Origin: Luteolibacter luteus
Lineage (GTDB): Bacteria; Verrucomicrobiota; Verrucomicrobiia; Verrucomicrobiales; Akkermansiaceae
Reading direction: 5' to 3'
Length of the DNA stretch: 64,000 nucleotides
NCBI RefSeq assembly: GCF_012913485.1
Contig: NZ_CP051774.1
Span: forward strand, 5,704,001-5,768,000
Shown here: positions 1 to 64,000 of the stretch, in pieces
How positions within the stretch are numbered: the first letter of the stretch is position 1
Layout: every line of letters begins with the position of its first letter
Position numbers and translations under genes: made by a program
Notes under the pieces: model-generated
Told to the model about the DNA's origin: nothing
What the model saw: the letters and a program-made list of their open reading frames with translations, nothing else
The model's database searches: none

Positions 1-1466
1 CCGCCTTCCGCGGCAGGGGCGATCTGGAAGGCGACACGCCAGCGGCCTTCCGGCAGCGGCTGCACTGCCACGCCTTGGATCTTGATCTTTTCTCCGGCTT
101 CTCCCACGGCAGTCACCTGAGCCTGCGGCGGATCGCCTTCCCATTTCTCCAAGGGACCTCCCGCGAACTCCACGGCGACGGTACGCTGCTCCGGCTGCCA
201 ATCGTGCAATCCGGTGCGGGTGGCGACGACATGGCCACCTGCGTGGGCGGGGTCCTCGGACATCGTCCAGTGCTGCTTGTAGGAAAACTCGAGCCGTTCG
301 CCCGGCTGCGGGGTGCGGACCGGTTCCCAGAGCGCCACGACGTTATCGTGGATCTCGTTGGTAGCCGGGATTTCCATGAGCATCACCTTGCCTTCGCCCC
401 ACTCGCTGGTGGGCTCGATCCAAAGGGAGGGGCGCTTGTCATAAGCGGCCTCACCGTCTTCATAGGCGGCGAAACGGCGATCACGCTGGAGCAGGCCGAA
501 GCCCTCGCACTTCGCCATGGGGAAGAAGCTGAACTCCAGCTTGCCGCTGTCGTTGGTGACCGGTCGCCAAATACGCTCACCGGTGCCCATCTTGATGGAC
601 AGGCCATCGGAATCGTGGACCTCCGGGCGGAAGTCATCGAAGCGCCGGCGGGAGTTCTCGCCGAACCAATACATGCTCGACATCGGCGCGAGCCCGAGAC
701 GCTTCACCGCCTTGCGAGGATAGAGGACGACCCGGACAGTCATCACGGTGTCCTCGCCAGGCTGGATGATGAAGCCATAGGCCCCGGTGTAGGAGGGGCC
801 ATCCAGCAGGCCGAAAAGCATGGCAGCCTTGTCCTCCGGGACGGGCTTACGCAGCCAGAATTCGCGGAAAAGGGGGAATTCCTCGTCCACGCCTTCCGCG
901 CCGGTATCCACCGCGATGCCGCGGGCGGAGATCCCGTAGCGCTGACCTTTGCCAAGGGCGCGCCAGTAGCTGGCGCCTTGGAAAGCTACCAATTCGTCGA
1001 AATAGTCACCGCGGTTCAGCGGGGCATGCAGGCGGAAACCGGCGAAACCGGCATCCTGCGGCAGCTCGCCGCGGTTCGTGATCAGCGGGCCGTAGTTGAA
1101 GAAGGCCTCTGCAAGCCGCACCCGCTGCTGGTGGGTGTCGGTGAATTCATTGATCGTGACCTGCTCCCGGTAGTTGTAGCCGGGATGGAAAAGCATGGCG
1201 CGAAAAGGAAGATTCTCGGCGGCCCAGAGGGCGCGCTCCGGGACGAAGCGGATGTCCCGATACTGGTCGTAGCTCAGGTTCTTCATCCAATCCGGCAGCG
1301 ACTCCTTGTCAGGAGCGGCATAGGGAGCGGCAGCCAGTTCCTTGGCCTTGGCATCGATCCTCTCGAAGGTGACATCCTCCCGCTCCCAAAGCTGCCCGTA
1401 GGCGAGGGAGGAAAACATCAGCGCGGCCGTTAGAAGGGTGATGCGTTGAACCACAAGCCAGCGCAT
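1..1466 (-). CDS. opgG: Periplasmic glucan biosynthesis protein OpgG/OpgD family (3' end cut by window edge)
   Basis: Read on the minus strand, an open frame of about 488 codons starts at 1466 and runs off the window without a stop. It begins with a signal peptide (LLTAALMFSSLAYGQ) and continues into the MdoG-family beta-sandwich, with recognisable stretches such as YDQYRDIRF near residue 70, AEAFFNYGPL, and the W-x-G-E-N-S-R-R-R region (SMYWFGENS). OpgG and OpgD act in the periplasm on the backbone of osmoregulated beta-glucans. The plain signal peptide without twin arginines favours OpgG over OpgD. A TTGACA-N16-TATGCG promoter-like pair abuts the ATG, so a GTG four codons downstream (1454) is an alternative, nearly leaderless start. 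The family call is firm; which paralogue it is remains inferred. Confidence 0.85.
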   Translation of the reverse strand, partial: MRWLVVQRITLLTAALMFSSLAYGQLWEREDVTFERIDAKAKELAAAPYAAPDKESLPDWMKNLSYDQYRDIRFVPERALWAAENLPFRAMLFHPGYNYREQVTINEFTDTHQQRVRLAEAFFNYGPLITNRGELPQDAGFAGFRLHAPLNRGDYFDELVAFQGASYWRALGKGQRYGISARGIAVDTGAEGVDEEFPLFREFWLRKPVPEDKAAMLFGLLDGPSYTGAYGFIIQPGEDTVMTVRVVLYPRKAVKRLGLAPMSSMYWFGENSRRRFDDFRPEVHDSDGLSIKMGTGERIWRPVTNDSGKLEFSFFPMAKCEGFGLLQRDRRFAAYEDGEAAYDKRPSLWIEPTSEWGEGKVMLMEIPATNEIHDNVVALWEPVRTPQPGERLEFSYKQHWTMSEDPAHAGGHVVATRTGLHDWQPEQRTVAVEFAGGPLEKWEGDPPQAQVTAVGEAGEKIKIQGVAVQPLPEGRWRVAFQIAPAAEG

Positions 1467-1520
1467 AACCTGTCGCGCGTTCCTGTCAATGCGCGGTATT
1501 GTGAGATCGGCTGAAAGATG

Positions 1521-1564
1521 GGGGATTTTTGCGAGTAATCCCCGTTTGTCCCCACTTTCGGGGT
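1521..1564 (-). terminator. Two GC hairpins between phosphatase gene and opgG
   Basis: Downstream of the phosphatase stop on the minus strand lie a CCCC/GGGG hairpin (1551-1564) and a GGGGATT/AATCCCC hairpin (1521-1543). Neither has a long T tract on the minus side, so termination is plausible but not certain. Confidence 0.35.
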
Positions 1565-1567
1565 GAT

Positions 1568-2059
1568 TCAGAGGTGTGCCTTGCGGACATGGAGCAGGAG
1601 GCCCTCGCAGGCGTCCTCGACGAGATCTACCACGTCCTCGAATCCCTTCTGGCCGCCGTAGTAGGGGTCGGGCACGTGAGATGCCTCGCGGTCTTGGCAA
1701 AACTCGACGAGGAGGCGGATTTTGCTCCTGCGTGATCCGGTGCCGTCGAGGCGGTGGAGATCGGCCAGGTTTTCCTGATCGGCGACGAGCAGGAGATCGA
1801 AGTCATCGAGATCATCCGGGTGGACCTGACGGGATTTCCCGGCGATGGTGTAACCGCGGGACTTCAAGGTGGCTGCCATGCGCGGGTCCGGGCCCTTGCC
1901 TGCGTGATAGCCGATGGTGCCTGCCGAGTCGATGTGGATGGCGTGCGACAATTCCGCCTCATCCACCATCCTGCGGAAGACGATCTCGGCCGCGGGAGAG
2001 CGGCAGATGTTTCCCATGCAGATGAACAGAACACGGAAGGGCTTGCGGTCGGCGGACAT
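1568..2059 (-). CDS. Low-molecular-weight protein-tyrosine phosphatase
   Basis: The 163-residue protein carries the LMW-PTP P-loop near the N-terminus (FICMGNICRSP, matching C-x5-R-S) and the acid loop VPDPYYGG near the C-terminus, whose Asp is the general acid. It dephosphorylates tyrosine-phosphorylated proteins in the cytoplasm; in bacteria it often counteracts BY-kinases of exopolysaccharide systems, but none is seen nearby. The start at 2059 (MSADRKPF) places the P-loop at the usual distance; an upstream in-frame ATG at 2080 would add seven residues and nearly meet the divergent sulfatase start at 2082. Length fits the family. Confidence 0.9.
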   Translation of the reverse strand: MSADRKPFRVLFICMGNICRSPAAEIVFRRMVDEAELSHAIHIDSAGTIGYHAGKGPDPRMAATLKSRGYTIAGKSRQVHPDDLDDFDLLLVADQENLADLHRLDGTGSRRSKIRLLVEFCQDREASHVPDPYYGGQKGFEDVVDLVEDACEGLLLHVRKAHL

Positions 2060-2081
2060 CGGGTGGAGAAGCAGGGGCATC

Positions 2082-3887
2082 ATGCTCCGTGTTTCCGCGC
2101 TCGCGGCAATCGTAAATCTTATCCTGATTGTATTCGCTGCGGCGAGTCCGAACGTGATCGTGGTAATCACGGACGACCAAGGTTATGGGGACCTGTCCTC
2201 GAATGGAAATGCCAACCTCAAGACTCCGGCTCTGGATGACTTTCGCAAACAGTCGACGGCCTTCGATCGCTTCCAAGTGAGTCCGACTTGTGCGCCGACG
2301 CGCGCGGCGCTGATGACGGGACTCCATGAATTCCGCTGCGGAGTGAGCCACACCTTCATGGGGCGGAGCCTGTTGAAGCCGGGTATCCCGACGCTGCCGG
2401 AGATGTTCAAGTCAGCGGGTTACCGGACCGGCATTTTCGGGAAGTGGCATCTGGGCGATGCCTATCCCTGCCGGCCGGAAGACCGGGGCTTCGACGACGT
2501 CTTTGCCCACGGCGGCGGAGGCATCGGTCAGACGCCGGACTTCTGGGGGAATGCGTATCACGATCCTTCGATCCGTCGCCGCGGTGGCTGGGAGAAAACC
2601 AGCGGCTACTGCACGGATGTTTTCTTCAATGAAGCGATTGGCTGGATGAAGACCCAGGTCGCGGAGAAGAAGCCCTTTTTCCTGCACCTTGCCACGAATG
2701 CTCCGCACGACCCCTACGTGCCGCCGGTGAAGGATGCGAAGCTGGATGGCTATGCGGCCTTCAATGCGATGATCGAGAACATCGACGCCGGCTTCGGCCG
2801 CCTGATGAAGGAACTGGAAGCAAGTGGAGCGGCGAAGGATACGATCGTGGTCTTCCTTACCGACAATGGTTCCGCGATGGCCCGGCAGAATGCAGGCATG
2901 AAAGGCCGGAAAGGGACCGCGGATGAAGGCGGGACGCGGGTGCCGTGCTTCATCCGTTGGCCGGAGAAGATCGCGGCGGGACGTGAAGTGGATGAACTCG
3001 CGGCGCATCTTGATCTGCTGCCCACGCTCACGAGCCTGTGTGCGGTGCCGCGGCCGGAAGGATGGAAGGGTGATGGCCGGGATCTTTCGGCAGCTTTGCT
3101 GGGCAAGGAGAAGTTTCCCGAAGATCGCATCCTTTTCACCCAAGTGGGACGCTGGCCGGGAGATGCGGCTGCGGCGCGCTTCCGGGCACGGGATTTCGCG
3201 GTTCGGGACCAGCGCTGGCGTTTGGTGGGGCTGGAGCTCTTCGACATGCAGGCGGATCCGGGGCAGGAGAAGAATGTCTTCGCGGAGCATCCGGAAGAGG
3301 CGCAGCGCTTGCTTGCGGAGTATGGCAAGTGGTGGAACGAGGTGCTGCCGGTGGTGCGTGAGCCGGTGCGCTATGTGGTGGGAAGCGAGGCCTGCCCGGT
3401 GGTGAAGCTGACGGCTCACGATTGGTGGCCCTCCAAGGAAACCGAGGCGGATGGCGCGGAGAAGTGCGTCAATCACGCCGCAATCCGCCGCTTCCTGAAG
3501 GACGTGCAAGTCGCCGCGACGAGGAATGCGCTGCCTTCGCGCTCCGGACACTGGAAGCTGGAGGTGGCGCGGACGGGAAGCTATGAGCTCAATTTCGGAC
3601 TGCTGCCGCCGGAGGCATCGGCGGAGGATCGCAGGGATCTCTCCCAACTGCGCAAGGGGGTGGCGCACATCCGTGCCGGCCAGGAGGAAACCCGCGTGGA
3701 GATCCGGTCGGGTGCGACCTCCTTTCAACTGCCGATCGATCTCGATGCCGGACCGGTCGACCTGGAGATCTGGTTCGACGGGCAACTGCTGAACGACCGG
3801 ATCTTGGGCGCGTTTTTCACGAGCATCGAACGGAAGGGGGAGAGAAAGATCGAGATCCCGGAACTGAAGGTAAAGCCGGCGAAGTGA
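2082..3887 (+). CDS. Secreted FGly-dependent sulfatase (arylsulfatase A family, S1)
   Basis: 601 residues. A hydrophobic N-terminal segment (MLRVSALAAIVNLILIVFAA) serves as signal peptide, followed at once by the metal-binding SPNVIVVITDDQGYG block (D31, D32). The sulfatase signature C-A-P-T-R is at residues 70-74; Cys70 is the residue converted to formylglycine by an FGE or anSME, neither of which is in this window. FGKWHLG and FLTDNG motifs follow. The C-terminal ~130 residues form an accessory region. The family removes sulfate esters from sugars or polysaccharides, typical of polysaccharide-degrading Verrucomicrobia. A longer frame opens upstream, but the 2082 start gives the signal peptide. 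The start is only 22 bases from that of the divergent phosphatase gene. Confidence 0.9.
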   Translation: MLRVSALAAIVNLILIVFAAASPNVIVVITDDQGYGDLSSNGNANLKTPALDDFRKQSTAFDRFQVSPTCAPTRAALMTGLHEFRCGVSHTFMGRSLLKPGIPTLPEMFKSAGYRTGIFGKWHLGDAYPCRPEDRGFDDVFAHGGGGIGQTPDFWGNAYHDPSIRRRGGWEKTSGYCTDVFFNEAIGWMKTQVAEKKPFFLHLATNAPHDPYVPPVKDAKLDGYAAFNAMIENIDAGFGRLMKELEASGAAKDTIVVFLTDNGSAMARQNAGMKGRKGTADEGGTRVPCFIRWPEKIAAGREVDELAAHLDLLPTLTSLCAVPRPEGWKGDGRDLSAALLGKEKFPEDRILFTQVGRWPGDAAAARFRARDFAVRDQRWRLVGLELFDMQADPGQEKNVFAEHPEEAQRLLAEYGKWWNEVLPVVREPVRYVVGSEACPVVKLTAHDWWPSKETEADGAEKCVNHAAIRRFLKDVQVAATRNALPSRSGHWKLEVARTGSYELNFGLLPPEASAEDRRDLSQLRKGVAHIRAGQEETRVEIRSGATSFQLPIDLDAGPVDLEIWFDGQLLNDRILGAFFTSIERKGERKIEIPELKVKPAK

Positions 3888-3935
3888 GGCGGCGTGATCA
3901 GGGAAACCGGGGTATCCGCCGTTCCAAATCTCCCT

Positions 3936-3955
3936 GAAAAGTTCCGCAACTTTTC
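3936..3955 (+). terminator. Perfect 8-bp hairpin in the spacer after the sulfatase
   Basis: GAAAAGTT and AACTTTTC arms flank a four-base CCGC loop. It lies between two co-directional genes. The stem is A/T-rich with no T tract, so it may terminate, process or simply separate transcripts. Confidence 0.3.
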
Positions 3956-3996
3956 GCGTAGGGGCGGGTTCACAGCCTCCGGAGATCGATCGAATC

Positions 3997-5370
3997 ATGA
4001 AAAACACCGCCACCATCGGAATCGCGGCCCTGCTTGCAGGTGCCGCCGGAGGTTACCTCGCGGGCAAAGCCGGTGCTCCCGCCACCGACACCACCGAGTC
4101 TGCCGCCAAGGCTGCTCTCGAGACGAAAACCAGCCGCTCCGGTGGCAGTGCCAGCGCGAACGCCGAGGCCAAGCGCGGTGCCCGCAGCATCGCGGATGTG
4201 ATGAAGGAACCAGGCCAGCTCGCCCGCATGCAGGCGCTGATGGAACTTTACTCGGGCATGGATGCCGCGCAGCTGGAAGCTGAAGCCGGCAAGCTGGATG
4301 GGATGCCGATGGCGCAGCGCCTGATGGCTTCCTTCCTTCTTTTCGGCCGATGGGGTGAAGTGGACCCGAAGGGGGCGCTCGCCTTTGCGAACACGATGGG
4401 TTTCCAAGGCGCTTTTGTCCGCCCGACCGTGCTCCAGAGCTGGGCAAGTGTGGATCCGGAGAACGCCGCGAAGTATTTCTCAGAGAACCCGCGTGAGTTC
4501 GCGGCCATGGGCTTTGGTCCCGGTCGTGGAGGTCCGGGTGGCGATAGCGGCGCTTCCGTGATCGCCTCCGAGTGGGCGAAGCTTGATCCGGAAGCCGCGC
4601 TTGCGTGGGCAAACGGTCTCACCGGTCGCGACAAGAGTGCCGCGCTGAATTCCGTGATCGCCGAAATGGCCACCAAGGATCCGAACAAGGCCGCCCAAGT
4701 CGCCTCGACCCTGACGGGCGATGACCAGGCCCGAGCCTATAGCGAGATCGCTTCGAAGTGGAGTTCCACCGATTTCGCCGCTGCTGAAGCATGGATCGCG
4801 ACGCTGCCTGCCGAGTCCCGTGACCGTGCCATGGCTTCCGCTCTCCAGACCCTCGCTCTGACTGATCCGGAAGGTGCCGCTTCCAAGGTGGCGAGCCTGC
4901 CGGAAGGACGTGACCGGGATCGCGCGATCGAAGATGTCGCCGGTCCGTGGGCGCGCAAGGATCCTGCCGCTGCCGCCGCGTGGGTGAGCCAGCAGCAGAC
5001 CGAAGATATCGATGATGCCATCCGTCCGGTGATGTCTTCCTGGGCGAGCACCGACCCGACCGCAGCTCTCAAGTGGATCGAAGCCCTGCCGCAAGGCGAG
5101 CTGAAGGACGAGTCCACCGCGACCTACATCTGGTCCAACCGCACCGGCGATCCAGCCAGCTCGGTTTCGCTGGCCGAAACGATCGAGGACGAAGGGACCC
5201 GCAACCGCACCTTGTGGATGACCTACAGCGGCTGGATGCGTGAAGACCGCGATGCCGCGACGAGCGCCGTGCAGAGCTCCACCACCCTTAGTGATGAGGC
5301 GAAGGAGCGTCTGCTCAATGATCGTGGCGGTCAGGGTGGCCCCGGCGGTCGCTGGGGTCGTGGTCGCTGA
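3997..5370 (+). CDS. Exported alpha-helical repeat protein (DP..A..W repeats)
   Basis: 457 residues. The N-terminus MKNTATIGIAALLAGAAGGYLAG is a glycine-rich signal peptide or anchor. From about residue 105 to 430 the sequence is made of roughly 30-35-residue helical units with a recurring pattern: a Trp-Ala or Trp-Ser, then DP, then two or three Ala and a Trp (for example WASVDPENAAKYF, WAKLDPEAALAWA, WARKDPAAAAAWV, WASTDPTAALKWI). This resembles Sel1/TPR-like solenoids. The C-terminus is Gly/Arg-rich (GGQGGPGGRWGRGR). Similar proteins are common in Verrucomicrobia and have no assigned function. It is followed by a strong terminator, so it probably ends a transcript. Confidence 0.75.
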   Translation: MKNTATIGIAALLAGAAGGYLAGKAGAPATDTTESAAKAALETKTSRSGGSASANAEAKRGARSIADVMKEPGQLARMQALMELYSGMDAAQLEAEAGKLDGMPMAQRLMASFLLFGRWGEVDPKGALAFANTMGFQGAFVRPTVLQSWASVDPENAAKYFSENPREFAAMGFGPGRGGPGGDSGASVIASEWAKLDPEAALAWANGLTGRDKSAALNSVIAEMATKDPNKAAQVASTLTGDDQARAYSEIASKWSSTDFAAAEAWIATLPAESRDRAMASALQTLALTDPEGAASKVASLPEGRDRDRAIEDVAGPWARKDPAAAAAWVSQQQTEDIDDAIRPVMSSWASTDPTAALKWIEALPQGELKDESTATYIWSNRTGDPASSVSLAETIEDEGTRNRTLWMTYSGWMREDRDAATSAVQSSTTLSDEAKERLLNDRGGQGGPGGRWGRGR

Positions 5371-5395
5371 GCCATGATGCCGATGATTTGACAAG

Positions 5396-5432
5396 GCGGC
5401 AGCGGGCGCGAATCGTCCGTTGCCGCTTTTTT
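5396..5432 (+). terminator. Intrinsic terminator
   Basis: A ten-base GCGGCAGCGG / CCGTTGCCGC stem (one G-U pair in RNA) is followed by six T, 26 bases after the stop of the helical-repeat protein gene. Confidence 0.8.
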
Positions 5433-5444
5433 CATGCCGTGCTC

Positions 5445-5876
5445 ATGTGGATCCCCCCTGACACTTATGCGATCGCCCGGATCGATTTGCCCCGTGCCGG
5501 GACGCACGGCTGGCAGGTGCGCATCCAGCGCCGCGGTGTGAAGCATGGGAAGTTCTTTGCGGACCGCTCGTATGGCGGCGTTCCGGAGTCTTACGATGCG
5601 GCGAGGCTGTGGCGGGACGATCTGGTGAAGCGGATGGCGGACGAGGAGAATGCAGTCCGCATTTGCCGGAGGTCACCGCGGAACTCATCGGGGGTGGTGG
5701 GGGTGTCGAAGGTGTGCGTCGTCGCCGCGAGCGGGGCGAGTTATTGGTTCTGGCAAGCGACCTGGTGTCCCGCGCCCGGGGAGAGACGATGCGTGAAGTT
5801 TTCCGTGAAGCGGCACGGAGAGAAGCAGGCTTTCCGGATGGCGGTGGAAGCGCGCAAGGATGGGGCGGGGTTGTAG
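5445..5876 (+). CDS. AP2-like DNA-binding domain protein
   Basis: 143 residues from ATG 5445, just past the terminator of the preceding gene (the frame is open further upstream, but that part overlaps the terminator). Two segments look like tandem AP2/ERF-type units. Residues ~20-62 read GWQVRIQRRGVKHGKFFAD...YGGVPESYDAARLWRDDL. Residues ~80-135 begin NSSGVVGVSK and end with an aromatic strand plus a helix. Bacterial AP2 domains occur in homing endonucleases and in stand-alone DNA-binding proteins. No nuclease domain is present here. The target is unknown. The domain call rests on pattern recognition of weakly conserved positions. Confidence 0.55.
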   Translation: MWIPPDTYAIARIDLPRAGTHGWQVRIQRRGVKHGKFFADRSYGGVPESYDAARLWRDDLVKRMADEENAVRICRRSPRNSSGVVGVSKVCVVAASGASYWFWQATWCPAPGERRCVKFSVKRHGEKQAFRMAVEARKDGAGL

Positions 5877-5886
5877 GCGCTGCGGA

Positions 5887-6516
5887 TCAGTCCGATGTAA
5901 TCGTATAGCGACAGCGCCGCGCCGCGGAGTCGAACTCGATCGCGAAGAAAACTCCTCCTTCATGTCCCCAAGCGCGGCCAGAGGCTGCGTGGAGAGCAGA
6001 GGACTCGAAGGGCGGATACTTCGAAATGCTGTCCCAGTCCGCGGGTGATAGGTCGAAGCTAATGAGCCATCGTGTGCCACCAAAGGCGTCGCCACGATAG
6101 TCGAGATCGAGATTCCTGACCGATGGGGGAACCGGACCTTGAAGAAAGCTCGCGAGTTGGTTTCGCGCGCGGCGTTCGTGCGGATAAAGGGTCGAGATCT
6201 GGTAGATCGAAAGCAGGGATACGAGGAGGGCGGGGAAAATCACTAGCAAGGTCCGCCAGTTGCCGCGGCGCTTGCGGCTCATGCATGCGAAGGCGATGAG
6301 GAACTGCAGGGGTGCAATCAGGATCGTCGCGAGAATTGCGAGAGGCATGCCCGATTTGATGCCGTCCTTGAGGTCCCTCCACTGGAGAGCCTCAGCGAGC
6401 AAGACCAAGGTGCCATAGATGCAGAAGGACCCGAGGACCAAGGTGAGGGGGCCGATCCGGAAGAAGGGAGGAATCTCCTCTGACGTGGGTTCGTCTGCGG
6501 GTGGCTGGGGGAGCAT
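5887..6516 (-). CDS. Hypothetical membrane protein
   Basis: 209 residues with three likely transmembrane helices: about 22-44 (TLVLGSFCIYGTLVLLAEAL), 58-78 (LAILATILIAPLQFLIAFAC) and 88-106 (LLVIFPALLVSLLSIYQIS). A ~100-residue C-terminal soluble domain follows. It converges with the AP2-like gene, with only ten bases between stops. I do not recognise the family and see no catalytic motif. Confidence 0.6.
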   Translation of the reverse strand: MLPQPPADEPTSEEIPPFFRIGPLTLVLGSFCIYGTLVLLAEALQWRDLKDGIKSGMPLAILATILIAPLQFLIAFACMSRKRRGNWRTLLVIFPALLVSLLSIYQISTLYPHERRARNQLASFLQGPVPPSVRNLDLDYRGDAFGGTRWLISFDLSPADWDSISKYPPFESSALHAASGRAWGHEGGVFFAIEFDSAARRCRYTITSD

Positions 6517-6638
6517 GAGGAAGGTGGTGACAAAAACCTGCTACGGCCCGGATTGTCGGTTGGATAGGCTGAGGTTGCTCGCACACATTTCCGATTTGGG
6601 GCTTGGAAAGCCGGGTGGTGGTCTTTGAGACTCCGGGC

Positions 6639-7088
6639 ATGTTCAGCGCCAGCAAGCTTTCCGAAGATCAGAAATCCTCCCTCAAGCAGTGGGCTGCGGA
6701 AGGGGCGAGCATTGCCGATCTTCAAAAGCGGATGAAGGATGATCTCGGCATCTCCATCACTTATATGGATGCGCGTTTCCTGGTGCTGGATCTGGGGATC
6801 GAGATCGCCGAGGCTCCGAAGGAAGAAAAGAAGCCGGTTGAGGAGGCGATCGCGGCTGCTCCGGTGCCGACCGGTGCCGTGACCGTGGAAATTGACAACA
6901 TCGCACTGCCGGGAGCCATGATTTCCGGCAAGGTGACCTTTTCCGATGGCGAAACCGGCATCTGGATGCTCGACCAGTATGGCCGTCCCGGGTTGGACAC
7001 GGACACGCCGGGCTATCGCCCTACGCAAGAGGACGTCATGGAGTTCCAGAAGCAGCTCTCCGAGCTGGTGCGGAAAAACGGCTACTAA
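6639..7088 (+). CDS. Conserved hypothetical protein of Verrucomicrobia type
   Basis: 149 residues from MFSASKLSEDQK. An N-terminal helical segment (WAAEGASIADLQKRMKDDLGISITYMDARFLVLDLGIEI) resembles a small HTH-like module. A Pro/Ala/Glu-rich linker (~52-72) leads to a C-terminal beta domain with GAMISGKVTFSDGETGIWMLDQYGRPGLD and a final helix. No signal peptide, so cytoplasmic. The frame is open upstream to 6603, but the 6639 ATG starts the compositionally coherent part. Function unknown. Confidence 0.65.
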   Translation: MFSASKLSEDQKSSLKQWAAEGASIADLQKRMKDDLGISITYMDARFLVLDLGIEIAEAPKEEKKPVEEAIAAAPVPTGAVTVEIDNIALPGAMISGKVTFSDGETGIWMLDQYGRPGLDTDTPGYRPTQEDVMEFQKQLSELVRKNGY

Positions 7089-7112
7089 CGCCGATCGTCG
7101 GTGTGGGCTTCT

Positions 7113-7322
7113 TTAGAAGCCGCCGAGCAGGAAAACCGCGCCGACCGAGACCGCGAGCACCGCGATGATGGCCATGGAAACCGAGAGTTTCCGGCTTAAT
7201 TTTTTCTTCGGTTTTCCTTCCTCGCCGATCCAGTTGTTCCAATCACCGGAATGGGTGGGGAGGGTGCGATGGTAGTGCCGTATCGAGGTACGGAATTGGG
7301 TGGGGGAGCGGGGAGCTTTCAT
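7113..7322 (-). CDS. Small single-pass membrane protein
   Basis: A 69-residue frame from ATG 7322: a polar N-terminal half with GDWNNWIGEEGKPKKKLSRK, then one C-terminal transmembrane helix (VSMAIIAVLAVSVGAVFLLGGF). The basic stretch just before the helix suggests a cytoplasmic N-terminus (C-tail anchor). The frame extends upstream to 7532, but that part is low-complexity and unlikely to be coding. It converges with the preceding plus-strand gene. Function unknown. Confidence 0.5.
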   Translation of the reverse strand: MKAPRSPTQFRTSIRHYHRTLPTHSGDWNNWIGEEGKPKKKLSRKLSVSMAIIAVLAVSVGAVFLLGGF

Positions 7323-7500
7323 GTCGAATGGGGAGATTCGATAAGCCCTTATGAACGAATCATTTGGGAATGTCGATGTCGGATTTTGGGTGTGCTTCCC
7401 CATTTCGGGGGAGGTGCTGAAGGTGTGCTGGAGCTCCGTCAGGATCGAAGGCTGTCGGACAAATACGCAAAGTGAGGATTTTGCCTTGCGCTCGGGGCGA

Positions 7501-7520
7501 GGCGGGTGAATTCTCCCGCC
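7501..7520 (+). promoter_or_regulatory. Hairpin in the cysJ leader
   Basis: GGCGGG and CCCGCC arms flank an eight-base loop containing GAATTC, about 35 bases before the cysJ start. It has no T tract. It lies where a leader-level control element for the cys run could sit, but I could not match it to any S-box/SAM riboswitch class. Confidence 0.3.
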
Positions 7521-7554
7521 GAAACCATACAAACCTGAGCAAGAAACTAAGGTA

Positions 7555-9342
7555 ATGCTTCCAGAGCACGCTCCCTTCTCTCCCGATCAACGCCGCGCGG
7601 TTGATATCGCGCTGGCAGGCCTTGATGCGTCCCAGCGTTTCTGGCTCGCCGGATTTCTTTCTGCCGGAGGGTCTTCCGCGACCGCGCCGGCAGCGATCAC
7701 GCCTGCGGCATCCGTGAAGCTGACGGTATTGTATGGCACCGAGTCCGGCAATGCCGAGAAGCTGGCAGACCTTTCCGCGAAAGAAGCCAAGAAGCGGGGC
7801 TTCCAAGCCGCGGTGAAGAACATGGCGGATATTTCTCCCGCCGATCTCGCGAAGGTGGAAAACCTTCTGGTGATCGTGAGCACCTGGGGTGATGGCGAGC
7901 CACCGGAGAGCGCCACCTCTTTCTACAAGGAATTCATGAATGGTTCCTCCGTGGAGCTGCCTCGCCTGCGCTACTCGGTGTGCGCGCTGGGGGATACGGC
8001 CTACGAGAAGTTTTGCCAGACGGGCAAGGACTTCGATGCCCGCTTGGAAAAGCTTGGAGCGAAGCGCGTCTCGCCACGTCAGGATTGCGATGTGGAGTAT
8101 GAAGAGCCGTACGCCGGCTGGCTGGATGCCGCTCTGAAGGCACTGGCTCCTGCGACGCACTCCGGGATCGTGGAAGTGGTGGGCGCTCCTGCCGCCGCTG
8201 CCCCGGTGGGCGGCGTGGAGTATGGAAAGAAGAACCCTTTTCCTTCCGAGCTTCTTGAGAAGGTGCTCCTCAATGGCGAGGGCACGACCAAGGAAACCTG
8301 GCACTACGAGCTTTCACTCGATGGCTCAGGCCTGAGCTACGAGCCGGGTGATGCGCTGGCCGTGGTGCCGGTGAATGCGCCGGATCTCGTCGAAGGCATC
8401 CTGAAGGCAGCGAAGCTTTCCGGCAGTGAGACCGTGGAGGTGAAGGGCGTGGGGAGCAAGGTGCTGGCCGATGCCCTGCGCGAGGATTTCGATATCACCG
8501 CTCTGTCCCGCGCCGTGCTGACGAAGCTGCAGACGATCTCCGGATCCGAGAAGCTCGCGGCCTTGCTCGCGGATGATGCGAAGGATCAGCTCAAGGATTA
8601 CCAGTGGGGCCGCTGGATCGTGGATGCGATCAATGACTTCGCTTCGAATGGTCTGGCCGCTGCCGATCTCGCATCGATCTTCCGCAAGCTGCCACCGCGC
8701 CTTTACTCGATCGCTTCCAGCCCTCTGGCGCATCCGGGTGAAGTGCACCTCACGGTGGCGTCCGTGCGCTATCACGCGCATGGCAATCATCGCAAGGGCG
8801 TGGCTTCGACCTATCTGGCCGACCTGGTGGCGAAGGGCGCTCAGGTGCCGGTCTACACACACCAGAACAAGAACTTCCGCCTGCCGACCTCGTCGGATAC
8901 TCCGGTGATCATGGTGGGACCCGGCACCGGCGTCGCGCCCTTCCGCGCCTTCGTCGAGCACCGCGGGAATCTGGGCAAGCCGGGCAAGAACTGGCTTTTC
9001 TTCGGAGACCAACGCTACACCTACGACTTCCTTTACCAGACGGAGTGGCAGGATCATCTCAAGGAAGGCTTCCTTTCGAAGCTGGATGTCGCTTTCTCCC
9101 GCGACCAGCCGGAGAAGGTCTATGTGCAGCACCGCATGCTGGATCGCTCCAAGGAGCTCTACGCCTGGCTGCAGGAAGGTGCCCACTTCTACGTCTGCGG
9201 CGATGCCTCGCGCATGGCCAGCGATGTCCACGAAGCCCTGATCTCCGTCGTGGAGAAAGAAGGCGGCTTCGCCCGCGACGTGGCGGAGGCCTACGTCGAA
9301 GACCTGAAGAAAGCCAAACGCTATCAACGAGACGTCTACTGA
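7555..9342 (+). CDS. cysJ: Sulfite reductase [NADPH] flavoprotein alpha-component
   Basis: 595 residues. An N-terminal ~55-residue linker precedes a flavodoxin domain (~57-205; FMN loop YGTESGNAEKLA and STWGDGEPPE). A CPR-type FAD domain follows (RLYSIASSP) and then the NADPH-binding domain (GPGTGVAPFRAFVEHR, CGDASRMASDVHEAL), ending in the family's aromatic C-terminus (YQRDVY). It passes electrons from NADPH through FAD and FMN to CysI for six-electron sulfite reduction to sulfide in the cytoplasm. First gene of the cysJIHK run. Length matches E. coli CysJ (~599). Confidence 0.95.
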   Translation: MLPEHAPFSPDQRRAVDIALAGLDASQRFWLAGFLSAGGSSATAPAAITPAASVKLTVLYGTESGNAEKLADLSAKEAKKRGFQAAVKNMADISPADLAKVENLLVIVSTWGDGEPPESATSFYKEFMNGSSVELPRLRYSVCALGDTAYEKFCQTGKDFDARLEKLGAKRVSPRQDCDVEYEEPYAGWLDAALKALAPATHSGIVEVVGAPAAAAPVGGVEYGKKNPFPSELLEKVLLNGEGTTKETWHYELSLDGSGLSYEPGDALAVVPVNAPDLVEGILKAAKLSGSETVEVKGVGSKVLADALREDFDITALSRAVLTKLQTISGSEKLAALLADDAKDQLKDYQWGRWIVDAINDFASNGLAAADLASIFRKLPPRLYSIASSPLAHPGEVHLTVASVRYHAHGNHRKGVASTYLADLVAKGAQVPVYTHQNKNFRLPTSSDTPVIMVGPGTGVAPFRAFVEHRGNLGKPGKNWLFFGDQRYTYDFLYQTEWQDHLKEGFLSKLDVAFSRDQPEKVYVQHRMLDRSKELYAWLQEGAHFYVCGDASRMASDVHEALISVVEKEGGFARDVAEAYVEDLKKAKRYQRDVY

Positions 9343-9480
9343 AGTGCCAAGTGATCAGTCAGCGGTGATCAGTGAAGCAGCCGCCATTGCAGCACTGGTC
9401 ACTTCTCCGAACCACCTAGCAGCTACCGAAAATCGATTTCTTCCACTGATCACCGATCACCCGGCACTGATCACTCCTTT
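9343..9480. repeat. TGATCA-rich imperfect inverted repeat filling the cysJ-cysI spacer
   Basis: The spacer contains four copies of TGATCA plus variants. The left arm carries AAGTGATCAGT and GGTGATCAGTGAAG (9350-9376). The right arm carries CTTCCACTGATCACC and CACTGATCACT (9440-9476), their reverse complements. About 65 bases separate the arms, and a CACTGGTCACTTC variant lies in the loop. In the cys mRNA this would fold into a long hairpin between two subunit genes of one enzyme. Confidence 0.75.
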
Positions 9481-9492
9481 CTACTTTTTTCC

Positions 9493-11211
9493 ATGAGCGA
9501 AAAGAAACTCTCCGCCAACGAAGGCATCAAGACCCGCTCGAACTACCTTCGCGGCACCATCGCCGAGGGCCTCTCCGATCTTTCCACCGGCTCCATGTCG
9601 GAGGATGACCAGCAGCTCCTCAAATTCCACGGCACCTATCAGCAGGATGACCGTGACCTGCGGAACGACCGCCGAAAGCACCGCTTGGAGAAGGCATACT
9701 CCTTCATGATCCGGATCCGCGTGCCCGGTGGCGTGGCCACGCCGCACCAGTGGCTGGAGACGGACCGCATGGCGGAGCAATTTGCCAATGGCACGATCAA
9801 GCTGACCACGCGCCAGGCCTTCCAGTTCCACGGGATCATCAAGACGAACCTGAAGCGGACGATCAAGGAGATCAACCAGTGCGCCATGGACACCGTGGCC
9901 GCGTGCGGCGACGTGAACCGCAATGTGATGTGCAATCCGAACCCGTATCTCTCCTCCGTGCATGCGGAGGTGCTGAAGGCGGCGCAGGATATTTCCGCAC
10001 ACCTCACGCCGCAGACCCGCGCCTACCACGAGATCTGGCTGGATGGGGAAAAGATCGAGAGCACCGAGGAGGAACAGGAGCCGATCTACGGCAAGACCTA
10101 CCTGCCGCGGAAGTTCAAGATCACCATCGCCGTGCCGCCGAGCAACGACGTGGACATCTTCGCGAACTGCCTTTCCTTCATCGCCATCGTCGAGAACGAC
10201 AAGCTGGTGGGCTATAACGTCGCCGTTGGCGGCGGCATGGGCTCGACCCACGGCAACGAGGCCACCTACCCGCGCCTCGCGGACGTGATCGGCTTCTGCA
10301 CGCCGGAGCAGATCGTGGACGTGTCGGAGAAGGTGGTGCTGGTGCAGCGCGACTTCGGCGACCGCACGGACCGCAAGCACTCGCGCTTCAAGTATACCGT
10401 GGACGACCACGGTCCGGACTGGATCCTCGCCAAGCTGAACGAATACCTCGGCTACGAGTTGGGACCGGTGCGTCCGTATGAGTTCAAGGACAACGGCGAC
10501 CGCTTCGGCTGGGTGGAGGACGAGTTTGGCAATTTCCATTACACGCTCTTCGTCGAAGGCGGGCGCGTGCTGGATACCCCGGCTTTCCCGATGCGCACCG
10601 GCCTTCGCGAGATCGCGAAGATCCACGACGGCGATTTCCGCCTGACCGCGAACCAGAACCTCATCATCGCGAACGTTTCCGCGAAGAAGCGTTCCGAGGT
10701 TGAGGCCCTGCTGGAAAAGTACGGCATGCATCGTAGCCACGAGCGCAGCGCGCTGCGCCTGGCCTCGATTGCCTGCGTGGCCCTTCCTACCTGCGGCCTG
10801 GCGCTCGCGGAAGCGGAACGCTACCTGCCGGAAGTAATCACGGACCTGGAGCAGGAGCTGGAGAATGCCGGCCTGCGCCACGATTCGATTACCATCCGCA
10901 TGACGGGCTGCCCGAATGGTTGCGGCCGCCCTTTCATCTCGGAGATCGGCTTCGTCGGCCGCGGTCCGGACCGCTACAATCTCTATCTGGGTGGCGGCCA
11001 CGCCGGCCAGCGCCTGAGCAAGCTGTATCGGCAGGATATCAACGCGAGCGAGATCCGCAGCCTGCTGGCACCGATCTTCCAGCGCTATGCGAAGGAGCGG
11101 AATGCCGGCGAGCACTTCGGTGACTTCGTGATCCGAGCGGGATACGTCGCCGCCACGGTGCAGGGCGCGGACTTCCACAAGAACATCAAGGAAGAGGCTC
11201 TCAAAGTCTGA
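9493..11211 (+). CDS. cysI: Sulfite reductase hemoprotein beta-component
   Basis: 572 residues, normal CysI length (~570). The siroheme/[4Fe-4S] ligands are all present: C428 and C434 (CVALPTC), C473 and C477 (CPNGC). The N-terminal half has the [12 protein letters not shown] and RQAFQFHGI regions of the nitrite/sulfite reductase ferredoxin-like domain. The Asn/Tyr-rich CNPNPY region supports the NADPH-type (CysI) over a dissimilatory enzyme. It works with CysJ, encoded 150 bases upstream. The start at 9493 follows a T-rich stretch with no clear Shine-Dalgarno. Confidence 0.95.
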
Positions 11212-11337
11212 ACCAGCCATGACGCGGGAACAGGAAACCGGATACCAGCGGTGTCGGCCTTAGGCCGTACCCCATCGCCACGTCTTTCCGTTTTTCAATT
11301 CCCCAACCTTTTCTCGCGGTCATCGCGGTTTATCAAA

Positions 11338-12069
11338 ATGAGTCTTTCCCAAACAGCCACACTCTCCGAAGCCGAAGCCCTCTCGGCGGATCTCGCCCGC
11401 CTGAAGGCCGGCGAGCGGCTCCAACTCCTGCACGAGCGCTACGGCAAGCGCTTGATCGCCTCCACCAGCTTCGGCTTGCAGGCGGCGGTGATGCTGGACC
11501 TCATCTCCCGCTACGCCCCGGAGATCCCGGTGGTGTGGATCGATACCGGCTTCAACTTCCCGGAAACCTACCGTTACGCGGAGGATCTGGCGAATCGCTT
11601 CGGCACCGACCTGCGGGTCTACCAGCCGACCCACTCCGCCGCCCGCATGGAAGCCCTGTGGGGCAAGCTCTGGGAGCAGGGTTTGGAAGGGCTGACCAAA
11701 TACGCCATGCTGACCAAGATCGAGCCGATGGACCGCGCGCTGCGCGAGACCGGCGGGGATGTGTGGATCAGCGGCCTGCGCCGCAGCCAATCGAGCAGCC
11801 GCGTGGAGCGGCCCTACGCCGAGCAGCAGAAAAAGACCTTGAAGGTCTACCCGATCCTCGATTGGGCGGACGCGCAGGTTTCCGTTTACATGCACGATCG
11901 CGGCTTGCCCCAGCACCCGCTGGCAGCGGAAGGTTACGTGACGATGGGCGACTGGCATAGCACCAAGCCTGCCGTCGACGGACTCGACGCGGAGGCGACG
12001 CGCTTCAACGGCGAGAAATACGAGTGCGGCCTTCATCTTGACTCCGGCAACACGGATTTCCAAATCTAA
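11338..12069 (+). CDS. cysH: Phosphoadenylyl-sulfate (PAPS) reductase
   Basis: 243 residues from MSLSQTATL. The PP-loop-type segment STSFGLQAAVMLDL is at ~39-52. The redox Cys is Cys230 in the C-terminal E-C-G-L-H motif. The substrate-binding GLRRSQSSSR region lacks the CC..CC iron-sulfur ligand pairs of APS-type reductases, so PAPS with thioredoxin as donor is the expected chemistry. It supplies sulfite to CysJI. An upstream in-frame start (11251) would add a non-homologous Ser/Phe-rich tail and is disfavoured. Confidence 0.93.
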   Translation: MSLSQTATLSEAEALSADLARLKAGERLQLLHERYGKRLIASTSFGLQAAVMLDLISRYAPEIPVVWIDTGFNFPETYRYAEDLANRFGTDLRVYQPTHSAARMEALWGKLWEQGLEGLTKYAMLTKIEPMDRALRETGGDVWISGLRRSQSSSRVERPYAEQQKKTLKVYPILDWADAQVSVYMHDRGLPQHPLAAEGYVTMGDWHSTKPAVDGLDAEATRFNGEKYECGLHLDSGNTDFQI

Positions 12070-12140
12070 CGAAACGGAAGTGAGAGCCGACCACGGCATC
12101 AGCAACCGCACTGACCCGACAACTCCCTACCCCGTATCTT

Positions 12141-13103
12141 ATGCCTATCGCAAACTCCATCGCCGACACGATCGGCAACACCCCGCTGATCCGCCTGAAC
12201 AAGATCTCCGCCGATACCGGTGCCGAGGTGCTGCTGAAGGCTGAGTTCTTCAACCCGCTGTTCAGCGTGAAGGACCGGATCGGCAAGGCGATGATCGAAG
12301 CCGCCGAGCGTGACGGCCAACTCAAGCCGGGCGGCCTGATCATCGAGCCGACCTCCGGCAACACCGGCATTGCGCTCGCCTTCGTGGCCCGCTCCAAAGG
12401 CTACCGCTGCATCCTGACGATGCCGGAGAGCATGTCGATCGAGCGCCGCGTGCTGCTGCGCCTTCTGGGTGCTGAGATCGTGCTCACCCCGCGTGCCCGC
12501 GGCATGGGTGGTGCGATTGCCAAGGCGAAGCAACTCATTGAAGAGAATCCGGGATCCTTCGGCCCCGGCCAGTTCGACAACCCGGCCAACCCGGAGATCC
12601 ACCGCAAGACGACCGCCGAGGAAATCTGGCGCGATACCGATGGCAACATCGACGCCTTCGTTGCCGGTGTCGGTACGGGTGGCACGATCACCGGTGTCTC
12701 GGAAGTCATCAAGTCGCGCAATCCCGGCATGAGGACCTTCGCAGTGGAACCGGTGGCCAGCCCGGTCATTTCCGGCGGCCAGCCCGGCCCGCACATGATC
12801 CAAGGCATCGGTGCCGGCTTCATCCCGAAGAACCTCAACGTCGAGATCATCGACGAGACGATCCTTGTGGCAAACGAGGATGCCTTCGCAACCGCGCAAT
12901 ACCTGAACCAGGAAGAGGGTCTACCCGCCGGTATCTCCACGGGTGCCAACGTCTGGGCCGCGATCCAAGTCGCGAAGCGTCCTGAGTTCCAAGGCAAGCG
13001 TGTCGTGACCATCGGGGCTTCCTCCACGGAACGCTACCTGTCCACGCTGCTCGCCGAGAAGGTCCGTGAAGAAGTCGCGAGCCTGCCGGTGGCAGAGATC
13101 TGA
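12141..13103 (+). CDS. cysK: Cysteine synthase A (O-acetylserine sulfhydrylase)
   Basis: 320 residues. The PLP lysine is Lys44 in [11 protein letters not shown]. The substrate loop [10 protein letters not shown] and the phosphate-binding GTGGTITG glycine loop are intact. It condenses sulfide from CysJI with O-acetylserine to give cysteine. Last gene of the sulfur-assimilation run; 71 bases separate it from cysH, and an intrinsic terminator follows 23 bases after its stop. The activation enzymes (cysD/N/C) are not in the window. Confidence 0.95.
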
Positions 13104-13125
13104 TCTGACTCCGGGCAAATGCTTT

Positions 13126-13163
13126 AAAGCGCCTCGTCCTGATCGGGACGAGGCGCTTTTTTT
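13126..13163 (+). terminator. Intrinsic terminator of the cys run
   Basis: A 14-bp perfect stem (AAAGCGCCTCGTCC with its complement), a five-base loop and a run of seven T. It ends the cysJIHK transcription unit. Confidence 0.92.
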
Positions 13164-13219
13164 GATGATCGTAGGAGCCCGCGCGGCAGCGCTCCGGGCC
13201 GGGCTTGTCCTGAGAGGAC

Positions 13220-15436
13220 TCAGGGCTGCAATCCCTCGCCGAGATGCTGACGGACGAAGCCTTGGAGGTATCCCGCGGTCAGGATGGTCTGTGTGATAAC
13301 CGGTTTCGGGTCGCCCTTCGCGTAGAGCACGTTCACGGGGATCGCGACTTGGCCAAGACGCTTGAGCTCCGTGTCGATCTCCGGCTTGTCCACGGTCTTG
13401 TCTGCCTTTAGCGCGACGATGCCGTGGGCCTTGAAAAGGCGTGCCGTATCTTCGGTGTAGGCGGCGGCCTTGTTCGTCTGGCAGGTGAGGCACCAGCGGG
13501 CCGTGAAGTCGACGTAGACCGACTTGCCCTCCTTTAGGAGCGCCTCCTGCTTCGCGAGCGACCATTCTTCCCACTGGATGACCGGGGCATCCGCGACGAC
13601 GACCGGGGCGGGGGATGGCTTGGAGAGCACGAAGCCGCTCACCACGAAGGCTGCTGCCGCCACGCGTCCGATCACTCGAGACTTGGGCGAGCGATAAGGC
13701 ACCGACCAGCGGCCGAGGATCCAGAAGCCGGCGGCGATGATCGTGAGCCCGAGCAGCACGTGCAGGCTCTTTTGTCCGGCAAGCTGATCGCCTACCTGAA
13801 GAATATAGACCCAGGCGAGGTAAGCCACCGTGCCGAAGAGCAGGAAGGACATGCCTTGCTTGAAGGACTCCATCCACGGACCCGGTCGTGGCAGGCGATC
13901 GACGAGCGCGGGGAAGAAGGAGAGCAGCAGGTAGGGCAAGCTCAAGCCCAGTGCCATGAAGGTGAAGGCGAGGATGAAGAGGGGCGTGGGCAATTGCACC
14001 GCGGCTGCGAGGCCCGTGCCAAGGAAAGGCGCGGAGCAAGGTGTGGCCACCACGGTGGCAAGCACACCGGAGAAGAAGGTTCCGGAGATACCTTCCTTGT
14101 TCGCGAGATTGCCGCCAACGCCCGTGGCACCGGCACCGATTTCGAAGACGCCGAACATGCTCAGCGCGAAGACCAGCATGACGAGCAGCAGGCAAAGCAC
14201 AACCCAAGGATTCTGAAGCTGGCCGCCCCAGTTCCGGATGCCACCGGCAAGCATGAGCGCACAGAGCGCCCAGAAGGAAACGAGCACGCCGCCGGTGAAT
14301 GCAAACCCGTGCGTCACCACCTTCTTGCGATCATGGCCCGCCTGTTGGACGAAGCCCATGATCTTCAGGCCGATGACGGGGAAGACGCAGGGCATCAGAT
14401 TCAGGATCAGCCCGCCGATGAACATGAAGGCCAGCGTCGCGGGAAGCCCGAGCGTGGAGGATGATGGAGAAGAGCCTGCATTCGCGCCTGAATCAGACGA
14501 GGAGGGTGCCACTGCCGCAGCCGTGCTGCCACCCGGTGCACCGATCTTGATTGCCGCAAGCGCCAGACCTTGGGACGCATTGCCCTCCAACCAGCCGTTG
14601 TCGGATTTCAGAATGCCATCGATCACATCCGGCTTCGGATCCGTGTCCTCATTGCGCGGGATGGTGAGGGTCCAACCGCTGCCATCCTTCGCGAATGCCT
14701 GCGGTTTCGTTGCGTCTTCGATGACGTTGCTGCTGAAGAAATAGACATTCTTCGGCTCTGCCACCGTCCCCGAGCCGCCCTTCAAATGCAGTGTCACGCT
14801 ATCAGCCGTCTCGCTGGCAGTCACTTCCCATGCTGGAGCCTTCAGCGGCATCGCGGCATCGGCCTTCGTGAAATCCGCCGCAGCTTCGGCATTCGGGGTG
14901 GCGGAAGTGGCCACCGGCAGTGCCAGGCTCAGCTCGGCATCGCCGTTCACGCACTGCTCCTTGCAGACCAGCCATGAAGCCTTGCCGGAGAGCGTCACAG
15001 TTTCCCCGGCCTTCAGCGTTGCGGGCGGAGTGATCGTCTGGAGAAAGTAAGCCGTGCCCTCATAGCCATAGAGCGGGAAGCCTGCGCTCTCGCCTCGCAG
15101 CGGCACCGGGAACTCCAGCGCCCCTGCGGTGAAACCTTCCGGCAGTGTCCACTTGATCTCCGGCGGCGAGCCGACAAAGCCCGGATTGAGATAGTAGGTA
15201 TGCCAGTGAGGCGCATGGGTGATCTTCAGCGCCACGCGAAAGGCTTGGCCGGGAGCGATCTCCTTCGCATCGGAAAGAATCACCGCCGTGGCTGGCGTTT
15301 CCTTTTCCGCGGCAGCTCCGGCAGCCGAGCCAAGGGGATTCAGAAAGTCCTCCTGGGCCGTGGCAGGCAGGGAAAACAGGCCGGATCCGGCGAAAACGGC
15401 CGTGAGGAGGTACTGGGTAAATCGCATGACAGGCAT
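13220..15436 (-). CDS. dsbD: Thiol:disulfide interchange protein DsbD
   Basis: 738 residues. A signal peptide is followed by an N-terminal DsbC/ScsB-like immunoglobulin-fold domain (~30-300; contains CKEQC). An eight-helix DsbD transmembrane domain (~325-590) has the two redox Cys in PCVFP and TPCSAPF, and a C-terminal thioredoxin domain has C649-L-T-C652. It moves reducing equivalents from cytoplasmic thioredoxin across the inner membrane to periplasmic disulfide proteins, including cytochrome c maturation substrates, which fits the heme proteins encoded later in the window. The ATG at 15427 is an equally good start. Confidence 0.93.
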   Translation of the reverse strand: MPVMRFTQYLLTAVFAGSGLFSLPATAQEDFLNPLGSAAGAAAEKETPATAVILSDAKEIAPGQAFRVALKITHAPHWHTYYLNPGFVGSPPEIKWTLPEGFTAGALEFPVPLRGESAGFPLYGYEGTAYFLQTITPPATLKAGETVTLSGKASWLVCKEQCVNGDAELSLALPVATSATPNAEAAADFTKADAAMPLKAPAWEVTASETADSVTLHLKGGSGTVAEPKNVYFFSSNVIEDATKPQAFAKDGSGWTLTIPRNEDTDPKPDVIDGILKSDNGWLEGNASQGLALAAIKIGAPGGSTAAAVAPSSSDSGANAGSSPSSSTLGLPATLAFMFIGGLILNLMPCVFPVIGLKIMGFVQQAGHDRKKVVTHGFAFTGGVLVSFWALCALMLAGGIRNWGGQLQNPWVVLCLLLVMLVFALSMFGVFEIGAGATGVGGNLANKEGISGTFFSGVLATVVATPCSAPFLGTGLAAAVQLPTPLFILAFTFMALGLSLPYLLLSFFPALVDRLPRPGPWMESFKQGMSFLLFGTVAYLAWVYILQVGDQLAGQKSLHVLLGLTIIAAGFWILGRWSVPYRSPKSRVIGRVAAAAFVVSGFVLSKPSPAPVVVADAPVIQWEEWSLAKQEALLKEGKSVYVDFTARWCLTCQTNKAAAYTEDTARLFKAHGIVALKADKTVDKPEIDTELKRLGQVAIPVNVLYAKGDPKPVITQTILTAGYLQGFVRQHLGEGLQP

Positions 15437-15482
15437 CGCTTGCTACGTGAATAGAGGCACAGGCCTACGGATTCATCCGAAT

Positions 15483-15519
15483 AAAAAAAGCCGGAGCGGG
15501 CCAAAGGAACCCGTCCGGC
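15483..15519 (-). terminator. Intrinsic terminator of the glycine-zipper gene
   Basis: On the minus strand, a GCCGGACGGG-type stem with one bulge is followed by seven T. It lies between the glycine-zipper lipoprotein gene and dsbD, isolating the two. Confidence 0.8.
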
Positions 15520-15553
15520 AATGGAAATCAATGGCTTGAGCCAAGTGAATTGC

Positions 15554-15796
15554 TCAATAGCCGCGCTGCTCCTGGTCCCGGGCATTTCCATAGGCACCAC
15601 CCGCGATACCGCCTGCGGCGGCACCGATGAGCGCGCCTTCACCGGCGTGACCGGATTGGTTGCCGATGATGGCACCGGCACCTGCGCCGATCAGGGCTCC
15701 GGTTGCGGCACCACGGTTGGCGTTTGGACCGTAGTTCTGGCAGCTGGAGCCGAGGAAAGCGGTAGCGACGGCGAGAAGGGCAAGGGATGTCTTCAT
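15554..15796 (-). CDS. Glycine-zipper lipoprotein
   Basis: 80 residues: signal peptide with lipobox LGSSC (Cys19), then a glycine-zipper segment (GALIGAGAGAIIGNQSGHAGEGALIGAAAGGIAGG) like the YMGG/OmpA-associated zipper family (Pcp/SlyB relatives). Expected to be an outer-membrane lipoprotein whose zipper packs in or on the membrane. The final DQEQRGY tail is typical of the family. It has its own terminator, so it is probably monocistronic. Confidence 0.85.
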   Translation of the reverse strand: MKTSLALLAVATAFLGSSCQNYGPNANRGAATGALIGAGAGAIIGNQSGHAGEGALIGAAAGGIAGGAYGNARDQEQRGY

Positions 15797-16050
15797 GGTT
15801 CGGATCGGTTAGTTTGGTAACGTGAGATACCTCCCGTCGGAAGCGCGACTGCGCAAGCGGGAATGCATCACGCATTGCCCAACGTTTTTCGTGTTCCTTT
15901 TATTCAAGCGGGATGCGGCCGAAGCACTGCGCAGATTCCCGTATGAAGGCACGGCGCGCCGTTGAGATGCCCCTCTAACAACCCTGCAACTGGAACAACG
16001 AAGGAAGGCAACGTTCCTCCGAGCGTCCTGTGGGGCTCTTCGCTATAAAA
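15797..16050. other. Non-coding interval upstream of the glycine-zipper gene
   Basis: No convincing ORF on either strand. It must hold the minus-strand promoter of the glycine-zipper gene, but I find no pair of hexamers I would defend. The lower-coordinate part is GC-moderate with palindromic GCATCACGCATTGC. Confidence 0.4.
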
Positions 16051-16084
16051 GGAAAACCCGCCCGGGGATGTAACCCGGGCGGGT
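16051..16084 (-). terminator. Intrinsic terminator of the LysM gene
   Basis: Perfect ten-base CCCGCCCGGG / CCCGGGCGGG stem with a seven-base loop. On the minus strand it is followed by TTTTCCTTTT. It lies 47 bases downstream of the LysM protein stop. Confidence 0.85.
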
Positions 16085-16130
16085 GCCATGTCCTTAAAAG
16101 GCCATCACCAAGGAAGCGGAGCTGCGTTTC

Positions 16131-17138
16131 TCAAGGCTGGGCGGGAACATACAACTCCGATCCCTTTGCAAGGACTGTACTGGAATTTAGGTTCTGGCCA
16201 TTCAGGGCATTCAGTTTCGCGGTGCTTGTGCCGTGTGCTGCGGCAAACGCCGAGAAATCGGTCGGGGTGTCGATGGAGATCAGGCGGACGCGCGGCGTGT
16301 TAGACGCCATTTCGGTCGCGGGTTTCTCTTGTTCGACAGGAGCAGGGGCGGCAGCGGGTGCCGGGGTCGGAGCCGGAGTGGAAGCCGCTTCTTTCTTCGC
16401 GGTTTCCTTCGGCGCTTCAGCCTGCTTTGGGGAAGAGGTTTGCTTCTTTGCTGCCACCGGAGCGGGGGCTGCAGCGGCAGCGGGTGATTGCTTGCCACCG
16501 AGCGTCAGCGTCTGGCCGGCGCGAAGGCTCACGGGCTTGATCGTCGGATTGGTGGCTTGGAGAGCTTCCGGGCTGAGTCCGTAGTGGCGGGCGATGCTGA
16601 AGAAGGTCTCGCCGGACTTCACGATGTGCGTTCCGTGGACCGGGGCGGCAGCGGGTTTTTCAGCTGCCGGTGTTTTGGCTGGCGCGCTTGCAGGTGCAGG
16701 AGCCGCGGACTTGGCGATCGCAGGAGCCGCAGCGGCCTTCGTGGGAAGGATCAGCTTCTGGCCGATCTGGATCGAGGCCGGATTCTTGATCTTGTTGAGT
16801 TTCGCCAGCGTCTCCGGCGTGGTGCCGTGGCGTTTGGCGATCTTGGTCAGGGTATCGCCCTTGCGGACGGTGCCGTAGGAAGCGGAAGAAGAAGTATTGG
16901 CAGCCGGCCTGTCGGCGGCCTTTGGAGCTGCTGCGGAAGCGGCAGAGGCCTCGGTTTTGATGGCCGGGGTCGTGCTCGCGATGCCCATCAGCTTGAGGCG
17001 GGAATTTTCCTCCTCCAACTGGCGGATCTGGCGCTCCTGCTCGTGGCAGCGGTCCTGGAGAAGCTCCAGTTCGGATTTGGCCTCCGCAGCAAATGGCGCG
17101 GCGATCAGAATGGCGGCGAGAAACGGCAGTGCTCTCAT
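16131..17138 (-). CDS. Exported LysM-repeat peptidoglycan-binding protein with coiled coil
   Basis: 335 residues from ATG 17138 (MRALPFLAAILIAAPFAAEA signal peptide). A short coiled coil (SELELLQDRCHEQERQIRQLEEENSRLKL, ~21-49) is followed by an Ala-rich linker and LysM 1 (YGTVRKGDTLTKIAKRHGT). A second Ala/Pro linker leads to LysM 2 (THIVKSGETFFSIARHYGL), a long Ala/Pro/Lys linker, and a degenerate third LysM (ISIDTPTDFSAFAAAHGTS...ELYVPAQP). LysM units bind GlcNAc in peptidoglycan. No catalytic domain is fused, so a structural or scaffold role at the cell wall is inferred. An AT-rich promoter region lies upstream. Confidence 0.88.
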   Translation of the reverse strand: MRALPFLAAILIAAPFAAEAKSELELLQDRCHEQERQIRQLEEENSRLKLMGIASTTPAIKTEASAASAAAPKAADRPAANTSSSASYGTVRKGDTLTKIAKRHGTTPETLAKLNKIKNPASIQIGQKLILPTKAAAAPAIAKSAAPAPASAPAKTPAAEKPAAAPVHGTHIVKSGETFFSIARHYGLSPEALQATNPTIKPVSLRAGQTLTLGGKQSPAAAAAPAPVAAKKQTSSPKQAEAPKETAKKEAASTPAPTPAPAAAPAPVEQEKPATEMASNTPRVRLISIDTPTDFSAFAAAHGTSTAKLNALNGQNLNSSTVLAKGSELYVPAQP

Positions 17139-17197
17139 GACGGGAGAAGTAATTTCAAAATTTTGAATGAGCGGCAATATAAATTTAATAAAACTTA

Positions 17198-17227
17198 ATT
17201 ATAAGGGTGTAAGTGCTTCCAAGTCAG
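17198..17227 (-). promoter_or_regulatory. Sigma-70-like promoter of the LysM gene
   Basis: On the minus strand: CTGACT (17222-17227), 18-base spacer, then a consensus TATAAT (17198-17203). The predicted start near 17191 leaves a ~50-base A/T-rich leader, clearly richer in A/T than surrounding DNA. Confidence 0.6.
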
Positions 17228-17508
17228 CTGATTTAAATTTGGAGACCCGCTCGGGTAGGCGCAGGGTAGGCGGAGCGGGGCTACGCGGCGTCTCGTTGAA
17301 CCCGCCGGGAGCCGGGAGAATTCGAGGGAAAATCACTCTCGTTAGAGGACGATTCTCCTCATCCGCGCCGATTGGGCGTGAGCAATGGCCCTTCTCTGGC
17401 GAAGGTCCGCGCCCCCCGTTTTTGCGAGAGATCCGACTCCAAGCAAAGCCCGCGACGATTCGTGGGGCCGGGCGCGAGAAACCATGGGTGCTGCGCCTCT
17501 CAAGGGGC
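17228..17508. other. Non-coding interval between LysM and MFP genes
   Basis: No credible gene. It contains near-direct repeats (GGTAGGCGCAGGGTAGGCGGAG) and an imperfect inverted repeat GGAGAAT...ATTCTCC around 17316-17360. There is no T-tailed hairpin to end the MFP transcript. Confidence 0.4.
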
Positions 17509-18714
17509 TCACGAATCGCTCGGCTTCTGCTTCTTGGCCTCGGCAGCGGCGGGACCTTCAGGCGTTGCGGCCGGTTTGATGACCTCCACGGGAGCTTCAT
17601 CAGGCGCGTAGGGGAGGCGGGTGATGGACAGCCAATCACCGGGCTCCAATCCTTCCCGGACAACCAGCACCTCCTCCGTCGACCAGATCGGGTCGATGGG
17701 AGTGCGGAGGATCATCGGGTTCTCCTTGTCCACCAGATAGATGCGGTTCACGCCGCGCAGGGCATGGCGGGGAAGGACGAAAACATCATTCAGCTTCACG
17801 CCTTCGATGCGGGCGCGGACCGGTTGGCCGATGAGCAAGGGGGGCTTGCCGGATTTCACGCTAAAGGGGTCTTGGATGCGCGCGATCGCGAAAAGTTCGC
17901 GGGAGGATTCATCGAGCGTTCCTTCGGTGCGGACGATGGTGGCCTCCCACTTCGGCGAGTTCTCACCGGCCACGGCATCCGTCAGCGTCACATTCACCGC
18001 GGGATCGCCCTCTTTTGAAGGCAGGCTCACGTAGGCAAGCTGGCGCGGGGAGAAGGGCAGGCGAATCTCGGCGAAGTCGGTGGCAAAAACTTCACCCAAC
18101 GCGGTGGAACCTCCGACTGCTTGGCCAAGTCCGATCACGCGTTTCTGCACGCGACCGTCGAAGGGTGCGCGGATCTTCGTTCGGTCCAGATCGCGCAGCG
18201 CTTGGTCGAGATCCGCTTGTGCTGCATCCACGTTGGCCTTCGCTTCCTTGAGTTGCGGCACGCGCAGGACGAGATCGGACGGCTCCTCATTGTAGCCGAG
18301 GTCGTCCCAGTTCAGGCGGGCTTGCTTGGCGCGTGCTTCTTCTTGGATCAGGGCCGCCTGCGCCCGTGCGAGGCCGGACTCGGCGGAGGATACGGCCACC
18401 TTGAAATCCGCAGGGTCGAGCTCGGCCAGCACGTCATCCTTTTTGAAAAAGGCACCGTCTTCGAAATTCGGATGGATCGCGGAAATCACTCCGGCGACCT
18501 GTGGCGTCACGGTGGTGGTATAGTGCGCGCGCACCGTGCCCTGGCTCTCCAGCATCACCGGGAAGGTGGTGCGCTGCAGCTCCATGATCTCGGTCTTCAG
18601 CAACTGGGGTGGGGCAGGCTCAGGCTTCGGCTCTTCCATAGGTGCCCCGAGGCGCCATGCGAGCAAGGCGCCGACGATGAGGACACAAACGGGAATGAGC
18701 AGGCGGAGGAGCAT
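17509..18714 (-). CDS. RND/HlyD-type periplasmic adaptor (membrane fusion protein)
   Basis: 401 residues. N-terminal signal anchor (LLRLLIPVCVLIVGALLAWRLG), then lipoyl half-motif 1 (VRAHYTTTVTPQVAGVISAIHPNFEDGAFFKKDDVLAELDP), a helical hairpin (~100-175), and lipoyl half 2 (TKIRAPFDGRVQKRVIGLGQ). Beta-barrel and membrane-proximal domains follow, plus an Ala/Pro/Lys-rich C-tail. It would bridge an inner-membrane pump and an outer-membrane channel. The OMF encoded 249 bases upstream on the same strand is the likely partner. No RND or ABC pump gene is adjacent, which is unusual for this gene class. Confidence 0.88.
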   Translation of the reverse strand: MLLRLLIPVCVLIVGALLAWRLGAPMEEPKPEPAPPQLLKTEIMELQRTTFPVMLESQGTVRAHYTTTVTPQVAGVISAIHPNFEDGAFFKKDDVLAELDPADFKVAVSSAESGLARAQAALIQEEARAKQARLNWDDLGYNEEPSDLVLRVPQLKEAKANVDAAQADLDQALRDLDRTKIRAPFDGRVQKRVIGLGQAVGGSTALGEVFATDFAEIRLPFSPRQLAYVSLPSKEGDPAVNVTLTDAVAGENSPKWEATIVRTEGTLDESSRELFAIARIQDPFSVKSGKPPLLIGQPVRARIEGVKLNDVFVLPRHALRGVNRIYLVDKENPMILRTPIDPIWSTEEVLVVREGLEPGDWLSITRLPYAPDEAPVEVIKPAATPEGPAAAEAKKQKPSDS

Positions 18715-18963
18715 CGGCAGAATCAGGAGGAAGGGAAAATGGACCGGGAACGGCGCTTTGCCAAATACGAAGGCGGGAGGAGGGGTTTGCGGACGATTTC
18801 GTCATCGCCGACCCGTTCAGGGCGAGGCATGAAATGGAGGGGGCGCAGCGGGATTTATTCCCGGGAACGTTTCAAAGATGGGGGGACGTTCTCCGATCTC
18901 CAAGCTGTTGAAGAGGCGGAGGGTAGATCCGGAAAACCGGAGCACCCGTCCCCATCAACTCAT

Positions 18964-20409
18964 TTACTTGTACACCTCTGTTTTGAAATCCCCGCCGAGG
19001 GCGAGATGCAGATCGATCCGATTCTGCAGCCGTTCGTTTCTCAACCGGATCAGGGAGCCCCGTGCATTCGTCGCGCGGCTCTGCGACTCCAGCACGCGGA
19101 GGATGTCGTCGTTCACCCCATCCGAGTAATCCCGCGCGGCTTGCTTCTGCGCGAGCGAGGCCTGCTCGACCTCCTTCAAAAGGTAGCTTTCCTGCTCGGC
19201 TAGGGAGGCGTCCGCCCCCAAGGCTGATTCCACCTCGCGGAAAGCTTCAAGCGCGGTCTGGGAGTAATCATGCACCGAGGCTTCATTCGCGGCGAGGGCA
19301 CCCCGGGCATTCGCGGAAAGCGCACCGCCTTCATAGATGGCCTGGCTGAAGTTTGCCGCGACCGAGGTGGCGAGGAAGGAGGGATCTAGAAAATTCGCGA
19401 AGCGTGATACAGGTGTGCCGGTGCTGGCAGTCAGCGCCAAGCTGGGCAGCATCGCCTTGCGCGCGGCATCGGCACGCTTGGCGCTGGCGAAGAGTTCCGC
19501 GCGGGCGATCGCGAGATCGGGGCGGCGCTCGATGAGATCGGCGGGCAAGCCCGCGGGCACCTGCCTTTTCAGAACCGGCAGTTCGCGGCTGCCTCGAGCC
19601 TCGGCGGAGGGATAGCGTCCCACGATTATCTCGAAGGAGCGCGCGGCTTCATCGCGGGCCAGCTGGGTGGCTTTCACCGCGCGTTCTGCCGCGGCCACGT
19701 TGGTGCGACCCAGCTGGACATCCAATGCTCCTTGGCCGGCCCCTCCCTTGAAGAGTCGCTCGGTGATGGAAAGCACCCGCGTGTTCGAATCGAGCGTGGT
19801 GTGAGCTAATTCAAGCAACTGTTCGGCAGCGATGAGATTGCACCAGGCCTTCGCCGCATTTGCAGCGAGAGAAAGCCGCGCCCCGCGGAAACTCGCTTGC
19901 GCCGCTGCGAAGTCGGCATCGTCCGCGGTCTTGAGATCGCGAAGGCGGCCCCAGACATCGACCTCCCAAGACGCGGCGAGTGTCAGGCCGTAGCGCTCGC
20001 TTTCTGAAGCGGGTGCTTTCCCGTTTTCGGTGACGGAGTAACCGGCTGAGCCATCCACTCCGACCCGAGGGAGCAGGCGGGCTTTGCCGACGATGTTCGA
20101 TTCCTTCGCCTGTTTCATCCGGGCGCCGGCGGCTTTCAGATCCTGGTTGTGCGCCAGAGCTTCATCCACGGCCCGATGCATCCCGGCATCGCTGAAATCC
20201 GAGAGCCAACCGGTGCTGATTCGGCCGTCATTTCCGGTGGATGCAGATTTCCAAGAGGCCGGAGCAGCGACTTCCACGCGCTCCCGGGCGGCGTCAAATT
20301 GCAGTCCATTGCAGGAAACCAGAGGAAATCCGGCGATCGCGGGAATGGCTGCAAGCGCTGCAGGCGGGAGGAAAACGCTGCGTTTCTGGATCCGGGAATT
20401 CCGTTGCAT
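18964..20409 (-). CDS. NodT-family outer-membrane efflux lipoprotein (TolC-like)
   Basis: 481 residues. Lipobox LVSC after a hydrophobic signal. The two tandem TolC-type repeats are visible as the paired motifs AASWEVDVWGRLRDL and LIERRPDLAIARAELFASAKRADAARKAMLPSLALTAS, with coiled-coil helices between. It forms a trimeric outer-membrane channel and tunnel. It is the first gene on this minus-strand unit, with the MFP after it. Its start lies only 32 bases from the divergent GTG start of the retropepsin-like protein. Confidence 0.88.
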   Translation of the reverse strand: MQRNSRIQKRSVFLPPAALAAIPAIAGFPLVSCNGLQFDAARERVEVAAPASWKSASTGNDGRISTGWLSDFSDAGMHRAVDEALAHNQDLKAAGARMKQAKESNIVGKARLLPRVGVDGSAGYSVTENGKAPASESERYGLTLAASWEVDVWGRLRDLKTADDADFAAAQASFRGARLSLAANAAKAWCNLIAAEQLLELAHTTLDSNTRVLSITERLFKGGAGQGALDVQLGRTNVAAAERAVKATQLARDEAARSFEIIVGRYPSAEARGSRELPVLKRQVPAGLPADLIERRPDLAIARAELFASAKRADAARKAMLPSLALTASTGTPVSRFANFLDPSFLATSVAANFSQAIYEGGALSANARGALAANEASVHDYSQTALEAFREVESALGADASLAEQESYLLKEVEQASLAQKQAARDYSDGVNDDILRVLESQSRATNARGSLIRLRNERLQNRIDLHLALGGDFKTEVYK

Positions 20410-20441
20410 TTCGTAACTTCTGCTGTTGATAGTCGGCCCGC

Positions 20442-21338
20442 GTGACCTTCGAAAGAAAAGCCCTTACGTCCCTTGCACTGGCGCTCTGTCTGCTGGCTCC
20501 GGAAGGACTTTCCGCAGCCGCGGATACCCAGAAAACCGAGACTGCGGAGAAGGCAACCGAGACTCCGGCCAAGGGCAAGGAAGAAGCTCCGGCTCCTGCC
20601 AAGCTGAAGGAGGCTGTAGCGCCCGCCAACGGCACGAAGGAAGCCAAGCCTGCCGCGCCGAATGGCAAGGCTGCCCCGAAGCCCGCAGTCGCTGAAGGAT
20701 CCAAGCCTGCCGCCGAACCAGCGAAGCCTGCGGCGAACGGGAAGGACACGAAGCCAGCCGGGGAGAAGGCCGAGATGACCAAGGGCGAGACGGCCAAGGA
20801 AACCGCCGCGCCGGAGGAGGAGCCAGCCACCGAGGAGGAGGATGAGGCCATGGCCGAGCGCAAGGAGGCGGAAGCCACCGCGGTCGCGCGTCCGGTTTCG
20901 TCGGACCCGGTGCAGGTCTATGGCTGGCGCGAATGGGTGCTCATCGGGAATCTGGAGATGAAGATGCCCGCAAAGCTGGATACGGGGGCTCTGACGAGTT
21001 CGATCCATGCGGAAGAGAAGGAGCTTTTCGAACGCGATGGGAAAAAGTGGGTCCGCTTCATCGTGACGGATCCTGGTGAGAAGAATTCTCCACGCACGCG
21101 GGTGGAAGCCCCGCTGGTTCGCATCGCCCACATCAAGGAGCCCGGTGGCAAGTCCGTGGCTCGCGAGGTGGTGCGGCTGAACTTCACGATTGGCGAGCGC
21201 AAGATGCGCGCTGACTTCACCTTGAACAACCGGAGCAACATGCTGAGCCCGGTCCTGATCGGACGCACCACGATCAAGGAGATCGGATTGGTGGATCCCA
21301 GCCGTGCTTATCTGGCGGATCAGAAGATCATGCGTTGA
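20442..21338 (+). CDS. Exported retropepsin-like protease (ATP-dependent zinc protease family, PF05618/RimB-like)
   Basis: 298 residues from a GTG start. Signal peptide (KALTSLALALCLLAPEGLSAAA), then a ~125-residue low-complexity Ala/Lys/Pro/Glu linker (~28-150), then the PF05618 domain (~155-298). Key motif K-L-D-T-G-A at D180-T181-G182 is the retropepsin-type aspartic triad; downstream LNNRSNMLSPVLIGRTTI is the family's second block. The family is often annotated as zinc protease, but the D-T-G motif argues for an aspartyl fold. Relatives sit beside RimK-like ligases. Here the next two genes are the inactive-transglutaminase 7TM protein and an ATP-grasp ligase. The signal peptide places the protease outside the cytoplasm. 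Substrate unknown. Confidence 0.82.
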   Translation: MTFERKALTSLALALCLLAPEGLSAAADTQKTETAEKATETPAKGKEEAPAPAKLKEAVAPANGTKEAKPAAPNGKAAPKPAVAEGSKPAAEPAKPAANGKDTKPAGEKAEMTKGETAKETAAPEEEPATEEEDEAMAERKEAEATAVARPVSSDPVQVYGWREWVLIGNLEMKMPAKLDTGALTSSIHAEEKELFERDGKKWVRFIVTDPGEKNSPRTRVEAPLVRIAHIKEPGGKSVAREVVRLNFTIGERKMRADFTLNNRSNMLSPVLIGRTTIKEIGLVDPSRAYLADQKIMR

Positions 21339-21365
21339 TTCGATTGGTCCTGTCCGGGCTTCCTC

Positions 21366-22901
21366 ATGGCATCGCGCATCAAACTGCTTTTCGTCGTCAT
21401 CGTCCTGGTGCTGATCGGCGGCGGGATAGCGGCTTATAAAAATGCCGTCCTCGGCTTGCCACTTCGTGCGGGTTATCTGCCGCCGGAGTGGATGATCGAG
21501 GCGAAGCTGACCTTCCTCGCGGATGACGAGAAGGTGCGTGCGGAGCTTTCGATTCCTGCGGCGGCGGTCGATGAAGGCTTGAGTCCCGAAGCGGGGTCGG
21601 TCGGCTATAATTATTACGTCGAGAAGGATCAGGGTGAATACACCGCGGTGTGGACCTCTGAAAAACAGAGCCAGAATCAGGCACTCTACTACCGGATCAA
21701 TTTCCTCGATCGCAAGAAGAGCGGCGGCGAACCCATCCCGCATCCCGGCGGTGGATTCCCGGTTCCGGAGAGCCCCGGCTTTTCCGGAGCGCTGGAAGAT
21801 GGTGCGAAGCGCGTGATCCAGCGCGCGAAGGCCGTGTCTGCGGATCCCGATTCCCTTTTCGTCGGGATTTTCCGCGAGGTCGTGGCCATCCAGTCATCGC
21901 AGGAGATCGGCCTGTTGCGTGCGCGCTATGAAGATGAAGCCGGGCGTGGTGCGCTGACGGTGCTGGGCATCGATCTGCTGAACATGGCAGGAGTGCCGGC
22001 GCGCCTCGCTTATGGGGTGAAGCTGGAAGAGGCGCGCGGCGGGCAGCAGCCTACGCGCTTGGTCGAGTATTATGACGGTGCCTACTGGAAGGTGCGGGAC
22101 CCTGATGATCCGGGATCGACCCTCGATCCCTCGAAGATCTTCGTGTGGCACCGCGGTGGAGGTGCGCTTTTCGAAGTGACGGGCGGTGAGTCGTCAAAGC
22201 TGAGCTTCACGGTGACGCGCGATTTCATCCGTCCGGCGGAGATGGCAAACCTAAGGGAGTCGCCGCTGGTGATTTCCACGATCTTCGGTCTCCCTGCGTC
22301 CGAGCGTGATGTCTTCCGCTATGTGGTGCTGATTCCCCTGGGGGCATTCGTGGTGGTGGTGATGCGGAATCTTGTGGGCATTGCCACGCTGGGCACGTTC
22401 ATGCCGGTGCTGCTGGCGCTCGCTCTGCTGGAGATGAAGTTGGAGAGCGGTTTGATCATGTTTACCGTGATCGTGACCGTAGGCCTGTGGATCCGCTTCC
22501 TGCTATCGCGACTGAACATGCTCGTGGTCCCGCGCGTGGCGGCATGTGTGGTGATCGTGACCTTGCTGATGATGGTGCTGAGCGTGGTGAGCTACCGGTT
22601 GGGGATGATGGATGGTCTCCGGATCACGCTTTTCCCGATGATCATTCTCGCTTGGACCATCGAGCGCATGTCGCTGATTTGGGAAGAGGAAGGCAAGCGC
22701 TCGGCCATCATGCAGGTGGGCGGTTCCGTGCTAGTCGCGGTGATTGCCTATTCCTTCATGAGCGTCCCGCAGGTGAAGTATTGGGCCTTCTACTTCCCCG
22801 AGCTGCTGCTGGTGTTGTTGGCCTGCATCATCCTGATCGGACGTTATACGGGTTACCGTTTGTCGGAGCTGGTGCGCTTCCGGGATTTCAAGGAGGTTTG
22901 A
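21366..22901 (+). CDS. Inactive transglutaminase fused to seven transmembrane helices (UUP1 / 7TM_transglut family)
   Basis: 511 residues. N-terminal signal anchor (LLFVVIVLVLIGGGIAAY), an extracytoplasmic domain (~30-310) with a transglutaminase-like core (VLGIDLLNMAGVPARLAYG...YYDGAYWKVRDPDD), then about seven helices (~318-500) and a short cytoplasmic tail. The positions normally occupied by the catalytic Cys and His of transglutaminases are not Cys or His here, so the domain should bind rather than cleave or cross-link peptides. The gene lies 27 bases after the retropepsin gene and 195 bases before the ATP-grasp gene. This neighbourhood is conserved in many Gram-negative bacteria; its product has not been established as far as I know. 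Confidence 0.85.
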   Translation: MASRIKLLFVVIVLVLIGGGIAAYKNAVLGLPLRAGYLPPEWMIEAKLTFLADDEKVRAELSIPAAAVDEGLSPEAGSVGYNYYVEKDQGEYTAVWTSEKQSQNQALYYRINFLDRKKSGGEPIPHPGGGFPVPESPGFSGALEDGAKRVIQRAKAVSADPDSLFVGIFREVVAIQSSQEIGLLRARYEDEAGRGALTVLGIDLLNMAGVPARLAYGVKLEEARGGQQPTRLVEYYDGAYWKVRDPDDPGSTLDPSKIFVWHRGGGALFEVTGGESSKLSFTVTRDFIRPAEMANLRESPLVISTIFGLPASERDVFRYVVLIPLGAFVVVVMRNLVGIATLGTFMPVLLALALLEMKLESGLIMFTVIVTVGLWIRFLLSRLNMLVVPRVAACVVIVTLLMMVLSVVSYRLGMMDGLRITLFPMIILAWTIERMSLIWEEEGKRSAIMQVGGSVLVAVIAYSFMSVPQVKYWAFYFPELLLVLLACIILIGRYTGYRLSELVRFRDFKEV

Positions 22902-22904
22902 AGG

Positions 22905-23092
22905 AGACTCAAGACTTGAAGACGCAAGAGCCAAGACTGGAGGCGAAACAGAAGATAAGAAGACCAAATCCAGAAGACCAGAGGAGATGAACTCATACCT
23001 TTCCCCTTGGTCTTCACCGTATCTTCCAGTGCTCCAAATCCCTTTCTCTCCTCAAGTCTTGCGTCTTGCGTCTTCAAGTCTTGAGTCCCTGC
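22905..23092. repeat. Long imperfect inverted repeat filling the 7TM / ATP-grasp spacer
   Basis: The left arm starts GACTCAAGACTTGAAGACGC at 22906 and the right arm ends with its exact complement near 23088, a 20-base match. Similarity continues inward through CAAGA.CAAGACT.GAGG and again at AGAAGAT..GAAGACCAA, so nearly the entire 195-base spacer folds on itself around ~23000. The words CAAGACTTGAAGACG and AAGACCA recur in each arm. Confidence 0.85.
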
Positions 23093-23096
23093 CTTT

Positions 23097-24080
23097 ATGA
23101 AACGTTGGTGGCACCGATGGATCCGCACTCCCGGCGAACTGCGCGCCATGGGGGTGGTGGGGATCAACATGCGGAACGCCCGCTTCCTGCTGCCGAACAA
23201 TCCGCGGAAGCTTTACGACCTCGTCGATAACAAGATCCGCACGAAGCAGCTGGCGATCGACCACAAGATGGCCGTCCCGGAAACGTATGCAGTGGTGCGA
23301 AACCCGCACGACACCTCGGTGCTGGAGAAGTTGCTGAAGGGTAGAGAATCTTTCGTAATCAAACCTGCCCGCGGTTCCGGTGGAAAGGGGGTGCTGGTCA
23401 TCGTGGCACGGGAAGGCGGCTATTTCATCAAGCCAAGCGGCTCGCGACTGACTCTCGATGAACTGAAGCATCATTGCTCGAATATTCTCGCGGGGCTCTT
23501 CAGCCTCGGGGGACGTCGCGACGTCGGCTTGATCGAATACCGCGTGCATCCGGCAAAGGTGCTGACGGAGATCAGTTTCCAAGGTGCGCCGGACATCCGT
23601 GTGGTGATGTTGAAGGGCTATCCGGTCATGGCCATGCTGCGGGCCGCGACGCGTGAGTCCGATGGCCGCGCGAACCTTCATCAGGGTGCCATTGGTATCG
23701 GTATCGATCTCGCGACAGGACGCACGGTGCGTGCGGTGCATCACGGTCATCCGATCGAGCGGCACCCGGACCTGAAGGTTCCGGTGGTGGGCGTGCAATT
23801 GCCCCACTGGGATGCGATCCTCGATATCGCGGTGACCTGCCACGAGATGACCCGCCTCGGTTATCTGGGCGTGGACATCATGATCGATGAGGATTTGGGC
23901 CCGCTGATGATCGAGGTGAACGCCCGTCCCGGCCTAGCCATCCAGCTTGCCAACGGTGTCGGCCTCATGAGGCGTTTGGAGCCAGCTCTGGAGAGATCAC
24001 AGAGCCATCCTCATGATAGCCACGACCAGAAGATCGCGTTTTCGCGGGAGGCATTCGGGGTGAAGCTTTCCGCGCCTTGA
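23097..24080 (+). CDS. RimK-like alpha-L-glutamate ligase family protein (ATP-grasp)
   Basis: 327 residues. The N-terminal helical region contains MRNARFLLPNNPRKLYDLVDNK. The ATP-grasp core shows FVIKPARGSGGKGVLVI (nucleotide-binding lysine and glycine loop, ~85-101), FQGAPDIRVVMLKGYPVMAMLR, and the metal-binding LGVDIMIDEDLGPLMIEVNARPGLAIQ. The fold joins a carboxylate to an amine with ATP, via an acyl phosphate. Gene-neighbourhood work on amidoligases grouped this protein with the inactive transglutaminase 7TM protein and the PF05618 protease. Here all three are in that order. It has no signal peptide, so it acts in the cytoplasm. The acceptor is unknown; calling it glutamate-specific is an extrapolation from RimK. 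Confidence 0.85.
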   Translation: MKRWWHRWIRTPGELRAMGVVGINMRNARFLLPNNPRKLYDLVDNKIRTKQLAIDHKMAVPETYAVVRNPHDTSVLEKLLKGRESFVIKPARGSGGKGVLVIVAREGGYFIKPSGSRLTLDELKHHCSNILAGLFSLGGRRDVGLIEYRVHPAKVLTEISFQGAPDIRVVMLKGYPVMAMLRAATRESDGRANLHQGAIGIGIDLATGRTVRAVHHGHPIERHPDLKVPVVGVQLPHWDAILDIAVTCHEMTRLGYLGVDIMIDEDLGPLMIEVNARPGLAIQLANGVGLMRRLEPALERSQSHPHDSHDQKIAFSREAFGVKLSAP

Positions 24081-24112
24081 CGGATGGACGATGAGCCGGG
24101 AGTCTTCCGGCG

Positions 24113-24796
24113 ATGTCCGATTCCGTGATCCAAGCCGTCAACCTTCACCGGAGCTACCGCATCGGGAAGAAGAGCATCGAGGTCCTTCACGGGATTGACC
24201 TGAATATCCGCCGGGGCGAGCGGGTTTTCCTCTGCGGGCCGAGTGGTGCGGGAAAGACAACTCTCCTTTATACCTTGGCCGGTCTGGAGAGACCAGAGCA
24301 GGGGAATGTGCACATCGATGGCACGGACCTCTACACCTTGGGGCCGAAAAAGCAGGCTGCCTTCCGGAATGCGAAGATCGGCTACATTTTCCAGAATTAC
24401 CTTCTGCTACCGGAGCTGACGGCACTCGAAAACGTGTTGGTCCCTGGCGCGATCGGCGGGAAGGACGAAACCGAGGCGGCGATGGCCGCCCTGACGCGCG
24501 TGGGGCTGGCAGATCGGGCCGATCACTTGCCCGCGGAGCTTTCCGGTGGCGAGCAGCAACGCGTGGCCATCGCGCGGGCGCTGGTGAATCATCCGCCGGT
24601 GTTGTTTGCGGATGAGCCGACCGGGAATCTCGATTCGCGGAACAGCACGGAAGTGATGGATCTTTTGCTGGGACTTGCAGCGGAAAGCGGGACCACCCTG
24701 GTGGTGGTGACGCATGACGAACACTTGGCCACAAGAGGGGACCGTACGCTCATCATCAAGGATGGGAGCATCACCGATGCGGCGGCACTCGCGTAG
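24113..24796 (+). CDS. ABC transporter ATPase, LolD/MacB type
   Basis: 227 residues with intact Walker A (GPSGAGKTT), Q-loop (FQNYLLLPELTALENV), signature (LSGGEQQRVAIARAL), Walker B and D-loop (LFADEPTGNLD) and H-loop (VVTHD). The class energises FtsX-type permeases for lipoprotein release or efflux. No permease is adjacent. It follows the ATP-grasp gene by 32 bases on the same strand, so it may be co-transcribed with the protease/7TM/ligase genes, but a functional link is only suggested by position. It converges on pyrD. Confidence 0.88.
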   Translation: MSDSVIQAVNLHRSYRIGKKSIEVLHGIDLNIRRGERVFLCGPSGAGKTTLLYTLAGLERPEQGNVHIDGTDLYTLGPKKQAAFRNAKIGYIFQNYLLLPELTALENVLVPGAIGGKDETEAAMAALTRVGLADRADHLPAELSGGEQQRVAIARALVNHPPVLFADEPTGNLDSRNSTEVMDLLLGLAAESGTTLVVVTHDEHLATRGDRTLIIKDGSITDAAALA

Positions 24797-24827
24797 GTTC
24801 CATGCTCGGGCTTGAGGGTCGTGCCTG

Positions 24828-25928
24828 CTAGGGCCGGGATGCGAGTGGCAGGCGATCCAGTGCCTGCGCGCATTCCTGAACGAGGCGCGGGCCTTGATAG
24901 ATGAAGGCGGAGTAGATCTGCACAAGGCTGGCCCCGGCTTCGATCTTGTCCACCGCATCCTGGGCGCAGGAGATGCCTCCGACGCCGATGATCGGAATCT
25001 TGCTCCCGAACTCGGAAGCGAAGGCGCGGATGATTTCCGTGCTGCGCTGCGTCAGAGGTCGGCCGGAGAGGCCGCCGGCTTCATTGGCGCGCGGGTGACC
25101 TGCCACGGGGGCTCGATCAAGCGTGGTATTGGTGGCGATGAGTCCATCCAGCCCGCCATCCAGAAACACGCGGGCAAGGGCGCTGACATGTGGTGGATCG
25201 AGATCCGGTGCCACCTTGAAGAGCAGAGGCACCTTTTTTCCATATCGCTTGGCGAGGTGCTCCTGCTCTTTCTTGAGCTGGGCCAAAAGGCGGGCCGATG
25301 CTTCCTCGCCCTGCAAGTCGCGTAGGCCGGGAGTGTTCGGCGAGGAAAGATTCACCACGATGTAATCCGCCACCGGATAGGCGGCAGTCAGGCAGGCGAG
25401 GTAATCGTCCGCAGCGTTCTCGTTCGGCGTATCCTTGTTCTTGCCGATGTTGAAGCCGACGATCCCTTCGAAGTCCTTTGATGCGCGGACATTCGCCACG
25501 CCGGCTTCGATACCTGGATTGTTAAAGCCCATCCGGTTGATGATCGCTTCATGCTGGATCAGGCGGAAGAGGCGCGGCTTGGGATTCCCGGCCTGGGGGC
25601 GGGGAGTGATCGTGCCGATCTCGACGAAGCCGAAGCCGAGGCGGCCCAGGGCGTCGATGGTATTTCCTTCTTTGTCGAGACCTGCGGCGAGGCCCACGCG
25701 GTTCGGGAACTTGAGCCCCATGACCTCGACCGGGGCGACGAAGTCGGGGGCCGGGAAAAGCAGCTTTAGCACGCCGGCGCTCTCCGCAGCCCGCAGTCCG
25801 CGCAGGCTCAGGTGGTGGGCGGTCTCTGCATCGAATTGGAAAAGCAGCGAACGGGCGATGTCGTATGCGTCGGGCACGGCCCGAGCGTGAATGCCCGCGC
25901 TCCGGCGGCCAATGCAGAAATCTGCCAC
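24828..25928 (-). CDS. pyrD: Dihydroorotate dehydrogenase (quinone), class 2
   Basis: 366 residues. FMN-binding and catalytic segments: GLAAGLDKEGNTIDALGRLGFGFVEIGTITPRPQ, GFNIGKNKDT, and NLSSPNTPGLR carrying the class 2 catalytic Ser. C-terminal NTTLDR and GVGGI/GASLVQIYSAFIYQGP phosphate-binding loop. The N-terminal helical extension (AYDIARSLLFQFDAETAHHLSLRGL) is the membrane-associating quinone tunnel of class 2 enzymes. It oxidises dihydroorotate to orotate in pyrimidine synthesis. The true start may be GTG 25877 (MPDAYDIARSLLF), which gives the usual class 2 N-terminus. Confidence 0.93.
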   Translation of the reverse strand: MADFCIGRRSAGIHARAVPDAYDIARSLLFQFDAETAHHLSLRGLRAAESAGVLKLLFPAPDFVAPVEVMGLKFPNRVGLAAGLDKEGNTIDALGRLGFGFVEIGTITPRPQAGNPKPRLFRLIQHEAIINRMGFNNPGIEAGVANVRASKDFEGIVGFNIGKNKDTPNENAADDYLACLTAAYPVADYIVVNLSSPNTPGLRDLQGEEASARLLAQLKKEQEHLAKRYGKKVPLLFKVAPDLDPPHVSALARVFLDGGLDGLIATNTTLDRAPVAGHPRANEAGGLSGRPLTQRSTEIIRAFASEFGSKIPIIGVGGISCAQDAVDKIEAGASLVQIYSAFIYQGPRLVQECAQALDRLPLASRP

Positions 25929-26033
25929 GAATCGAATCCAAGCGCAGCGGGGAGGGGAGAGGAGGGGATTGATTTCAAAGGATCATCTCCCTATCACATC
26001 GGGGAATCCATTGCCGGTCCCGGGCCTTCAAGC

Positions 26034-26477
26034 ATGTCACCCTTCACCAAGCATTACCTCAAGTTCATGGGCATCGCGGCGACGCCTGTCCTGCTCTTTC
26101 TGGTTGCGGTGTTTGGCGGCATTCCTCTGCTGTCGCACTACGCGGCCGAGGAGGGCACCTTCTATGCACCGTCTTTTAGCAAGGCGGGTTTCTCCGCCAT
26201 CAAGGCCGGCGACGGGATCGAAGAAGTTTACCGGCTGGTCGGTGAGCCTCTCTACGTTCTGCTTCCGCAGATGGATGAGCGCGGGCTTCCGATCGGAAAC
26301 CTCAAGGAGCAGGACGTGAGCTTGAGCCGGGTGAAGGAATTCGATGCCCGGAATCGCGATAAAGGGATCCGCTTGTTCTACTCCGATTTGAAACCCGGCG
26401 AGGGGAGCAATTATTACTACTCGGTTTCGATTCGGAGTGATCGGGTCATGGAGGTGAGAAAGGAATACGTCGATTGA
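26034..26477 (+). CDS. Small membrane-anchored hypothetical protein, BamE/SmpA-like
   Basis: 147 residues from ATG 26034. One N-terminal transmembrane helix (FMGIAATPVLLFLVAVFGGIPLL), then a small soluble domain whose start (FSKAGFSAIKAGDGIEEVYRLVGEPLYV) recalls the BamE/SmpA pattern of a helix followed by a G-x-P turn. Cys of a lipobox is absent. The frame opens far upstream (25812), but that part overlaps pyrD antisense. Function unknown; the SmpA resemblance is only by eye. Confidence 0.6.
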   Translation: MSPFTKHYLKFMGIAATPVLLFLVAVFGGIPLLSHYAAEEGTFYAPSFSKAGFSAIKAGDGIEEVYRLVGEPLYVLLPQMDERGLPIGNLKEQDVSLSRVKEFDARNRDKGIRLFYSDLKPGEGSNYYYSVSIRSDRVMEVRKEYVD

Positions 26478-26564
26478 GGGCGATGTGATGGTTTTGCATC
26501 GATCATCGGTTTCCGCGATGATCCCGCCAATCGAAGCGATTTCGGGCGAGGCCATCTGCCAGGC

Positions 26565-27266
26565 ATGCTCCGCCGCATGTCTTTCCGCCTTCTCCCGAAG
26601 CTTCTTCTCCCGGCGTGCGTCATCAGCCTGATGGCCTGCAATGAATACTACACGCCGCCATCGACCTCCCTGCCCATGACACAAGGGCCGTCGGGCGCGC
26701 CGCAGGATAACCCGCACGCGCGTCCGACGGTCCGCTTCCCGGCGCGGGTGGCGGTGGCCCGAATCGAGAAATCCGGAGACAGCTTCCATCTTGTGAGCGG
26801 TGCCAATGAGGAGGACCCGGCACATGCGGCCAAGGCTGCATCGCTGCCCGGAGTGAGGGCCTTCGTGCCTCTGAACCGTGTCGCCCTTACCGGCAGCGTG
26901 AAGTCGTACCGCGAACTGGATCGTGAGGCGCTGAAGATGGGGGCGGATATCCTCGCGGTGTATCGCTATGATACCGATGTGGCGGTGAATGACGCCTTCG
27001 AGCCTCTGACCCTCGCGACACTGGGATTCGCACCGACGATCAAGCACGAGACCAGCTCGGTCGTGACCCTCATCGTCCGCGATGCACGCACGGGATATGT
27101 GTATGGCGTGTTGGAAGAACGGGCGGATCGCGGAGGCGTGACCACGGGAATGACGCTCTACGGCTCCGAGCGGAACGCGAAGAAATTCACGCGCAAGCAG
27201 GCGATGGACCGACTGATGGAAAGGCTTCCGGGCTTCTGGAATGGAATCCTCGCGAAGGGGCGCTAA
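26565..27266 (+). CDS. Hypothetical outer-envelope lipoprotein
   Basis: 233 residues. Signal peptide with lipobox LMAC (LLLPACVISLMACNEYY), a Pro/Ser/Thr-rich linker, then a mixed alpha/beta domain (~55-230) with FPARVAVARIEKSG, LKMGADILAVYRYDTDVAV and SSVVTLIVRDARTGYVYG. The last region (short strands, R-D-A-R-T-G turn) resembles the GNA1162/CsgG-like fold that assembles periplasmic lipoprotein domains, but I would not assign it. A second ATG 12 bases in (26577) is an equal start. Converges with the next gene. Confidence 0.65.
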   Translation: MLRRMSFRLLPKLLLPACVISLMACNEYYTPPSTSLPMTQGPSGAPQDNPHARPTVRFPARVAVARIEKSGDSFHLVSGANEEDPAHAAKAASLPGVRAFVPLNRVALTGSVKSYRELDREALKMGADILAVYRYDTDVAVNDAFEPLTLATLGFAPTIKHETSSVVTLIVRDARTGYVYGVLEERADRGGVTTGMTLYGSERNAKKFTRKQAMDRLMERLPGFWNGILAKGR

Positions 27267-27289
27267 CTGGCGCGGGGGACAGAAGGAGG

Positions 27290-28084
27290 CTATAACTTCA
27301 GCCCCGCCAGCATCGCGCTCAAGTCCGGATCCGCCACGACGTTGTCCAGCCGGGGATCGCGGAGGATGTCTGCATAGCGCTTCTCTTTGGCAAGGGTGCG
27401 GAGCTGGGGGTCGTGTTCGATCAGGGCGCGGATCTGCGGTTCCTCCATGACCGCAATGGCCTTCGGCGGCGGCGCTGAGTCGCCCAAGGCGATGAGCTTC
27501 GCCAGCGTGACACGGGCATCATCGGAGAGCGGGTCGATCTTCTTGAACCAGTCCTCCGGAATCGCTTTGTCGATGGAGGACTTCAATGCGGCAAAAAAAG
27601 TGCTGCGATCTGTCGCGGAATCCCCGTCGGCAAAGTGCTGGATTTCTGCCACCGAGCCGATGCTGCGCAAGAAGGTGGCGCCACCCACCCACAGCACCGA
27701 GGTCGGCACGAGGCTGAAAAGCAGCGTCACCACCCAGCGCAGCGGGGAGCGTTGCGCGGTTTCACCGCCTTCGCTGCGGCTGAAGGGCTTCGAGAGGAAG
27801 CGCATGATCCAGCGCAAAAGCAGGAGAACCACGATGCCAACGATGGCCGCAGGCACGAAGGACACCCAATGCAAGCTCCCGTCCTGGGTCATCAGCGGCG
27901 TGTTCTTCCACGTGAGGTAGGCCGCGAATCCGCTCGCGCAGAGGACTAGCGATCCGAAAAGGATTCTGAAAACTCCTCGCACGATCACCAGCACCGCACA
28001 AACTCCCAGGATCAAAAGCGCAGCTGTCCCGAGGCTGAGCTCCGGGAGCGCATTGAGGTCGAGCGCGGCAAGAAGGTCCTTCAT
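27290..28084 (-). CDS. Hypothetical membrane protein
   Basis: 264 residues. Four hydrophobic segments in the first ~150 residues (LSLGTAALLILGVCAVLVIVRG, ILFGSLVLCASGFAAYLTW, VSFVPAAIVGIVVLLLLRWIMRFL, WVVTLLFSLVPTSVLWVGGATFL), then a ~110-residue soluble tail. The tail has LALGDSAPPPKAIAVMEEPQIRALIEHDPQLRTLAKEKRYADILRDPRL, with PQ..L..D and DPR repeats. The topology resembles CvpA-like proteins. It follows aroC by 21 bases on the same strand and is probably co-transcribed. Confidence 0.65.
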   Translation of the reverse strand: MKDLLAALDLNALPELSLGTAALLILGVCAVLVIVRGVFRILFGSLVLCASGFAAYLTWKNTPLMTQDGSLHWVSFVPAAIVGIVVLLLLRWIMRFLSKPFSRSEGGETAQRSPLRWVVTLLFSLVPTSVLWVGGATFLRSIGSVAEIQHFADGDSATDRSTFFAALKSSIDKAIPEDWFKKIDPLSDDARVTLAKLIALGDSAPPPKAIAVMEEPQIRALIEHDPQLRTLAKEKRYADILRDPRLDNVVADPDLSAMLAGLKL

Positions 28085-28105
28085 CGAATGGCCGGGCCGC
28101 CTCTA

Positions 28106-29206
28106 CTATTTCGGAGCAGGGAAGCCGCCGACTTGCCCGCGCTGGCGCAGCAGGTGATCCACGATCACGAGCAGGGCCATCGCTTCCACCATCGGCACGG
28201 CGCGCGGAAGCACGCAGGCATCGTGGCGGCCACGCCCGGCGAGCTCGGTGTTCTCACCGGTATTCGTGACGGTTTCCTGCGACATCATGATCGTGGCAGT
28301 CGGCTTGAAGGCTACGCGGAAGATGATGTCCTCGCCATTCGAGATTCCACCTTGGATACCACCGGAGCGATTGCTGGTGGTGCGCACCTTGCCATCCACC
28401 ATGCGGAAAGGATCATTATGCTCGCGGCCTGTGAGCAGCGTGCCGGCGAAGCCGGAGCCGATCTCGAAGCCCTTCGTGGCGGGCAGGGAAAGCATCGCCT
28501 TTGCGAGCTCTGCTTCGAGCTTGTCGAAGACCGGTTCGCCGAGGCCGGGCGGGCAATTGCGGATCACGCACTCGACCACGCCTCCGACGGAGTTGCCCTC
28601 GCCGCGCACTTCCTTAATGAGATCGATCATCTGTTCGACCATCGCCGGGTCACCGGTGCGCACGATGTTGCTTTCGACATCGGCACTGGTGACCGTGTGC
28701 GGGTCCACGCTGGCATTGAGATGGTGGATTGATTTCACCCAGGCCAGCACCTCGATGCCGGGGCAGAGGTGCTGCAAGACCTGCTTCGCGATGGCGGCAG
28801 CGGCGACACGGCCGATGGTTTCGCGGGCGGAAGCTCGGCCACCGCCGGAGAGCGCGCGGATGCCATACTTCGCATCGTAGGTATAGTCGGCATGGGACGG
28901 GCGGTATTTCACCGCCATCTCCTCATAGGCTCCGGGGCGCTGGTCTTCATTGCGGACAAAGACGGCGATCGGAGTGCCTTGGGTCACGCCATCGACTAGC
29001 CCGGAAAGGATCTCCGCCTTGTCCGCCTCCTTGCGCGGGGTGACGATCTCGCTCTGTCCCGGACGGCGGCGATCCAGCTCGAACTGGATGTCTTCGACCG
29101 TCAGCGGTACCTTCGGCGGCACCCCGTCAACGATCACGCCGACCCCACCTCCATGGGATTCACCGAAGGTATGGATGCGGAAGGCGTGGCCGAAACTGGA
29201 TGACAT
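28106..29206 (-). CDS. aroC: Chorismate synthase
   Basis: 366 residues from ATG 29206 ([19 protein letters not shown]). The three chorismate synthase signatures are present: [14 protein letters not shown], the central [29 protein letters not shown], and [15 protein letters not shown]. It eliminates phosphate from EPSP using reduced FMN, making chorismate for aromatic amino acids. The frame opens upstream to 29365, but that part is non-homologous. Length is normal for the family. A membrane-protein gene follows after 21 bases. Confidence 0.95.
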
Positions 29207-29316
29207 GGGCGGGAGTGTAGAAATGGCAGGCCGCCCGCCAAGTGCGGAAACAACGGCTGATACCTTATTGGTAGTGAACGCTCCAAGGGCAGGGCTCGCC
29301 CTTCGGCACGGCGCCC

Positions 29317-30561
29317 CTAGCCGGGTGGTAGCTCCTCCACCAGCCTGCAGGTCTCTTCCATCCACTTCTTGGGCTCAAAGAGGCGGGAGATCTCGACGGC
29401 ACGGCGCTTCACCGAGGCGTCGTGGAGGATCTCTGCCAGCGCTCCGGCGATCCGCTTGGCCTTGAACTGATGCGGATGCAGACCTGTGCCTACCCCCAGA
29501 TCTCGCACACGGCTCAGCGTATCGAGCTGGTCATGGGCCATTGGTTGCACCAGATGCGGGATGCCAGCCTGCAGGGTCTGGGCACAGGTGCCTACGCCTC
29601 CATGGTAGGCCAGCGCCGCCGCACGTGGCAGGACTTGGCTGAAGGGCGCATAGGAAAAGTGCCGGATACCTTTTGGCAAATCCTTAGGAATCGTGTTGGT
29701 GAAACGGCTCAGAAGAACCCCGCGCTTGCCTAACAACTGCAAGCCTTTCACTGCCTCCGCGAAGAATTCATAGCCGCGGTCCATTGCGCTACCGGGCGTG
29801 AAGATGACCGGTGGATCTCCGTCATCAAGGAAGTCGTCGAGTTCCTTCGGCAGATCATTGATCCCGGCCTCATCAAAAAGCGGGAAGCCTGTCAGCCGCG
29901 TTTGCTTCGGCCAATCCGGCTGCATGGGGCCGAACCAATCCGGAAAGAGAGCAATGACGCGGTCCGGAGAATGCCAGCCCTGGAGCATGCCGCGCACCGG
30001 CGGCAGGCCGTGGTCTTTCCGGAAGCGATTCAGGGTCGGCAGCACGTGGAAATCGACGACCTTTCCCGCGGCCCACCATTGGATAGACTTCATGAAGCGG
30101 GGTGCGCCTTGGGGCACGGGCGCACCGTGGAGGATCGGTTGGCGATAGGAGCTGACAAAGAGCGAGGGTGCGAGGTGGACGCTGATGACCGGGATCTTCA
30201 GCAGGTCCCGCACGGTGAAGCAGGCCCAGGCAAGCGAGCTGGCGAGGATGAGGGTCTGGCCGGGCAGGTGGAGCTCCTTCGCTGCATCGAGGATCATCTC
30301 GTAGGCGGGGTCCACGGCGTTCTTGATCACCGAGGCGAGTGCTTTCCTCGGGTGCCAGAGATGGGGATCGCCCTGAACTCGCTCGAAGTCTTCCACTGTG
30401 CCCATCGAGCGGAAGCCGAGCCCGGCGCGGACCACAAGGTTTTCGAAGAAGGCGCTGGTGATGATGAAGACCTCATGACCGCGGGCCTGCAAAGCACGTC
30501 CGACTCCGACAAAGGGGTGGACGTCCCCGGCACTGCCCATTGCGTAGATGAGGATCCGCAC
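29317..30561 (-). CDS. GT1-family glycosyltransferase (UGT/MGT-like)
   Basis: 414 residues from GTG 30561 ([24 protein letters not shown]), chosen because GT1 enzymes start just before this first Rossmann strand; the frame opens earlier at TTG 30597. C-terminal nucleotide-sugar domain with [59 protein letters not shown], the UGT signature. Relatives add sugars to lipids, sterols or natural products (RhlB, sterol glucosyltransferases). No adjacent gene indicates the acceptor. No membrane segment. Confidence 0.85.
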
Positions 30562-30615
30562 GCCGGTGGTTGTTGGAGATGACAGGGCGATTGGCAAGAG
30601 GGATCGGGGGAGGTG

Positions 30616-32040
30616 CTACACCCCGCTACCCGGCAGTTCGACCCTGAAGATCGTGCCGCTTCCGTGCTCGCTCTTTACCTCGATCTTCCCGCCGTGTCCT
30701 TCGACGATCGTCTTCGTGATCGCCAAGCCGAGGCCGCTGTGGCCGTTCGTCTGGTTGCGGGCGCTATCGGCGCGATAAAATCGGTCGAAGAGACGCGGCA
30801 AGTGTTCGGGGTCGATTCCAGGGCCATTGTCACCTACCTCCAGAATACTCCCGCTTCCATTCGCGATGGTCTTCAGCCGCACCACGCCACCGGCGGGCGG
30901 GTGGATAAGCGCATTCGAAAGAAGGTTCTGGACGACCATGGCGAGCGAGTGCGGATCACCGCTCACCGGGGCGGGGGATAGCTCGCGCTCGATCTTCGTC
31001 GAGTGTTCATCGGCCAGCGGTTGAAGGAGATCCGCCACTCCATTCGCGATCTCCGCGAGGTCGCAGGAAACGTGTGACACCTCCGGGCCTGGCAAGTCCT
31101 GGCGTGCAAGCACCAGCAAGGATTCCACCAAGGCCCGCATGCGCTCGGCGGCGGTCCGGCAATTCTGCAGGATTTCCCGATACTGTTCCGGCTCACGTTC
31201 GCGCTTCAGGGCGCGCTGAGTCTCGGAAAGAATGATCGTCACCGGGGTGCGCAGCTCATGTGAGGCATCCGCGGTGAAGCGCTTCTGGCGTTCGATGGCG
31301 GTGGAGAGCCGGTCGAAGGTGTCATTGAGCACATGGCCCAGACGGTCCAGTTCGTTGTCGGTGCTCGCGATCTCGATGCGTTCGTCGAGATTTCCCGCGG
31401 CGATGCGCGAGGCGGTCCGGCCAATGGTATCGATCGGCTTCAGCGCTCGGCCGGTCAGCCACCAGCCTCCGCCAAGGCCCGCGAGCCACACGGCACCACC
31501 ACCGAGGGTGAGCAGCAAGGTGAAGCGCAGCAGGTCGGATTGCTCAGCGCTGATCTCCCGGCCGATGATCGAACTCATGCCCGAGGAGTTCGTGCGATGA
31601 TGCTCTCGGTAGTTCTCCCGCAGAATGTAGTGCGTATCGTCCTTGGGAAGCTTTGGTGGCTTCAGGCAGGACGGCGCATTCGCGGAGATGAAAAGCGGGG
31701 TGCCATCGCTATCCCAGAAAGCGAGGTAGTTTCCACCGCTGCCTCCTTCAAAGAGCGCGTGCAGCTCCGGCGGGAAGGCGGAGACTTCCCCGGGATCCCG
31801 CAGGCGATCACGGATTTCATCGTAGCTCGGCGGCGTGTCTTTCTTCGGCAGGGGCCGTGAAGCGAAGAGGCTGCGGAAGAAGGTGCTCTGGAAATTCCGG
31901 ATCTCGCGGTCGATCTGGGAAAGCCGATCATTGTCCGCAAGGCGATAGGCCAGCAGGCAGAGGCCCGTGATCAGGCCGAGCAGGATCAGAGCATACCACA
32001 GCAGCAGGCGCCAGCGGACCGATTGGAAGAGGCGCTTCAT
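30616..32040 (-). CDS. Sensor histidine kinase
   Basis: 474 residues. TM1 (~11-33), a ~135-residue periplasmic sensor region, TM2 (~172-196), HAMP (~197-245), HisKA with the phosphorylated His261 in FTADASHELRTPV, and HATPase_c with an N-box around NALIHPP, DNGPGIDP and GHSGLGLAI. Heavy-metal/EnvZ-like layout. Its ATG overlaps the stop of the response regulator by four bases, so the two are translationally coupled. The pair lies downstream of a MacAB/OMF-type efflux operon and probably controls it. Confidence 0.92.
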   Translation of the reverse strand: MKRLFQSVRWRLLLWYALILLGLITGLCLLAYRLADNDRLSQIDREIRNFQSTFFRSLFASRPLPKKDTPPSYDEIRDRLRDPGEVSAFPPELHALFEGGSGGNYLAFWDSDGTPLFISANAPSCLKPPKLPKDDTHYILRENYREHHRTNSSGMSSIIGREISAEQSDLLRFTLLLTLGGGAVWLAGLGGGWWLTGRALKPIDTIGRTASRIAAGNLDERIEIASTDNELDRLGHVLNDTFDRLSTAIERQKRFTADASHELRTPVTIILSETQRALKREREPEQYREILQNCRTAAERMRALVESLLVLARQDLPGPEVSHVSCDLAEIANGVADLLQPLADEHSTKIERELSPAPVSGDPHSLAMVVQNLLSNALIHPPAGGVVRLKTIANGSGSILEVGDNGPGIDPEHLPRLFDRFYRADSARNQTNGHSGLGLAITKTIVEGHGGKIEVKSEHGSGTIFRVELPGSGV

Positions 32041-32687
32041 TCGATGCTGTAGCCGTGACCGCGGCGGGTGGAGATGAAGGAGGGCCCTAGCTTCTTCCGG
32101 ACATTCGAAACGTGCACGTCCAAGAGGTTCGAAAGCGTGTCGTCGTTCTCGTCGAAAAGGTGCTCGTAGAGCTCCGTGCGGCTCACCACGCTGCCGCGGT
32201 GCAGGGCGAGATATTCGACCAGACCATACTCGCGCGGGGTGAGGGAAACGACCTCGCCGTCTTTCATCACGAGCTTCGCCGCGGTATCCACCGCGATGCC
32301 GCCGAGTTCCAGCAGGTTCGATCCCGCACCGGAACTGCGGCGGATCAGCGCCCGCAAGCGGGCGAGCAGTTCCTCGAAATCGAATGGCTTCGTCAAATAG
32401 TCATCCGCGCCCGCATCCAGCCCGCGGATGCGATCCGGCACCGCATCCCGCGCGGTGAGCATCAGTACCGGTGTTGTCTTTTCACGGCGTAGCCGCAGCA
32501 GCAACTCCCAGCCATCGAAGCCGGGCAGCATGCCGTCGAGCACGATCGCATCGTAGTCCGAGCCCTTCGCCTTCGCCAATCCCTCCACGCCATCCACCGC
32601 GGTATCGACGGCATACATCTCCTCCCTCAGTCCTTCGGAGAGGCTGTGGCGGAGGAGAGGATCGTCTTCGATGACCAGTAAACGCAA
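32037..32687 (-). CDS. OmpR/PhoB-family response regulator
   Basis: 216 residues from TTG 32687 (LRLLVIEDDPLLRHS), the only start that places the receiver domain at the N-terminus; the 32783 alternative adds 32 residues encoded by a repeat element. Receiver: acidic E7/D8/D9, phospho-acceptor D51, T79 region (LMLTARD), K-P-F loop. C-terminal winged helix (LTPREYGLVEYLALHRGSVVSRTELYEHLF...VDVHVSNVRKKL type). Overlaps its kinase gene by four bases. A GTTGAGAG inverted repeat sits 13 bases before the start codon. Confidence 0.9.
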   Translation of the reverse strand: MRLLVIEDDPLLRHSLSEGLREEMYAVDTAVDGVEGLAKAKGSDYDAIVLDGMLPGFDGWELLLRLRREKTTPVLMLTARDAVPDRIRGLDAGADDYLTKPFDFEELLARLRALIRRSSGAGSNLLELGGIAVDTAAKLVMKDGEVVSLTPREYGLVEYLALHRGSVVSRTELYEHLFDENDDTLSNLLDVHVSNVRKKLGPSFISTRRGHGYSIE

Positions 32688-32700
32688 AGGGGACGGGTTC

Positions 32701-32784
32701 GGTTGAGAGTTTGCAGATGAGTTGTTGAGAGTTCGAGGAAGGCGAAAAGAGTGCTCGGGCCGGGATCTGACTCTCACTCTCAAC
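32701..32784. repeat. GTTGAGAG-type inverted-repeat element in front of the response regulator
   Basis: The left arm GGTTGAGAGT...GTTGTTGAGAGTTCGAGGAAGG and right arm ACTCTCACTCTCAACTTCC are imperfect reverse complements. The element occupies most of the spacer between permease stop and regulator start. The same arm words occur in the element at 38566-38682. Confidence 0.7.
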
Positions 32785-32792
32785 TTCCCGCA

Positions 32793-34007
32793 TCATTCGT
32801 GCCTCAGTGCCTCGATCGGATCCAAGCCCGCAGCACGTCTTGCCGGCATGAAGCCGAAGAGAATGCCAATCGCGGCGGAGAAGAGGAAGGCTACCATGTT
32901 GATCTTCGGGTCGAAGAGGAAGGGCGCGCCGACCACTTTCGCCAGACTCACGCAGAGACCGTAGGCGAGCGCGATGCCGCAGAGGCCGCCCACACAGGAA
33001 AGGGTCACGGCTTCCACCAGGAACTGGAGCATTACCTCCCGCGCCCGGGCACCGATGGCCATGCGGATGCCGATCTCCCGCGTGCGCTCGGTTACGGAAA
33101 CGAGCATGATGTTCATGATCCCGATACCACCCACCAGCAAGCTGACGCCGGCTACGGCTCCCAGCAGCGAGGTCATGACCTGCGTGCTGGAGCTCACCGC
33201 GTCCGCGATCTGTCGGGTATCCGTCACGGAGAAGTTATTCGCCACGCTGCGAGGCAGCTTGCGGCGCTCCCGCATCAGCGAGTTGATGTCCGCGATCACG
33301 CCATCGGTCGGATAGCCGTCCTCGGCGGAGATCATGATCTGGTTCACGTTCTGCTTGAACATCTGGCCATTCAGACGCTGCTGCAGCGTGGTGATCGGGA
33401 TCAGGATATTGTCATCCAAGTCATCGCCCCAGCCGCCCTGGCCCTTCACGGCGGTCACGCCGACCACGGTAACGGCGGTATTCAGCAGGCGGACCCGCTT
33501 GCCGATCGGGTCCTCGCCGTTGAAGAGTTCCTTCTTGATGGTCTCGCCGATTACCGCGACCGGAGCCCCTTCGTTCAGCTCCTTCTCATCGAAGAAGCGG
33601 CCGGTGCCGACCGCCCAGTTCGCGATCTGGAAGTACTCCGGATAGACGCCTTGGATATCGGTGGTCCGCGCTTCTTCCTGATAGATCGCCTGCACGTTGG
33701 TGTTCGACATCGGGGAGATCGCCTTGATGCCCGGCACCTGGTTCCGGATCATGTCCACATCCACGCGGCTGAAGAGCGGCGCGGCGGATGGACCCCAGCC
33801 CTGGCCGGGGCGGAGCACCAGCAGGTTGCTCCCGAGATTCGAAATCTGTGCCTTCACCGACTCCGTGGCACCGCGGCCCAGCGTCACCATGGTCACCACC
33901 GCCGCGACACCGATCACCACGCCCAGCACGGTGAGGAAGGCGCGCGTGAGGTTCCGGCGGATTTCCCGCAGCGCGATGATAAAGGCATTCCAAAACATCG
34001 CGATCAT
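32793..34007 (-). CDS. MacB-like ABC transporter permease (FtsX fold)
   Basis: 404 residues. TM1 (AFLTVLGVVIGVAAVVTMVTLG), a large periplasmic MacB_PCD domain (~50-275), and three C-terminal helices (MTSLLGAVAGVSLLVGGIGIMNIMLVSV..., CVGGLCGIALAYGLCVSLA, MVAFLFSAAIGILFGFMPARRAAGLDPIEALRHE). The RTREIGIRMAIGAR coupling helix is typical. The permease is separate from its ATPase (encoded upstream with a four-base overlap), unlike the fused MacB of E. coli. With the MacA-like adaptor and OMF it should form a tripartite mechanotransmission pump for large substrates. Confidence 0.92.
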   Translation of the reverse strand: MIAMFWNAFIIALREIRRNLTRAFLTVLGVVIGVAAVVTMVTLGRGATESVKAQISNLGSNLLVLRPGQGWGPSAAPLFSRVDVDMIRNQVPGIKAISPMSNTNVQAIYQEEARTTDIQGVYPEYFQIANWAVGTGRFFDEKELNEGAPVAVIGETIKKELFNGEDPIGKRVRLLNTAVTVVGVTAVKGQGGWGDDLDDNILIPITTLQQRLNGQMFKQNVNQIMISAEDGYPTDGVIADINSLMRERRKLPRSVANNFSVTDTRQIADAVSSSTQVMTSLLGAVAGVSLLVGGIGIMNIMLVSVTERTREIGIRMAIGARAREVMLQFLVEAVTLSCVGGLCGIALAYGLCVSLAKVVGAPFLFDPKINMVAFLFSAAIGILFGFMPARRAAGLDPIEALRHE

Positions 34008-34729
34008 GGCTTCGTCTTGTTCTGGTTGCGGACCGGGCGGTCCTTGTTCAGCACGTCGGAGCCGATCAGGCCGTCGCGGACGTGGACAATGCGTTTGGCG
34101 TAGTGCGCCACCTCGTCTTCGTGGGTCACCATCAGGATCGTGATGTTGCGCTCCTCATTCAACCGGCAGAGCAGCTCCATGATCTCCAGCGTGGTCTTGG
34201 AATCGAGGTTGCCGGTTGGTTCGTCCGCGAAGAGCGTGCCCGGATTGGTCACGATCGCACGGGCGATGGCGACGCGCTGCTGCTGGCCGCCGGAAAGCTC
34301 CGCGGGGGTGTTCCGCTCCTTGTTGCCGAGGCCCACGTTGTGCAGTGCGGTGCGGGCCATCTCGTGGCGCTGCCGCCGGGTGTAGCCACGGTAAAGCAGG
34401 GGAAGTTCCACGTTCTCCAGCGCGGAGGTTCGCGCGAGAAGATTGAAGCCTTGGAAGATGAAGCCCAGTGCATGCCGCCGCAGCAGCGAGCGCTGGTCCT
34501 TGTTCAGCTCGTTTACCGACACGCCGTCGAAGGAGTAGCGGCCGGTGGTCGGGCTATCCAAGCAGCCGAGCAGGTTCATCAGCGTTGATTTTCCGGAACC
34601 GCTGGGCCCCATCACCGCCACGAACTCGCCCTTGTTGATCGTCAGGTCCACACCCTTGAGGGCCTGGAACGCGGCATCGCCACGTCCGTAGGTCTTCGTC
34701 AGGGACTGGAGCTCGATGAGGCTTTCCAT
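34004..34729 (-). CDS. ABC transporter ATPase of a MacAB-type exporter
   Basis: 241 residues from ATG 34729 (MESLIELQSLTKTYG). Walker A GPSGSGKST, signature LSGGQQQRVAIARAI, Walker B LFADEPTGNLD, H-loop MVTHE (H present). It belongs to the LolD/MacB ATPase family. Its start is two bases from the adaptor stop and its stop overlaps the permease start, indicating tight translational coupling. A longer upstream frame to 34942 overlaps the adaptor gene and is not used. Confidence 0.93.
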   Translation of the reverse strand: MESLIELQSLTKTYGRGDAAFQALKGVDLTINKGEFVAVMGPSGSGKSTLMNLLGCLDSPTTGRYSFDGVSVNELNKDQRSLLRRHALGFIFQGFNLLARTSALENVELPLLYRGYTRRQRHEMARTALHNVGLGNKERNTPAELSGGQQQRVAIARAIVTNPGTLFADEPTGNLDSKTTLEIMELLCRLNEERNITILMVTHEDEVAHYAKRIVHVRDGLIGSDVLNKDRPVRNQNKTKP

Positions 34730-34731
34730 GC

Positions 34732-36045
34732 TCAGGTGGTCGCTTGCGGTTTCGCGCTGACGATGATGGACATGCCTTCGGTAAGTCCTTCGCCGCTGAC
34801 CTCGGTGACGTTGCCATCCGTGATGCCGGTCTTCACCGGGAACTCGACCGGCTTGCCATCCTGCAGCGCCCAGATGCGGGCACCGCGCTTCGGATCCGGG
34901 GATCCGGCCGTGCTGCCGCCGCCACCGGGTCCACGGCGCCAACGGCCACCGCCCGGCGACATCTTTTGCACGAGCGTGCGATCGCTGTCGTCTTCCTTCT
35001 TGCCGAGCTTTGCGGCGGCTTCGGGGTCGAAGCGCAGCGCGGCATTCGAGACCACGAGGATGCCATCCTTCTTCTCGACGAATATTTCCGCAGTGGCGGT
35101 CATGCCCGGGCGAAGGCTCAGGTCATCATTGCTCACGTCCAGTTCAGTGCTGTAGGTCACCACGTTATTCGTGATCACGGAGCCGAAGAGAACCTTCTTC
35201 ACGGATGCCTTGTAAACGCGCTGGCTCCAGGCGGAGACTTCGAACTCGGCTTCTTGTCCGGCGGCGAGGCGGCCGATTTCGGCTTCACCCACGGCGACGT
35301 TCAGCTCCATCTTCCGCAAGTCTTCCCCGATGACGAAAAGCTCGGGCGCGGTGAAGGAAGCAGCCACGGTCTGGCCGACTTCCAGCTTGCGGGTCAGCAC
35401 GGTGCCATCGACGGGCGAGCGGATGATCGTCTTGCCAAGGTCGCGCTCGATCGACTTGAGATCGGCATCGGCTTGGGCCACGGAAGCTTCCGCGCTTTCC
35501 AAATCCGCCACGGAGCGGGCCACGGTGGCCTCCGCGGTTTCCATCTCCGCCTTCGAGGGCGTCTGGCCGCCGCTGAGGCGGTGGAGTTCGACGAGGCGGG
35601 CAAGGTTTGCTTCGGATTCCTTCCGTGTGGCTGTCACCTGGCTCACGCGGGCCTTGGCCGCCTGCAGCACGGCGCGGCTACGCTGCGTTTGTGATTCGAG
35701 CTTGATGGTGTCCAGCTTCGCGAGCGGCTGGCCTTTCTTCACCAGATCGTTTGTATCGACATAGATCTCCGCCGCGGTGCCGGAGAGCTCCGAACCCACG
35801 GTCACCTGGTTGATCGGGGCCAGTGTGCCGGTCGCCGTCACCTTGATCGAGATGTCACCGCGCTCCAGTGGCTCGGTCAGGAAGGTGGGGCCTTCGTGGG
35901 TGGTCTTGTTACGGGATTTGTAGTACCAACCGCCGCCGCCGAGGGCGGCCACGCAGAGGGTGATGATAAACCATTTCCGCGCCGGGTGGTCGGCACCGCG
36001 GGCCACGATGGTGGCAAGGTCTTCGGAAGTATCAGGCTTGGACAT
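34732..36045 (-). CDS. MacA-like periplasmic adaptor of an ABC efflux system
   Basis: 437 residues. N-terminal cytoplasmic segment and single TM (WFIITLCVAALGGGGWYY), lipoyl half 1 (VTVGSELSGTAAEIYVDTNDLVKKGQPLAKLDT), a long helical hairpin (~115-205), lipoyl half 2 (IIRSPVDGTVLTRKLEVGQTV), beta-barrel and MP domains. It carries an extra Gly/Arg-rich insertion (~355-380, GGGRWRRGPGGGGS) not usual for MacA. Immediately upstream of the ATPase; 32 bases separate it from the OMF gene. Confidence 0.9.
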   Translation of the reverse strand: MSKPDTSEDLATIVARGADHPARKWFIITLCVAALGGGGWYYKSRNKTTHEGPTFLTEPLERGDISIKVTATGTLAPINQVTVGSELSGTAAEIYVDTNDLVKKGQPLAKLDTIKLESQTQRSRAVLQAAKARVSQVTATRKESEANLARLVELHRLSGGQTPSKAEMETAEATVARSVADLESAEASVAQADADLKSIERDLGKTIIRSPVDGTVLTRKLEVGQTVAASFTAPELFVIGEDLRKMELNVAVGEAEIGRLAAGQEAEFEVSAWSQRVYKASVKKVLFGSVITNNVVTYSTELDVSNDDLSLRPGMTATAEIFVEKKDGILVVSNAALRFDPEAAAKLGKKEDDSDRTLVQKMSPGGGRWRRGPGGGGSTAGSPDPKRGARIWALQDGKPVEFPVKTGITDGNVTEVSGEGLTEGMSIIVSAKPQATT

Positions 36046-36077
36046 GGATGGATGTGCGAAAGAGGGGAAAGTTCGGT

Positions 36078-37478
36078 TCAGGACTCGGCCGACCAGCCGC
36101 CGCCGAGGGCCTTGTAGAGCTGGACGTGGGCAGCGGTGCGATCCGCGCGGAGGTTGATGAGGGTTTCCTTGATCGCCAGGTCATTCCGCTGGGTGTCGAG
36201 GACATTGATGATATCGATCACGCCGGCGCGATAGCGCTGGCTCGCAAGCCGGGAGGCGTCCCTCGAGGCAGCCGCGGCTCTCTCCAGGGTGACGATGCGC
36301 TCTTCCGTCTTCCGGCATGCGATCAGTGCGTCTTCTACTTCGGAGAGTGCGGTGATGATGCTGGATTCATAGGAAAGCAGTGCCTGCTCCTCGGACTCAC
36401 TTTGCGAAGCGATGTTTGCGCGGATGCGACCGGCATTGAAGATCGGGCCGGAGATGCCGGCGACGATACCGCTGGCCATGGACTCGGGATTGAAGAGCTT
36501 CGAGCTAGTAAGGGTATCCACCCCGAGGGATCCGCTCAGGCGCAGGCTCGGCAGGCGATCTGCCTCCGCCGATTTGGTGCGGGAAATCGCGGCTACCCAA
36601 TTGTAGCCCGCAGCGCGGACATCCGGGCGCTGGCGGATGGTATCCGCCGGGATGCCGATCGCGAGGCGACGCTGCGGTGACGGGACATCGCCGCTGCCGA
36701 TCGTGACATCACCGGGATTCTTTCCGCAGAGCTCCGCGAGGCGATTGCGGGATTGTCCGATGTTTTGCTCAAGCGAGGAGATCTGCGAGCGAGCGGACTC
36801 GAGGCTGGACTCGGCCTGACGGAGTTCGAGGGTATCAATCTCACCGGCCTGTGCGCGCCATGTGGCAAGCTGGGTGGTTTCCTCGCGCGTTTTTAGGCTT
36901 TCGTGGACCGTCTCGAGACGGGCTTCCAGCGCGCGGAGATCCAGGTAAGCAAGGGCGACTTCGGAGGCGAGCGATGCCTGAGCCGAGTAGAGGTTTTCCT
37001 TCGCTGCTTCGACATCGGCTTGGGAAGCGAGTACGGACTCGCGGTTCTTGCCGAAGAAATCGAGTTCCCATGAAGCGCTGAGGCCGGCGGAGTAGGCGGT
37101 GCCGGAGCCTGTGCGGGTCCAGTCATCGTAGCGCGCGCTGGTGCTGCGGGAACCGGAGTAGTCCACGGTGGGAAAGAGCGAGGCGCGCTGGGCGTTGCTC
37201 TGGGCTTTGGCTTGGCGCACGCGAGACATCGCTGAGGCGATGTCCCTGTTTCCGGCGAGTGCCTCGCGGATCAGACTGCTCATGCGGGCATCACCAAATT
37301 GATTCCACCAGCGCGAAAGATCGCTCTGCGGCGAGGCAGTGGGGAAGTCTGCGGCATTCCGCCAGGAAACGGGGAGCGTCACGGACGTCGTCTTTGGCTG
37401 CGGTGCCGTGCAGGCAGGCACCAGCGCTACGGTAACAGCAGCTACCGCGACGATCGCGTGACGTGCGAAAATCTTCAT
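36078..37478 (-). CDS. NodT-family outer-membrane efflux lipoprotein
   Basis: 466 residues from ATG 37478. Lipobox LVPAC; TolC repeat motifs ASWELDFFGKNRESVLASQADVEAAK and IRQRPDVRAAGYNWVAAISRTKSAEADRLPSLRLSGSLG. First gene of the minus-strand unit OMF-adaptor-ATPase-permease-regulator-kinase. It is a different paralogue from the OMF at 18964-20409, which lacks an adjacent pump. Confidence 0.9.
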   Translation of the reverse strand: MKIFARHAIVAVAAVTVALVPACTAPQPKTTSVTLPVSWRNAADFPTASPQSDLSRWWNQFGDARMSSLIREALAGNRDIASAMSRVRQAKAQSNAQRASLFPTVDYSGSRSTSARYDDWTRTGSGTAYSAGLSASWELDFFGKNRESVLASQADVEAAKENLYSAQASLASEVALAYLDLRALEARLETVHESLKTREETTQLATWRAQAGEIDTLELRQAESSLESARSQISSLEQNIGQSRNRLAELCGKNPGDVTIGSGDVPSPQRRLAIGIPADTIRQRPDVRAAGYNWVAAISRTKSAEADRLPSLRLSGSLGVDTLTSSKLFNPESMASGIVAGISGPIFNAGRIRANIASQSESEEQALLSYESSIITALSEVEDALIACRKTEERIVTLERAAAASRDASRLASQRYRAGVIDIINVLDTQRNDLAIKETLINLRADRTAAHVQLYKALGGGWSAES

Positions 37479-37653
37479 GGGCGCACCGTGGCACGCCGAA
37501 CCTTTAGGGAACATGAAGGGAGTCTACTTCGCACAAAGAGGGGAGCTTTCGGCGAGAGCGTGCCGAGAGGATATGGTTTTATCCCAAAAAGACGCGAAGT
37601 TTGAAAGAAGCGGAAGAAGCGCGGCGGGGAAGGAGAAGTAGCCCTCATGCTCC

Positions 37654-37669
37654 GCTCAGGGGCCTGAGC
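37654..37669 (-). terminator. Hairpin after the sigma-factor gene
   Basis: GCTCAGG / CCTGAGC seven-base perfect stem with a two-base centre, 24 bases beyond the sigma-factor stop. No T tract; a weak terminator at best. Confidence 0.3.
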
Positions 37670-37693
37670 AGGGTGCCGCCACTCCGATGCGGC

Positions 37694-38560
37694 TCAATTT
37701 GGTCCCGGGTCGAGGTGGCGAAGTTTTTCGGGATTCAGGACCATATAGATGTTCCGGATCTTATCGCCTTCGGTCTCAAACGAGCAGGCACCGTAGACTT
37801 CGCCCTTGGTGCGCATGAGGAATCCATTCCGCTCGTTGATGAGCGCTGGGTGCCATTCGGTATCGGCGGGGAGCCGCGGCCAGATTCCGATGAAGAAGCG
37901 GCTCACATGATCGGAGCTGATGATCGGGCGACCTGCGGCGCGGACCTTTCCTCCACCATCGCTGTAGACGACGGCGTCCTCCGCGAGCAGTGCGAGCAAT
38001 TGCTTCACTTCGCCGGTTTCCGCGGCGGCGAGGAATTGCTCGACGAGACGCTGGGCCTGTTCGCTTGGGGGCGGGGGCGCCTTCTTCTCCGCCCGGAGAT
38101 GGGCTTTGGCGCGGCTGACGATCTGGCGGCAGTTCACCTCGCTCTTGCCGACGATGGCTGCGATGTCCGGGTAATCGTAGCTGAAGACCTCGCGGAGTAG
38201 AAAGATGGCGCGTTCCAAGGGTTCCAGAGATTCCAGCATCACCATGAAGGCCATCGTCAGGGAATCGGCCAGTTCCGCGGCTTCATCCGGACCGGGAGTG
38301 CTGGAGGCCATGAGCGGCTCCGGCAACCAGATGCCGTAGTAGTCCTCCCGCGCGCGGCGGGCGGAGCGCAATTGATCGATGCAGAGGCGGGTCATGGTGG
38401 ATACGAGCCACGCCTTTGGCGAGGTGATCGCGGCCTCGTCTTGCTTCTGCCAGCGCAGCCACACTTCCTGTACCATGTCCTGAGCCTCCGAGACGCGGCC
38501 AAGCATCCGGTAGGCGATCCCGAAGATGGTCTGGCGGTGGCTATTGAAGGTCTCGAGCAT
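37694..38560 (-). CDS. ECF41-type RNA polymerase sigma factor with fused SnoaL-like domain (SigJ family)
   Basis: 288 residues from ATG 38560. Sigma2 (~5-70, FGIAYRMLGRVSEAQDMVQEVWLRW) and sigma4 (~105-160) are followed by a C-terminal SnoaL_2-like domain (~165-288). Three motifs I know as diagnostic of ECF41 are present: W78-L-P-E-P82 in the sigma2-sigma4 linker, D201-G-G-G-K205, and N276-P-E-K-L280 near the C-terminus. In this family the fused C-domain regulates the sigma factor in cis and no anti-sigma gene is needed; none is seen here. It is the last gene of the run NAD(P)-binding protein - cupin - DoxX - sigma, whose promoter fits the ECF41 consensus. Confidence 0.92.
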   Translation of the reverse strand: MLETFNSHRQTIFGIAYRMLGRVSEAQDMVQEVWLRWQKQDEAAITSPKAWLVSTMTRLCIDQLRSARRAREDYYGIWLPEPLMASSTPGPDEAAELADSLTMAFMVMLESLEPLERAIFLLREVFSYDYPDIAAIVGKSEVNCRQIVSRAKAHLRAEKKAPPPPSEQAQRLVEQFLAAAETGEVKQLLALLAEDAVVYSDGGGKVRAAGRPIISSDHVSRFFIGIWPRLPADTEWHPALINERNGFLMRTKGEVYGACSFETEGDKIRNIYMVLNPEKLRHLDPGPN

Positions 38561-38565
38561 GGGTA

Positions 38566-38682
38566 GGTTGAGAGGATAGTTCAGAGTCGAGAGTCCGAGG
38601 AGGAGCAAAGTTGGAACGCGAGCGCGAGCAGCAGATCGAGATCCAGACCCTCTATTCTCAACATCAGACCCTCAACTTTCCG
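38566..38682. repeat. GTTGAGAG-type inverted-repeat element between DoxX and sigma genes
   Basis: The left arm GGTTGAGAGG...GTCGAGAGTCCGAGGAGG (from 38566) and right arm CCTCTATTCTCAACATCAGACCCTCAACTTTCC are imperfect complements. The right end supplies the DoxX stop codon. The left arm matches the element at 32701 over T(T/C)GAGAGT(T/C)CGAGGA, and the right ends share CTCAACTT. Confidence 0.7.
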
Positions 38683-39088
38683 AAAGCGTCGCGAGCGCCA
38701 TCGCTGCGGCCATGGCGCTGAAGACGGAGTAGTTCAGCGGTGCCTTGACGCCCAGTGAAAGCACCATGGCGATGGCGAAGGAGAGCAGCAATGCCGTGCT
38801 GCCTAGTGCGGCCCACCGGCTTTTCCAGCCGGTGAGCAGCCAGAGGCCGAGCACCACTTCCGCGACCGTAGCCATGATCGCCGCAGCCGGAATGAGGGCT
38901 TTCGGGAGTGCGACGAGCAGGACACCGGTGTAGTCAACGAAGGGCTGCCACGCCCCCCAAGCGATGTCCTTACCACCTGGCGGTCCCCAGAGGCCGAAGC
39001 GGTCTGCCACGGCGGATAGGAACGCGGTGGCGAGGGCGAGCCGCAAGGTCCAGGCAACAAGAGGGGGCGGTAGCAGGTCCTTCTTCAT
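38672..39088 (-). CDS. DoxX-family membrane protein
   Basis: 138 residues with four transmembrane helices and the DoxX-type N-terminus (WTLRLALATAFLSAVADRFGLWG). The second helix region has LIPAAAIMATVAEVVLGLWLLTG. DoxX-like proteins are often linked to redox or thiol stress systems. It lies 20 bases after the cupin gene and belongs to the sigma-factor operon. Its stop codon falls inside the inverted-repeat element that fills the gap to the sigma gene. Confidence 0.85.
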   Translation of the reverse strand: MKKDLLPPPLVAWTLRLALATAFLSAVADRFGLWGPPGGKDIAWGAWQPFVDYTGVLLVALPKALIPAAAIMATVAEVVLGLWLLTGWKSRWAALGSTALLLSFAIAMVLSLGVKAPLNYSVFSAMAAAMALATLSES

Positions 39089-39108
39089 CGGGGCGGTAGC
39101 AGCTTGGC

Positions 39109-39528
39109 TTAGTGTTTGCCGTTTCCGTCGAGCGGTGTGGAAAGCGGCGCGCCCTTCGGATTGATGACGAAGGCGATGATGATCGTTTCCTTCTCGGTCT
39201 CGGTGCTCTTCGCCAGGATATGATGGCTTCCGGCGGGCTCGAAGAAGGTATCACCGGCCTTCAGCTTGAGCAGGGGGCCATCTTTTAACTGAAACTCCAA
39301 GCTGCCGCTTTGGACGTAGCCGGTGACCATGCCAGGATGCACGTGCGGCGGGGCGGAGGCCCCAGGCTGGAGAACGATGCGCTTCACGAGGATGTCCTTG
39401 TCCGCCTGATCGGGGTGATCACGCTTGAAGATCTCGGTGATGGCGACGGGTTCTTCCTCGGCGGAGACGGGGGCGCTATAGAGGGCCAGGGAGAGGGCGG
39501 AGATGAGCACGGTTAATGTAGTTTTCAT
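39109..39528 (-). CDS. Exported cupin-domain protein
   Basis: 139 residues. Signal peptide (TLTVLISALSLALYSAPVSA), then a single cupin barrel with motif 1 PPHVHPGMVTGYVQSGSLEF and motif 2 GDTFFEPAGSHHI. Metal ligands of the cupin (two His in motif 1, a Glu/His in motif 2) are present. Periplasmic; substrate unknown. Lies 33 bases after the NAD(P)-binding gene in the ECF41-linked unit. Confidence 0.85.
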   Translation of the reverse strand: MKTTLTVLISALSLALYSAPVSAEEEPVAITEIFKRDHPDQADKDILVKRIVLQPGASAPPHVHPGMVTGYVQSGSLEFQLKDGPLLKLKAGDTFFEPAGSHHILAKSTETEKETIIIAFVINPKGAPLSTPLDGNGKH

Positions 39529-39561
39529 AGGGACGTGTGTCTGGGATTGAAGGGATCCGAA

Positions 39562-40335
39562 TCACTTGGTAGCGACGGATTGGCGGAACCATTCGTCGAA
39601 ACGAACCGATCCAAGCCATGCATCCGGGCCCGCGGTGAGCGATTGGTCATCGATCGGGGCACCGAAATAGCCGGCTGAAGGATCGTCGATCACCTCGCGG
39701 GTGTCGCCGGTTTCGGCGAGGTGCTTGCGGACCAGGCCGGAAAGACTGAGTTTTTCCGGTCCTGCGATGTCGCGAATGCCATTGAGCGGGTCTGCCACCG
39801 CAGCCTCTGCAACGGCGGAGGCGACGTCATCGGCCGCGATCGGTTGGAAGAGCGACGGGGAAAGTCGCACACGGCCGTCGACGGTGGCGGCGTATGCGAT
39901 CGAGTCCACGAATTCATGGAATTGCGTGGCGCGGATGATGGTGTAAGGAATACCGGATTCCTTGATGAGGTTTTCCTGAACAAGCTTTGCCCGGAAGTAG
40001 CCATTCGTCTGAAGCCGGTCGGTGCCGACGACGGAGAGGGCGATATGATGCTGGACTCCCGCGGCTTTTTCCGCAGCGGCGAGGTTCTTCCCGGAGGTGG
40101 TGAAGAACTCCATGACGGGATCGTTTTCGAAAGAGGGAGAATTCGAGACGTCGATGACGATCCGTGCTCCCGCGAGGGCGGCATCAAGGCCTTCACCGGT
40201 GAGGGCATTGATGCCGCGGGAGGGCGATGCCGCAATGACTTGGTAGCCCCGGGCGGTGAGGATTTTGCCGACCTTGGTTCCGATAAGGCCGGTGCCACCG
40301 ATGATGACGATTTTGGAGGACAATTGAGTGTTCAT
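39562..40335 (-). CDS. NAD(P)-binding NmrA/atypical-SDR protein
   Basis: 257 residues from ATG 40335 (MNTQLSSKIVIIGGTGLIGTKVGKIL). The dinucleotide motif GGTGLIG is at residues ~13-19. An atypical-SDR pattern (VVGTDRLQTNGYFRAKLVQENLIKESGIPYTIIRATQFHEF) with Y-x3-K-like YFRAK follows. Proteins of this type are known ECF41 neighbours. First gene of the four-gene unit, transcribed from the ECF41-type promoter just upstream, with a leader of only a few bases. Confidence 0.88.
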   Translation of the reverse strand: MNTQLSSKIVIIGGTGLIGTKVGKILTARGYQVIAASPSRGINALTGEGLDAALAGARIVIDVSNSPSFENDPVMEFFTTSGKNLAAAEKAAGVQHHIALSVVGTDRLQTNGYFRAKLVQENLIKESGIPYTIIRATQFHEFVDSIAYAATVDGRVRLSPSLFQPIAADDVASAVAEAAVADPLNGIRDIAGPEKLSLSGLVRKHLAETGDTREVIDDPSAGYFGAPIDDQSLTAGPDAWLGSVRFDEWFRQSVATK

Positions 40336-40346
40336 CACAAGTTGAG

Positions 40347-40373
40347 AACGATTTTGGGGTTCCGGGTGTGACA
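40347..40373 (-). promoter_or_regulatory. ECF41-type promoter of the NAD(P)-binding/cupin/DoxX/sigma unit
   Basis: On the minus strand: TGTCACA (40367-40373), exactly 16 bases, then CGTT (40347-40350). The consensus I recall for ECF41 sigma factors is TGTCACA-N16-CGTC/T. The start point would be near 40340, about five bases before the ATG at 40335. The element is directly upstream of the gene run that ends with an ECF41 sigma factor, consistent with autoregulation. Confidence 0.8.
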
Positions 40374-40379
40374 CGGAGT

Positions 40380-40689
40380 GGCAGAAAAAGAGGAATTTCT
40401 TTTTCACGGGGAATGGAAGACCGGCCCCTTTATCGCTCCACCCGCTCACGCCACCTCTTGGCTACTGTTCTCCCGGCGATTTTCGGGAACGGCTGATTCC
40501 GCGAAACCGGTGAGGCACCCGATCCCACCTCTAAGGAACCTGGAGCGATGCCGCTTCTTGGAAAATACCTCGCGGTGCGGCTTTTGCCGCTCAAGTGCGA
40601 CTGCCAAGGCGCGCCGCTACCTTTGATCCAGCAACTGCTCCGGGACGTGGGACGGGATTAAAGGGCGCGGATGTCGCGCTGCGCCACCA
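40380..40689. other. Non-coding interval between the ECF41 unit and glgB
   Basis: About 310 bases without a convincing gene. Short frames here lack domain content. It is the 3' region of glgB on the minus strand, and no T-tailed hairpin is evident. A GCGGCTTTTGCCGC palindrome lies near 40578. Confidence 0.4.
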
Positions 40690-42681
40690 TCACGGCTCCG
40701 CCGGAGCGAAGACCATGGCGGTGCGTGCGGGAGTGTAGATGGAGAGAGTGCCGTCCTTCGCGACGTGATAGTCGATCGAGGCATCAACGCGATCCTGACC
40801 TCCGAAGAAGGAGGCATCGGTATCCAGCACGAGACGATACTTTCCTTTTCCGGGCACGGGAAACTTGTAGTTCGGGATCGATTGACCGGTAGAAAGATTG
40901 AAGACGAAGACGAGGTCGCCCCTCTTTACACAGAGCACCTTGTTCGCAAGATCCAAATTCAGCAGCTCCGCCGGCGGGCAGGCGGGCACTCCGTGTGCCT
41001 TGCCGGTTTCGAGCATCGCGCGATCGAAGGCTCCGAGGTAGGCGTATTTTAGCGCGGGATTGTCGGCCAGCGACCATTGGCGGCGGCAGTAGTGGTAGGA
41101 CCAGGCATTGCCCTCCCGCGGGAAGTCGAGCCATTCGGGGTGGCCGAATTCGTTGCCCATGAAATTCAGCCAGCCCTCGCCACCGAGGGCAAAGGTGATG
41201 AGGCGGATGATCTTGTGCAGGGCAATGCCGCGCTCGATGATCGGGTGCGGATCATCCTTCCCCATGTGCCAGTACATGTTCTGGTCCATGAGCCAGAAGG
41301 CCAGGGTCTTGTCGCCCACCAGCGCCTGGTCATGGCTTTCCGCATAGGCGATGTTCGCCTCGCCAAGGCGACGGTTGGAGAGAGTGCCCCAGATCTCACC
41401 GATGTCCCAGTCCTCATCGCGAGTGTGTTTGAGCAGCTTGATCCAGAAATCGGGGATGCCCATGGCGAGCCGATGGGTAAATCCGACACCACCCTCATTC
41501 ACGGGCCGGCAGAGTCCGGGTAGACCGGACATGTCCTCGGCCACCAGGATCGCGCCGGGTTTCAACTGTCGTGCCAAGGTGGTGGCGAGCTGGAGATAGA
41601 GAATCGCATCGTCATCGGCCTCCGGGCCGAAGTAGCTGGCGTAATTGTCGAATGAGGTGGCTCCGCGATGCCAATAGAGCATGGAGGTCACGCCATCGAA
41701 GCGGAAGCCATCGAAGCGGAACTCCTCGATCCAGTGGCGGACATTTGAAAGCAGGAACTGGCGGACCTCCGGCCGACCGTAGTCAAAGACCTTCGAGTCC
41801 CATTGCGGATGATCGCCCCGCTCATCGCCATGGAAGTAGAGATTCCCCGATCCATCGAGGTCATTGATCCCTTCCGCGTAATTCTTCACTGCATGCGAGT
41901 GGACGATGTCCAGCAGCACCGCGATGCCGAGGCCGTGAGCGGTATCGACGAGATACTTGAGGTCTTCCGGCGTGCCGAAACGGGAGGAGGGAGCGAAGAA
42001 AGAGGAGACGTGATAGCCGAAGGAGCCATAGTAGGGATGCTCCTGTACGGCCATGAGCTGCACCACATTGTAGCCCGCGGCAGCAATGCGGGGCAGGGTG
42101 GCATTCGCGAATTCGCGGTAAGAGTGCACGCGGCCTTCTTCGCCAGACATGCCCACGTGGGCCTCATAGATGAAGGGGGTCTTGACCGAGGCGGGATCAA
42201 AGCTGTTCCGCCACACGTAGGGCCGCTCCGGTTCCCAGATCTGGCCGGAGAAATCATGGCTCTGCGGATCCTGCACGGCCCTGAATATGCAGGCGGGAAT
42301 GCGGTCCCTCTGCGTGCCATCGGCCCCGGTGATGTGGAGCTTCACCTTTTGGCCATGAGCAAGGCTGCCCGGGGGGAGGCGGAGCTGCCAGACGCCCCCG
42401 CGAGCCGGGGCGAGGGGATGGGCACCGCGGTCCCAGAAATTGAAATCCCCGACGAGCGAGACCGCTTTTGCCTTTGGCAGCCATTCGCGGACCATCCAGT
42501 GGCCATCCGGTTGCTTGTGGATGCCAGTGAGGCGGTGGCCATTGGCATAGGCGCTGAGGCTCCCGGCTCGACCCTCGATATCGGCCAAGGTGCCCCGATA
42601 ACGGGCCAGCCTCCTCTTGATGACCTCGGCGTGGGGTTCCAGCCATGGGTCATCGCGGAGGAGTTGCGGCATATCGCTCAT
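40690..42681 (-). CDS. glgB: 1,4-alpha-glucan branching enzyme, eukaryote-like (GH13_8)
   Basis: 663 residues from ATG 42681 (MSDMPQLLRDDPWLEPHAEVIKRRL). The N-terminus with DPWLEP...R, the CBM48 domain (REWLPKAKAVSLVGDFNFWD), the GH13 barrel with DGFRFDGVTSMLY (catalytic nucleophile region) and VAEDMSGLPG (acid/base) and NFMGNEFGHPEWLDFPR match the plant/animal type more closely than E. coli GlgB. It makes alpha-1,6 branches in glycogen. An in-frame upstream ATG (42693) is possible. No other glycogen genes are adjacent. Confidence 0.93.
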   Translation of the reverse strand: MSDMPQLLRDDPWLEPHAEVIKRRLARYRGTLADIEGRAGSLSAYANGHRLTGIHKQPDGHWMVREWLPKAKAVSLVGDFNFWDRGAHPLAPARGGVWQLRLPPGSLAHGQKVKLHITGADGTQRDRIPACIFRAVQDPQSHDFSGQIWEPERPYVWRNSFDPASVKTPFIYEAHVGMSGEEGRVHSYREFANATLPRIAAAGYNVVQLMAVQEHPYYGSFGYHVSSFFAPSSRFGTPEDLKYLVDTAHGLGIAVLLDIVHSHAVKNYAEGINDLDGSGNLYFHGDERGDHPQWDSKVFDYGRPEVRQFLLSNVRHWIEEFRFDGFRFDGVTSMLYWHRGATSFDNYASYFGPEADDDAILYLQLATTLARQLKPGAILVAEDMSGLPGLCRPVNEGGVGFTHRLAMGIPDFWIKLLKHTRDEDWDIGEIWGTLSNRRLGEANIAYAESHDQALVGDKTLAFWLMDQNMYWHMGKDDPHPIIERGIALHKIIRLITFALGGEGWLNFMGNEFGHPEWLDFPREGNAWSYHYCRRQWSLADNPALKYAYLGAFDRAMLETGKAHGVPACPPAELLNLDLANKVLCVKRGDLVFVFNLSTGQSIPNYKFPVPGKGKYRLVLDTDASFFGGQDRVDASIDYHVAKDGTLSIYTPARTAMVFAPAEP

Positions 42682-42693
42682 CGGCCCCAGCAT

Positions 42694-42812
42694 GAGCGAG
42701 GATCGTGCCAGTGGGAAGGGGGAAGGCGGAGAATGACGAATGCGGGATTTTCGACGAAGGATTTGAGAATCGGGGAGAAAGAGGTCGGGAGGCTCGCCCC
42801 TTTCCCATCCGC
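42694..42812. repeat. Purine-rich imperfect inverted repeat between glgB and the dehydrogenase gene
   Basis: GTGGGAAGGGGG near 42711 faces its complement CCCCTTTCCCATC near 42798. The centre holds repetitive GAATGACGAATG and TCGACGAAGGATTTGAGAATC words. Like the other spacer repeats, it occupies the gap between two co-directional genes, but it is less perfect. Confidence 0.4.
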
Positions 42813-45113
42813 TCAATTCGCTTTCTTCAGCTCTTCCTCGGTCCATGGACGACCGCTGCGATCCTTCGTGGCCGCGCGCTGCGTGGCGGGCACGGAGGGC
42901 GTCACCACGCTGGCCTTGTTTGACCATTCGTTGCGGACATAGGTGGCGATGTCCGCGAGCTTCTGGTCGGTGAACATGGGATTGATGCCCAAGGCCGGCA
43001 TGTCAGTGGAGGGAGTGTATTTTTCCCCTGCCACGGTGATCGGTCCGGTGAGGCCGTGAAGCATGATGTTGATCAGCGTTTCGGGCTTGCCGGTGACCCA
43101 CTCCGAGCCGTCAAGGGGGGGGCCGAGTTGCTGGACGCCGCTGCCGTCCGGGCCGTGGCAGCTGAAGCAAGCGGCTTCGCCCGCATAAAGAGCCTTGCCC
43201 CGGTTCCATGAGGCAAGCTCCTCACCCTCCAGGGAAGGCCCCTGCGTCGTGCCGCCGACGTTGTTTTCGCCTTGGTCGAGCCAAGCGAGGAGTTCCTCGT
43301 CGCCCGATTCCACCAGAGGCTTGAACTCGGCTTCATGTCCGTGAAGGCCGGAAATCGCGGCTTCCTTGATAAAGCGCACCTTCGGCTCGCTCTTCAGTAG
43401 CTTCGCCAAAGCTCCCAAGGAATCCGCAGTGCCCACCGTGCCCAAGACACGGGCAAGGTAAGGGGCATCTTCCTTCTCAGCAGGCTTCAGCGAGACCAGT
43501 CCTGCGCCGAGTTTGGAAAGCTCTCCCGGTTGCAGCGTGGTGCTGGCCCACAGGGCGGAGGCTTGGACTTTGGGATCCCTGTCCTTCAGTGCGGGAACGA
43601 GGTTCTCCGCTTTCAGCTCGCCCATCCCTTGCAAGGTCCAGATGGCATGGATGCGTGCGACAGGAGCGCCGTTGGCGGCCAGCTTTGCCAGCAGTGGAAT
43701 GGTCTGCGGATCCTTCCGCTCCACCAGCACGCGTTGCGCGGTTTCGCGGTGCCAGGAATTCGGGTGCATCAGCATCTTCACCAGGTCGAGGCCCTGTAGT
43801 GCGCCGATGTCCACCTTCGGCTCCAATTTGCCTGAAGTACTGCGAATGCGGTAGATGCGGCCGTGGCCATTGCCCGGCTTGTCGAGGCCGCGGGAGAGGT
43901 GCTGGTTCCGCAGGTAGGTGGTCTGGAAGGTCTTGTGCTGGATGATGCCATGATACATGTCCAACAGGTAGAGGGAGCCATCCGGAGCGGTGTAGACATT
44001 CACCGGGCGGAAGCGCTCGTCGGTGGAGGCGAGGAATTCCTTTTCACCCAGCGGATGGGTGCCGCTTAGCTTGCCATTTTTCTCGGTGATCTTGATGGCC
44101 TTCAGCAGGTTGACGGAGGATTCGGTGACGAATCCGGAGCCGTACCAATCCTTGGGGAAATTGGTGCCGCGATATACTGTCAGGCCGGCGGCGGCAGTGC
44201 AATTGATCAGCTTGTGAGTCTTCGGATCCAGTGTCTGTTCGCTGTAGCCACGCTCTTTCGTCAGGTAGCCACGATTTACGCCCGGCGTAACGCGGATGGG
44301 CCAGGTCCGGTTGTCGCCGAGGCCGTGGTTGTCGTTATACCTCAGCTTCACCGCAGGATTGGCAGTGAGGAGATTCGGCACCAGGCTTTCGCCAAACAGG
44401 AAGGTGGAATTGTGATTGTGGTAGAGCCGACCGTAATCATCGCGGGAGATTCCCCACTGGCCGCGGAAGGCGGTGGGCTCGATTTCCCACTTGTCGCCCA
44501 TGCGCTTGATGCGCTTGTCGGATTTCGCGAGGTAGAGGTAGTTGTCCAAGTTCGGCATCAGGCCGTTCGGCTTGTGCTCGACGTTGCCACCTTGGGCGAA
44601 ATTCGCGTCCACTGCTTCCGGCTCTCCCACCGCTTTGAGTCCATCGCGCTTCTGCCAATAGAGGCCATGCTCGTCGAGGTAGAGGACGCCATCGCCATAA
44701 ACGACCACGGCGCGAGGAAGCATGATCTTTTCCAGGAAAATGGTCTGCTTGTCCACCTTGCCATCCCCATCGCTATCCTCCAGCACGCTGATGCGGCCTT
44801 GGGGTTCGCTTTCGCCGATGCCATCGATGTCCGGCATGTAGCCGCGCATTTCGCAGACCCACATGCGGCCCGCGGGATCGAAGTCCAAACAGACGGGCTT
44901 CTCGACGAGAGGCTCGGTAGCTACCGGCTCGATCACAAAGCCCGGGGCGATTTTGAAGCTCTTCAAGGCGTCCGCGACGGATAGGACAGGAGAGGGCGGG
45001 ATTTCCTTTTCCGGCACCACCGGCTCCATGTTCTCGTGTTCCTTATTGTCGCCCTGCTGGGCAACAAGCGGTAGGGTACCAAGGGCAAAAGCCAATAGGG
45101 TGTGCGGACGCAT
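42813..45113 (-). CDS. PVC-type beta-propeller dehydrogenase with HEAT repeats and cytochrome c domain
   Basis: 766 residues from ATG 45113. Signal peptide (MRPHTLLAFALGTLPLVA), a beta-propeller typical of Planctomycetes/Verrucomicrobia membrane-bound dehydrogenases (PVCLDFDPAGRMWVCEMRGYMPD, NNHNSTFLFGE-type blades; ~30-440), then HEAT-like repeats (~450-620). A C-terminal cytochrome c has C-F-S-C-H at ~649-653 and a distal Met in the DMPALG region. Expected to oxidise a sugar or alcohol in the periplasm and pass electrons to the heme. The substrate is not known. Confidence 0.88.
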   Translation of the reverse strand: MRPHTLLAFALGTLPLVAQQGDNKEHENMEPVVPEKEIPPSPVLSVADALKSFKIAPGFVIEPVATEPLVEKPVCLDFDPAGRMWVCEMRGYMPDIDGIGESEPQGRISVLEDSDGDGKVDKQTIFLEKIMLPRAVVVYGDGVLYLDEHGLYWQKRDGLKAVGEPEAVDANFAQGGNVEHKPNGLMPNLDNYLYLAKSDKRIKRMGDKWEIEPTAFRGQWGISRDDYGRLYHNHNSTFLFGESLVPNLLTANPAVKLRYNDNHGLGDNRTWPIRVTPGVNRGYLTKERGYSEQTLDPKTHKLINCTAAAGLTVYRGTNFPKDWYGSGFVTESSVNLLKAIKITEKNGKLSGTHPLGEKEFLASTDERFRPVNVYTAPDGSLYLLDMYHGIIQHKTFQTTYLRNQHLSRGLDKPGNGHGRIYRIRSTSGKLEPKVDIGALQGLDLVKMLMHPNSWHRETAQRVLVERKDPQTIPLLAKLAANGAPVARIHAIWTLQGMGELKAENLVPALKDRDPKVQASALWASTTLQPGELSKLGAGLVSLKPAEKEDAPYLARVLGTVGTADSLGALAKLLKSEPKVRFIKEAAISGLHGHEAEFKPLVESGDEELLAWLDQGENNVGGTTQGPSLEGEELASWNRGKALYAGEAACFSCHGPDGSGVQQLGPPLDGSEWVTGKPETLINIMLHGLTGPITVAGEKYTPSTDMPALGINPMFTDQKLADIATYVRNEWSNKASVVTPSVPATQRAATKDRSGRPWTEEELKKAN

Positions 45114-45292
45114 GGGTTTCCTCGTTACGGTGGCGGTGACGGCAAAGTTTCCTTGGTAGAGCCAAAAAGTCAAAATTTGTATGACAGAAAAACGAAGCTT
45201 GGCAGGGCCGGATCTTTTGCCTTCCAGCCGTCGACTTTTCGCCTGACCAGCCTCCTTGAAATCCTTCGGGAGCGGGCCTAGCGTGGGGAGTT

Positions 45293-45751
45293 ATGAGATC
45301 GTCCATCTTGCTCATCCCCCTCGTCATGACCGTGGCTTCCTGTGACCGTGAAAACAGTAAGCCCCCGAAAGCCGTGGCCGTTCCGGAGAATGCTATAACT
45401 CCGGGAGAAGTGGTGGTGAGCGAGGAGCCGCCTGTTGCCCTTCCGGTGGATGAGGATGAGGTGGTCGACGTGGATGGAGAAGAAGCGCCCGAATTGCCGG
45501 ATCCTGCGGCGTCCCGCACGCCGGGCGAGCATCTGGACCACGCGCTGCAGAAAACCGGGGAAGGTCTTCAGACCGCGGGTGAGAAGACGCAGGAGGCTGC
45601 CATCATTACCGAAGAACGGACCAAGGAAGGGATCCGCACCGCACGCGAGAAGACGGAGACAGGGCTGCGCAAAGCCGCCGATGCCACGGGGAACTTCCTG
45701 AAGCGGGCTGGAGAAAAGATCGAAGAGGCCGGAGAAAAAGCGGAGGAATGA
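45293..45751 (+). CDS. Lipoprotein with amphipathic 11-residue-type helical repeats
   Basis: 152 residues. A good GGGGAG Shine-Dalgarno precedes the ATG. Lipobox VASC (Cys17), an acidic Pro/Val-rich linker (~20-75), then a highly charged helical segment (~80-152). The helix has recurring short periods (KTGEGLQTAGEKTQEAA, TREKTETGLRKAADATGNF) reminiscent of LEA/apolipoprotein-like amphipathic helices. Surface or periplasmic; function unknown. Divergent from the dehydrogenase gene, with 179 bases between starts. Confidence 0.7.
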   Translation: MRSSILLIPLVMTVASCDRENSKPPKAVAVPENAITPGEVVVSEEPPVALPVDEDEVVDVDGEEAPELPDPAASRTPGEHLDHALQKTGEGLQTAGEKTQEAAIITEERTKEGIRTAREKTETGLRKAADATGNFLKRAGEKIEEAGEKAEE

Positions 45752-45796
45752 GTCCGTCAGCCTCCTTCACATGAGGGATTGGCAAGTCTCTGAAGC

Positions 45797-47401
45797 ATGG
45801 CTTCGATAGAGCCGATGGCCATGCATCGCCTTGTTGTCCTCGTTCTCTTATTCTTCGGCATCAATACGCCTTCGGGCGCTGAATCCGCATTGGCCAAGCC
45901 ACCGGAGAAGGAGTCTTTCGACATCTATCTGCTGATGGGGCAGTCGAATATGGTGGGTCGGGACACCCGAGGACTTTCCGGGCAGGTGGATGAACCTCGG
46001 GTCTTGGCCATGGATGGCGAAGGTGCATGGCGCATCGCCCGGGATCCGATCCACATGAAAGATAGCCGTATCGAGCCCGGAGTGGGGCCGGGTATTTCCT
46101 TCGCACTCGAAATGCTCAAGGCAAGTCCGGAGCGGAGCATCGGCCTGGTGCCTTGTGCGGTGGGCGGCTCGCCGTTGAAGCGCTGGGTAAAGGGCGGCGA
46201 CCTCTATGAGAAGGCTCTCGCACGGGCAAAAGCATCGGCAAAGGACGGCGTGATCCGTGGGGTGCTTTGGCTTCAGGGTGAATCAGACACGGAGGATGAG
46301 AAGAATGCCGCGAGCTATGAGGCTCGCCTTACTGGCATGTTCAAGGATCTGCGTGCCGATCTCGGGTCGCCGGATCTGCCGATCGTGGTCGGGCAATTGG
46401 GTGAGTTCCTTTTGCAGCAGCCGGCCCGCTTCGCCCATGCCGAAACGGTCCGCGCTGCGATCCGGCATATGCCAGAGATGCTGCCAAGGATTGGATATGC
46501 GGATTCGGCGGGCTTGGAACACAAGGGCGACCAACTGCATTTCAGTACCGCGGCGGAGAGAGAGTTTGGGCAGCGTTTTGCCCGGGCGATGACGGACTTG
46601 CAATCCAAGGTGATAGGGACGTCCTGCGAGCTCTGGCGAGAAGGAAAAATGCCGGGCAAGGGAAGCCGTGAGCCGGAAGGACCGCGCTCTCCGGAGCGCA
46701 CGGATGCGATCCGCATCACCAATGTCAGCCGTCCGACGCTGACCTTGTTCCAAGCACCGGGGGAGCAGAAAGCACCGGCAGTGATCGTTTGCCCCGGTGG
46801 CGGCTATGGCTACGTGGTCCTGGACAAGGAAGGCAGCGAGGTCGCATCTTGGCTGAACTCGAAGGGAATTACCGCGCTGGTGCTCAAGTATCGCGTGCCG
46901 AACAACCACATGGGAGCGCTGCAGGACCTCCAGCGAGCCCTCAGGCTGACCCGGGCGAAAGCGGCGGAATGGAGAATCGATCCGGCAAGGGTTGGCGTGA
47001 TGGGATTCTCCGCGGGCGGTCATCTGGCAGCCTGGGCAAGCACGCGGTTTGGAGAGCCCGCTTATGAGCGGGTCGATGAGGTGGATGGACAAAATTGTCG
47101 TCCGGATTTTGCGATGCTGATTTATCCTGCATACCTCGACGACAAGCAGGGTGGCGTTTCACCGGATTTGGATCTGAAGGCGGAAATTCCGCCGACGCTG
47201 ATCGTTCACAATGAAGACGACAGCAGTTTCATCACGGGCTCCAAGATCTACCACGAGGCTCTGGTGGCGGCGAAAAAGCCGCATGAATTCCTCCTTTATG
47301 CCAACGGCGGCCATGGCTACGCGCTGCGGTGCACCGGTGAAGCGAAGGCCTGGCCGGAGGCGGCCAGCGTTTGGCTGGCGAAACAGGGTGTGAAACCCTA
47401 G
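45797..47401 (+). CDS. Secreted two-domain esterase: SGNH sialate-O-acetylesterase-like plus alpha/beta hydrolase
   Basis: 534 residues. Signal peptide (MHRLVVLVLLFFGINTPSGAE; ATG 45815 or 45797). N-terminal SASA/SGNH domain (~30-265): Ser block LLMGQSNMVG, GGSPLKRW, WLQGESD, and the C-terminal D-x-x-H (KGDQLHFS). C-terminal BD-FAE/esterase domain (~295-534): oxyanion PGGGYGYV, nucleophile GFSAGGHLAAW, Asp in HNEDDSSF, His in GGHGYAL. Both catalytic sets are intact. Probably deacetylates decorated polysaccharides (xylan, pectin or sialylated glycans), matching the sulfatase and sugar dehydrogenases in the window. Confidence 0.9.
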   Translation: MASIEPMAMHRLVVLVLLFFGINTPSGAESALAKPPEKESFDIYLLMGQSNMVGRDTRGLSGQVDEPRVLAMDGEGAWRIARDPIHMKDSRIEPGVGPGISFALEMLKASPERSIGLVPCAVGGSPLKRWVKGGDLYEKALARAKASAKDGVIRGVLWLQGESDTEDEKNAASYEARLTGMFKDLRADLGSPDLPIVVGQLGEFLLQQPARFAHAETVRAAIRHMPEMLPRIGYADSAGLEHKGDQLHFSTAAEREFGQRFARAMTDLQSKVIGTSCELWREGKMPGKGSREPEGPRSPERTDAIRITNVSRPTLTLFQAPGEQKAPAVIVCPGGGYGYVVLDKEGSEVASWLNSKGITALVLKYRVPNNHMGALQDLQRALRLTRAKAAEWRIDPARVGVMGFSAGGHLAAWASTRFGEPAYERVDEVDGQNCRPDFAMLIYPAYLDDKQGGVSPDLDLKAEIPPTLIVHNEDDSSFITGSKIYHEALVAAKKPHEFLLYANGGHGYALRCTGEAKAWPEAASVWLAKQGVKP

Positions 47402-47478
47402 GCCGCAGATTGTCATACGCGGGATATCGTGTAGGGACCGGCCGCACCTTCGAGTATCGGTGTCGACGACTCATCGAC

Positions 47479-48669
47479 ATGAAAATTTTTCTCCGAAACT
47501 CTCCAATCCTCCTCGGGGGGCTGCTTGCAGCCCTATCCCTTTGTCCGATCGCCGGTGTCTCTGCAGCCGATTCCCAGACTCCGGCCAGCTCGGAGGTAAC
47601 GGAAGCGATGAAGCCATGGGTGGATCAGCACAAGATCGCAGGCATCATCGGCATCATGGCCGACCGGGATGGCACGGTGCGCTACCGGAATTTGATCGGC
47701 TACGCGGATGTGGAGGCAAAGAAGCCGATCAGCGAGGACAATGTCTTTTGGGTTGCCTCCATGACGAAGATGTTTGCGGGAGCTTCAATCATGATGCTTT
47801 CCGACGAGGGCAAGGTGAGCCTCGATGATCCTGTGACGAAGTTCATCCCGCAGCTTGGCAAGTGGATGGTGACCGCGGAGAAAGACGCGGATCACATTTT
47901 ACTCAAGCCTCTGGAGCGCCCTGTGACGATCCGTCATTTGCTGAGCCATACGAGTGGCCTCACCGGCCTCTCCGAATTCCAGCAGGAAGTCGCCGCCGAT
48001 GGCGCATCGCTCCAAGCCCGTGCTCTGAGTTCGGTGACGGGGCCGCTGCAATGGCAACCGGGCGAGAAGTATCAATACGGCAATCAGGGCATGAACCTGG
48101 CCGCGCGGGTCGTTGAGATCGTCAGCGGGATGAGCTATGAGGACTTCCTGCAGCAGCGCTTCTTCGATCCACTGGGCATGAAGGAGACCACTTTCTGGCC
48201 GAGTGAGGCACAGATCGCACGCTTGGCCGGCGCGTATGGTCCGAACAAGGACAAGAGCGGCTATGCCAAAGGCGATATCACTTTCCTGAAGAAGCCGTAT
48301 AACGACCGCGTCCATCGCTTCCCGGAAGCAGGTGGCGGCTTGTTCTCCACGGTACATGATATCCTGCGCTACGGCACAATGCTCGCGAACAATGGCGAAC
48401 TGGAGGGCAAGCGTTACCTCTCGCCCGCGGCCATGGACGAGTTGCGGAAAGAGCAGACCGGAAAGACCAAGGTGAACTACAGCCTTGGCTATCACCTACG
48501 GAATGGAATGTTCGGTCACGATGGAGCCTACGGCACCGATCTTTCGGTGGATCCGAAGTCAGGTCTCATCGCTATTTTCATGGTGCAGTGCACCAGCGGG
48601 GATCAATGGACCGCGCGGGACCGCTTCCTTGAGGTGGCACGCGAGGTCTACGCGAAGAAGGCGCAGTAG
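47479..48669 (+). CDS. Secreted serine hydrolase of the class C beta-lactamase/EstB family
   Basis: 396 residues from ATG 47479. Signal peptide (LLGGLLAALSLCPIAGVSAA). Beta-lactamase fold: nucleophile S-M-T-K (FWVASMTKMF), YGN in KYQYGNQGMN as the Y-x-N motif, and HDGAYGTD in the position of the third (K/H-T-G) motif. These proteins usually cleave esters or D-peptides rather than beta-lactams. Upstream frame to 47371 overlaps the esterase gene. Function within the carbohydrate cluster is uncertain. Confidence 0.88.
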   Translation: MKIFLRNSPILLGGLLAALSLCPIAGVSAADSQTPASSEVTEAMKPWVDQHKIAGIIGIMADRDGTVRYRNLIGYADVEAKKPISEDNVFWVASMTKMFAGASIMMLSDEGKVSLDDPVTKFIPQLGKWMVTAEKDADHILLKPLERPVTIRHLLSHTSGLTGLSEFQQEVAADGASLQARALSSVTGPLQWQPGEKYQYGNQGMNLAARVVEIVSGMSYEDFLQQRFFDPLGMKETTFWPSEAQIARLAGAYGPNKDKSGYAKGDITFLKKPYNDRVHRFPEAGGGLFSTVHDILRYGTMLANNGELEGKRYLSPAAMDELRKEQTGKTKVNYSLGYHLRNGMFGHDGAYGTDLSVDPKSGLIAIFMVQCTSGDQWTARDRFLEVAREVYAKKAQ

Positions 48670-48710
48670 CGCTTGAAACGCGAATTCCGTTGTAGGGAAA
48701 TACCTCACAA

Positions 48711-48731
48711 TGGATTCAGGGTGGCACGCGC
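48711..48731. repeat. REP-like GC hairpin
   Basis: GGCACGCG and CGCGTGCC flank CGAGC: an eight-base perfect stem with no T tract, 42 bases past the serine hydrolase stop. Its shape resembles the REP-like hairpins scattered in related genomes. Confidence 0.5.
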
Positions 48732-48755
48732 GAGCCGCGTGCCTAGGGGTGGGGA

Positions 48756-50126
48756 ATGCGAATTTCCGGATTCCCTCGTTTCCCTGATTTCCGGGTGACC
48801 TCCCTTCTACTGCTCTGTGGTGCGAGTGCTTTCGCTTCGGCGGAAGTTTCTCCGCGTTTCGAACTGGTCCCAGCCTATCCGAATCTCACCTTCGACGACA
48901 ACGCTTCCGCTGCCGCGGTGATACCCGATGGCAGCGGACGTGTGGCGGTGGCGCTGCAACGTGGACAGATCCGCCTCTTGTCCGAGGATCGCGACGCATC
49001 GTCCGCTCCGATGTTCCTTGATCTGCGGGACAAGCTTCGTGAGGAGACCGAGTTTGAGGAAGGTCTGCATGGCATCGCCTTCCACCCGCAGTTCAAGAAG
49101 AACGGCCGCTTCTATGTGTGCTATACGCAGCGCGGACCACGACGGACGGTCCTGAGCGAATTCATGATCTCACGGGATGCTGTCCAAGCGGATCGCCGCT
49201 CGGAGCGGGTACTTCTCGAGTATCCGCACCCGCTGGGCAATCATTGGGGCGGAGGTATTGTGTTCGGACGCGATGGGTATCTCTATCTGGGCATCGGGGA
49301 TGGCGGCCTGCGCGATGACCCGTACCGCCTTGGGCAGAACCTGTGGTCGCTCCATGGAAAAATCCTGCGCCTTGATGTGGACCGCCGGAGTGAAGGATTG
49401 GCCTATGGTATCCCGGCGGATAATCCTTTTACGGACAAGCAGGAGATCCGCCCGGAGATCTGGGCGATTGGTTTCCGCAATCCTTGGGGCATGTCCTTTG
49501 ATCGTAAGACGGGTACCCTGTGGACCGGCGATGTCGGGCAGGAGACCTGGGAAGAAGTCAATCTAGTGAAGCGCGGGGCGAACTATGGATGGAGCGAGAT
49601 GGAAGGTCCGGAACGCCTGGCTTCGCGCGCGTCGTCGCCGACAGACGAGGATGCCTTCGTGAAGCCGATTCATGCGTATGGCCGTGAAAGCGGGATCAGT
49701 GTCACCGGCGGCTTTGTCTATCGAGGCAGCCGCTTGCCGTCGCTGGAGGGGCAGTACCTCTTTGGCGATTGGGGCATGGGACGCCTTTGGTCGCTCAAGT
49801 GGGATCGCCAGGCTGAGACCGAGGAGTCCTCATTGCTCTATGAAAGGCCTGTGGACGGCGAGGGCTTCAACCCGACCGTCATCGCTCCGGATGCAGGTGG
49901 GGAGCCACTGTTCTTCTCCCACTACCCTTCGATGATCTTCACCCTGAGGGAGCCGGAGCGGCTGGCGAGCACGGTGCCGGATGACGAGCAGATCGACGAG
50001 GTGATCCCGGAGCCGGAGGTGGTGCCGATCCCTCCGGATGATTCCCCGGAGGACCCCGATACCTCGTCCACGCAAGGCTTCGTCGCGGAGCGGATGTTGG
50101 CCTGCGCCCCCTACTCGAATAGGTAG
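48756..50126 (+). CDS. Secreted PQQ-dependent sugar dehydrogenase (GSDH/SGL fold)
   Basis: 456 residues. Signal peptide (VTSLLLLCGASAFASAE). Six-bladed propeller with family motifs EEGLHGIAFHPQFKKNGRFYVCYT, YPHPLGNHWGGGIVFGRDGYLYLGIGDGG and NYGWSEMEGPER. His and Asn/Tyr near these motifs are the usual PQQ/calcium neighbours of soluble glucose dehydrogenase. Ends with an acidic Pro-rich tail (~410-445), probably a flexible linker. Followed after 42 bases by a larger paralogue fused to a heme domain. Likely electron transfer to that or to other periplasmic cytochromes. Confidence 0.88.
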   Translation: MRISGFPRFPDFRVTSLLLLCGASAFASAEVSPRFELVPAYPNLTFDDNASAAAVIPDGSGRVAVALQRGQIRLLSEDRDASSAPMFLDLRDKLREETEFEEGLHGIAFHPQFKKNGRFYVCYTQRGPRRTVLSEFMISRDAVQADRRSERVLLEYPHPLGNHWGGGIVFGRDGYLYLGIGDGGLRDDPYRLGQNLWSLHGKILRLDVDRRSEGLAYGIPADNPFTDKQEIRPEIWAIGFRNPWGMSFDRKTGTLWTGDVGQETWEEVNLVKRGANYGWSEMEGPERLASRASSPTDEDAFVKPIHAYGRESGISVTGGFVYRGSRLPSLEGQYLFGDWGMGRLWSLKWDRQAETEESSLLYERPVDGEGFNPTVIAPDAGGEPLFFSHYPSMIFTLREPERLASTVPDDEQIDEVIPEPEVVPIPPDDSPEDPDTSSTQGFVAERMLACAPYSNR

Positions 50127-50168
50127 CCGGGGGAATCGCCTTGCGGGCGAGGAAGGAACTCCGCTTCC

Positions 50169-52940
50169 ATGAGGCGCATGATGCTCCTCACTCCTCCGCG
50201 GCTACGCTGTTTGCTCCACGCGATTCCGGCGTTGCTGCTGGCAGGAGGCGCTTCGGTAAAAGCGGCGACCTTGCCCGCGGGTTTCGCGGAGACGAAGATC
50301 GCGGAGGGGCTGAATCCCACCACCATGAGCTTTGCTCCCGATGGCCGGCTGTTCCTTTGTGAGAAGCATGGCTTCCTGCGGGTGATCGTGGATCAAGCGT
50401 TGGTGACGGAGCCGGTGCTGGATCTGAGCGAGAAGGTGGATGCTTGGAATGAGCGTGGGCTGTTGAGCGTGTGCTTCGATCCGGATTTCCAAAAGAACGG
50501 CTGGATCTACGTCTACTATACCCTGAACGAAGACCCCAAGGACAAGAGCCACAACTCCAGCCACAACCGTGTGAGCCGCTTCACACTGAAGGGCAACGTG
50601 GCCGATCCCAAGAGCGAGAAGGTGCTGCTTGAATTGAACAAGCTCTCCAAAACCGGCTGGCACAATGGCGGCGGCATGGCTTTCGGAAAAGATGGCAAGC
50701 TTTACATCGGCACCGGCGAGAATGCCAATGCCGCCTATGCTCAGGACAGCGGCAACCTGTTAGGTAAGCTACTCCGCATCAACAAGGACGGGTCGATCCC
50801 GGAGGACAATCCTTACTACAAGGAGTTCAAGGGCGAGAACCGTGCAATCGTCGCGCTGGGGCTGCGCAATGCTTTCAACATCGCAGTGCAGCCCCAGACC
50901 GGTCTGCTCTACCTCAGCATGGTCGGCGCGAATTATGAGGAGATCGATCGTTACGACACCGCGGCTGCTCCGATGCCGCTGAATTACGGGTGGCCCGAGA
51001 TCGATGGTCCGCGTCGCAAACAGAAGGAGCCTGCCGGATATCAGGAACCGGCACATGCCTATGATCACGGCGATGCCACGGCGCTCTGTGGAGGGAATTT
51101 CTACAATCCCGCATCACCGCGTGCCGGGGCTTTTCCTGCGGAGTATGCGGGCCGCTTTTTCTTCACGGACTACAAGGGCTGGATCCGCTCGATCGATCCG
51201 GCGAATCCGGAAAAGAGTGAGGCTTTCGCGAACAAGATCAATCGCCCGATCGATGTGGACATCGCTCCTGATGGATCGCTCTGGTATATCGAGCGCGCGG
51301 GCATTCCCGGCGGATCCGATGAAGCAAACAGCGAGAGCAAAAACGGCTCCCTGTGGCGCGTGCGATGGAGCGGCGGCGGGCAGGCGGTGAAGCTGGCGGT
51401 AGTCCAACAGCCCGTTGATGCCATGCTCGGGGGCAGCATAGGCACGGTGAAAGTCGCGCTCCAGGATGCCGAGGGGAAGACGGTCAGCGGCGCGAGCGAT
51501 CCGATCACGCTGAGCTTCGGGAATGGCGGTGCGATTGCGAAGGCTGCCGCGGTGAAGGGCGTGGCGACCTTTTCTGGATTGCACGTAAGCACGGTGGGGG
51601 ATGGACTCATCCTCCGGGCCAGTAGCGGAGATCTGCCCGAGGTGAAGAGCGAGCCCTTCGGCATTTCCAATCAAGTGGAGACTCCGGTCATCACGCCGTC
51701 TGGCGGAAGCTTTAGCGGGCCGGTGTGGGTTAGCATCGCCAGTGGGTTGTCGGGGGCGAAGATTTACTACACCACCGACGGCAAGGAGCCGGGAGAAGGC
51801 GCGACAATCTACAAAGAACCTTTTAAGCTCGATGCTGGCCAGACGGTCAAGGCGATCGCATGGAAGCAAGGTGCGAAGCAAAGTGCTGTCGCCAATGCGG
51901 CCATTTCGATCACGGGTAAGGAACCCTACGGGATGGTCACCCGTCCGGTGGTGAAGGGACTCAAGGTTCCCGCGAGCGAGGCGGAAGGATTGCCTCCCAC
52001 TCTTTCGGCGACCGGAATTTTTAGCGATGGCAAGCTGACACCGAAGCCCGGGGTGGTGCCTTATTCGCTGAATGCCCCTGCTTGGACGGATGGAGCGGAG
52101 ACCCGGCACTGGGTGATTCTTCCAGAGTCGGGGCGAATCGGCTTTTCTCCAACGGGAGAGTTCACGTGGCCGGGTGGGACCATCTTCGTGCAGCATTTCG
52201 AGATTGGCGCCAATCATCGTCGCTTGGAGACGAGATTGCTGGTGTTGGATGCCACAGGTGGCTTCGGCTATGGTGCGAGCTACCGATGGAAGGCGGATCA
52301 GAGCGATGCCGAGCTGGTGGATGCGGGCGGAGCAGAAGAAGTGCTGAAGATTTCCGGGGATGATGGAAAGATGCAGGAGCAGACCTGGACTTACCCAGCC
52401 CGAGCGCTCTGCTTCTTGTGCCACACGTCGAATGCAGGATTCGTGCTCGGGCCGAAGGCGCGGCAGCTGAACGGCGATCATGCTTATCCGGAGGGGCGGA
52501 GCGACAACCAGCTTCGCACTTGGAATTACCTCCAGATGTTTGGCGCTGGAGTCGATGAAGCCGCGATCAAGGGCTATCCGAAGACCTGCCGGGTCGATGA
52601 CGCCACGGCATCACTGGAAGATCGCGTGCGTTCTTATCTGGATGCGAACTGCGCCCATTGTCATCGCCCGGGAGGAACGGGTGCCCAGTGGGATGCCCGG
52701 TTCGAGACTCCGCTCGCGAAGCAGAACCTATTCAGCGGGGATCTGCGGGACACCATGGGCATTGCGGGTGCGAAGATCCTGGCGCCCGGAGACCCCGCAC
52801 GATCGATGATGCATGTGAGGATGTCCTCATCGACCCTTGGCCAACAGATGCCCCCCCTCACACGCAATGTCGTGGACAAGGTCGCGGTGGAAACGCTGGA
52901 GAAGTGGATCAAGGAGCTGGATGCGAAAGCCGGTCAGTGA
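50169..52940 (+). CDS. Multi-domain sugar dehydrogenase with chitobiase-like and di-heme cytochrome domain
   Basis: 923 residues. Signal peptide; GSDH-type propeller (~35-410, LSVCFDPDFQKNGWIYVYYTLNEDP, TGWHNGGGMAFGKDGKLYIGTGE, NYGWPEIDGPRR). An Ig-like domain (~410-510) is followed by a CHB_HEX_C-like beta domain (~512-590, GPVWVSIASGLSGAKIYYTTDGKEP). A C-terminal ~330-residue region has two c-type heme motifs, C748-F-L-C-H and C828-A-H-C-H. This looks like a self-contained oxidase-to-heme relay: substrate oxidised in the propeller, electrons to the hemes, with a carbohydrate-binding-like module between. Substrate unknown. Confidence 0.88.
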   Translation: MRRMMLLTPPRLRCLLHAIPALLLAGGASVKAATLPAGFAETKIAEGLNPTTMSFAPDGRLFLCEKHGFLRVIVDQALVTEPVLDLSEKVDAWNERGLLSVCFDPDFQKNGWIYVYYTLNEDPKDKSHNSSHNRVSRFTLKGNVADPKSEKVLLELNKLSKTGWHNGGGMAFGKDGKLYIGTGENANAAYAQDSGNLLGKLLRINKDGSIPEDNPYYKEFKGENRAIVALGLRNAFNIAVQPQTGLLYLSMVGANYEEIDRYDTAAAPMPLNYGWPEIDGPRRKQKEPAGYQEPAHAYDHGDATALCGGNFYNPASPRAGAFPAEYAGRFFFTDYKGWIRSIDPANPEKSEAFANKINRPIDVDIAPDGSLWYIERAGIPGGSDEANSESKNGSLWRVRWSGGGQAVKLAVVQQPVDAMLGGSIGTVKVALQDAEGKTVSGASDPITLSFGNGGAIAKAAAVKGVATFSGLHVSTVGDGLILRASSGDLPEVKSEPFGISNQVETPVITPSGGSFSGPVWVSIASGLSGAKIYYTTDGKEPGEGATIYKEPFKLDAGQTVKAIAWKQGAKQSAVANAAISITGKEPYGMVTRPVVKGLKVPASEAEGLPPTLSATGIFSDGKLTPKPGVVPYSLNAPAWTDGAETRHWVILPESGRIGFSPTGEFTWPGGTIFVQHFEIGANHRRLETRLLVLDATGGFGYGASYRWKADQSDAELVDAGGAEEVLKISGDDGKMQEQTWTYPARALCFLCHTSNAGFVLGPKARQLNGDHAYPEGRSDNQLRTWNYLQMFGAGVDEAAIKGYPKTCRVDDATASLEDRVRSYLDANCAHCHRPGGTGAQWDARFETPLAKQNLFSGDLRDTMGIAGAKILAPGDPARSMMHVRMSSSTLGQQMPPLTRNVVDKVAVETLEKWIKELDAKAGQ

Positions 52941-52952
52941 AAGGTATGATCC

Positions 52953-53606
52953 TTACGGGAGTCGTTTGAGCCGGAGATCCTTGAAGTAAAAGGTGCTCTT
53001 TGGATCATGGGCTTGGAGGGCGATCCCTCCGCCATCGGGGGAGACGAGGCGTCCGGCTCGTTCGGGTGGTCTTTTCGCATCCTTCGGCTCGGTGTAGTCG
53101 ACCACCAGTTTGTCGTTAAGGTGGATGGTGATCCGTTGGTCCACGACGGTGATGCGCACGTCGAACCATTGGCTTTCATCCACCGGGGATTTGGCGAGGT
53201 CCACGATGGCGTAGAGGCTGCCGGTCTTGCGGGCTTCCTTGTCAGAGCTGTTCAGTTGGATCTCGTAGCCCTTGGCAAGGTGGTGCGCCTCGTCACGGAT
53301 ACTCATGTCGGTGTGGATGAAGATGCCGGAATTGGAGCCCGGCTCGCTTCGAACTTTTGCTTCGAGGATGAAATTCCTGAATTTCTCGAATCCCTCCTTG
53401 AGGTCTCCCGCATAGAAGAGGTGGGCGCTTTCGGCCGGCGCGTGCGCACGGATCGTTCCGTCAACCACGGAGAAAGATTCCGGCATTACGTTCGCCCGCC
53501 AGCCGCTGAGATCCTTGCCGTTGAAGAGCGTCTGCCACTCTTCGCCGGAGGAGTATCCCACAGTGAGGAGCAGGGGAGCGATGAAACGAAGGGCTTTGAG
53601 GAACAT
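52953..53606 (-). CDS. DUF1080 (3-keto-disaccharide hydrolase-like) secreted protein
   Basis: 217 residues from ATG 53606 with a signal peptide (ALRFIAPLLLTVGYSSGE). The family opening WQTLFNGKDLSGWR and the concanavalin-like core (NSGIFIHTD, GYEIQLNSS, WFDVRITVVDQRITIHLNDKLVVDYT) are clear. DUF1080 proteins are abundant in Planctomycetes and Verrucomicrobia, and some cleave 3-keto-glycosides. Converges on the sugar dehydrogenase with 12 bases between stops; 3-keto sugar chemistry would fit neighbouring oxidases, but this is inference. Confidence 0.88.
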   Translation of the reverse strand: MFLKALRFIAPLLLTVGYSSGEEWQTLFNGKDLSGWRANVMPESFSVVDGTIRAHAPAESAHLFYAGDLKEGFEKFRNFILEAKVRSEPGSNSGIFIHTDMSIRDEAHHLAKGYEIQLNSSDKEARKTGSLYAIVDLAKSPVDESQWFDVRITVVDQRITIHLNDKLVVDYTEPKDAKRPPERAGRLVSPDGGGIALQAHDPKSTFYFKDLRLKRLP

Positions 53607-53671
53607 ACCCCGCGAATTAGCAGTAGCATTGAAGCGCGGCAACGGGCGGATCCGACAGTATTCGGCAACGC

Positions 53672-55144
53672 TTATTCCAGAAGGTGTGCCAGGGCCTTCT
53701 CGTCAACCGCATGACGCTTCGCCGTTTCGAGATCGATGCTGCCCTTCCGCACCAGAGTCGCGAGCGACCGTTCCAAGGTGATCATCCCTTCCTCGGTCCC
53801 GGTGAGCATCGCATTCCGGATGTAGTGGTCGTGGCCCTCGCGGATTCCGGTGGCAACAGCGGGGGTGACGACGAGTTTCTCCAGAACGGGGACAAGGGTC
53901 TTTGCACGTGTCGGGATGAGCCGCTGCGAAAGAACCGCGCGGAGAGACGAAGCGAGTTGCACGCGGATGTGGGGTTGCTGATGACCGGGGAAAACATCGA
54001 CGATGCGATTTACCGCGGAGCTGGCGCTTCCCGAGTGAAGCGTGCCGAGCACAAGGTGACCGGTTTCCGCGGCGGTGAGTGCTGCGGAGATCGTCTCGAG
54101 GTCACGGAGCTCACCCAGGAGGATGACGTCGGGATTCTCGCGCAACGCTGCGTGAAGGCCGGAGCTGAAGCTTTCGACATCCGGTCCGACCTCGCGCTGA
54201 TGGATCAGGCACTGGACATCTCGGTGCTGGAATTCCACCGGGTCCTCGATGGTTACGATATGGCGCGCGCGGGTGTGATTGAGGTGATCGATGAGTGCAG
54301 CCAGGGTGGTGGATTTTCCAGAGCCGGAGGTCCCGGTGACGAGCACGAGACCGCCGGGATAGGAGACCAGGTCCAACAATGACTCGGGAAGGCCGAGCTC
54401 GGCCATCGTAGGCAGACGCTCGCGGATGGGGCGCAGCGCAGCGGCGACACCATCAAGATGGCGGAAGATATTGATACGAAAGCGGCGGCTGCCTCCGGAT
54501 AGTTCCCAGCGCACGGCGAAGTCGGTGCTGCCTGTCTTCTCGAATCGGGTGCGCGAGTCCTCGTCAGGAATCAGCTGTTCGATCTGCGCACTGGTCGGTG
54601 CCGCGGCATCGCACCGGATGAGTTGCCCCTTGCGGCGCACGCGCGGTGGCTTCCCCGTGGAAAGAAAGAGATCCGAGGCGTTCTCGAACATGCACTGGTC
54701 GATGAGTGCAAGAAGTTCAGGGCCGGAATGGAAAGGCATTCCCTGCGAAGGTGGCGGGGGTGAGGGAAGCCTGCTTCCACCGGATGCCTCTGCCAATTCG
54801 GCGAGGCTGAATTCACGCGGCTGTGTTGCCGCCGGTGCCGCAGAACCGAGGGTATGGATATCGATCCGGCAATCCGATCCCGACGGCTGAATGTGGTAGC
54901 CGAACTCCGAAGCATCGGCGGCGCGGAAGGTGCCTTCGCGCCGGCTGGCGCCGAGGTCGGCGCTTGGATCGATGCCGACGATCTCTTTCGCAACGCGCTG
55001 CAGGATATCGCCCCTCATGGAAGGCATCGAGAGCTCGATGGTTTCCCCGGCTTTCAGAAGGACGGGTACGGCGTCCGGCACAAGCACCAGCCGTTCGGCG
55101 CGCTTCTCCAGCATCAGTTTGAGGAAAGTATCGATGACGGCCAT
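53672..55144 (-). CDS. Type IV pilus retraction-type ATPase (PilT family) with an extra N-terminal domain
   Basis: 490 residues, versus ~345-380 for PilT. Residues ~1-105 are a diverged copy of the PilT N-domain (FLKLMLEKRAERLVLVPDAVPVLLKAGETIEL); after a Pro-rich linker (~120-138), a canonical N-domain starts at ~140 (LLALIDQCMFENASDLFLSTGKPPRVRRKGQLI). Walker A 271-279 (GTSGSGKST), Walker B 339-348 (with the catalytic Glu in GELRD), His box HLVLGTLHS. The PilT AIRNLIR element is replaced by a divergent VATGIREGHDHYI. No other pilus gene is adjacent. Confidence 0.88.
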   Translation of the reverse strand: MAVIDTFLKLMLEKRAERLVLVPDAVPVLLKAGETIELSMPSMRGDILQRVAKEIVGIDPSADLGASRREGTFRAADASEFGYHIQPSGSDCRIDIHTLGSAAPAATQPREFSLAELAEASGGSRLPSPPPPSQGMPFHSGPELLALIDQCMFENASDLFLSTGKPPRVRRKGQLIRCDAAAPTSAQIEQLIPDEDSRTRFEKTGSTDFAVRWELSGGSRRFRINIFRHLDGVAAALRPIRERLPTMAELGLPESLLDLVSYPGGLVLVTGTSGSGKSTTLAALIDHLNHTRARHIVTIEDPVEFQHRDVQCLIHQREVGPDVESFSSGLHAALRENPDVILLGELRDLETISAALTAAETGHLVLGTLHSGSASSAVNRIVDVFPGHQQPHIRVQLASSLRAVLSQRLIPTRAKTLVPVLEKLVVTPAVATGIREGHDHYIRNAMLTGTEEGMITLERSLATLVRKGSIDLETAKRHAVDEKALAHLLE

Positions 55145-55228
55145 TTAGGGAGTATCTGGGCGCTTCCTCATAGAATGCCAGCGGGAAGGGGATTTGTCTG
55201 AATCAATGCCCGCCTCGTGATTGCTGTA

Positions 55229-55765
55229 TCAATGGGCCCGGTTCTTCTTGGGGTGTTCAGCCAAGCTGTCCGCAAGAGGGATAAACGCTCCAAGGGTCGT
55301 TGGACGTTGGAGCGAGAGCTTTGCACGAAGTCGATTCCGTGAGCCGTGGATGATACAGGCAATCGCGACGGCCAGCGCGAGAACGGCAACCCAATTGAAT
55401 GAGTCAATGCTCATCTCCCCCGAGAAAGCGAGCCATCCGAGGCAGCATGGGATGGAGCTGTAGCCGAACACCAGGACGACACCCCAAACCCCCAAGTGCC
55501 AGCGGGGATAGGCGGGCCGCAAGAGCAAGAGGCCCAAGGCAACCCAAGCCAGCGTGCCGGTGATCGCGGGGATGAGAGCCGTGACGATCACGCCGAACTC
55601 CCGTGAGCTGACACTGGTGATAGCATCTTCGGAAACAAGTGCTCCCACCACGAAAAGGACGAAGCCAGCCGGGAGCAGGAACAGCGTCGCGAGGACGAAC
55701 AGAACCAAGCGTGCCACCCGGGTAATGCGAGCCAGCTCTGGATCAGGGGTTTCGTTGCCTCGCAT
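55229..55765 (-). CDS. Hypothetical four-helix membrane protein
   Basis: 178 residues from ATG 55765 (MRGNETPDPELARITRVAR). Four hydrophobic segments: VLFVLATLFLLPAGFVLFVVGALV, FGVIVTALIPAITGTLAWVALGLLLL, HLGVWGVVLVFGYSSIPCCLGWLAF, and VAVLALAVAIACIIHG. The earlier open frame (to 55921) adds a non-hydrophobic segment I would not include. No family recognised. Lies between SecA and the PilT-like gene, all on the minus strand. Confidence 0.6.
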   Translation of the reverse strand: MRGNETPDPELARITRVARLVLFVLATLFLLPAGFVLFVVGALVSEDAITSVSSREFGVIVTALIPAITGTLAWVALGLLLLRPAYPRWHLGVWGVVLVFGYSSIPCCLGWLAFSGEMSIDSFNWVAVLALAVAIACIIHGSRNRLRAKLSLQRPTTLGAFIPLADSLAEHPKKNRAH

Positions 55766-55880
55766 GGGATCAGTGGAATCGCGGAGAATGATAACCCGAC
55801 GAAGCCGGAGTGAAGATGCAGGGAAATAAGCGAAGACCGCGGCTTGTTCTACTGCCAGCCGGTCCTGAATCGTGACAAAC

Positions 55881-55908
55881 AAAAGGCGGAGGGTTACCCC
55901 TCCGCCTT
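55881..55908 (-). terminator. Intrinsic terminator of secA
   Basis: AAGGCGGAGGG / CCCTCCGCCTT 11-bp perfect stem with a four-base loop, followed on the minus strand by TTGTTTGT. Lies 29 bases after the secA stop. Confidence 0.8.
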
Positions 55909-55936
55909 CCGTTGGAATCATTGATTGCGGGAAGCT

Positions 55937-58900
55937 TCAGGCTTCCTTGCCGCAGCACTGCTTGTACTTCTTGCCCGAGCCACAGGGGCAGGGAGCATTG
56001 CGGCCGAGCTGGTCGATGTCGAAGCTCGGCGGGCGGCGCTTCGGCAGGTTCAGGCGGACTTCGCCACCATCTTCCATGAAGATATTTCCGGAGTTGCCGG
56101 TGGAGGCGACATTGGCGCGGGTGATCGGTTCCGGTTGCTCGGCGCTCTGGAGCTGCTGTGGCATGCCGTGGAGCTGGCGCAGGATCGCTTCGAGGTTGCC
56201 AGCGGAGCGGAAGAGGTTCTGAAGGGCCTCCTGCTCGATGTTCCCCATCAGGGCTTCGAAGAGATCGTAAGCCTCGACCTTGTATTCGACGAGCGGGTCC
56301 TTCTGACCCTGAGCACGAAGATGCACGCCTTCGCGCAGCGCATCCATGTTATAGAGATGAGCCTGCCACTGGCGATCAATCGCGGCGAGCATCATGCGGC
56401 GCTCTTCCATTTCCAGGATTTCCGGAGGCAGGCCGTCGACGCGGGCTTCGTAGGCCTCCTTCACGCGCTTCATCAGGAAGTTCGCGATCTCTTCCGCGGA
56501 CTTGTCGGTGAGATCGAGGTCTTCCTGGGAGAAGCGGATCGGCAGGGTGGAGTTCACCCAGTGGATCAGCTCGTTGTAGTCCGGATTCGATTCGTCGCGA
56601 TCGGCAAGGAAGCTGGAGACCTTGGCGGGGATCACCTTTTCGATGATTTCGTTCACCAGATCCCGCGGTTGCTCGGTGGAGAGCACTTCGTTGCGGTAAC
56701 CGTAAACGACCTCGCGCTGCTTGTTCATCACGTCGTCGAACTCAAGCACCCGCTTGCGCCAGGTGTAGTTGCGTTGCTCGACGCGCTTCTGGGCGGTTTC
56801 GACGGACTTGTTCAGCCAAGAGTGCTCGAGGGCCTCGCCCTCTTGCATGCCGAAGCGTTCCATCATGGAGGTCATGCGATCCGCCGCGGCGAAGTTGCGC
56901 ATGAGGTCGTCTTCGAAGGAGATGTAGAACTGGCTAAGGCCCGGGTCGCCCTGACGGGCGCAACGACCGCGGAGCTGGCGGTCGACGCGGCGGGACTCGT
57001 AGCGTTCCGTGCCGATCACGAAGAGGCCACCCAGTTCGGAGACGCCTTCACCCAGCTTGATGTCGGTGCCGCGGCCTGCCATGTTGGTGGAGACCATCAC
57101 CGCACCGCGCTGGCCGGCATTCGCCACGATCTCGGCTTCCTGCATGTGGAACTTGGCGTTCAACACGGTGTGCGGGATCTTGCTGCGCTTGAGCATGCGC
57201 GAGACGGTCTCGGAGGCTTCCACGGAAGCGGTACCGACGAGGACCGGCTGGCCTTTGCCGTGGGCTTCCTCGATCTTCTTGATCACCGCGTTGTATTTCT
57301 CGCGGCGGGTCTTGAAGACCTGGTCGTTCAGGTCCTGGCGGCGATTCGGCCGGTTGGTCGGAATCGGCAGCACGTCCAGCTTGTAGATATCGGCGAACTC
57401 GGCGGCTTCCGTTTCGGCAGTGCCGGTCATGCCGCCCAGCTTTTCGTAGAGGCGGAAATAGTTCTGGATGGTGATCGTGGCGAAGGTCTGGGTCTCCTTT
57501 TCGATTTCCACGCCTTCCTTGGCCTCGACGGCCTGGTGCAGGCCATCCGACCAGCGGCGGCCTGGCATCTCACGACCGGTGTTTTCATCGACGATGATCA
57601 CCTTGTTATCCTTCACCACATACTGGACGTCCTTTTCATAGACGCAGTAGGCCTTCACCAACTGGGAGATATTGTGCATCTTCTCCGCTTGGGAATCGAG
57701 CCGCTGTTGGGCGGCTTCCTTCCGCTCGGCGCGCTGCTCGTCGGTGAGCCTCGGGTCGTTGTCGATGTCAGCGAAAATGGTGCCGATGTCGGGAAGCACG
57801 AAGGCTTCGGAATCGCCGGGGGCCAGGAACTCGCGGCCCTTCTCCATCAGGTCGGAGTCGTGGCTCTTCTCGTCGATGGTGAAGAAGAGTTCTTCCTTGA
57901 GGTCGAAGAGTTCCTTCTTCTGGGCGTCCTGATAGAAGGAAAGCTCGGTCTTTTCCAGCAGGCGGCGGATATCCGGCTCCTGCATCATGCGCATGAGCTG
58001 GCGGTTACGAGGCTGGCCGAGCTTCACCTTGAAGAGCGCGCGGCCTGCGGCCTCCGTGTCCCCGGCTTCCTGCAGCTTCTTCGCCTCGGACATCAGCTCG
58101 TTGCAGAGCAGGGTCTGCTGGCGAACGATTTGTTCGACCAGCGGCTTGTACTTGTCGAACTGATGGCTGGAGACAGAAGACGGACCGGAAATGATGAGCG
58201 GCGTGCGCGCTTCGTCGATCAGGATCGAGTCCACTTCGTCGATCACGGCGAAGTAGTGGCCGCGCTGCACCTGCTCGTCCTTGGTGGACGCCATGCCGTT
58301 GTCACGCAGGTAGTCGAAGCCGAACTCCGAGTTGGTGCCGTAGGTGATATCGCAAGTGTAGTGCTGGCGGCGGTCCCACGGCGGCATCTGGTTCTGGATA
58401 CAGCCGACGGTCAGGCCGAGGAACTTGTAGAGGGAACCCATCCACTCCGAGTCGCGTCGGGCGAGGTAATCGTTCACGGTGATGACGTGAACGCCGAGGC
58501 CGGTGAGGGCGTTGAGATAGGTCGGGATGGTGGCGACGAGGGTCTTACCTTCACCCGTCATCATTTCCGCGATCATCCCGCGGTGGAGGGCGATACCGCC
58601 GATGAGCTGGACGTCGAAATGGACCATCTCCCACTTCAGCGGCTGCTCGCAGACGCTGATGGTGCTACCACACATGCGGCGCGCGCCATTTTTCACCACG
58701 GCGGCGGCTTCGGGCAGGATTTGCTCGAGGTACTTGGCGCGGGCCGGGATGAATTCCGGCTCCAGATCGTGGAAAGCGGACTTGGCGGCTTCGATCGAAG
58801 CGACCGTCGGCTCGACCTTGGCGGGCACTCCGGAGAATTCCTCACGAAGACGGCCGAATCGCTCGTTCATGTAGGCGGCAGCTTCGGCAAGGCCTTCGGC

Positions 58901-59116
58901 CTCCATGCGCTCGAGCTGCGGCTTGGTGGCCACGTGGAGCTCATGGTAGCGGGAAAGGTGCTCTTTCCACTTGGCGGTCATTTCCCGCAGCTTTTCCTCG
59001 GGCTCCCGTTGCAGGGCCTCTTCGATTTCCTTGATGCGCTCGACGGTCGGGCGAATGCGGCGGATTTCCCGCTGATTCTTATTACCGACGATTTTCTGAA
59101 GGATCCACTTGATCAT
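55937..59116 (-). CDS. secA: Protein translocase ATPase SecA
   Basis: 1059 residues from ATG 59116 (MIKWILQKIVGNKNQREIRR). NBD1 with Walker A TGEGKT and the DEAD-like DVTYGTNSEFGFDYLRDN block, the preprotein cross-linking region, NBD2, scaffold and wing domains, and the C-terminal zinc-binding SEC-C motif (CPCGSGKKYKQCCG). Drives Sec-dependent export at the SecYEG channel. Longer than E. coli SecA (901) through insertions around ~250-430 (LIEQIVRQQTLLCNELMSEAKKLQE...), as commonly seen in PVC bacteria. Ends at a strong terminator. Confidence 0.95.
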   Translation of the reverse strand: MIKWILQKIVGNKNQREIRRIRPTVERIKEIEEALQREPEEKLREMTAKWKEHLSRYHELHVATKPQLERMEAEGLAEAAAYMNERFGRLREEFSGVPAKVEPTVASIEAAKSAFHDLEPEFIPARAKYLEQILPEAAAVVKNGARRMCGSTISVCEQPLKWEMVHFDVQLIGGIALHRGMIAEMMTGEGKTLVATIPTYLNALTGLGVHVITVNDYLARRDSEWMGSLYKFLGLTVGCIQNQMPPWDRRQHYTCDITYGTNSEFGFDYLRDNGMASTKDEQVQRGHYFAVIDEVDSILIDEARTPLIISGPSSVSSHQFDKYKPLVEQIVRQQTLLCNELMSEAKKLQEAGDTEAAGRALFKVKLGQPRNRQLMRMMQEPDIRRLLEKTELSFYQDAQKKELFDLKEELFFTIDEKSHDSDLMEKGREFLAPGDSEAFVLPDIGTIFADIDNDPRLTDEQRAERKEAAQQRLDSQAEKMHNISQLVKAYCVYEKDVQYVVKDNKVIIVDENTGREMPGRRWSDGLHQAVEAKEGVEIEKETQTFATITIQNYFRLYEKLGGMTGTAETEAAEFADIYKLDVLPIPTNRPNRRQDLNDQVFKTRREKYNAVIKKIEEAHGKGQPVLVGTASVEASETVSRMLKRSKIPHTVLNAKFHMQEAEIVANAGQRGAVMVSTNMAGRGTDIKLGEGVSELGGLFVIGTERYESRRVDRQLRGRCARQGDPGLSQFYISFEDDLMRNFAAADRMTSMMERFGMQEGEALEHSWLNKSVETAQKRVEQRNYTWRKRVLEFDDVMNKQREVVYGYRNEVLSTEQPRDLVNEIIEKVIPAKVSSFLADRDESNPDYNELIHWVNSTLPIRFSQEDLDLTDKSAEEIANFLMKRVKEAYEARVDGLPPEILEMEERRMMLAAIDRQWQAHLYNMDALREGVHLRAQGQKDPLVEYKVEAYDLFEALMGNIEQEALQNLFRSAGNLEAILRQLHGMPQQLQSAEQPEPITRANVASTGNSGNIFMEDGGEVRLNLPKRRPPSFDIDQLGRNAPCPCGSGKKYKQCCGKEA

Positions 59117-59480
59117 TTGAAGGGCAGGTAGGAGCCGGTGTTGCAGCCGGGGCGCACGCAATACACGCGGATTCGCGACTGTGCAAGCGGCACGGCAGGG
59201 TGCTTTTGCCCGCTTTTGTAGCGACTGTAGGGGAAAGCATTACCATGTGTGTCATCGGGTCGACTGAAAAGAGCGGGAGGAGGCCATAAAACGGCAGCTG
59301 CGATCTTTGGTGATGAGCGAATTCGGGCGATCTCGAGCCCAATTTGACTGTGGAGCATCCGGCTTGCTTGAAGAATCCGGGGAGACAGCGCCCAAACTGT
59401 GAATCGCCTTGGAATAATATCTCAGGACTGCCCCTTGGTTGATGCGGGGATGACGGGGGTATCTAGCTGGTCGTCAGCCA
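59117..59480. other. Non-coding interval upstream of secA
   Basis: No protein or RNA gene recognised. It holds the minus-strand secA promoter (not resolved) and the 3' side of the small membrane-protein gene. The short frames on either strand lack any family resemblance. Confidence 0.4.
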
Positions 59481-59714
59481 TCACCCGCCGCTGTAGTGCC
59501 ACTCGAGTCCTCCCTCGAATGGACGGGGGATCTTTCCCCGATACTTGCGAGCGAGGAGCGCGGCGATCAGGAGGACGACCAGAGCCGCGAGGATAAAAAC
59601 GAGGTCGAAGCCAGGAAGCCTGAGTCCCCATAGGCCAAGGGCGGTTGCGAGGCCAAGGGAGACGCGGAAGAACCGGTTATCCCGGGAGGCAAGGTAGCGG
59701 GTGACAGCATTCAT
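59481..59714 (-). CDS. Small two-helix membrane protein
   Basis: 77 residues from ATG 59714 (a TTG one codon upstream is also in frame). Basic N-terminus (NAVTRYLASRDNRFFR), two hydrophobic segments (VSLGLATALGLWGLRL and DLVFILAALVVLLIAALLARKY), and a short aromatic C-tail (FEGGLEWHYSGG). No family recognised. An AAGGAGG/CCTCCTT hairpin precedes the start. Confidence 0.55.
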   Translation of the reverse strand: MNAVTRYLASRDNRFFRVSLGLATALGLWGLRLPGFDLVFILAALVVLLIAALLARKYRGKIPRPFEGGLEWHYSGG

Positions 59715-59719
59715 CAAAG

Positions 59720-59740
59720 AAGGAGGGTGCCATCCTCCTT
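59720..59740 (-). promoter_or_regulatory. Hairpin containing the Shine-Dalgarno-like AAGGAGG of the small membrane protein
   Basis: On the minus strand, AAGGAGG pairs with CCTCCTT seven bases away. The AAGGAGG lies about 19 bases before the ATG, too far for ideal use, and its anti-SD partner is next to the start codon. A self-sequestering leader is possible. Confidence 0.4.
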
Positions 59741-59764
59741 CGCTATACCCGACTCGATTGTTTC

Positions 59765-59797
59765 CGCGTGAACATCAGTTCAGCCGATGTTCACGCG
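59765..59797. terminator. 12-bp hairpin after the SDR gene
   Basis: CGCGTGAACATC and GATGTTCACGCG flank a nine-base loop. On the plus strand four T follow; on the minus strand (the SDR transcript) it is followed by GGAAAC, so it is a non-canonical terminator for the SDR or a protein-binding palindrome. Confidence 0.5.
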
Positions 59798-59817
59798 TTT
59801 TAGTCCAAGGGTAAGCC

Positions 59818-60606
59818 TCAGATCTTCATGGCATTGAAGCCGCCGTCGACGACCAGCTCGGTGCCGGTGATGAAGCCGCCGGCCTTATTCGAGGCGAGGA
59901 GCAGGGTGGCACCGATGAGGTCGTCCGGGCTACCGAAGCGGCTCATCGGGGTCTGGCGGAGGATGTCGAGGACACGGCTTTCATCCAGCACCTTGCGGTT
60001 CTGCTCGGCGGGGAAGAAGCCGGGGACAAGCGTGTTCACGCGGATCGAATATTCGGCCCACTCGCGGGCGAGGTTCTTGGAGAGGTTGTGCACTGCCGCC
60101 TTGCTGGCGGAGTAGGTGAAAACGCGGGAGAGCGGGACGAGGCCGGACATCGAACCGAGGTTGATGATGGAGGCGGGGACGCCTTGCTCGATGAAATATT
60201 TCCCGAAGACCTGGCAGGTGCGGAAGACCGCGGTCAGGTTCGTGTCGATGATCCGCTGGAATTCTTCTTCCTGAATGTCGAGGAAAGGGGTGGGGGCGTT
60301 GATGCCGGCGCCGTTGATCAGGATATCGACGCGACCGGAGCGTTCCACGACCTGGTCGACGAGCTCCTGCAGCGAGTCGCGGGAGGTCACGTCCGCGGGG
60401 AGGAAGTAGCCCTTGCCGCCGAATTCCTCGATGCTGCTGAGCAGGCGCTCCGCTTTCTCGCGGATACGGCCGACCAGAACGACCTCGGCACCCGCGTGGG
60501 CGAGGCCCTGGGCCATGCAGCCGCAGAGTTCTCCAGTTCCGCCGATGACGACGGCGGTTTGTCCTTCGAGGCCGAACAAGTCTTTGAAAAACGCAGCGGT
60601 TTGCAT
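59818..60606 (-). CDS. Short-chain dehydrogenase/reductase (gluconate 5-dehydrogenase / mannonate oxidoreductase-like)
   Basis: 262 residues from ATG 60606 ([29 protein letters not shown]). Dinucleotide motif [12 protein letters not shown] at ~92, catalytic Ser in INLGSMSG and Y-S-A-S-K. The C-terminus [13 protein letters not shown] and DGGFNAMKI resembles sugar-acid oxidoreductases. A palindromic operator candidate lies ~100 bases upstream. The 84-residue extension possible from 60858 covers that palindrome and is rejected. Confidence 0.88.
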
Positions 60607-60695
60607 GGATCGGAGGTTCTGTTGGAAACGCCCCTTGGGGCAAGTGGAATGATGGGAGGGTGGGCAGCGGCACGTCAGCGAGGGCGTCCGGCCAC

Positions 60696-60731
60696 CTGTT
60701 ACGCCTGTTAAAACAGGAAAATTAACAGGCG
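60696..60731. promoter_or_regulatory. Operator-like palindrome upstream of the SDR
   Basis: CGCCTGTTA (60702-60710), 12 bases, then its exact complement TAACAGGCG (60723-60731). The centre contains the nested palindrome CCTGTTAAAACAGG, and an extra CTGTTA sits at 60697. Spacing and symmetry fit a dimeric or tetrameric repressor such as a LacI or GntR family member; no such gene is in the window. Confidence 0.6.
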
Positions 60732-60991
60732 GAACGTGGGGGGAAGGGGCCGTTGAAGATCGGACTTCCAACATCGAACTCCGAAGTGAAGGGCCCCGGG
60801 AAGGTTTGACGAAGGGCGGTTTGGGTTTGGCAGGCATGTTTATCGCCCAATCTCGCACATCGGGAAGGTGCGTTTCTACTGCCAGGGTGAGGTAAAATCA
60901 TTAATCGTTGGTCAAGAATAGGTCTCCTCTGTCCCTCCTCCGACTATCGATCGATGAATAAACCCGCGGTCCTCCCGATCTTACCTGTCTC
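60732..60991. other. Non-coding interval with a short TTGAAG/ACTTCC inverted-repeat block
   Basis: At ~60749-60800, GGGGCC...GGCCCC flank repetitive words (GTTGAAGATCGGACTTCCAACATCGAACTCCGAAGTG). The rest has no gene. The AT-rich GTAAAATCATTAATCGTTGGTCAAGAATAGG part near 60890-60925 is the likely promoter zone of the plus-strand gene at 60992. Confidence 0.45.
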
Positions 60992-61579
60992 ATGAAGCAG
61001 CTCCTGTTCGCCCTCGCCGCCTGCCATGGCCTCGTCACCGCCTCTGCGGCTGCCCTTCCGGAAGGCCCGCCGGCGATTTCCGTGGCTATCAAGGAAAGCT
61101 TGGGCGCCAAGCCTGATATCCTTGTCGCTGTTTGGCCGGATGGCAGCATCCTCTGGTCGAAGGATCGTGAGGATGGCGGCCCACCTTACTTGAGCGGCAA
61201 GACCGATCCCGCCAAAGTCACCGCTTTCCTGACGAAGCTCGACAAGGAAGGCGTCTTCAAAAAAGGACCGGACGATCTCGTTTATGTCGGTCCGGATGCC
61301 TCTTACCACGAAATCGATCTGCTGAGGGGCAACCATTACGTCTATCTCCAGTCTTGGCACGAACTCTACGAGCGGAACCCAAAGACGGTCGGCACGAGCC
61401 ACGGTCTCGCCATCATTGGTGAAGGCGAAACCCGCGAACAAATCCTAGCCAAAGAAACGGCCGAGTATCGCGCCTATCGCCAGCTCTGGAAGGAGATCCG
61501 AGACTTCACCACGAGTCTGATCCCGCCGCAAGGTGCGCCCGCGGAAGCTCCGCCGAAGTTCAAGTATCCGGAGGAATGA
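60992..61579 (+). CDS. Secreted hypothetical protein
   Basis: 195 residues. Signal peptide (QLLFALAACHGLVTASAAA). A small alpha/beta region (~28-115) with KPDILVAVWPDGSILWSKDREDGGPPYLSGKTDPAKVTAFL is followed by a helical tail with KETAEYRAYRQLWKEIRDF and a Pro-rich end. Such proteins are common in Verrucomicrobia; no family function known to me. Converges on the metal-ABC genes; a GGAGCAG/CTGCTCC hairpin sits between the stops. Confidence 0.65.
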   Translation: MKQLLFALAACHGLVTASAAALPEGPPAISVAIKESLGAKPDILVAVWPDGSILWSKDREDGGPPYLSGKTDPAKVTAFLTKLDKEGVFKKGPDDLVYVGPDASYHEIDLLRGNHYVYLQSWHELYERNPKTVGTSHGLAIIGEGETREQILAKETAEYRAYRQLWKEIRDFTTSLIPPQGAPAEAPPKFKYPEE

Positions 61580-61589
61580 AATTCCCCAT

Positions 61590-61610
61590 GGAGCAGACAC
61601 TGCCTGCTCC
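61590..61610. terminator. Bidirectional hairpin between convergent genes
   Basis: GGAGCAG and CTGCTCC separated by a seven-base loop. It overlaps the stop codon of the metal-ABC permease gene. No T tract. Confidence 0.4.
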
Positions 61611-62524
61611 TAGAGGTTCGGTTCGGGGGCTTCGAGCTTTCCGAAGCGGCGGGTGAGCAGGCCTTCCCGGGGTGCAAAAATCCATGCGAGGAGGAAGATC
61701 AGACCTGCGGCGAAGGCCATCATGCCCGAGGTGGTGGTGCTTTCAAAGCCGACCAAGGGTGGCAAGATGATGGCTCCGAGGTGGCCAAGAACTGCGGAGG
61801 CTGCGGCGAGCACAACGCCGAGCAAGAGCATCGGCAGCAGGTGGCGGGTCAGCAACTGGGCGGTTGCGGCAGGGACGATCAGCATCGCGATCACGATGAT
61901 GCTGCCGACCGATTCGAAGGCGGCGACGGTGGTCACCGCGACCATGGTCATCAGGAGGTAGTGGAGGAAAGAGGAGGAGAATCCGAGAGTTTCGGCCAAA
62001 GCGGGATCGAAGGCGCTCAATTTTAGCTCCTTGTAGAGTAGGGCGATGATTCCGGCATTGAAGAGCAGGACGCCGCCATTCACTGCCGCGGCACGGGGCA
62101 ATTCGAAGGAGCCGATCTTTACCGTATCGAGCGGGGTGAACTCGATTGCCCCGTAGAGCACGCAACCGGGATCGAGGTCCACGTGGTTGGCGGCCTGCAC
62201 GATCAGCACCAGGCCGATCGCGAAGAGGGTGGTGAAGACCACACCCATGGCGGCGCCACGGTCGACATTGGCAAAGCGGCCGATCCATTGAGTGAAGATT
62301 GCCGTGAGTACTCCGGTGATCGCCGCGCCGAGGAACATCGGGAGGCTGGCGCGGCTGCCGCCGACGAGGAAGGCGATGGCCAAGCCGGGAAGCACGGCAT
62401 GGCTGATGGCATCTCCCATCATGCTCATTTTCCGCAGCACGAGGAAGCAGCCCGGCAGGGCGCAAGCCATCGCGCAGAGCACGCCGGTGACCACGATCCA
62501 GGTGTCGATGGAAGTCCAGTTCAC
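61610..62524 (-). CDS. Metal ABC transporter permease (ABC-3 family, YtgD/MntD-like)
   Basis: 304 residues from a GTG start that overlaps the upstream permease stop by four bases. Eight or nine TM helices, with the ABC-3 hallmark sequence DAISHAVLPGLAIAFLVGG near residue 40 and IVIAMLIVPAATAQLLT near the middle. It forms the membrane channel for Mn/Zn/Fe uptake with the preceding permease. Last gene of the unit inside the window. Confidence 0.92.
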   Translation of the reverse strand: MNWTSIDTWIVVTGVLCAMACALPGCFLVLRKMSMMGDAISHAVLPGLAIAFLVGGSRASLPMFLGAAITGVLTAIFTQWIGRFANVDRGAAMGVVFTTLFAIGLVLIVQAANHVDLDPGCVLYGAIEFTPLDTVKIGSFELPRAAAVNGGVLLFNAGIIALLYKELKLSAFDPALAETLGFSSSFLHYLLMTMVAVTTVAAFESVGSIIVIAMLIVPAATAQLLTRHLLPMLLLGVVLAAASAVLGHLGAIILPPLVGFESTTTSGMMAFAAGLIFLLAWIFAPREGLLTRRFGKLEAPEPNL

Positions 62525-63843
62525 AAGCGGTGGGGGCTCGCCGGCACCTGGGTGCGGCTGGCTAGTTCGGTTTCGAGTTCGCGGACCATTTCAGATCCCA
62601 GGATGTGCTCCACGAGATCGGCATCCCGATCGACATGGCTGGGGGCGATATCGGCGTGGCGGATCAGATAGAGTTCCCAGAGGCGGTGGTTCCGGGTGAT
62701 GCGGGCGGCCTCGCCGAAGCCGGACTCGGAGAGGTGAATCATGCTCCGATCCGTGGGGGCTTCGAGATGATCTTCCTTGCGGGCGTGGGAGAGCTCGCGG
62801 GCAAGCTGGTGCGGTGTCCAACTGCGGTGCTCCAGCAACTCGGTGCGGGAGACGGGATCATTCACTGGAGGCCGTGATCTCGACTCCAGGATTTCGTAGG
62901 CCGCACGCAGCAGGTGCTGGCGGCCGACGCGGCGCTGGAGACGACGTTGATCGAGCCACCGCGGCAGCACGCCGCGGGTGGTGCCGAAGATCATGCTGAC
63001 GGTGAAAATGGAGGCGGCGGTAAGCACGATCAGCGCGCCCGCGGGAAGGTCGGTAAGCAAGGCGCTGATCGAGGCACCGAGCCAGCCGCTGATGCCGCCA
63101 ATCACTGCGGAGAGGATGAGCATCACGGGCAGGCGCTCCGTCCAGAAGCGTGCTGCAGCCGCAGGGATGATCAGGAAAGCGATCACCAGGATGAGGCCGA
63201 CGGCTTGCAAGCCGACGACGGTGACCGCGGTGACGAGAGCCAGCAGGATGCCGTCTAACAAAAGCACGGGCCATCCTTCCGAAGCTGCGAAGGCCTGATC
63301 GAAGCAAAGCACGGTAAGCTCCTTGATCAGCAGGATTACCGCAACGGCCGAGAGCACGGAGACCACAGCGATAACGATGAAGTCACCGGAGACCATGGAG
63401 GCCGTCTTGCCATAGATGAAGGATTCCAAGCCCGCCGCGTTTGGAAGACTCTGCACCATTCGCAGGATGGCGGTACCGGCGCCGAAGAAGACACTCAGTA
63501 CGAAGCCCATCGCCACGTCATCGCGGAGCCGGGTGGTGCGGATGATCGCCAGCATGACCGCCACGCCAGCCAGACCGGAAAGGGTGGCCCCGGTGAGCAG
63601 GATGCCGAGGCTTTTTCCTCCGCCGGCCATGGAGGTGCCGAGGGCGAAGGCGATGCCGATGCCCGGCAGCGTGGCATGGGAAAGGACATCGCCCATCAGC
63701 GAGCGCTTCCGCAGCAGCAAGAAGGCGCCGACCAATCCGGCACCGATGCCGAGCAGGGTGGTCGCGAGAACGACGAGCCGGGTGTTGTAGCTTTCCAGCA
63801 TCAGCACCTCGCGGAGTTCGTCGATGGATGGCAGTCCGCTCAT
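62521..63843 (-). CDS. Metal ABC transporter permease fused to a DtxR/MntR-like repressor domain (YtgCR-like)
   Basis: 440 residues. N-terminal ABC-3 permease (~20-290; DVLSHATLPGIGIAFALG, LILVIAFLIIPAAAARFW). After a basic linker (~297-310), a winged helix (~310-372; SWTPHQLARELSHARKEDHL) and a DtxR dimerisation/metal domain (~373-425; GFGEAARITRNHRLWELYLI and VDRDADLVEHILGSEMV) follow. In Chlamydia the same fusion, YtgCR, is cleaved to release an iron-responsive repressor of its operon. Here it is flanked by the ATPase (six bases upstream) and the second permease, as in ytgB-ytgCR-ytgD. Confidence 0.9.
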   Translation of the reverse strand: MSGLPSIDELREVLMLESYNTRLVVLATTLLGIGAGLVGAFLLLRKRSLMGDVLSHATLPGIGIAFALGTSMAGGGKSLGILLTGATLSGLAGVAVMLAIIRTTRLRDDVAMGFVLSVFFGAGTAILRMVQSLPNAAGLESFIYGKTASMVSGDFIVIAVVSVLSAVAVILLIKELTVLCFDQAFAASEGWPVLLLDGILLALVTAVTVVGLQAVGLILVIAFLIIPAAAARFWTERLPVMLILSAVIGGISGWLGASISALLTDLPAGALIVLTAASIFTVSMIFGTTRGVLPRWLDQRRLQRRVGRQHLLRAAYEILESRSRPPVNDPVSRTELLEHRSWTPHQLARELSHARKEDHLEAPTDRSMIHLSESGFGEAARITRNHRLWELYLIRHADIAPSHVDRDADLVEHILGSEMVRELETELASRTQVPASPHRL

Positions 63844-63849
63844 GATGGC

Positions 63850-64000
63850 TCAGCGACGGCGAATGGCTTCGGCAGCATGGTCCAGCAAGGACAGGCGGCC
63901 ACCGTAGGTTTTCTTCAGGTTTTCGTCGGTGAAGACTTCATCAGTCGGGCCGGACGCCACGACGCGCATGTTCAGCATCACGACCCAATCGAAGTATTGG
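63850..64000 (-). CDS. Metal ABC transporter ATPase, C-terminal end (5' part beyond the window)
   Basis: The last 49 codons are visible, reading QYFDWVVMLNMRVVASGPTD...VFTDENLKKTYGG, the usual C-terminal region of MntB/ZnuC/YtgB ATPases (loop after the H-loop and the C-terminal helix). It ends six bases before the permease-DtxR start. The Walker motifs lie outside the window. Confidence 0.8.
   Translation of the reverse strand, partial: QYFDWVVMLNMRVVASGPTDEVFTDENLKKTYGGRLSLLDHAAEAIRRR

Follow-up and report, generated by a model that had tools for sequence, protein, structure and literature searches.

The spacer between the genes for a 7TM protein and an ATP-grasp protein in Luteolibacter luteus is filled by a long hairpin. 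We propose that this hairpin is probably an inverted pair of a dispersed, heptad-type gene-boundary repeat that was inserted at this junction, the words of the repeat being what is kept and the hairpin a by-product. The window, that is, the whole stretch of 64,000 nucleotides that was analyzed, holds the following features, numbered from its first letter.

21366 to 22901, forward strand: upstream gene, encoding an inactive transglutaminase fused to seven transmembrane helices (Pfam 7TM_transglut and Transglut_i_TM)
22899 to 22901, forward strand: TGA stop codon of the upstream (7TM) gene
22902 to 23096, no strand: insert of 195 nt, from stop to start; orthologous junctions elsewhere are empty, with overlapping stop and start codons
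22905 to 22943, forward strand: left (stop-side) arm AGACTCAAGACTTGAAGACGCAAGAGCCAAGACTGGAGG, from the template scan and flank call; its outer end lies 3 nt past the stop codon
22946 to 23027, no strand: interior, with a weaker AAGAC/GTCTT pair
22946 to 22978: degenerate inner arm, agreeing with the template at 20 of 24 positions
23050 to 23088, reverse strand: right (start-side) arm, reverse complement GGACTCAAGACTTGAAGACGCAAGACGCAAGACTTGAGG; its outer end lies 8 nt upstream of the ATG
23089 to 23096, forward strand: leader CTGCCTTT, immediately 5' of the ATG, without a Shine-Dalgarno-like 4-mer
23097 to 24080, forward strand: downstream gene, encoding an ATP-grasp protein (ATPgrasp_ST / RimK-like, Pfam)
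9343 to 9475, no strand: second hairpin within the window, of the same layout, with the heptad word AGTGATC/GGTGATC

The sequence GACTCAAGACTTGAAGACGC at 22906-22925 is exactly complementary to 23068-23087, and the ungapped arms 22906-22951 and 23042-23087, which are 87% complementary, form the longest of the 14 inverted pairs lying at most 300 nt apart in the 64-kb window. Folding of 22880-23120 as RNA gave -103 kcal/mol, against -66.1 (sd 4.8) in 200 dinucleotide shuffles (z -7.7), none of which was equally stable, and the outer stem runs unbroken through 24 perfect base pairs. The first-pass annotation, which had described a giant imperfect hairpin across the whole spacer (195 nt between the TGA at 22899-22901 and the ATG at 23097) with a 20-base exact inverted match at its outer ends, and which had proposed the folding as a check, was right on these points, as it was in noting that CAAGAC, AAGACG and TTGAAG recur within both arms and that no transposase lies inside. 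We also agree that the hairpin is not an intrinsic terminator, which would have a short GC stem and a T run: no terminator-like or promoter-like site was found in 22600-23400. A known Rfam RNA was likewise rejected, no match in the window exceeding the gathering threshold. What the annotation had missed is the regular 7-8-7-7 grid of words and the recurrence of the arms elsewhere. Tandem Repeats Finder reported nothing at this spacer, and neither lag-7 nor tandem repeat scans of the window detected heptad arrays, which escape such scans because of their 8-nt step and their linkers.

Each arm is a repeat of about 39 nt in which AAGAC words are spaced 7-8-7-7 with variable linkers of 2 to 3 nt, and the hairpin consists of two copies in opposite orientation. 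Using a template built from loci fetched in this genome and in congeners, with identical arms counted once, we obtained 122 distinct arms out of 128; the word positions were 87-99% uniform and both the 2-nt and the 3-nt linkers were variable. The grid also emerged without the template, a spacing of 8-7-7 or 7-8-7-7 being found in 55 of 63 runs of at least four words in the genus, where the loci had mostly been picked by a 7-7 pattern, and in 58 of 61 such runs in genome G233, where they had been picked by an 8-7-7 pattern. The annotation had suggested searching for the arm words in the genome and in sister species, and they proved to be dispersed in both and in another family. The own genome (G000) has 14 matches to AAGACNNAAGACNNAAGAC, three spaced AAGAC words with at most one mismatch, and no match to the reversed pattern; the three-word pattern is present in 15 of 18 genomes of the genus, this one included. 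Of 387 genomes sampled from the phylum, 11 contain the full-arm pattern, and none of these 11 has its reversed version. Nine of the 11 belong to the same order as L. luteus, namely, 4 of 6 from the genus (L. luteus included), 2 from another genus of the family and 3 of 6 from a second family; the other two have a single one-mismatch match each. G233, which belongs to another family, holds 108 full-arm copies. The genus set comprises 33 inverted pairs and 56 solitary arms, and the set from G233 and G083 comprises 15 pairs and 65 solitary arms; these proportions refer to sampled loci and not to whole genomes, the genus loci having mostly been chosen by the three-word pattern on one arm and only part of the matches fetched. 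Some loci overlap, and at L033 and at L038 two or more sets of arms share a spacer. A scan of viral contigs, made with spread by phage in mind, gave 14 stretches. In the literature searched, we found no description of AAGAC arrays in Verrucomicrobiota.

The 7TM/ATP-grasp junction was compared in the 15 genomes of the genus that have the ATP-grasp gene. In seven of them (G003, G004, G007, G008, G013, G016 and G017) the junction is empty, with the stop and start codons overlapping as TGATG or ATGA, and in the other eight, that of L. luteus included, it holds an insert of 68-195 nt. Because the alternative state of the junction is a stop/start overlap, we take insertion to be the best account of the 195 nt. 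A recognizable arm (at least 18 of 24 template positions) is present in seven of the eight inserts, that of G002 falling short. The first-pass annotation had named absence from all close relatives among the observations that would reduce the hairpin to a recent neutral insertion; the nearest relative is indeed empty, exactly lacking the insert, but 7 of the 14 other genomes carry one. In a tree built from two proteins, the carrier G000 is the sister of the empty G007 (support 1.0) inside the group of carriers, in which deep support is weak (0.385 and 0.426), and all six remaining empty genomes lie outside it. The pattern fits either a single old gain that was lost again exactly in G007 or an independent gain in G000. 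In most inserts the ATP-grasp frame reads through the array, which thereby becomes an N-terminal extension; the in-frame inserts of L055, L058, L059, L060 and L061 give the ATP-grasp proteins Ser/Lys- or Pro-rich N-terminal tails. Rickettsia palindromic elements are hairpin repeats lying within coding genes, and the ATP-grasp extensions resemble them in that a hairpin repeat has turned into part of an open reading frame; the arms differ from them in lying at gene ends and in sequence.

With gene starts and stops assigned by a simple rule based on open frames and GC3, which left 9 of 110 arms in the genus and 23 of 95 in G233/G083 without a call, the outer end of an arm typically lies 0-4 nt past a stop codon or 5-8 nt ahead of a start codon. 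The genus flank table took 44 of the 56 solitary arms (score of at least 22), and that of G233/G083 used all 65. In the genus, the outer (AGAC) end falls at -1 to 4 nt relative to the stop codon for 33 of the 40 stop-facing arms and at 5-8 nt from the start codon for 35 of the 61 start-facing arms. Stop distances are broader in G233, with many at 12-21 nt, mainly owing to a small hairpin that sits between stop and arm, and start distances there are scattered. The leader between arm and start is pyrimidine rich, resembling GTCTYTTCCC-ATG, with C at -1 in 29 of 36 cases.

Such leaders would suit a translation signal in which the start-side arm and the pyrimidine leader recruit ribosomes in place of a Shine-Dalgarno sequence, the stop-side arms being secondary. 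The model for this reading is the TAACTGA heptamer, whose direct repeats lie at start codons in Beggiatoaceae (MacGregor 2015, PMC4679880, as far as the accessible part of that paper goes). Like the AAGAC arrays, the TAACTGA repeats of that text form intergenic heptad units, are patchy across lineages and mostly stand just 5' of start codons, mostly without a Shine-Dalgarno sequence (PMC4679880). Here, too, we found intergenic arrays of 7-nt units, apart from one 8-nt step, with 35 of 61 start-facing arms at 5-8 nt from the start and no Shine-Dalgarno-like 4-mer ahead of any of the 36 close arm-bearing starts. Moreover, a second repeat family of these genomes reads TCACTGA in sense, one letter off the TAACTGA of Beggiatoaceae starts (PMC4679880, accessible part). 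However, Shine-Dalgarno-like 4-mers are rare anyway, preceding only 6 of 41 genes of the window; stop-side arms are placed as precisely in the genus; and solitary arms in G233/G083 face stops (34) more often than starts (12), 19 having no call. The units are also not identical in tandem, given the variable linkers, the 8-nt step and the blank result of Tandem Repeats Finder, and the 7-8-7-7 grid, the free linkers, the inverted pairs and the oppositely oriented stop-side arms set the AAGAC arms apart from the TAACTGA repeats as described in the accessible text, where a single indirect repeat is recorded for the main genome (PMC4679880). A translation signal of this kind is thus possible, though on the unlikely side.

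Singlets and inverted pairs would also suit a REP/REPIN element mobilized by a RAYT (Y1 tyrosine) transposase, a reading that we consider unlikely. In the accessible part of Di Nocera 2013 (PMC3733652), REP/REPIN elements are dispersed extragenic units that occur singly or as inverted dimers and often lie 3' of genes, as the AAGAC arms do; extragenic pairs and solitary arms (33 and 56 in the genus set) are what we observed. The same text mentions RPE-4/6 of Rickettsia (PMC3733652). In G233/G083, 44 of 95 arms have a directly adjacent small hairpin (stem of at least 5), against about 3 expected from shuffling; in G233 it reads CCCGC-NNN-GCGGG, lies directly outside the arm (as at L280, L299 and L313), often just past the stop, and shows the compensatory variants CCGGC/GCCGG, CCCAC/GTGGG and CCGAC/GTCGG. 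At L357 (G233:C31, 1-960), a Y1_Tnp (RAYT-like) gene is flanked on both sides by AAGAC arms and small GC hairpins, the whole being enclosed by imperfect inverted repeats of about 200 nt. Against this reading, only 2 of the 13 Y1_Tnp loci of G233 have arms nearby (on both sides at one and on one side at the other), as do none of 9 in G083 (one weak match of 18/24) and 1 of 26 in the genus, where the arms are about 670 nt off at another junction; none of the 26 genus loci is flanked by arms. On these counts, the link to RAYT as the mobilizing enzyme is weak. Genus arms, moreover, seldom have an adjacent hairpin with a stem of at least 5 (7 of 122, about 2 expected), and the arm itself is a nonpalindromic array of words: its consensus does not show the palindromic unit of 20-40 nt with an unpaired GTAG or CGTC end that marks the REPs of the accessible text (PMC3733652), and neither a GTAG/CGTC-tagged palindrome nor a strong transposase association was seen. 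Taken together, the closest known kinds are the TAACTGA/STRR heptad repeats and REP/REPIN, the arms being heptad-type with a REPIN-like organization. Cyanobacterial STRRs are the heptad-repeat kind with which the arms are compared here.

The second word family, GTGATCR, forms arrays in 15 of 18 genomes of the genus, spaced as strict heptads. Its hairpin in the window (9343-9475) begins directly past a TGA (9340-9342) and ends 17 nt upstream of an ATG (9493). Three orthologous junctions are hybrids, L221 (G006), L071 (G007) and L076 (G012), with AAGAC on the stop side and GATCAC on the start side; because these arms are not complementary, the junctions cannot form a long stem. In one case, words are swapped between sister species: ahead of the same gene, ATGAAATACAT, G006 (L116) has a GTCTT arm and G011 (L240) a GATCAC arm, and both arrays supply the stop codon of the upstream gene. 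A GTGATC/GATCAC hairpin also lies at the junction ahead of a gene starting MSNQGTIVQVIGAVVD in L217 (G002) and L243 (G014); we take this gene to resemble atpD. Further tandem heptad words, CGGCACT, GCCATCT, GGGAGAT and ACTGCCC, were seen in L220 (G005:C66), L128 (G006) and L357 near 1230-1275, which suggests that these genomes hold more word families. A rather unlikely extension of these observations would be a rewritable slot, in which a putative machinery fills exactly the gap from stop to start with arrays of differing words (AAGACNN, AGTGATC and others), freely combined, and swaps words at the same gene between sister species, so that the array would be a gene-boundary mark independent of the sequence family. 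A comparable case is P6b of the Nostoc tRNA-Leu intron, where, in the accessible part of PMC4476775, the stem arms are likewise made of 7-nt units and one of two unrelated word classes has repeatedly replaced the other at the same site, as in the swap described here. Those heptads occupy one intron position (PMC4476775), whereas the AAGAC arms lie at dispersed gene boundaries.

RNA structure, the main point of the first-pass annotation, did not find support. A hairpin selected for its structure might separate the expression of the two cistrons, bring stop and start together for reinitiation or shield the mRNA from decay, and the very stable fold (z -7.7), the base of the stem near the stop and start codons and the pairing of the words of both arms all speak for it. 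The AAGAC hairpin of the window is, furthermore, among the two best paired of the 33 genus pairs (0.82), a point against our preferred reading. However, under selection for a stem the linkers of the two arms should match, and they match no better than those of shuffled partners: the matching within the 33 genus pairs was 0.482, against 0.456 with shuffled partners (z 1.25), z was -0.48 for the 15 pairs of G233/G083, and linker identity over all 48 pairs was 0.449 against 0.436 (z 0.75). In addition, solitary arms outnumber pairs in the sampled loci (56 against 33 and 65 against 15), noncomplementary arms occupy the same places, the family is dispersed and the nearest relative is exactly without the insert. 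Among orthologous arms, words were 0.940 and linkers 0.558 identical, and among nonorthologous arms, 0.938 and 0.501, as judged from 82 nonindependent orthologous pairs in 11 hand-labeled sets of arms scoring at least 20/24 with a stop/start call; the linkers retain a slight trace of common descent, and the words are equally uniform everywhere.

The MoxR-DUF58 junction, compared in 17 genomes with genes named by reading of the sequence, bears on the same question. Its spacer ranges from 5 to 364 nt, with clear arms in G000, G001, G002, G006, G011 and G013. The arms are degenerate in G007 and G012, reduced to short remnants in G009, G010 and perhaps G014, and missing from G005, G008 and G016. 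The spacers of G003, G004 and G017 are of another sort; that of G017 (L382) holds an unrelated long inverted repeat (GGAGTGCGGAGGCTTGCCTCCGC...). Four orthologs are all exactly 133 nt long, and in five of their six pairs the words are 0.90-0.96 identical and the loops 0.45-0.58. In G001/G002, the closest pair by junction sequence, the words (0.88) are hardly better kept than the loop (0.82), which argues against steady purifying selection there. In the four orthologs, the share of paired cells is 82%; shuffles give 81% and sliding gives at most 48%, so that a stem is always possible, a point against reading sequence rather than structure as what is kept. Three pairs changed on both sides, and the covariation score was not significant, being matched by 46 of 500 shuffles. 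On balance, what is kept seems to be the repeat sequence rather than the RNA stem, and selection for the stem is decidedly doubtful.

The ribbon-helix-helix protein omega binds heptads, and MetJ binds AGACGTCT boxes, both cooperatively. By analogy, the arms might be operator-like DNA arrays for such a protein, which the fixed words, the free linkers, the rate of about one word per heptad and the occurrence of both orientations would fit, as would the fact that stop-side and start-side arms are identical as duplex DNA and not as RNA. Yet the neighboring genes have no evident common function and a DNA-binding site needs no flush placement at stop and start codons, and we find this quite improbable. 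Functionless heptanucleotide slippage, to which pure tandem runs (AAGACTG in G008:C7, and G006:C105) could be ascribed, is hardly credible, being already disfavored by the conserved geometry, in which one 8-nt step keeps its place within 7-8-7-7 in two families, and by the precise codon-relative positions in the genus.

We therefore return to the inverted pair of inserted gene-boundary repeats. Since the words are kept, recognition by a protein or by a copying machinery is most likely, and the words would serve as the recognition sequence of a putative copying or DNA/RNA-binding factor. The hairpin would then simply result from two oppositely oriented arms. By breaking the overlap, the insert would uncouple the start of the ATP-grasp gene from termination of the 7TM gene, and the ATP-grasp gene would start from its own leader devoid of a Shine-Dalgarno sequence. 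Because the stop/start overlap is lost, coupling between the two cistrons is likely, on general grounds, to be affected, and an effect on the mRNA of the operon is plausible.

Heptad repeats at start codons have been reported earlier from unrelated bacteria, without a mechanism. The genomes compared here offer natural controls: some sites are empty, arms occur both alone and in inverted or hybrid pairs, two sister species differ in their words before one gene, and some copies have been captured as protein N termini. These controls make three questions testable: which part is recognized, the words or the stem; what writes the arrays; and how they affect translation at operon junctions.

Follow-up and report, generated by a model that had tools for sequence, protein, structure and literature searches.

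A gene of Luteolibacter luteus joins an ABC-3 permease and a DtxR-like domain in one polypeptide, and it raises the question of what a transcription-factor fold does at the end of a membrane transporter. Among proteins of this architecture, the one that has been studied is YtgCR of Chlamydia, described as a permease from which a repressor is released. Cleavage, DNA binding and repression have all been reported for the chlamydial YtgR (PMC5599777, PMC7755916, PMC6504234), and it is reported to be the sole identified iron-dependent regulator of Chlamydia. A previous reading of the window, that is, of the whole 64,000-nucleotide stretch of DNA analysed here, had been made from the sequence only; it took the gene as a sign that the fusion is older than chlamydial parasitism and that proteolytic release of a repressor could be a mechanism shared by PVC bacteria. 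We analysed the gene, its operon, its relatives and the operators upstream of them.

The fusion gene, its operon and its relatives

The fusion is encoded by a 440-codon open reading frame with no internal stop (Table 1). In Pfam, residues 373-431 matched Fe_dep_repr_C (E 3.4e-11, exceeding the curated cut-off), and the winged helix gave no PF01325 match even at E values up to 1. Despite this lack of detection, a winged helix is present in an AlphaFold2 model that was built with 65 aligned fusions and has a mean pLDDT of 90. Residues 303-440 of the model resemble domains 1-2 of DtxR (Z 16, rmsd 2.1, 128 residues) and residues 9-295 resemble the PsaBC permease (Z 35), and the DtxR-like module spans about residues 303-431. 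The open frame, Pfam and the model thus agree with the sequence-only reading in its description of one uninterrupted ABC-3 permease, winged helix and DtxR dimerisation domain, the winged helix being seen in the model only. A full-length fusion was found in about half of the 56 genomes having a match, and this genome and its relatives together supplied 33 fusions of the same architecture, counting the present one. Together with the single-contig genome and the confident model, these homologues rule out an assembly artefact or a sequencing frameshift, the latter having been named as a possible source of the fusion. The permease-DtxR fusion is therefore genuine in this verrucomicrobial genome, which falls in the same family group as Persicirhabdus sediminis.

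Table 1 Features of the fusion gene and its surroundings (window positions unless prefixed C1)
Feature	Position	Strand	Remarks
Permease-DtxR fusion gene	62521..63843	(-)	ORF, 440 aa; full-length homologues exist
ABC-3 permease domain, residues 22-286	62986..63780	(-)	PF00950, E 5.5e-57; PsaBC fold, Z 35
Connection from last membrane helix to helix 1 of DtxR-like domain, residues 287-310	62914..62985	(-)	constant length in 159/159 fusions
Degenerate winged helix-turn-helix half, residues 303-372, overlapping the connecting helix	62728..62937	(-)	fold match; without PF01325
Metal-binding and dimerisation half, residues 373-431	62551..62727	(-)	PF02742; ligand positions H386, E390, D405, D409, E412, H413
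Second ABC-3 permease, unfused	61610..62524	(-)	GTG start overlaps the stop codon of the fusion
ATPase gene, 3' end in window	63850..64000; whole gene C1:5767850-5768620	(-)	reaches past the window
Candidate operator, 16-bp palindrome	C1:5770425-5770440		outside the window, between the operon and the divergent stand-alone DtxR
Divergent stand-alone DtxR	about C1:5770504-5771199, or from 5770537 if an internal ATG is the start		PF01325, PF02742 and FeoA

The gene belongs to an ABC importer operon of the iron/manganese type, with the order binding protein, ATPase, permease, permease, in which the fusion is the first permease and the ATPase gene lies only a few bases upstream of it. The operon's first genes, upstream of the ATPase gene and beyond the window, encode a ZnuA-type binding protein and a protein of the Phenol_MetA_deg family that resembles outer-membrane proteins. 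The latter (L004:5633-6424), which lies inside the importer operon and is also found with many unfused relatives, is perhaps an outer-membrane metal channel. The genome, one contig of 6.41 Mb, contains three DtxR-type genes, namely the fusion, the divergent FeoA-type regulator and a short MntR elsewhere, so that the fused domain, accompanied by two stand-alone DtxR/MntR genes, is not its sole regulator of this family. Elsewhere in the window, a 1068-codon frame (55925-59131, plus strand) lies antisense to a SecA-like gene (55937-59161, minus strand) and is almost certainly a shadow frame of coding DNA that is rich in GC.

A scan with one genome per species yielded at least 453 confirmed relatives, the best 80 of which came mainly from Verrucomicrobiota and also from Sumerlaeota, Poribacteria, Bacteroidota (Pontibacter) and one Deltaproteobacterium bin; in plasmid records, the best matches were unfused permeases only. 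We compiled 143 non-redundant fusion loci with their neighbours; like the trees, this set was composed without chlamydial or planctomycete sequences. In all 143 loci, the first of the permeases that follow the ATPase carries the domain, and in 16 of them the second does too. Such doubly fused operons (L222-L235, L178 and L183; for example L222:6200-8900 and L178:5116-7829) often have a divergent stand-alone DtxR as well, giving three DtxR modules per locus. In addition, contig L122 (CALQJI020000132.1), labelled Klebsiella pneumoniae, carries an operon resembling the verrucomicrobial loci and is probably a metagenome bin under the wrong name.

In a tree of 94 permeases, none of them from Chlamydia, all fused first permeases formed one clade (SH-aLRT 99), which includes Bacteroidota, Sumerlaeota and a Deltaproteobacterium/Myxococcota bin beside Verrucomicrobiota. 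In a tree of the DtxR part, based on a short alignment that also lacked Chlamydia, the fused domains of first and second permeases likewise formed one clade (99) to the exclusion of every stand-alone DtxR/MntR; this clade additionally holds Poribacteria. The fusions are therefore not confined to PVC bacteria. Nor is a fusion outside Chlamydia new in itself, since a 2017 review (PMC5599777) already credits Thompson et al. 2012 with permease-repressor fusions in 11 phyla. A fusion older than chlamydial parasitism is compatible with our data, but its age relative to that parasitism cannot be read from one genome, because the fusions spread past PVC and transfer between phyla is possible.

The metal site, the DNA-reading half and the connection

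The fused domain retains the DtxR ligands H79, E83, E105 and H106 as H386, E390, E412 and H413, and it has D405 in place of H98, D409 in place of C102 and H310 in place of M10. The swapped residues, His, Asp and Asp at DtxR positions 10, 98 and 102, are potential ligands and are conserved in the clade. Among the 138 first-permease fusions of the two main groups, none departs from DtxR at positions 79, 83, 105 and 106, and in group A, which includes this protein, positions 98 and 102 are Asp and position 10 is mostly His. According to the titles of the structure matches, DtxR C102D was used in solved metal-bound structures, which makes Asp at position 102 a plausible ligand. PF02742 matched 65 of 65 fusions, and the fused domains are further marked by Trp389 and, nearly always, His403. 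The C-terminal half thus keeps its ligand positions, some of them substituted, where the sequence-only reading had allowed for their absence, and the fused domain probably binds metal. In four members of a small third group (L059, L068, L241 and L258), Glu replaces H106, and the sensor of this clade may be metal-blind or altered.

In contrast to the conserved metal ligands, the DNA-reading half is degenerate. PF01325 matched none of the 65 fusions. When an HTH profile was made from half of the stand-alone HTHs, the held-out half scored 51-106 bits, whereas group A fusions had a median of 0.7 and this protein scored -0.8. In genomes having both kinds of domain, identity in the recognition helix was 0.22 for fused against 0.49 for stand-alone domains, and identity in the metal site was 0.77 against 0.75. 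The pN/pS values of group A fusions were 0.67 in the HTH half and 0.17 in the metal half (0.50 and 0.27 in stand-alones), values of which the contrast alone is meaningful as synonymous sites are near saturation. The charge of the HTH half was an uninformative proxy for DNA binding, some stand-alones being acidic too. In two fusions (L065 and L067) the HTH half is short by about nine residues in the turn/recognition region, and the metal half is intact.

A spacing of 24 residues separates helix 1 of the domain from the last membrane helix in every first permease (143 of 143) and every second permease that carries the domain (16 of 16), unlike the loops within the fused domain, which differ in length. 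For this protein, the connection was modelled by AlphaFold2 as a helix at high pLDDT. From its constant length and its predicted structure, it looks like a fixed mechanical coupling, not a cleavable linker.

Operator type and the stand-alone regulators

The sequence-only reading had proposed a search for an operator upstream of the importer genes, and a single palindrome was found there, beside the stand-alone DtxR. The palindrome TTTTGACTATTCAAAA is present at a single place in the 6.41-Mb genome, in the region that separates the operon from the stand-alone DtxR, and WTTTGANNNNTCAAAW occurs exactly once, at C1:5770425-5770440 in the same intergenic region. Two palindromes were found upstream of importer operons, motif I (TTTGA-N4-TCAAA) and motif II (TTAGC-N4-GCTAA). 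Motif I, counted at one mismatch or fewer, was present at 25 of 32 operons adjoining a FeoA/SH3-type DtxR and at 0 of 19 adjoining a short MntR, whereas motif II was present at 0 of 32 and 7 of 19, respectively; the background in random windows was 1.8% for motif I and 0.6% for motif II. The same split was seen for motif I inside fused group A (10/14 with FeoA-type regulators vs 0/6 with MntR, p 0.011) and inside fused group B (15/18 vs 0/13, p 3e-6), and the fused group had no effect on operator type (p 0.67); these p-values serve as a guide only, since the loci share ancestry, regulator type partly tracks lineage and the loci are thus not independent.

For operons with a motif but no adjoining regulator, the rest of the genome was searched for the regulator, whose type was assigned from its score and frame length. 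Operator and regulator matched in all 42 genomes: a FeoA-type DtxR accompanied motif I in each of 16, and short MntR only accompanied motif II in each of 26. Unfused importers of relatives carried motif II exactly in five of eight cases and with one mismatch in two more. In L. luteus, which has a short MntR as its second stand-alone regulator, motif II had no exact match in the 6.41-Mb genome. Four fusion-bearing drafts (G001, G433, G441 and G446) have the operator and no detected stand-alone DtxR, which reflects either assembly gaps or a fused domain acting as sole regulator. By association, our data support the conclusion that operator type pairs with the stand-alone regulator and not with the fused domain. 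The operator split inside both fused groups is hard to reconcile with the fused domain as the operator reader, and this pairing supports the view that the fused domain is not the repressor of this operon.

Readings of the fused domain and comparison with known systems

We consider it somewhat probable that the fused domain is an in-place metal-sensing regulator of the transporter, and that the separate DtxR controls transcription of the operon. The divergent stand-alone DtxR, to judge from the association of operator and regulator, would bind the single 16-bp palindrome and repress the operon, and the fused domain would stay attached to the transporter as a cytosolic metal sensor. Cytosolic metal filling the DtxR-type site would shift dimer or domain contacts, and import would slow by trans-inhibition. 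Where both permeases carry the domain, it perhaps works as a dimer. In favour of in-place sensing are the tracking of the stand-alone regulator by operator type in groups A and B each, the presence of motif II at unfused importers, the conserved metal ligands beside a degenerate and fast-evolving DNA-reading half, the constant helical spacing, and the 16 loci with both permeases fused, as an in-place DtxR dimer would require. Against it stand the cleavage, DNA binding and repression reported for the homologous chlamydial domain, a winged-helix fold that the model retains and on which some purifying constraint acts, the four drafts with an operator and no detected stand-alone DtxR, and the partial dependence of regulator type on lineage. 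In this genome, moreover, one of the two permeases carries the domain, so that an intramolecular dimer is not obvious.

A Chlamydia-like course, in which proteolysis frees the C-terminal domain to repress its own operon in an iron-dependent manner, would accord with the ytgABCD-like architecture and gene order, the chlamydial precedent, the retention of most metal ligands and the predicted fold. It seems unlikely here, as the operon has a dedicated stand-alone DtxR which operator type tracks, the recognition helix is unconserved yet the operators are conserved, this protein scores below zero on the HTH profile, and the spacing is invariant, with no flexible linker. Repressor release as a PVC-wide mechanism consequently finds no support at this locus, and the proposed C-terminal fragment of about 15 kDa is at odds with the chlamydial fragments of 28-30 kDa (PMC5599777). 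The 2017 review also raised the possibility, for full-length YtgC, that an uncut protein binds its operator from the membrane (PMC5599777); the degenerate HTH and the operator pairing weigh against this as well, and we regard it as most improbable. Alternatively, the fused domain might tune the stand-alone repressor by forming heterodimers or competing for metal at the membrane, with importer abundance setting repression. The dimerisation half is the best conserved part, and a stand-alone DtxR occurs in nearly all fusion genomes examined (exceptions G001, G043, G052 and G053); however, the fused domains are phylogenetically distinct from the stand-alone ones and occur with two very different stand-alone types, which argues against a conserved hetero-interface, so that we think such tuning quite unlikely. 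The degenerate HTH half and the small clade that lost H106 would fit a relic, acquired once and kept as a structural appendage without sensing, but the near-invariant metal ligands across several phyla and the low pN/pS of the metal half make this very unlikely.

More generally, we give a little under an even chance to a large multi-phylum family of metal importers in which a DtxR-derived domain gave up DNA reading and became a rigidly coupled cytosolic metal sensor, borne by one or both permeases, that feeds back directly on transport; the cleavable repressor of Chlamydia would then be a special or derived use after loss of the stand-alone regulator. If the free-living members, which are the commoner ones, sense in place, a transcription-factor fold would have been recruited to regulate a transporter, metal import would be subject to feedback after translation as well as at transcription, and the mechanism known from Chlamydia would have to be re-examined as a special case. 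Our literature search found no studied permease-DtxR fusion from outside Chlamydia, nor, as far as we found, has there been any description of the contrast between metal site and HTH, of the constant connection, of operons with two fused permeases or of the pairing between operator and regulator. These features are a testable case for a variant function, and given the operator pairing the question can be addressed directly in culturable Verrucomicrobiota or Bacteroidota.

Compared with Chlamydia, the gene order of binding protein, ATPase, fusion and permease is that of the ytgABCD operon. The protein resembles YtgCR (CT069), here known by its description and not its sequence, in having a C-terminal DtxR-like domain on the ABC-3 permease that comes first after the ATPase, and differs from that description in having Asp at the H98 and C102 positions. 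Unlike in Chlamydia, a stand-alone DtxR adjoins the operon. The chlamydial tryptophan attenuator motif (WWW) is absent from this fusion and was found in one of 167 fused open frames (L067). The fused domain is like DtxR, MntR and SloR repressors in its fold and in the main metal-ligand positions of its C-terminal half, and unlike them in that its DNA-binding half is unrecognisable by sequence, it lacks FeoA/SH3, it is fused to a membrane protein and it has Trp389 and His403. The permease part shares with PsaBC, TroCD and MntB permeases the fold and an operon with a ZnuA-type binding protein and an ATPase, and differs from them by the additional C-terminal 150 residues. In MetNI, with its C2 domain, and in ModBC, importer regulatory domains of other folds are found on the ATPase subunit; by analogy, a cytosolic ligand may feed back on transport through the domain fused to this permease.
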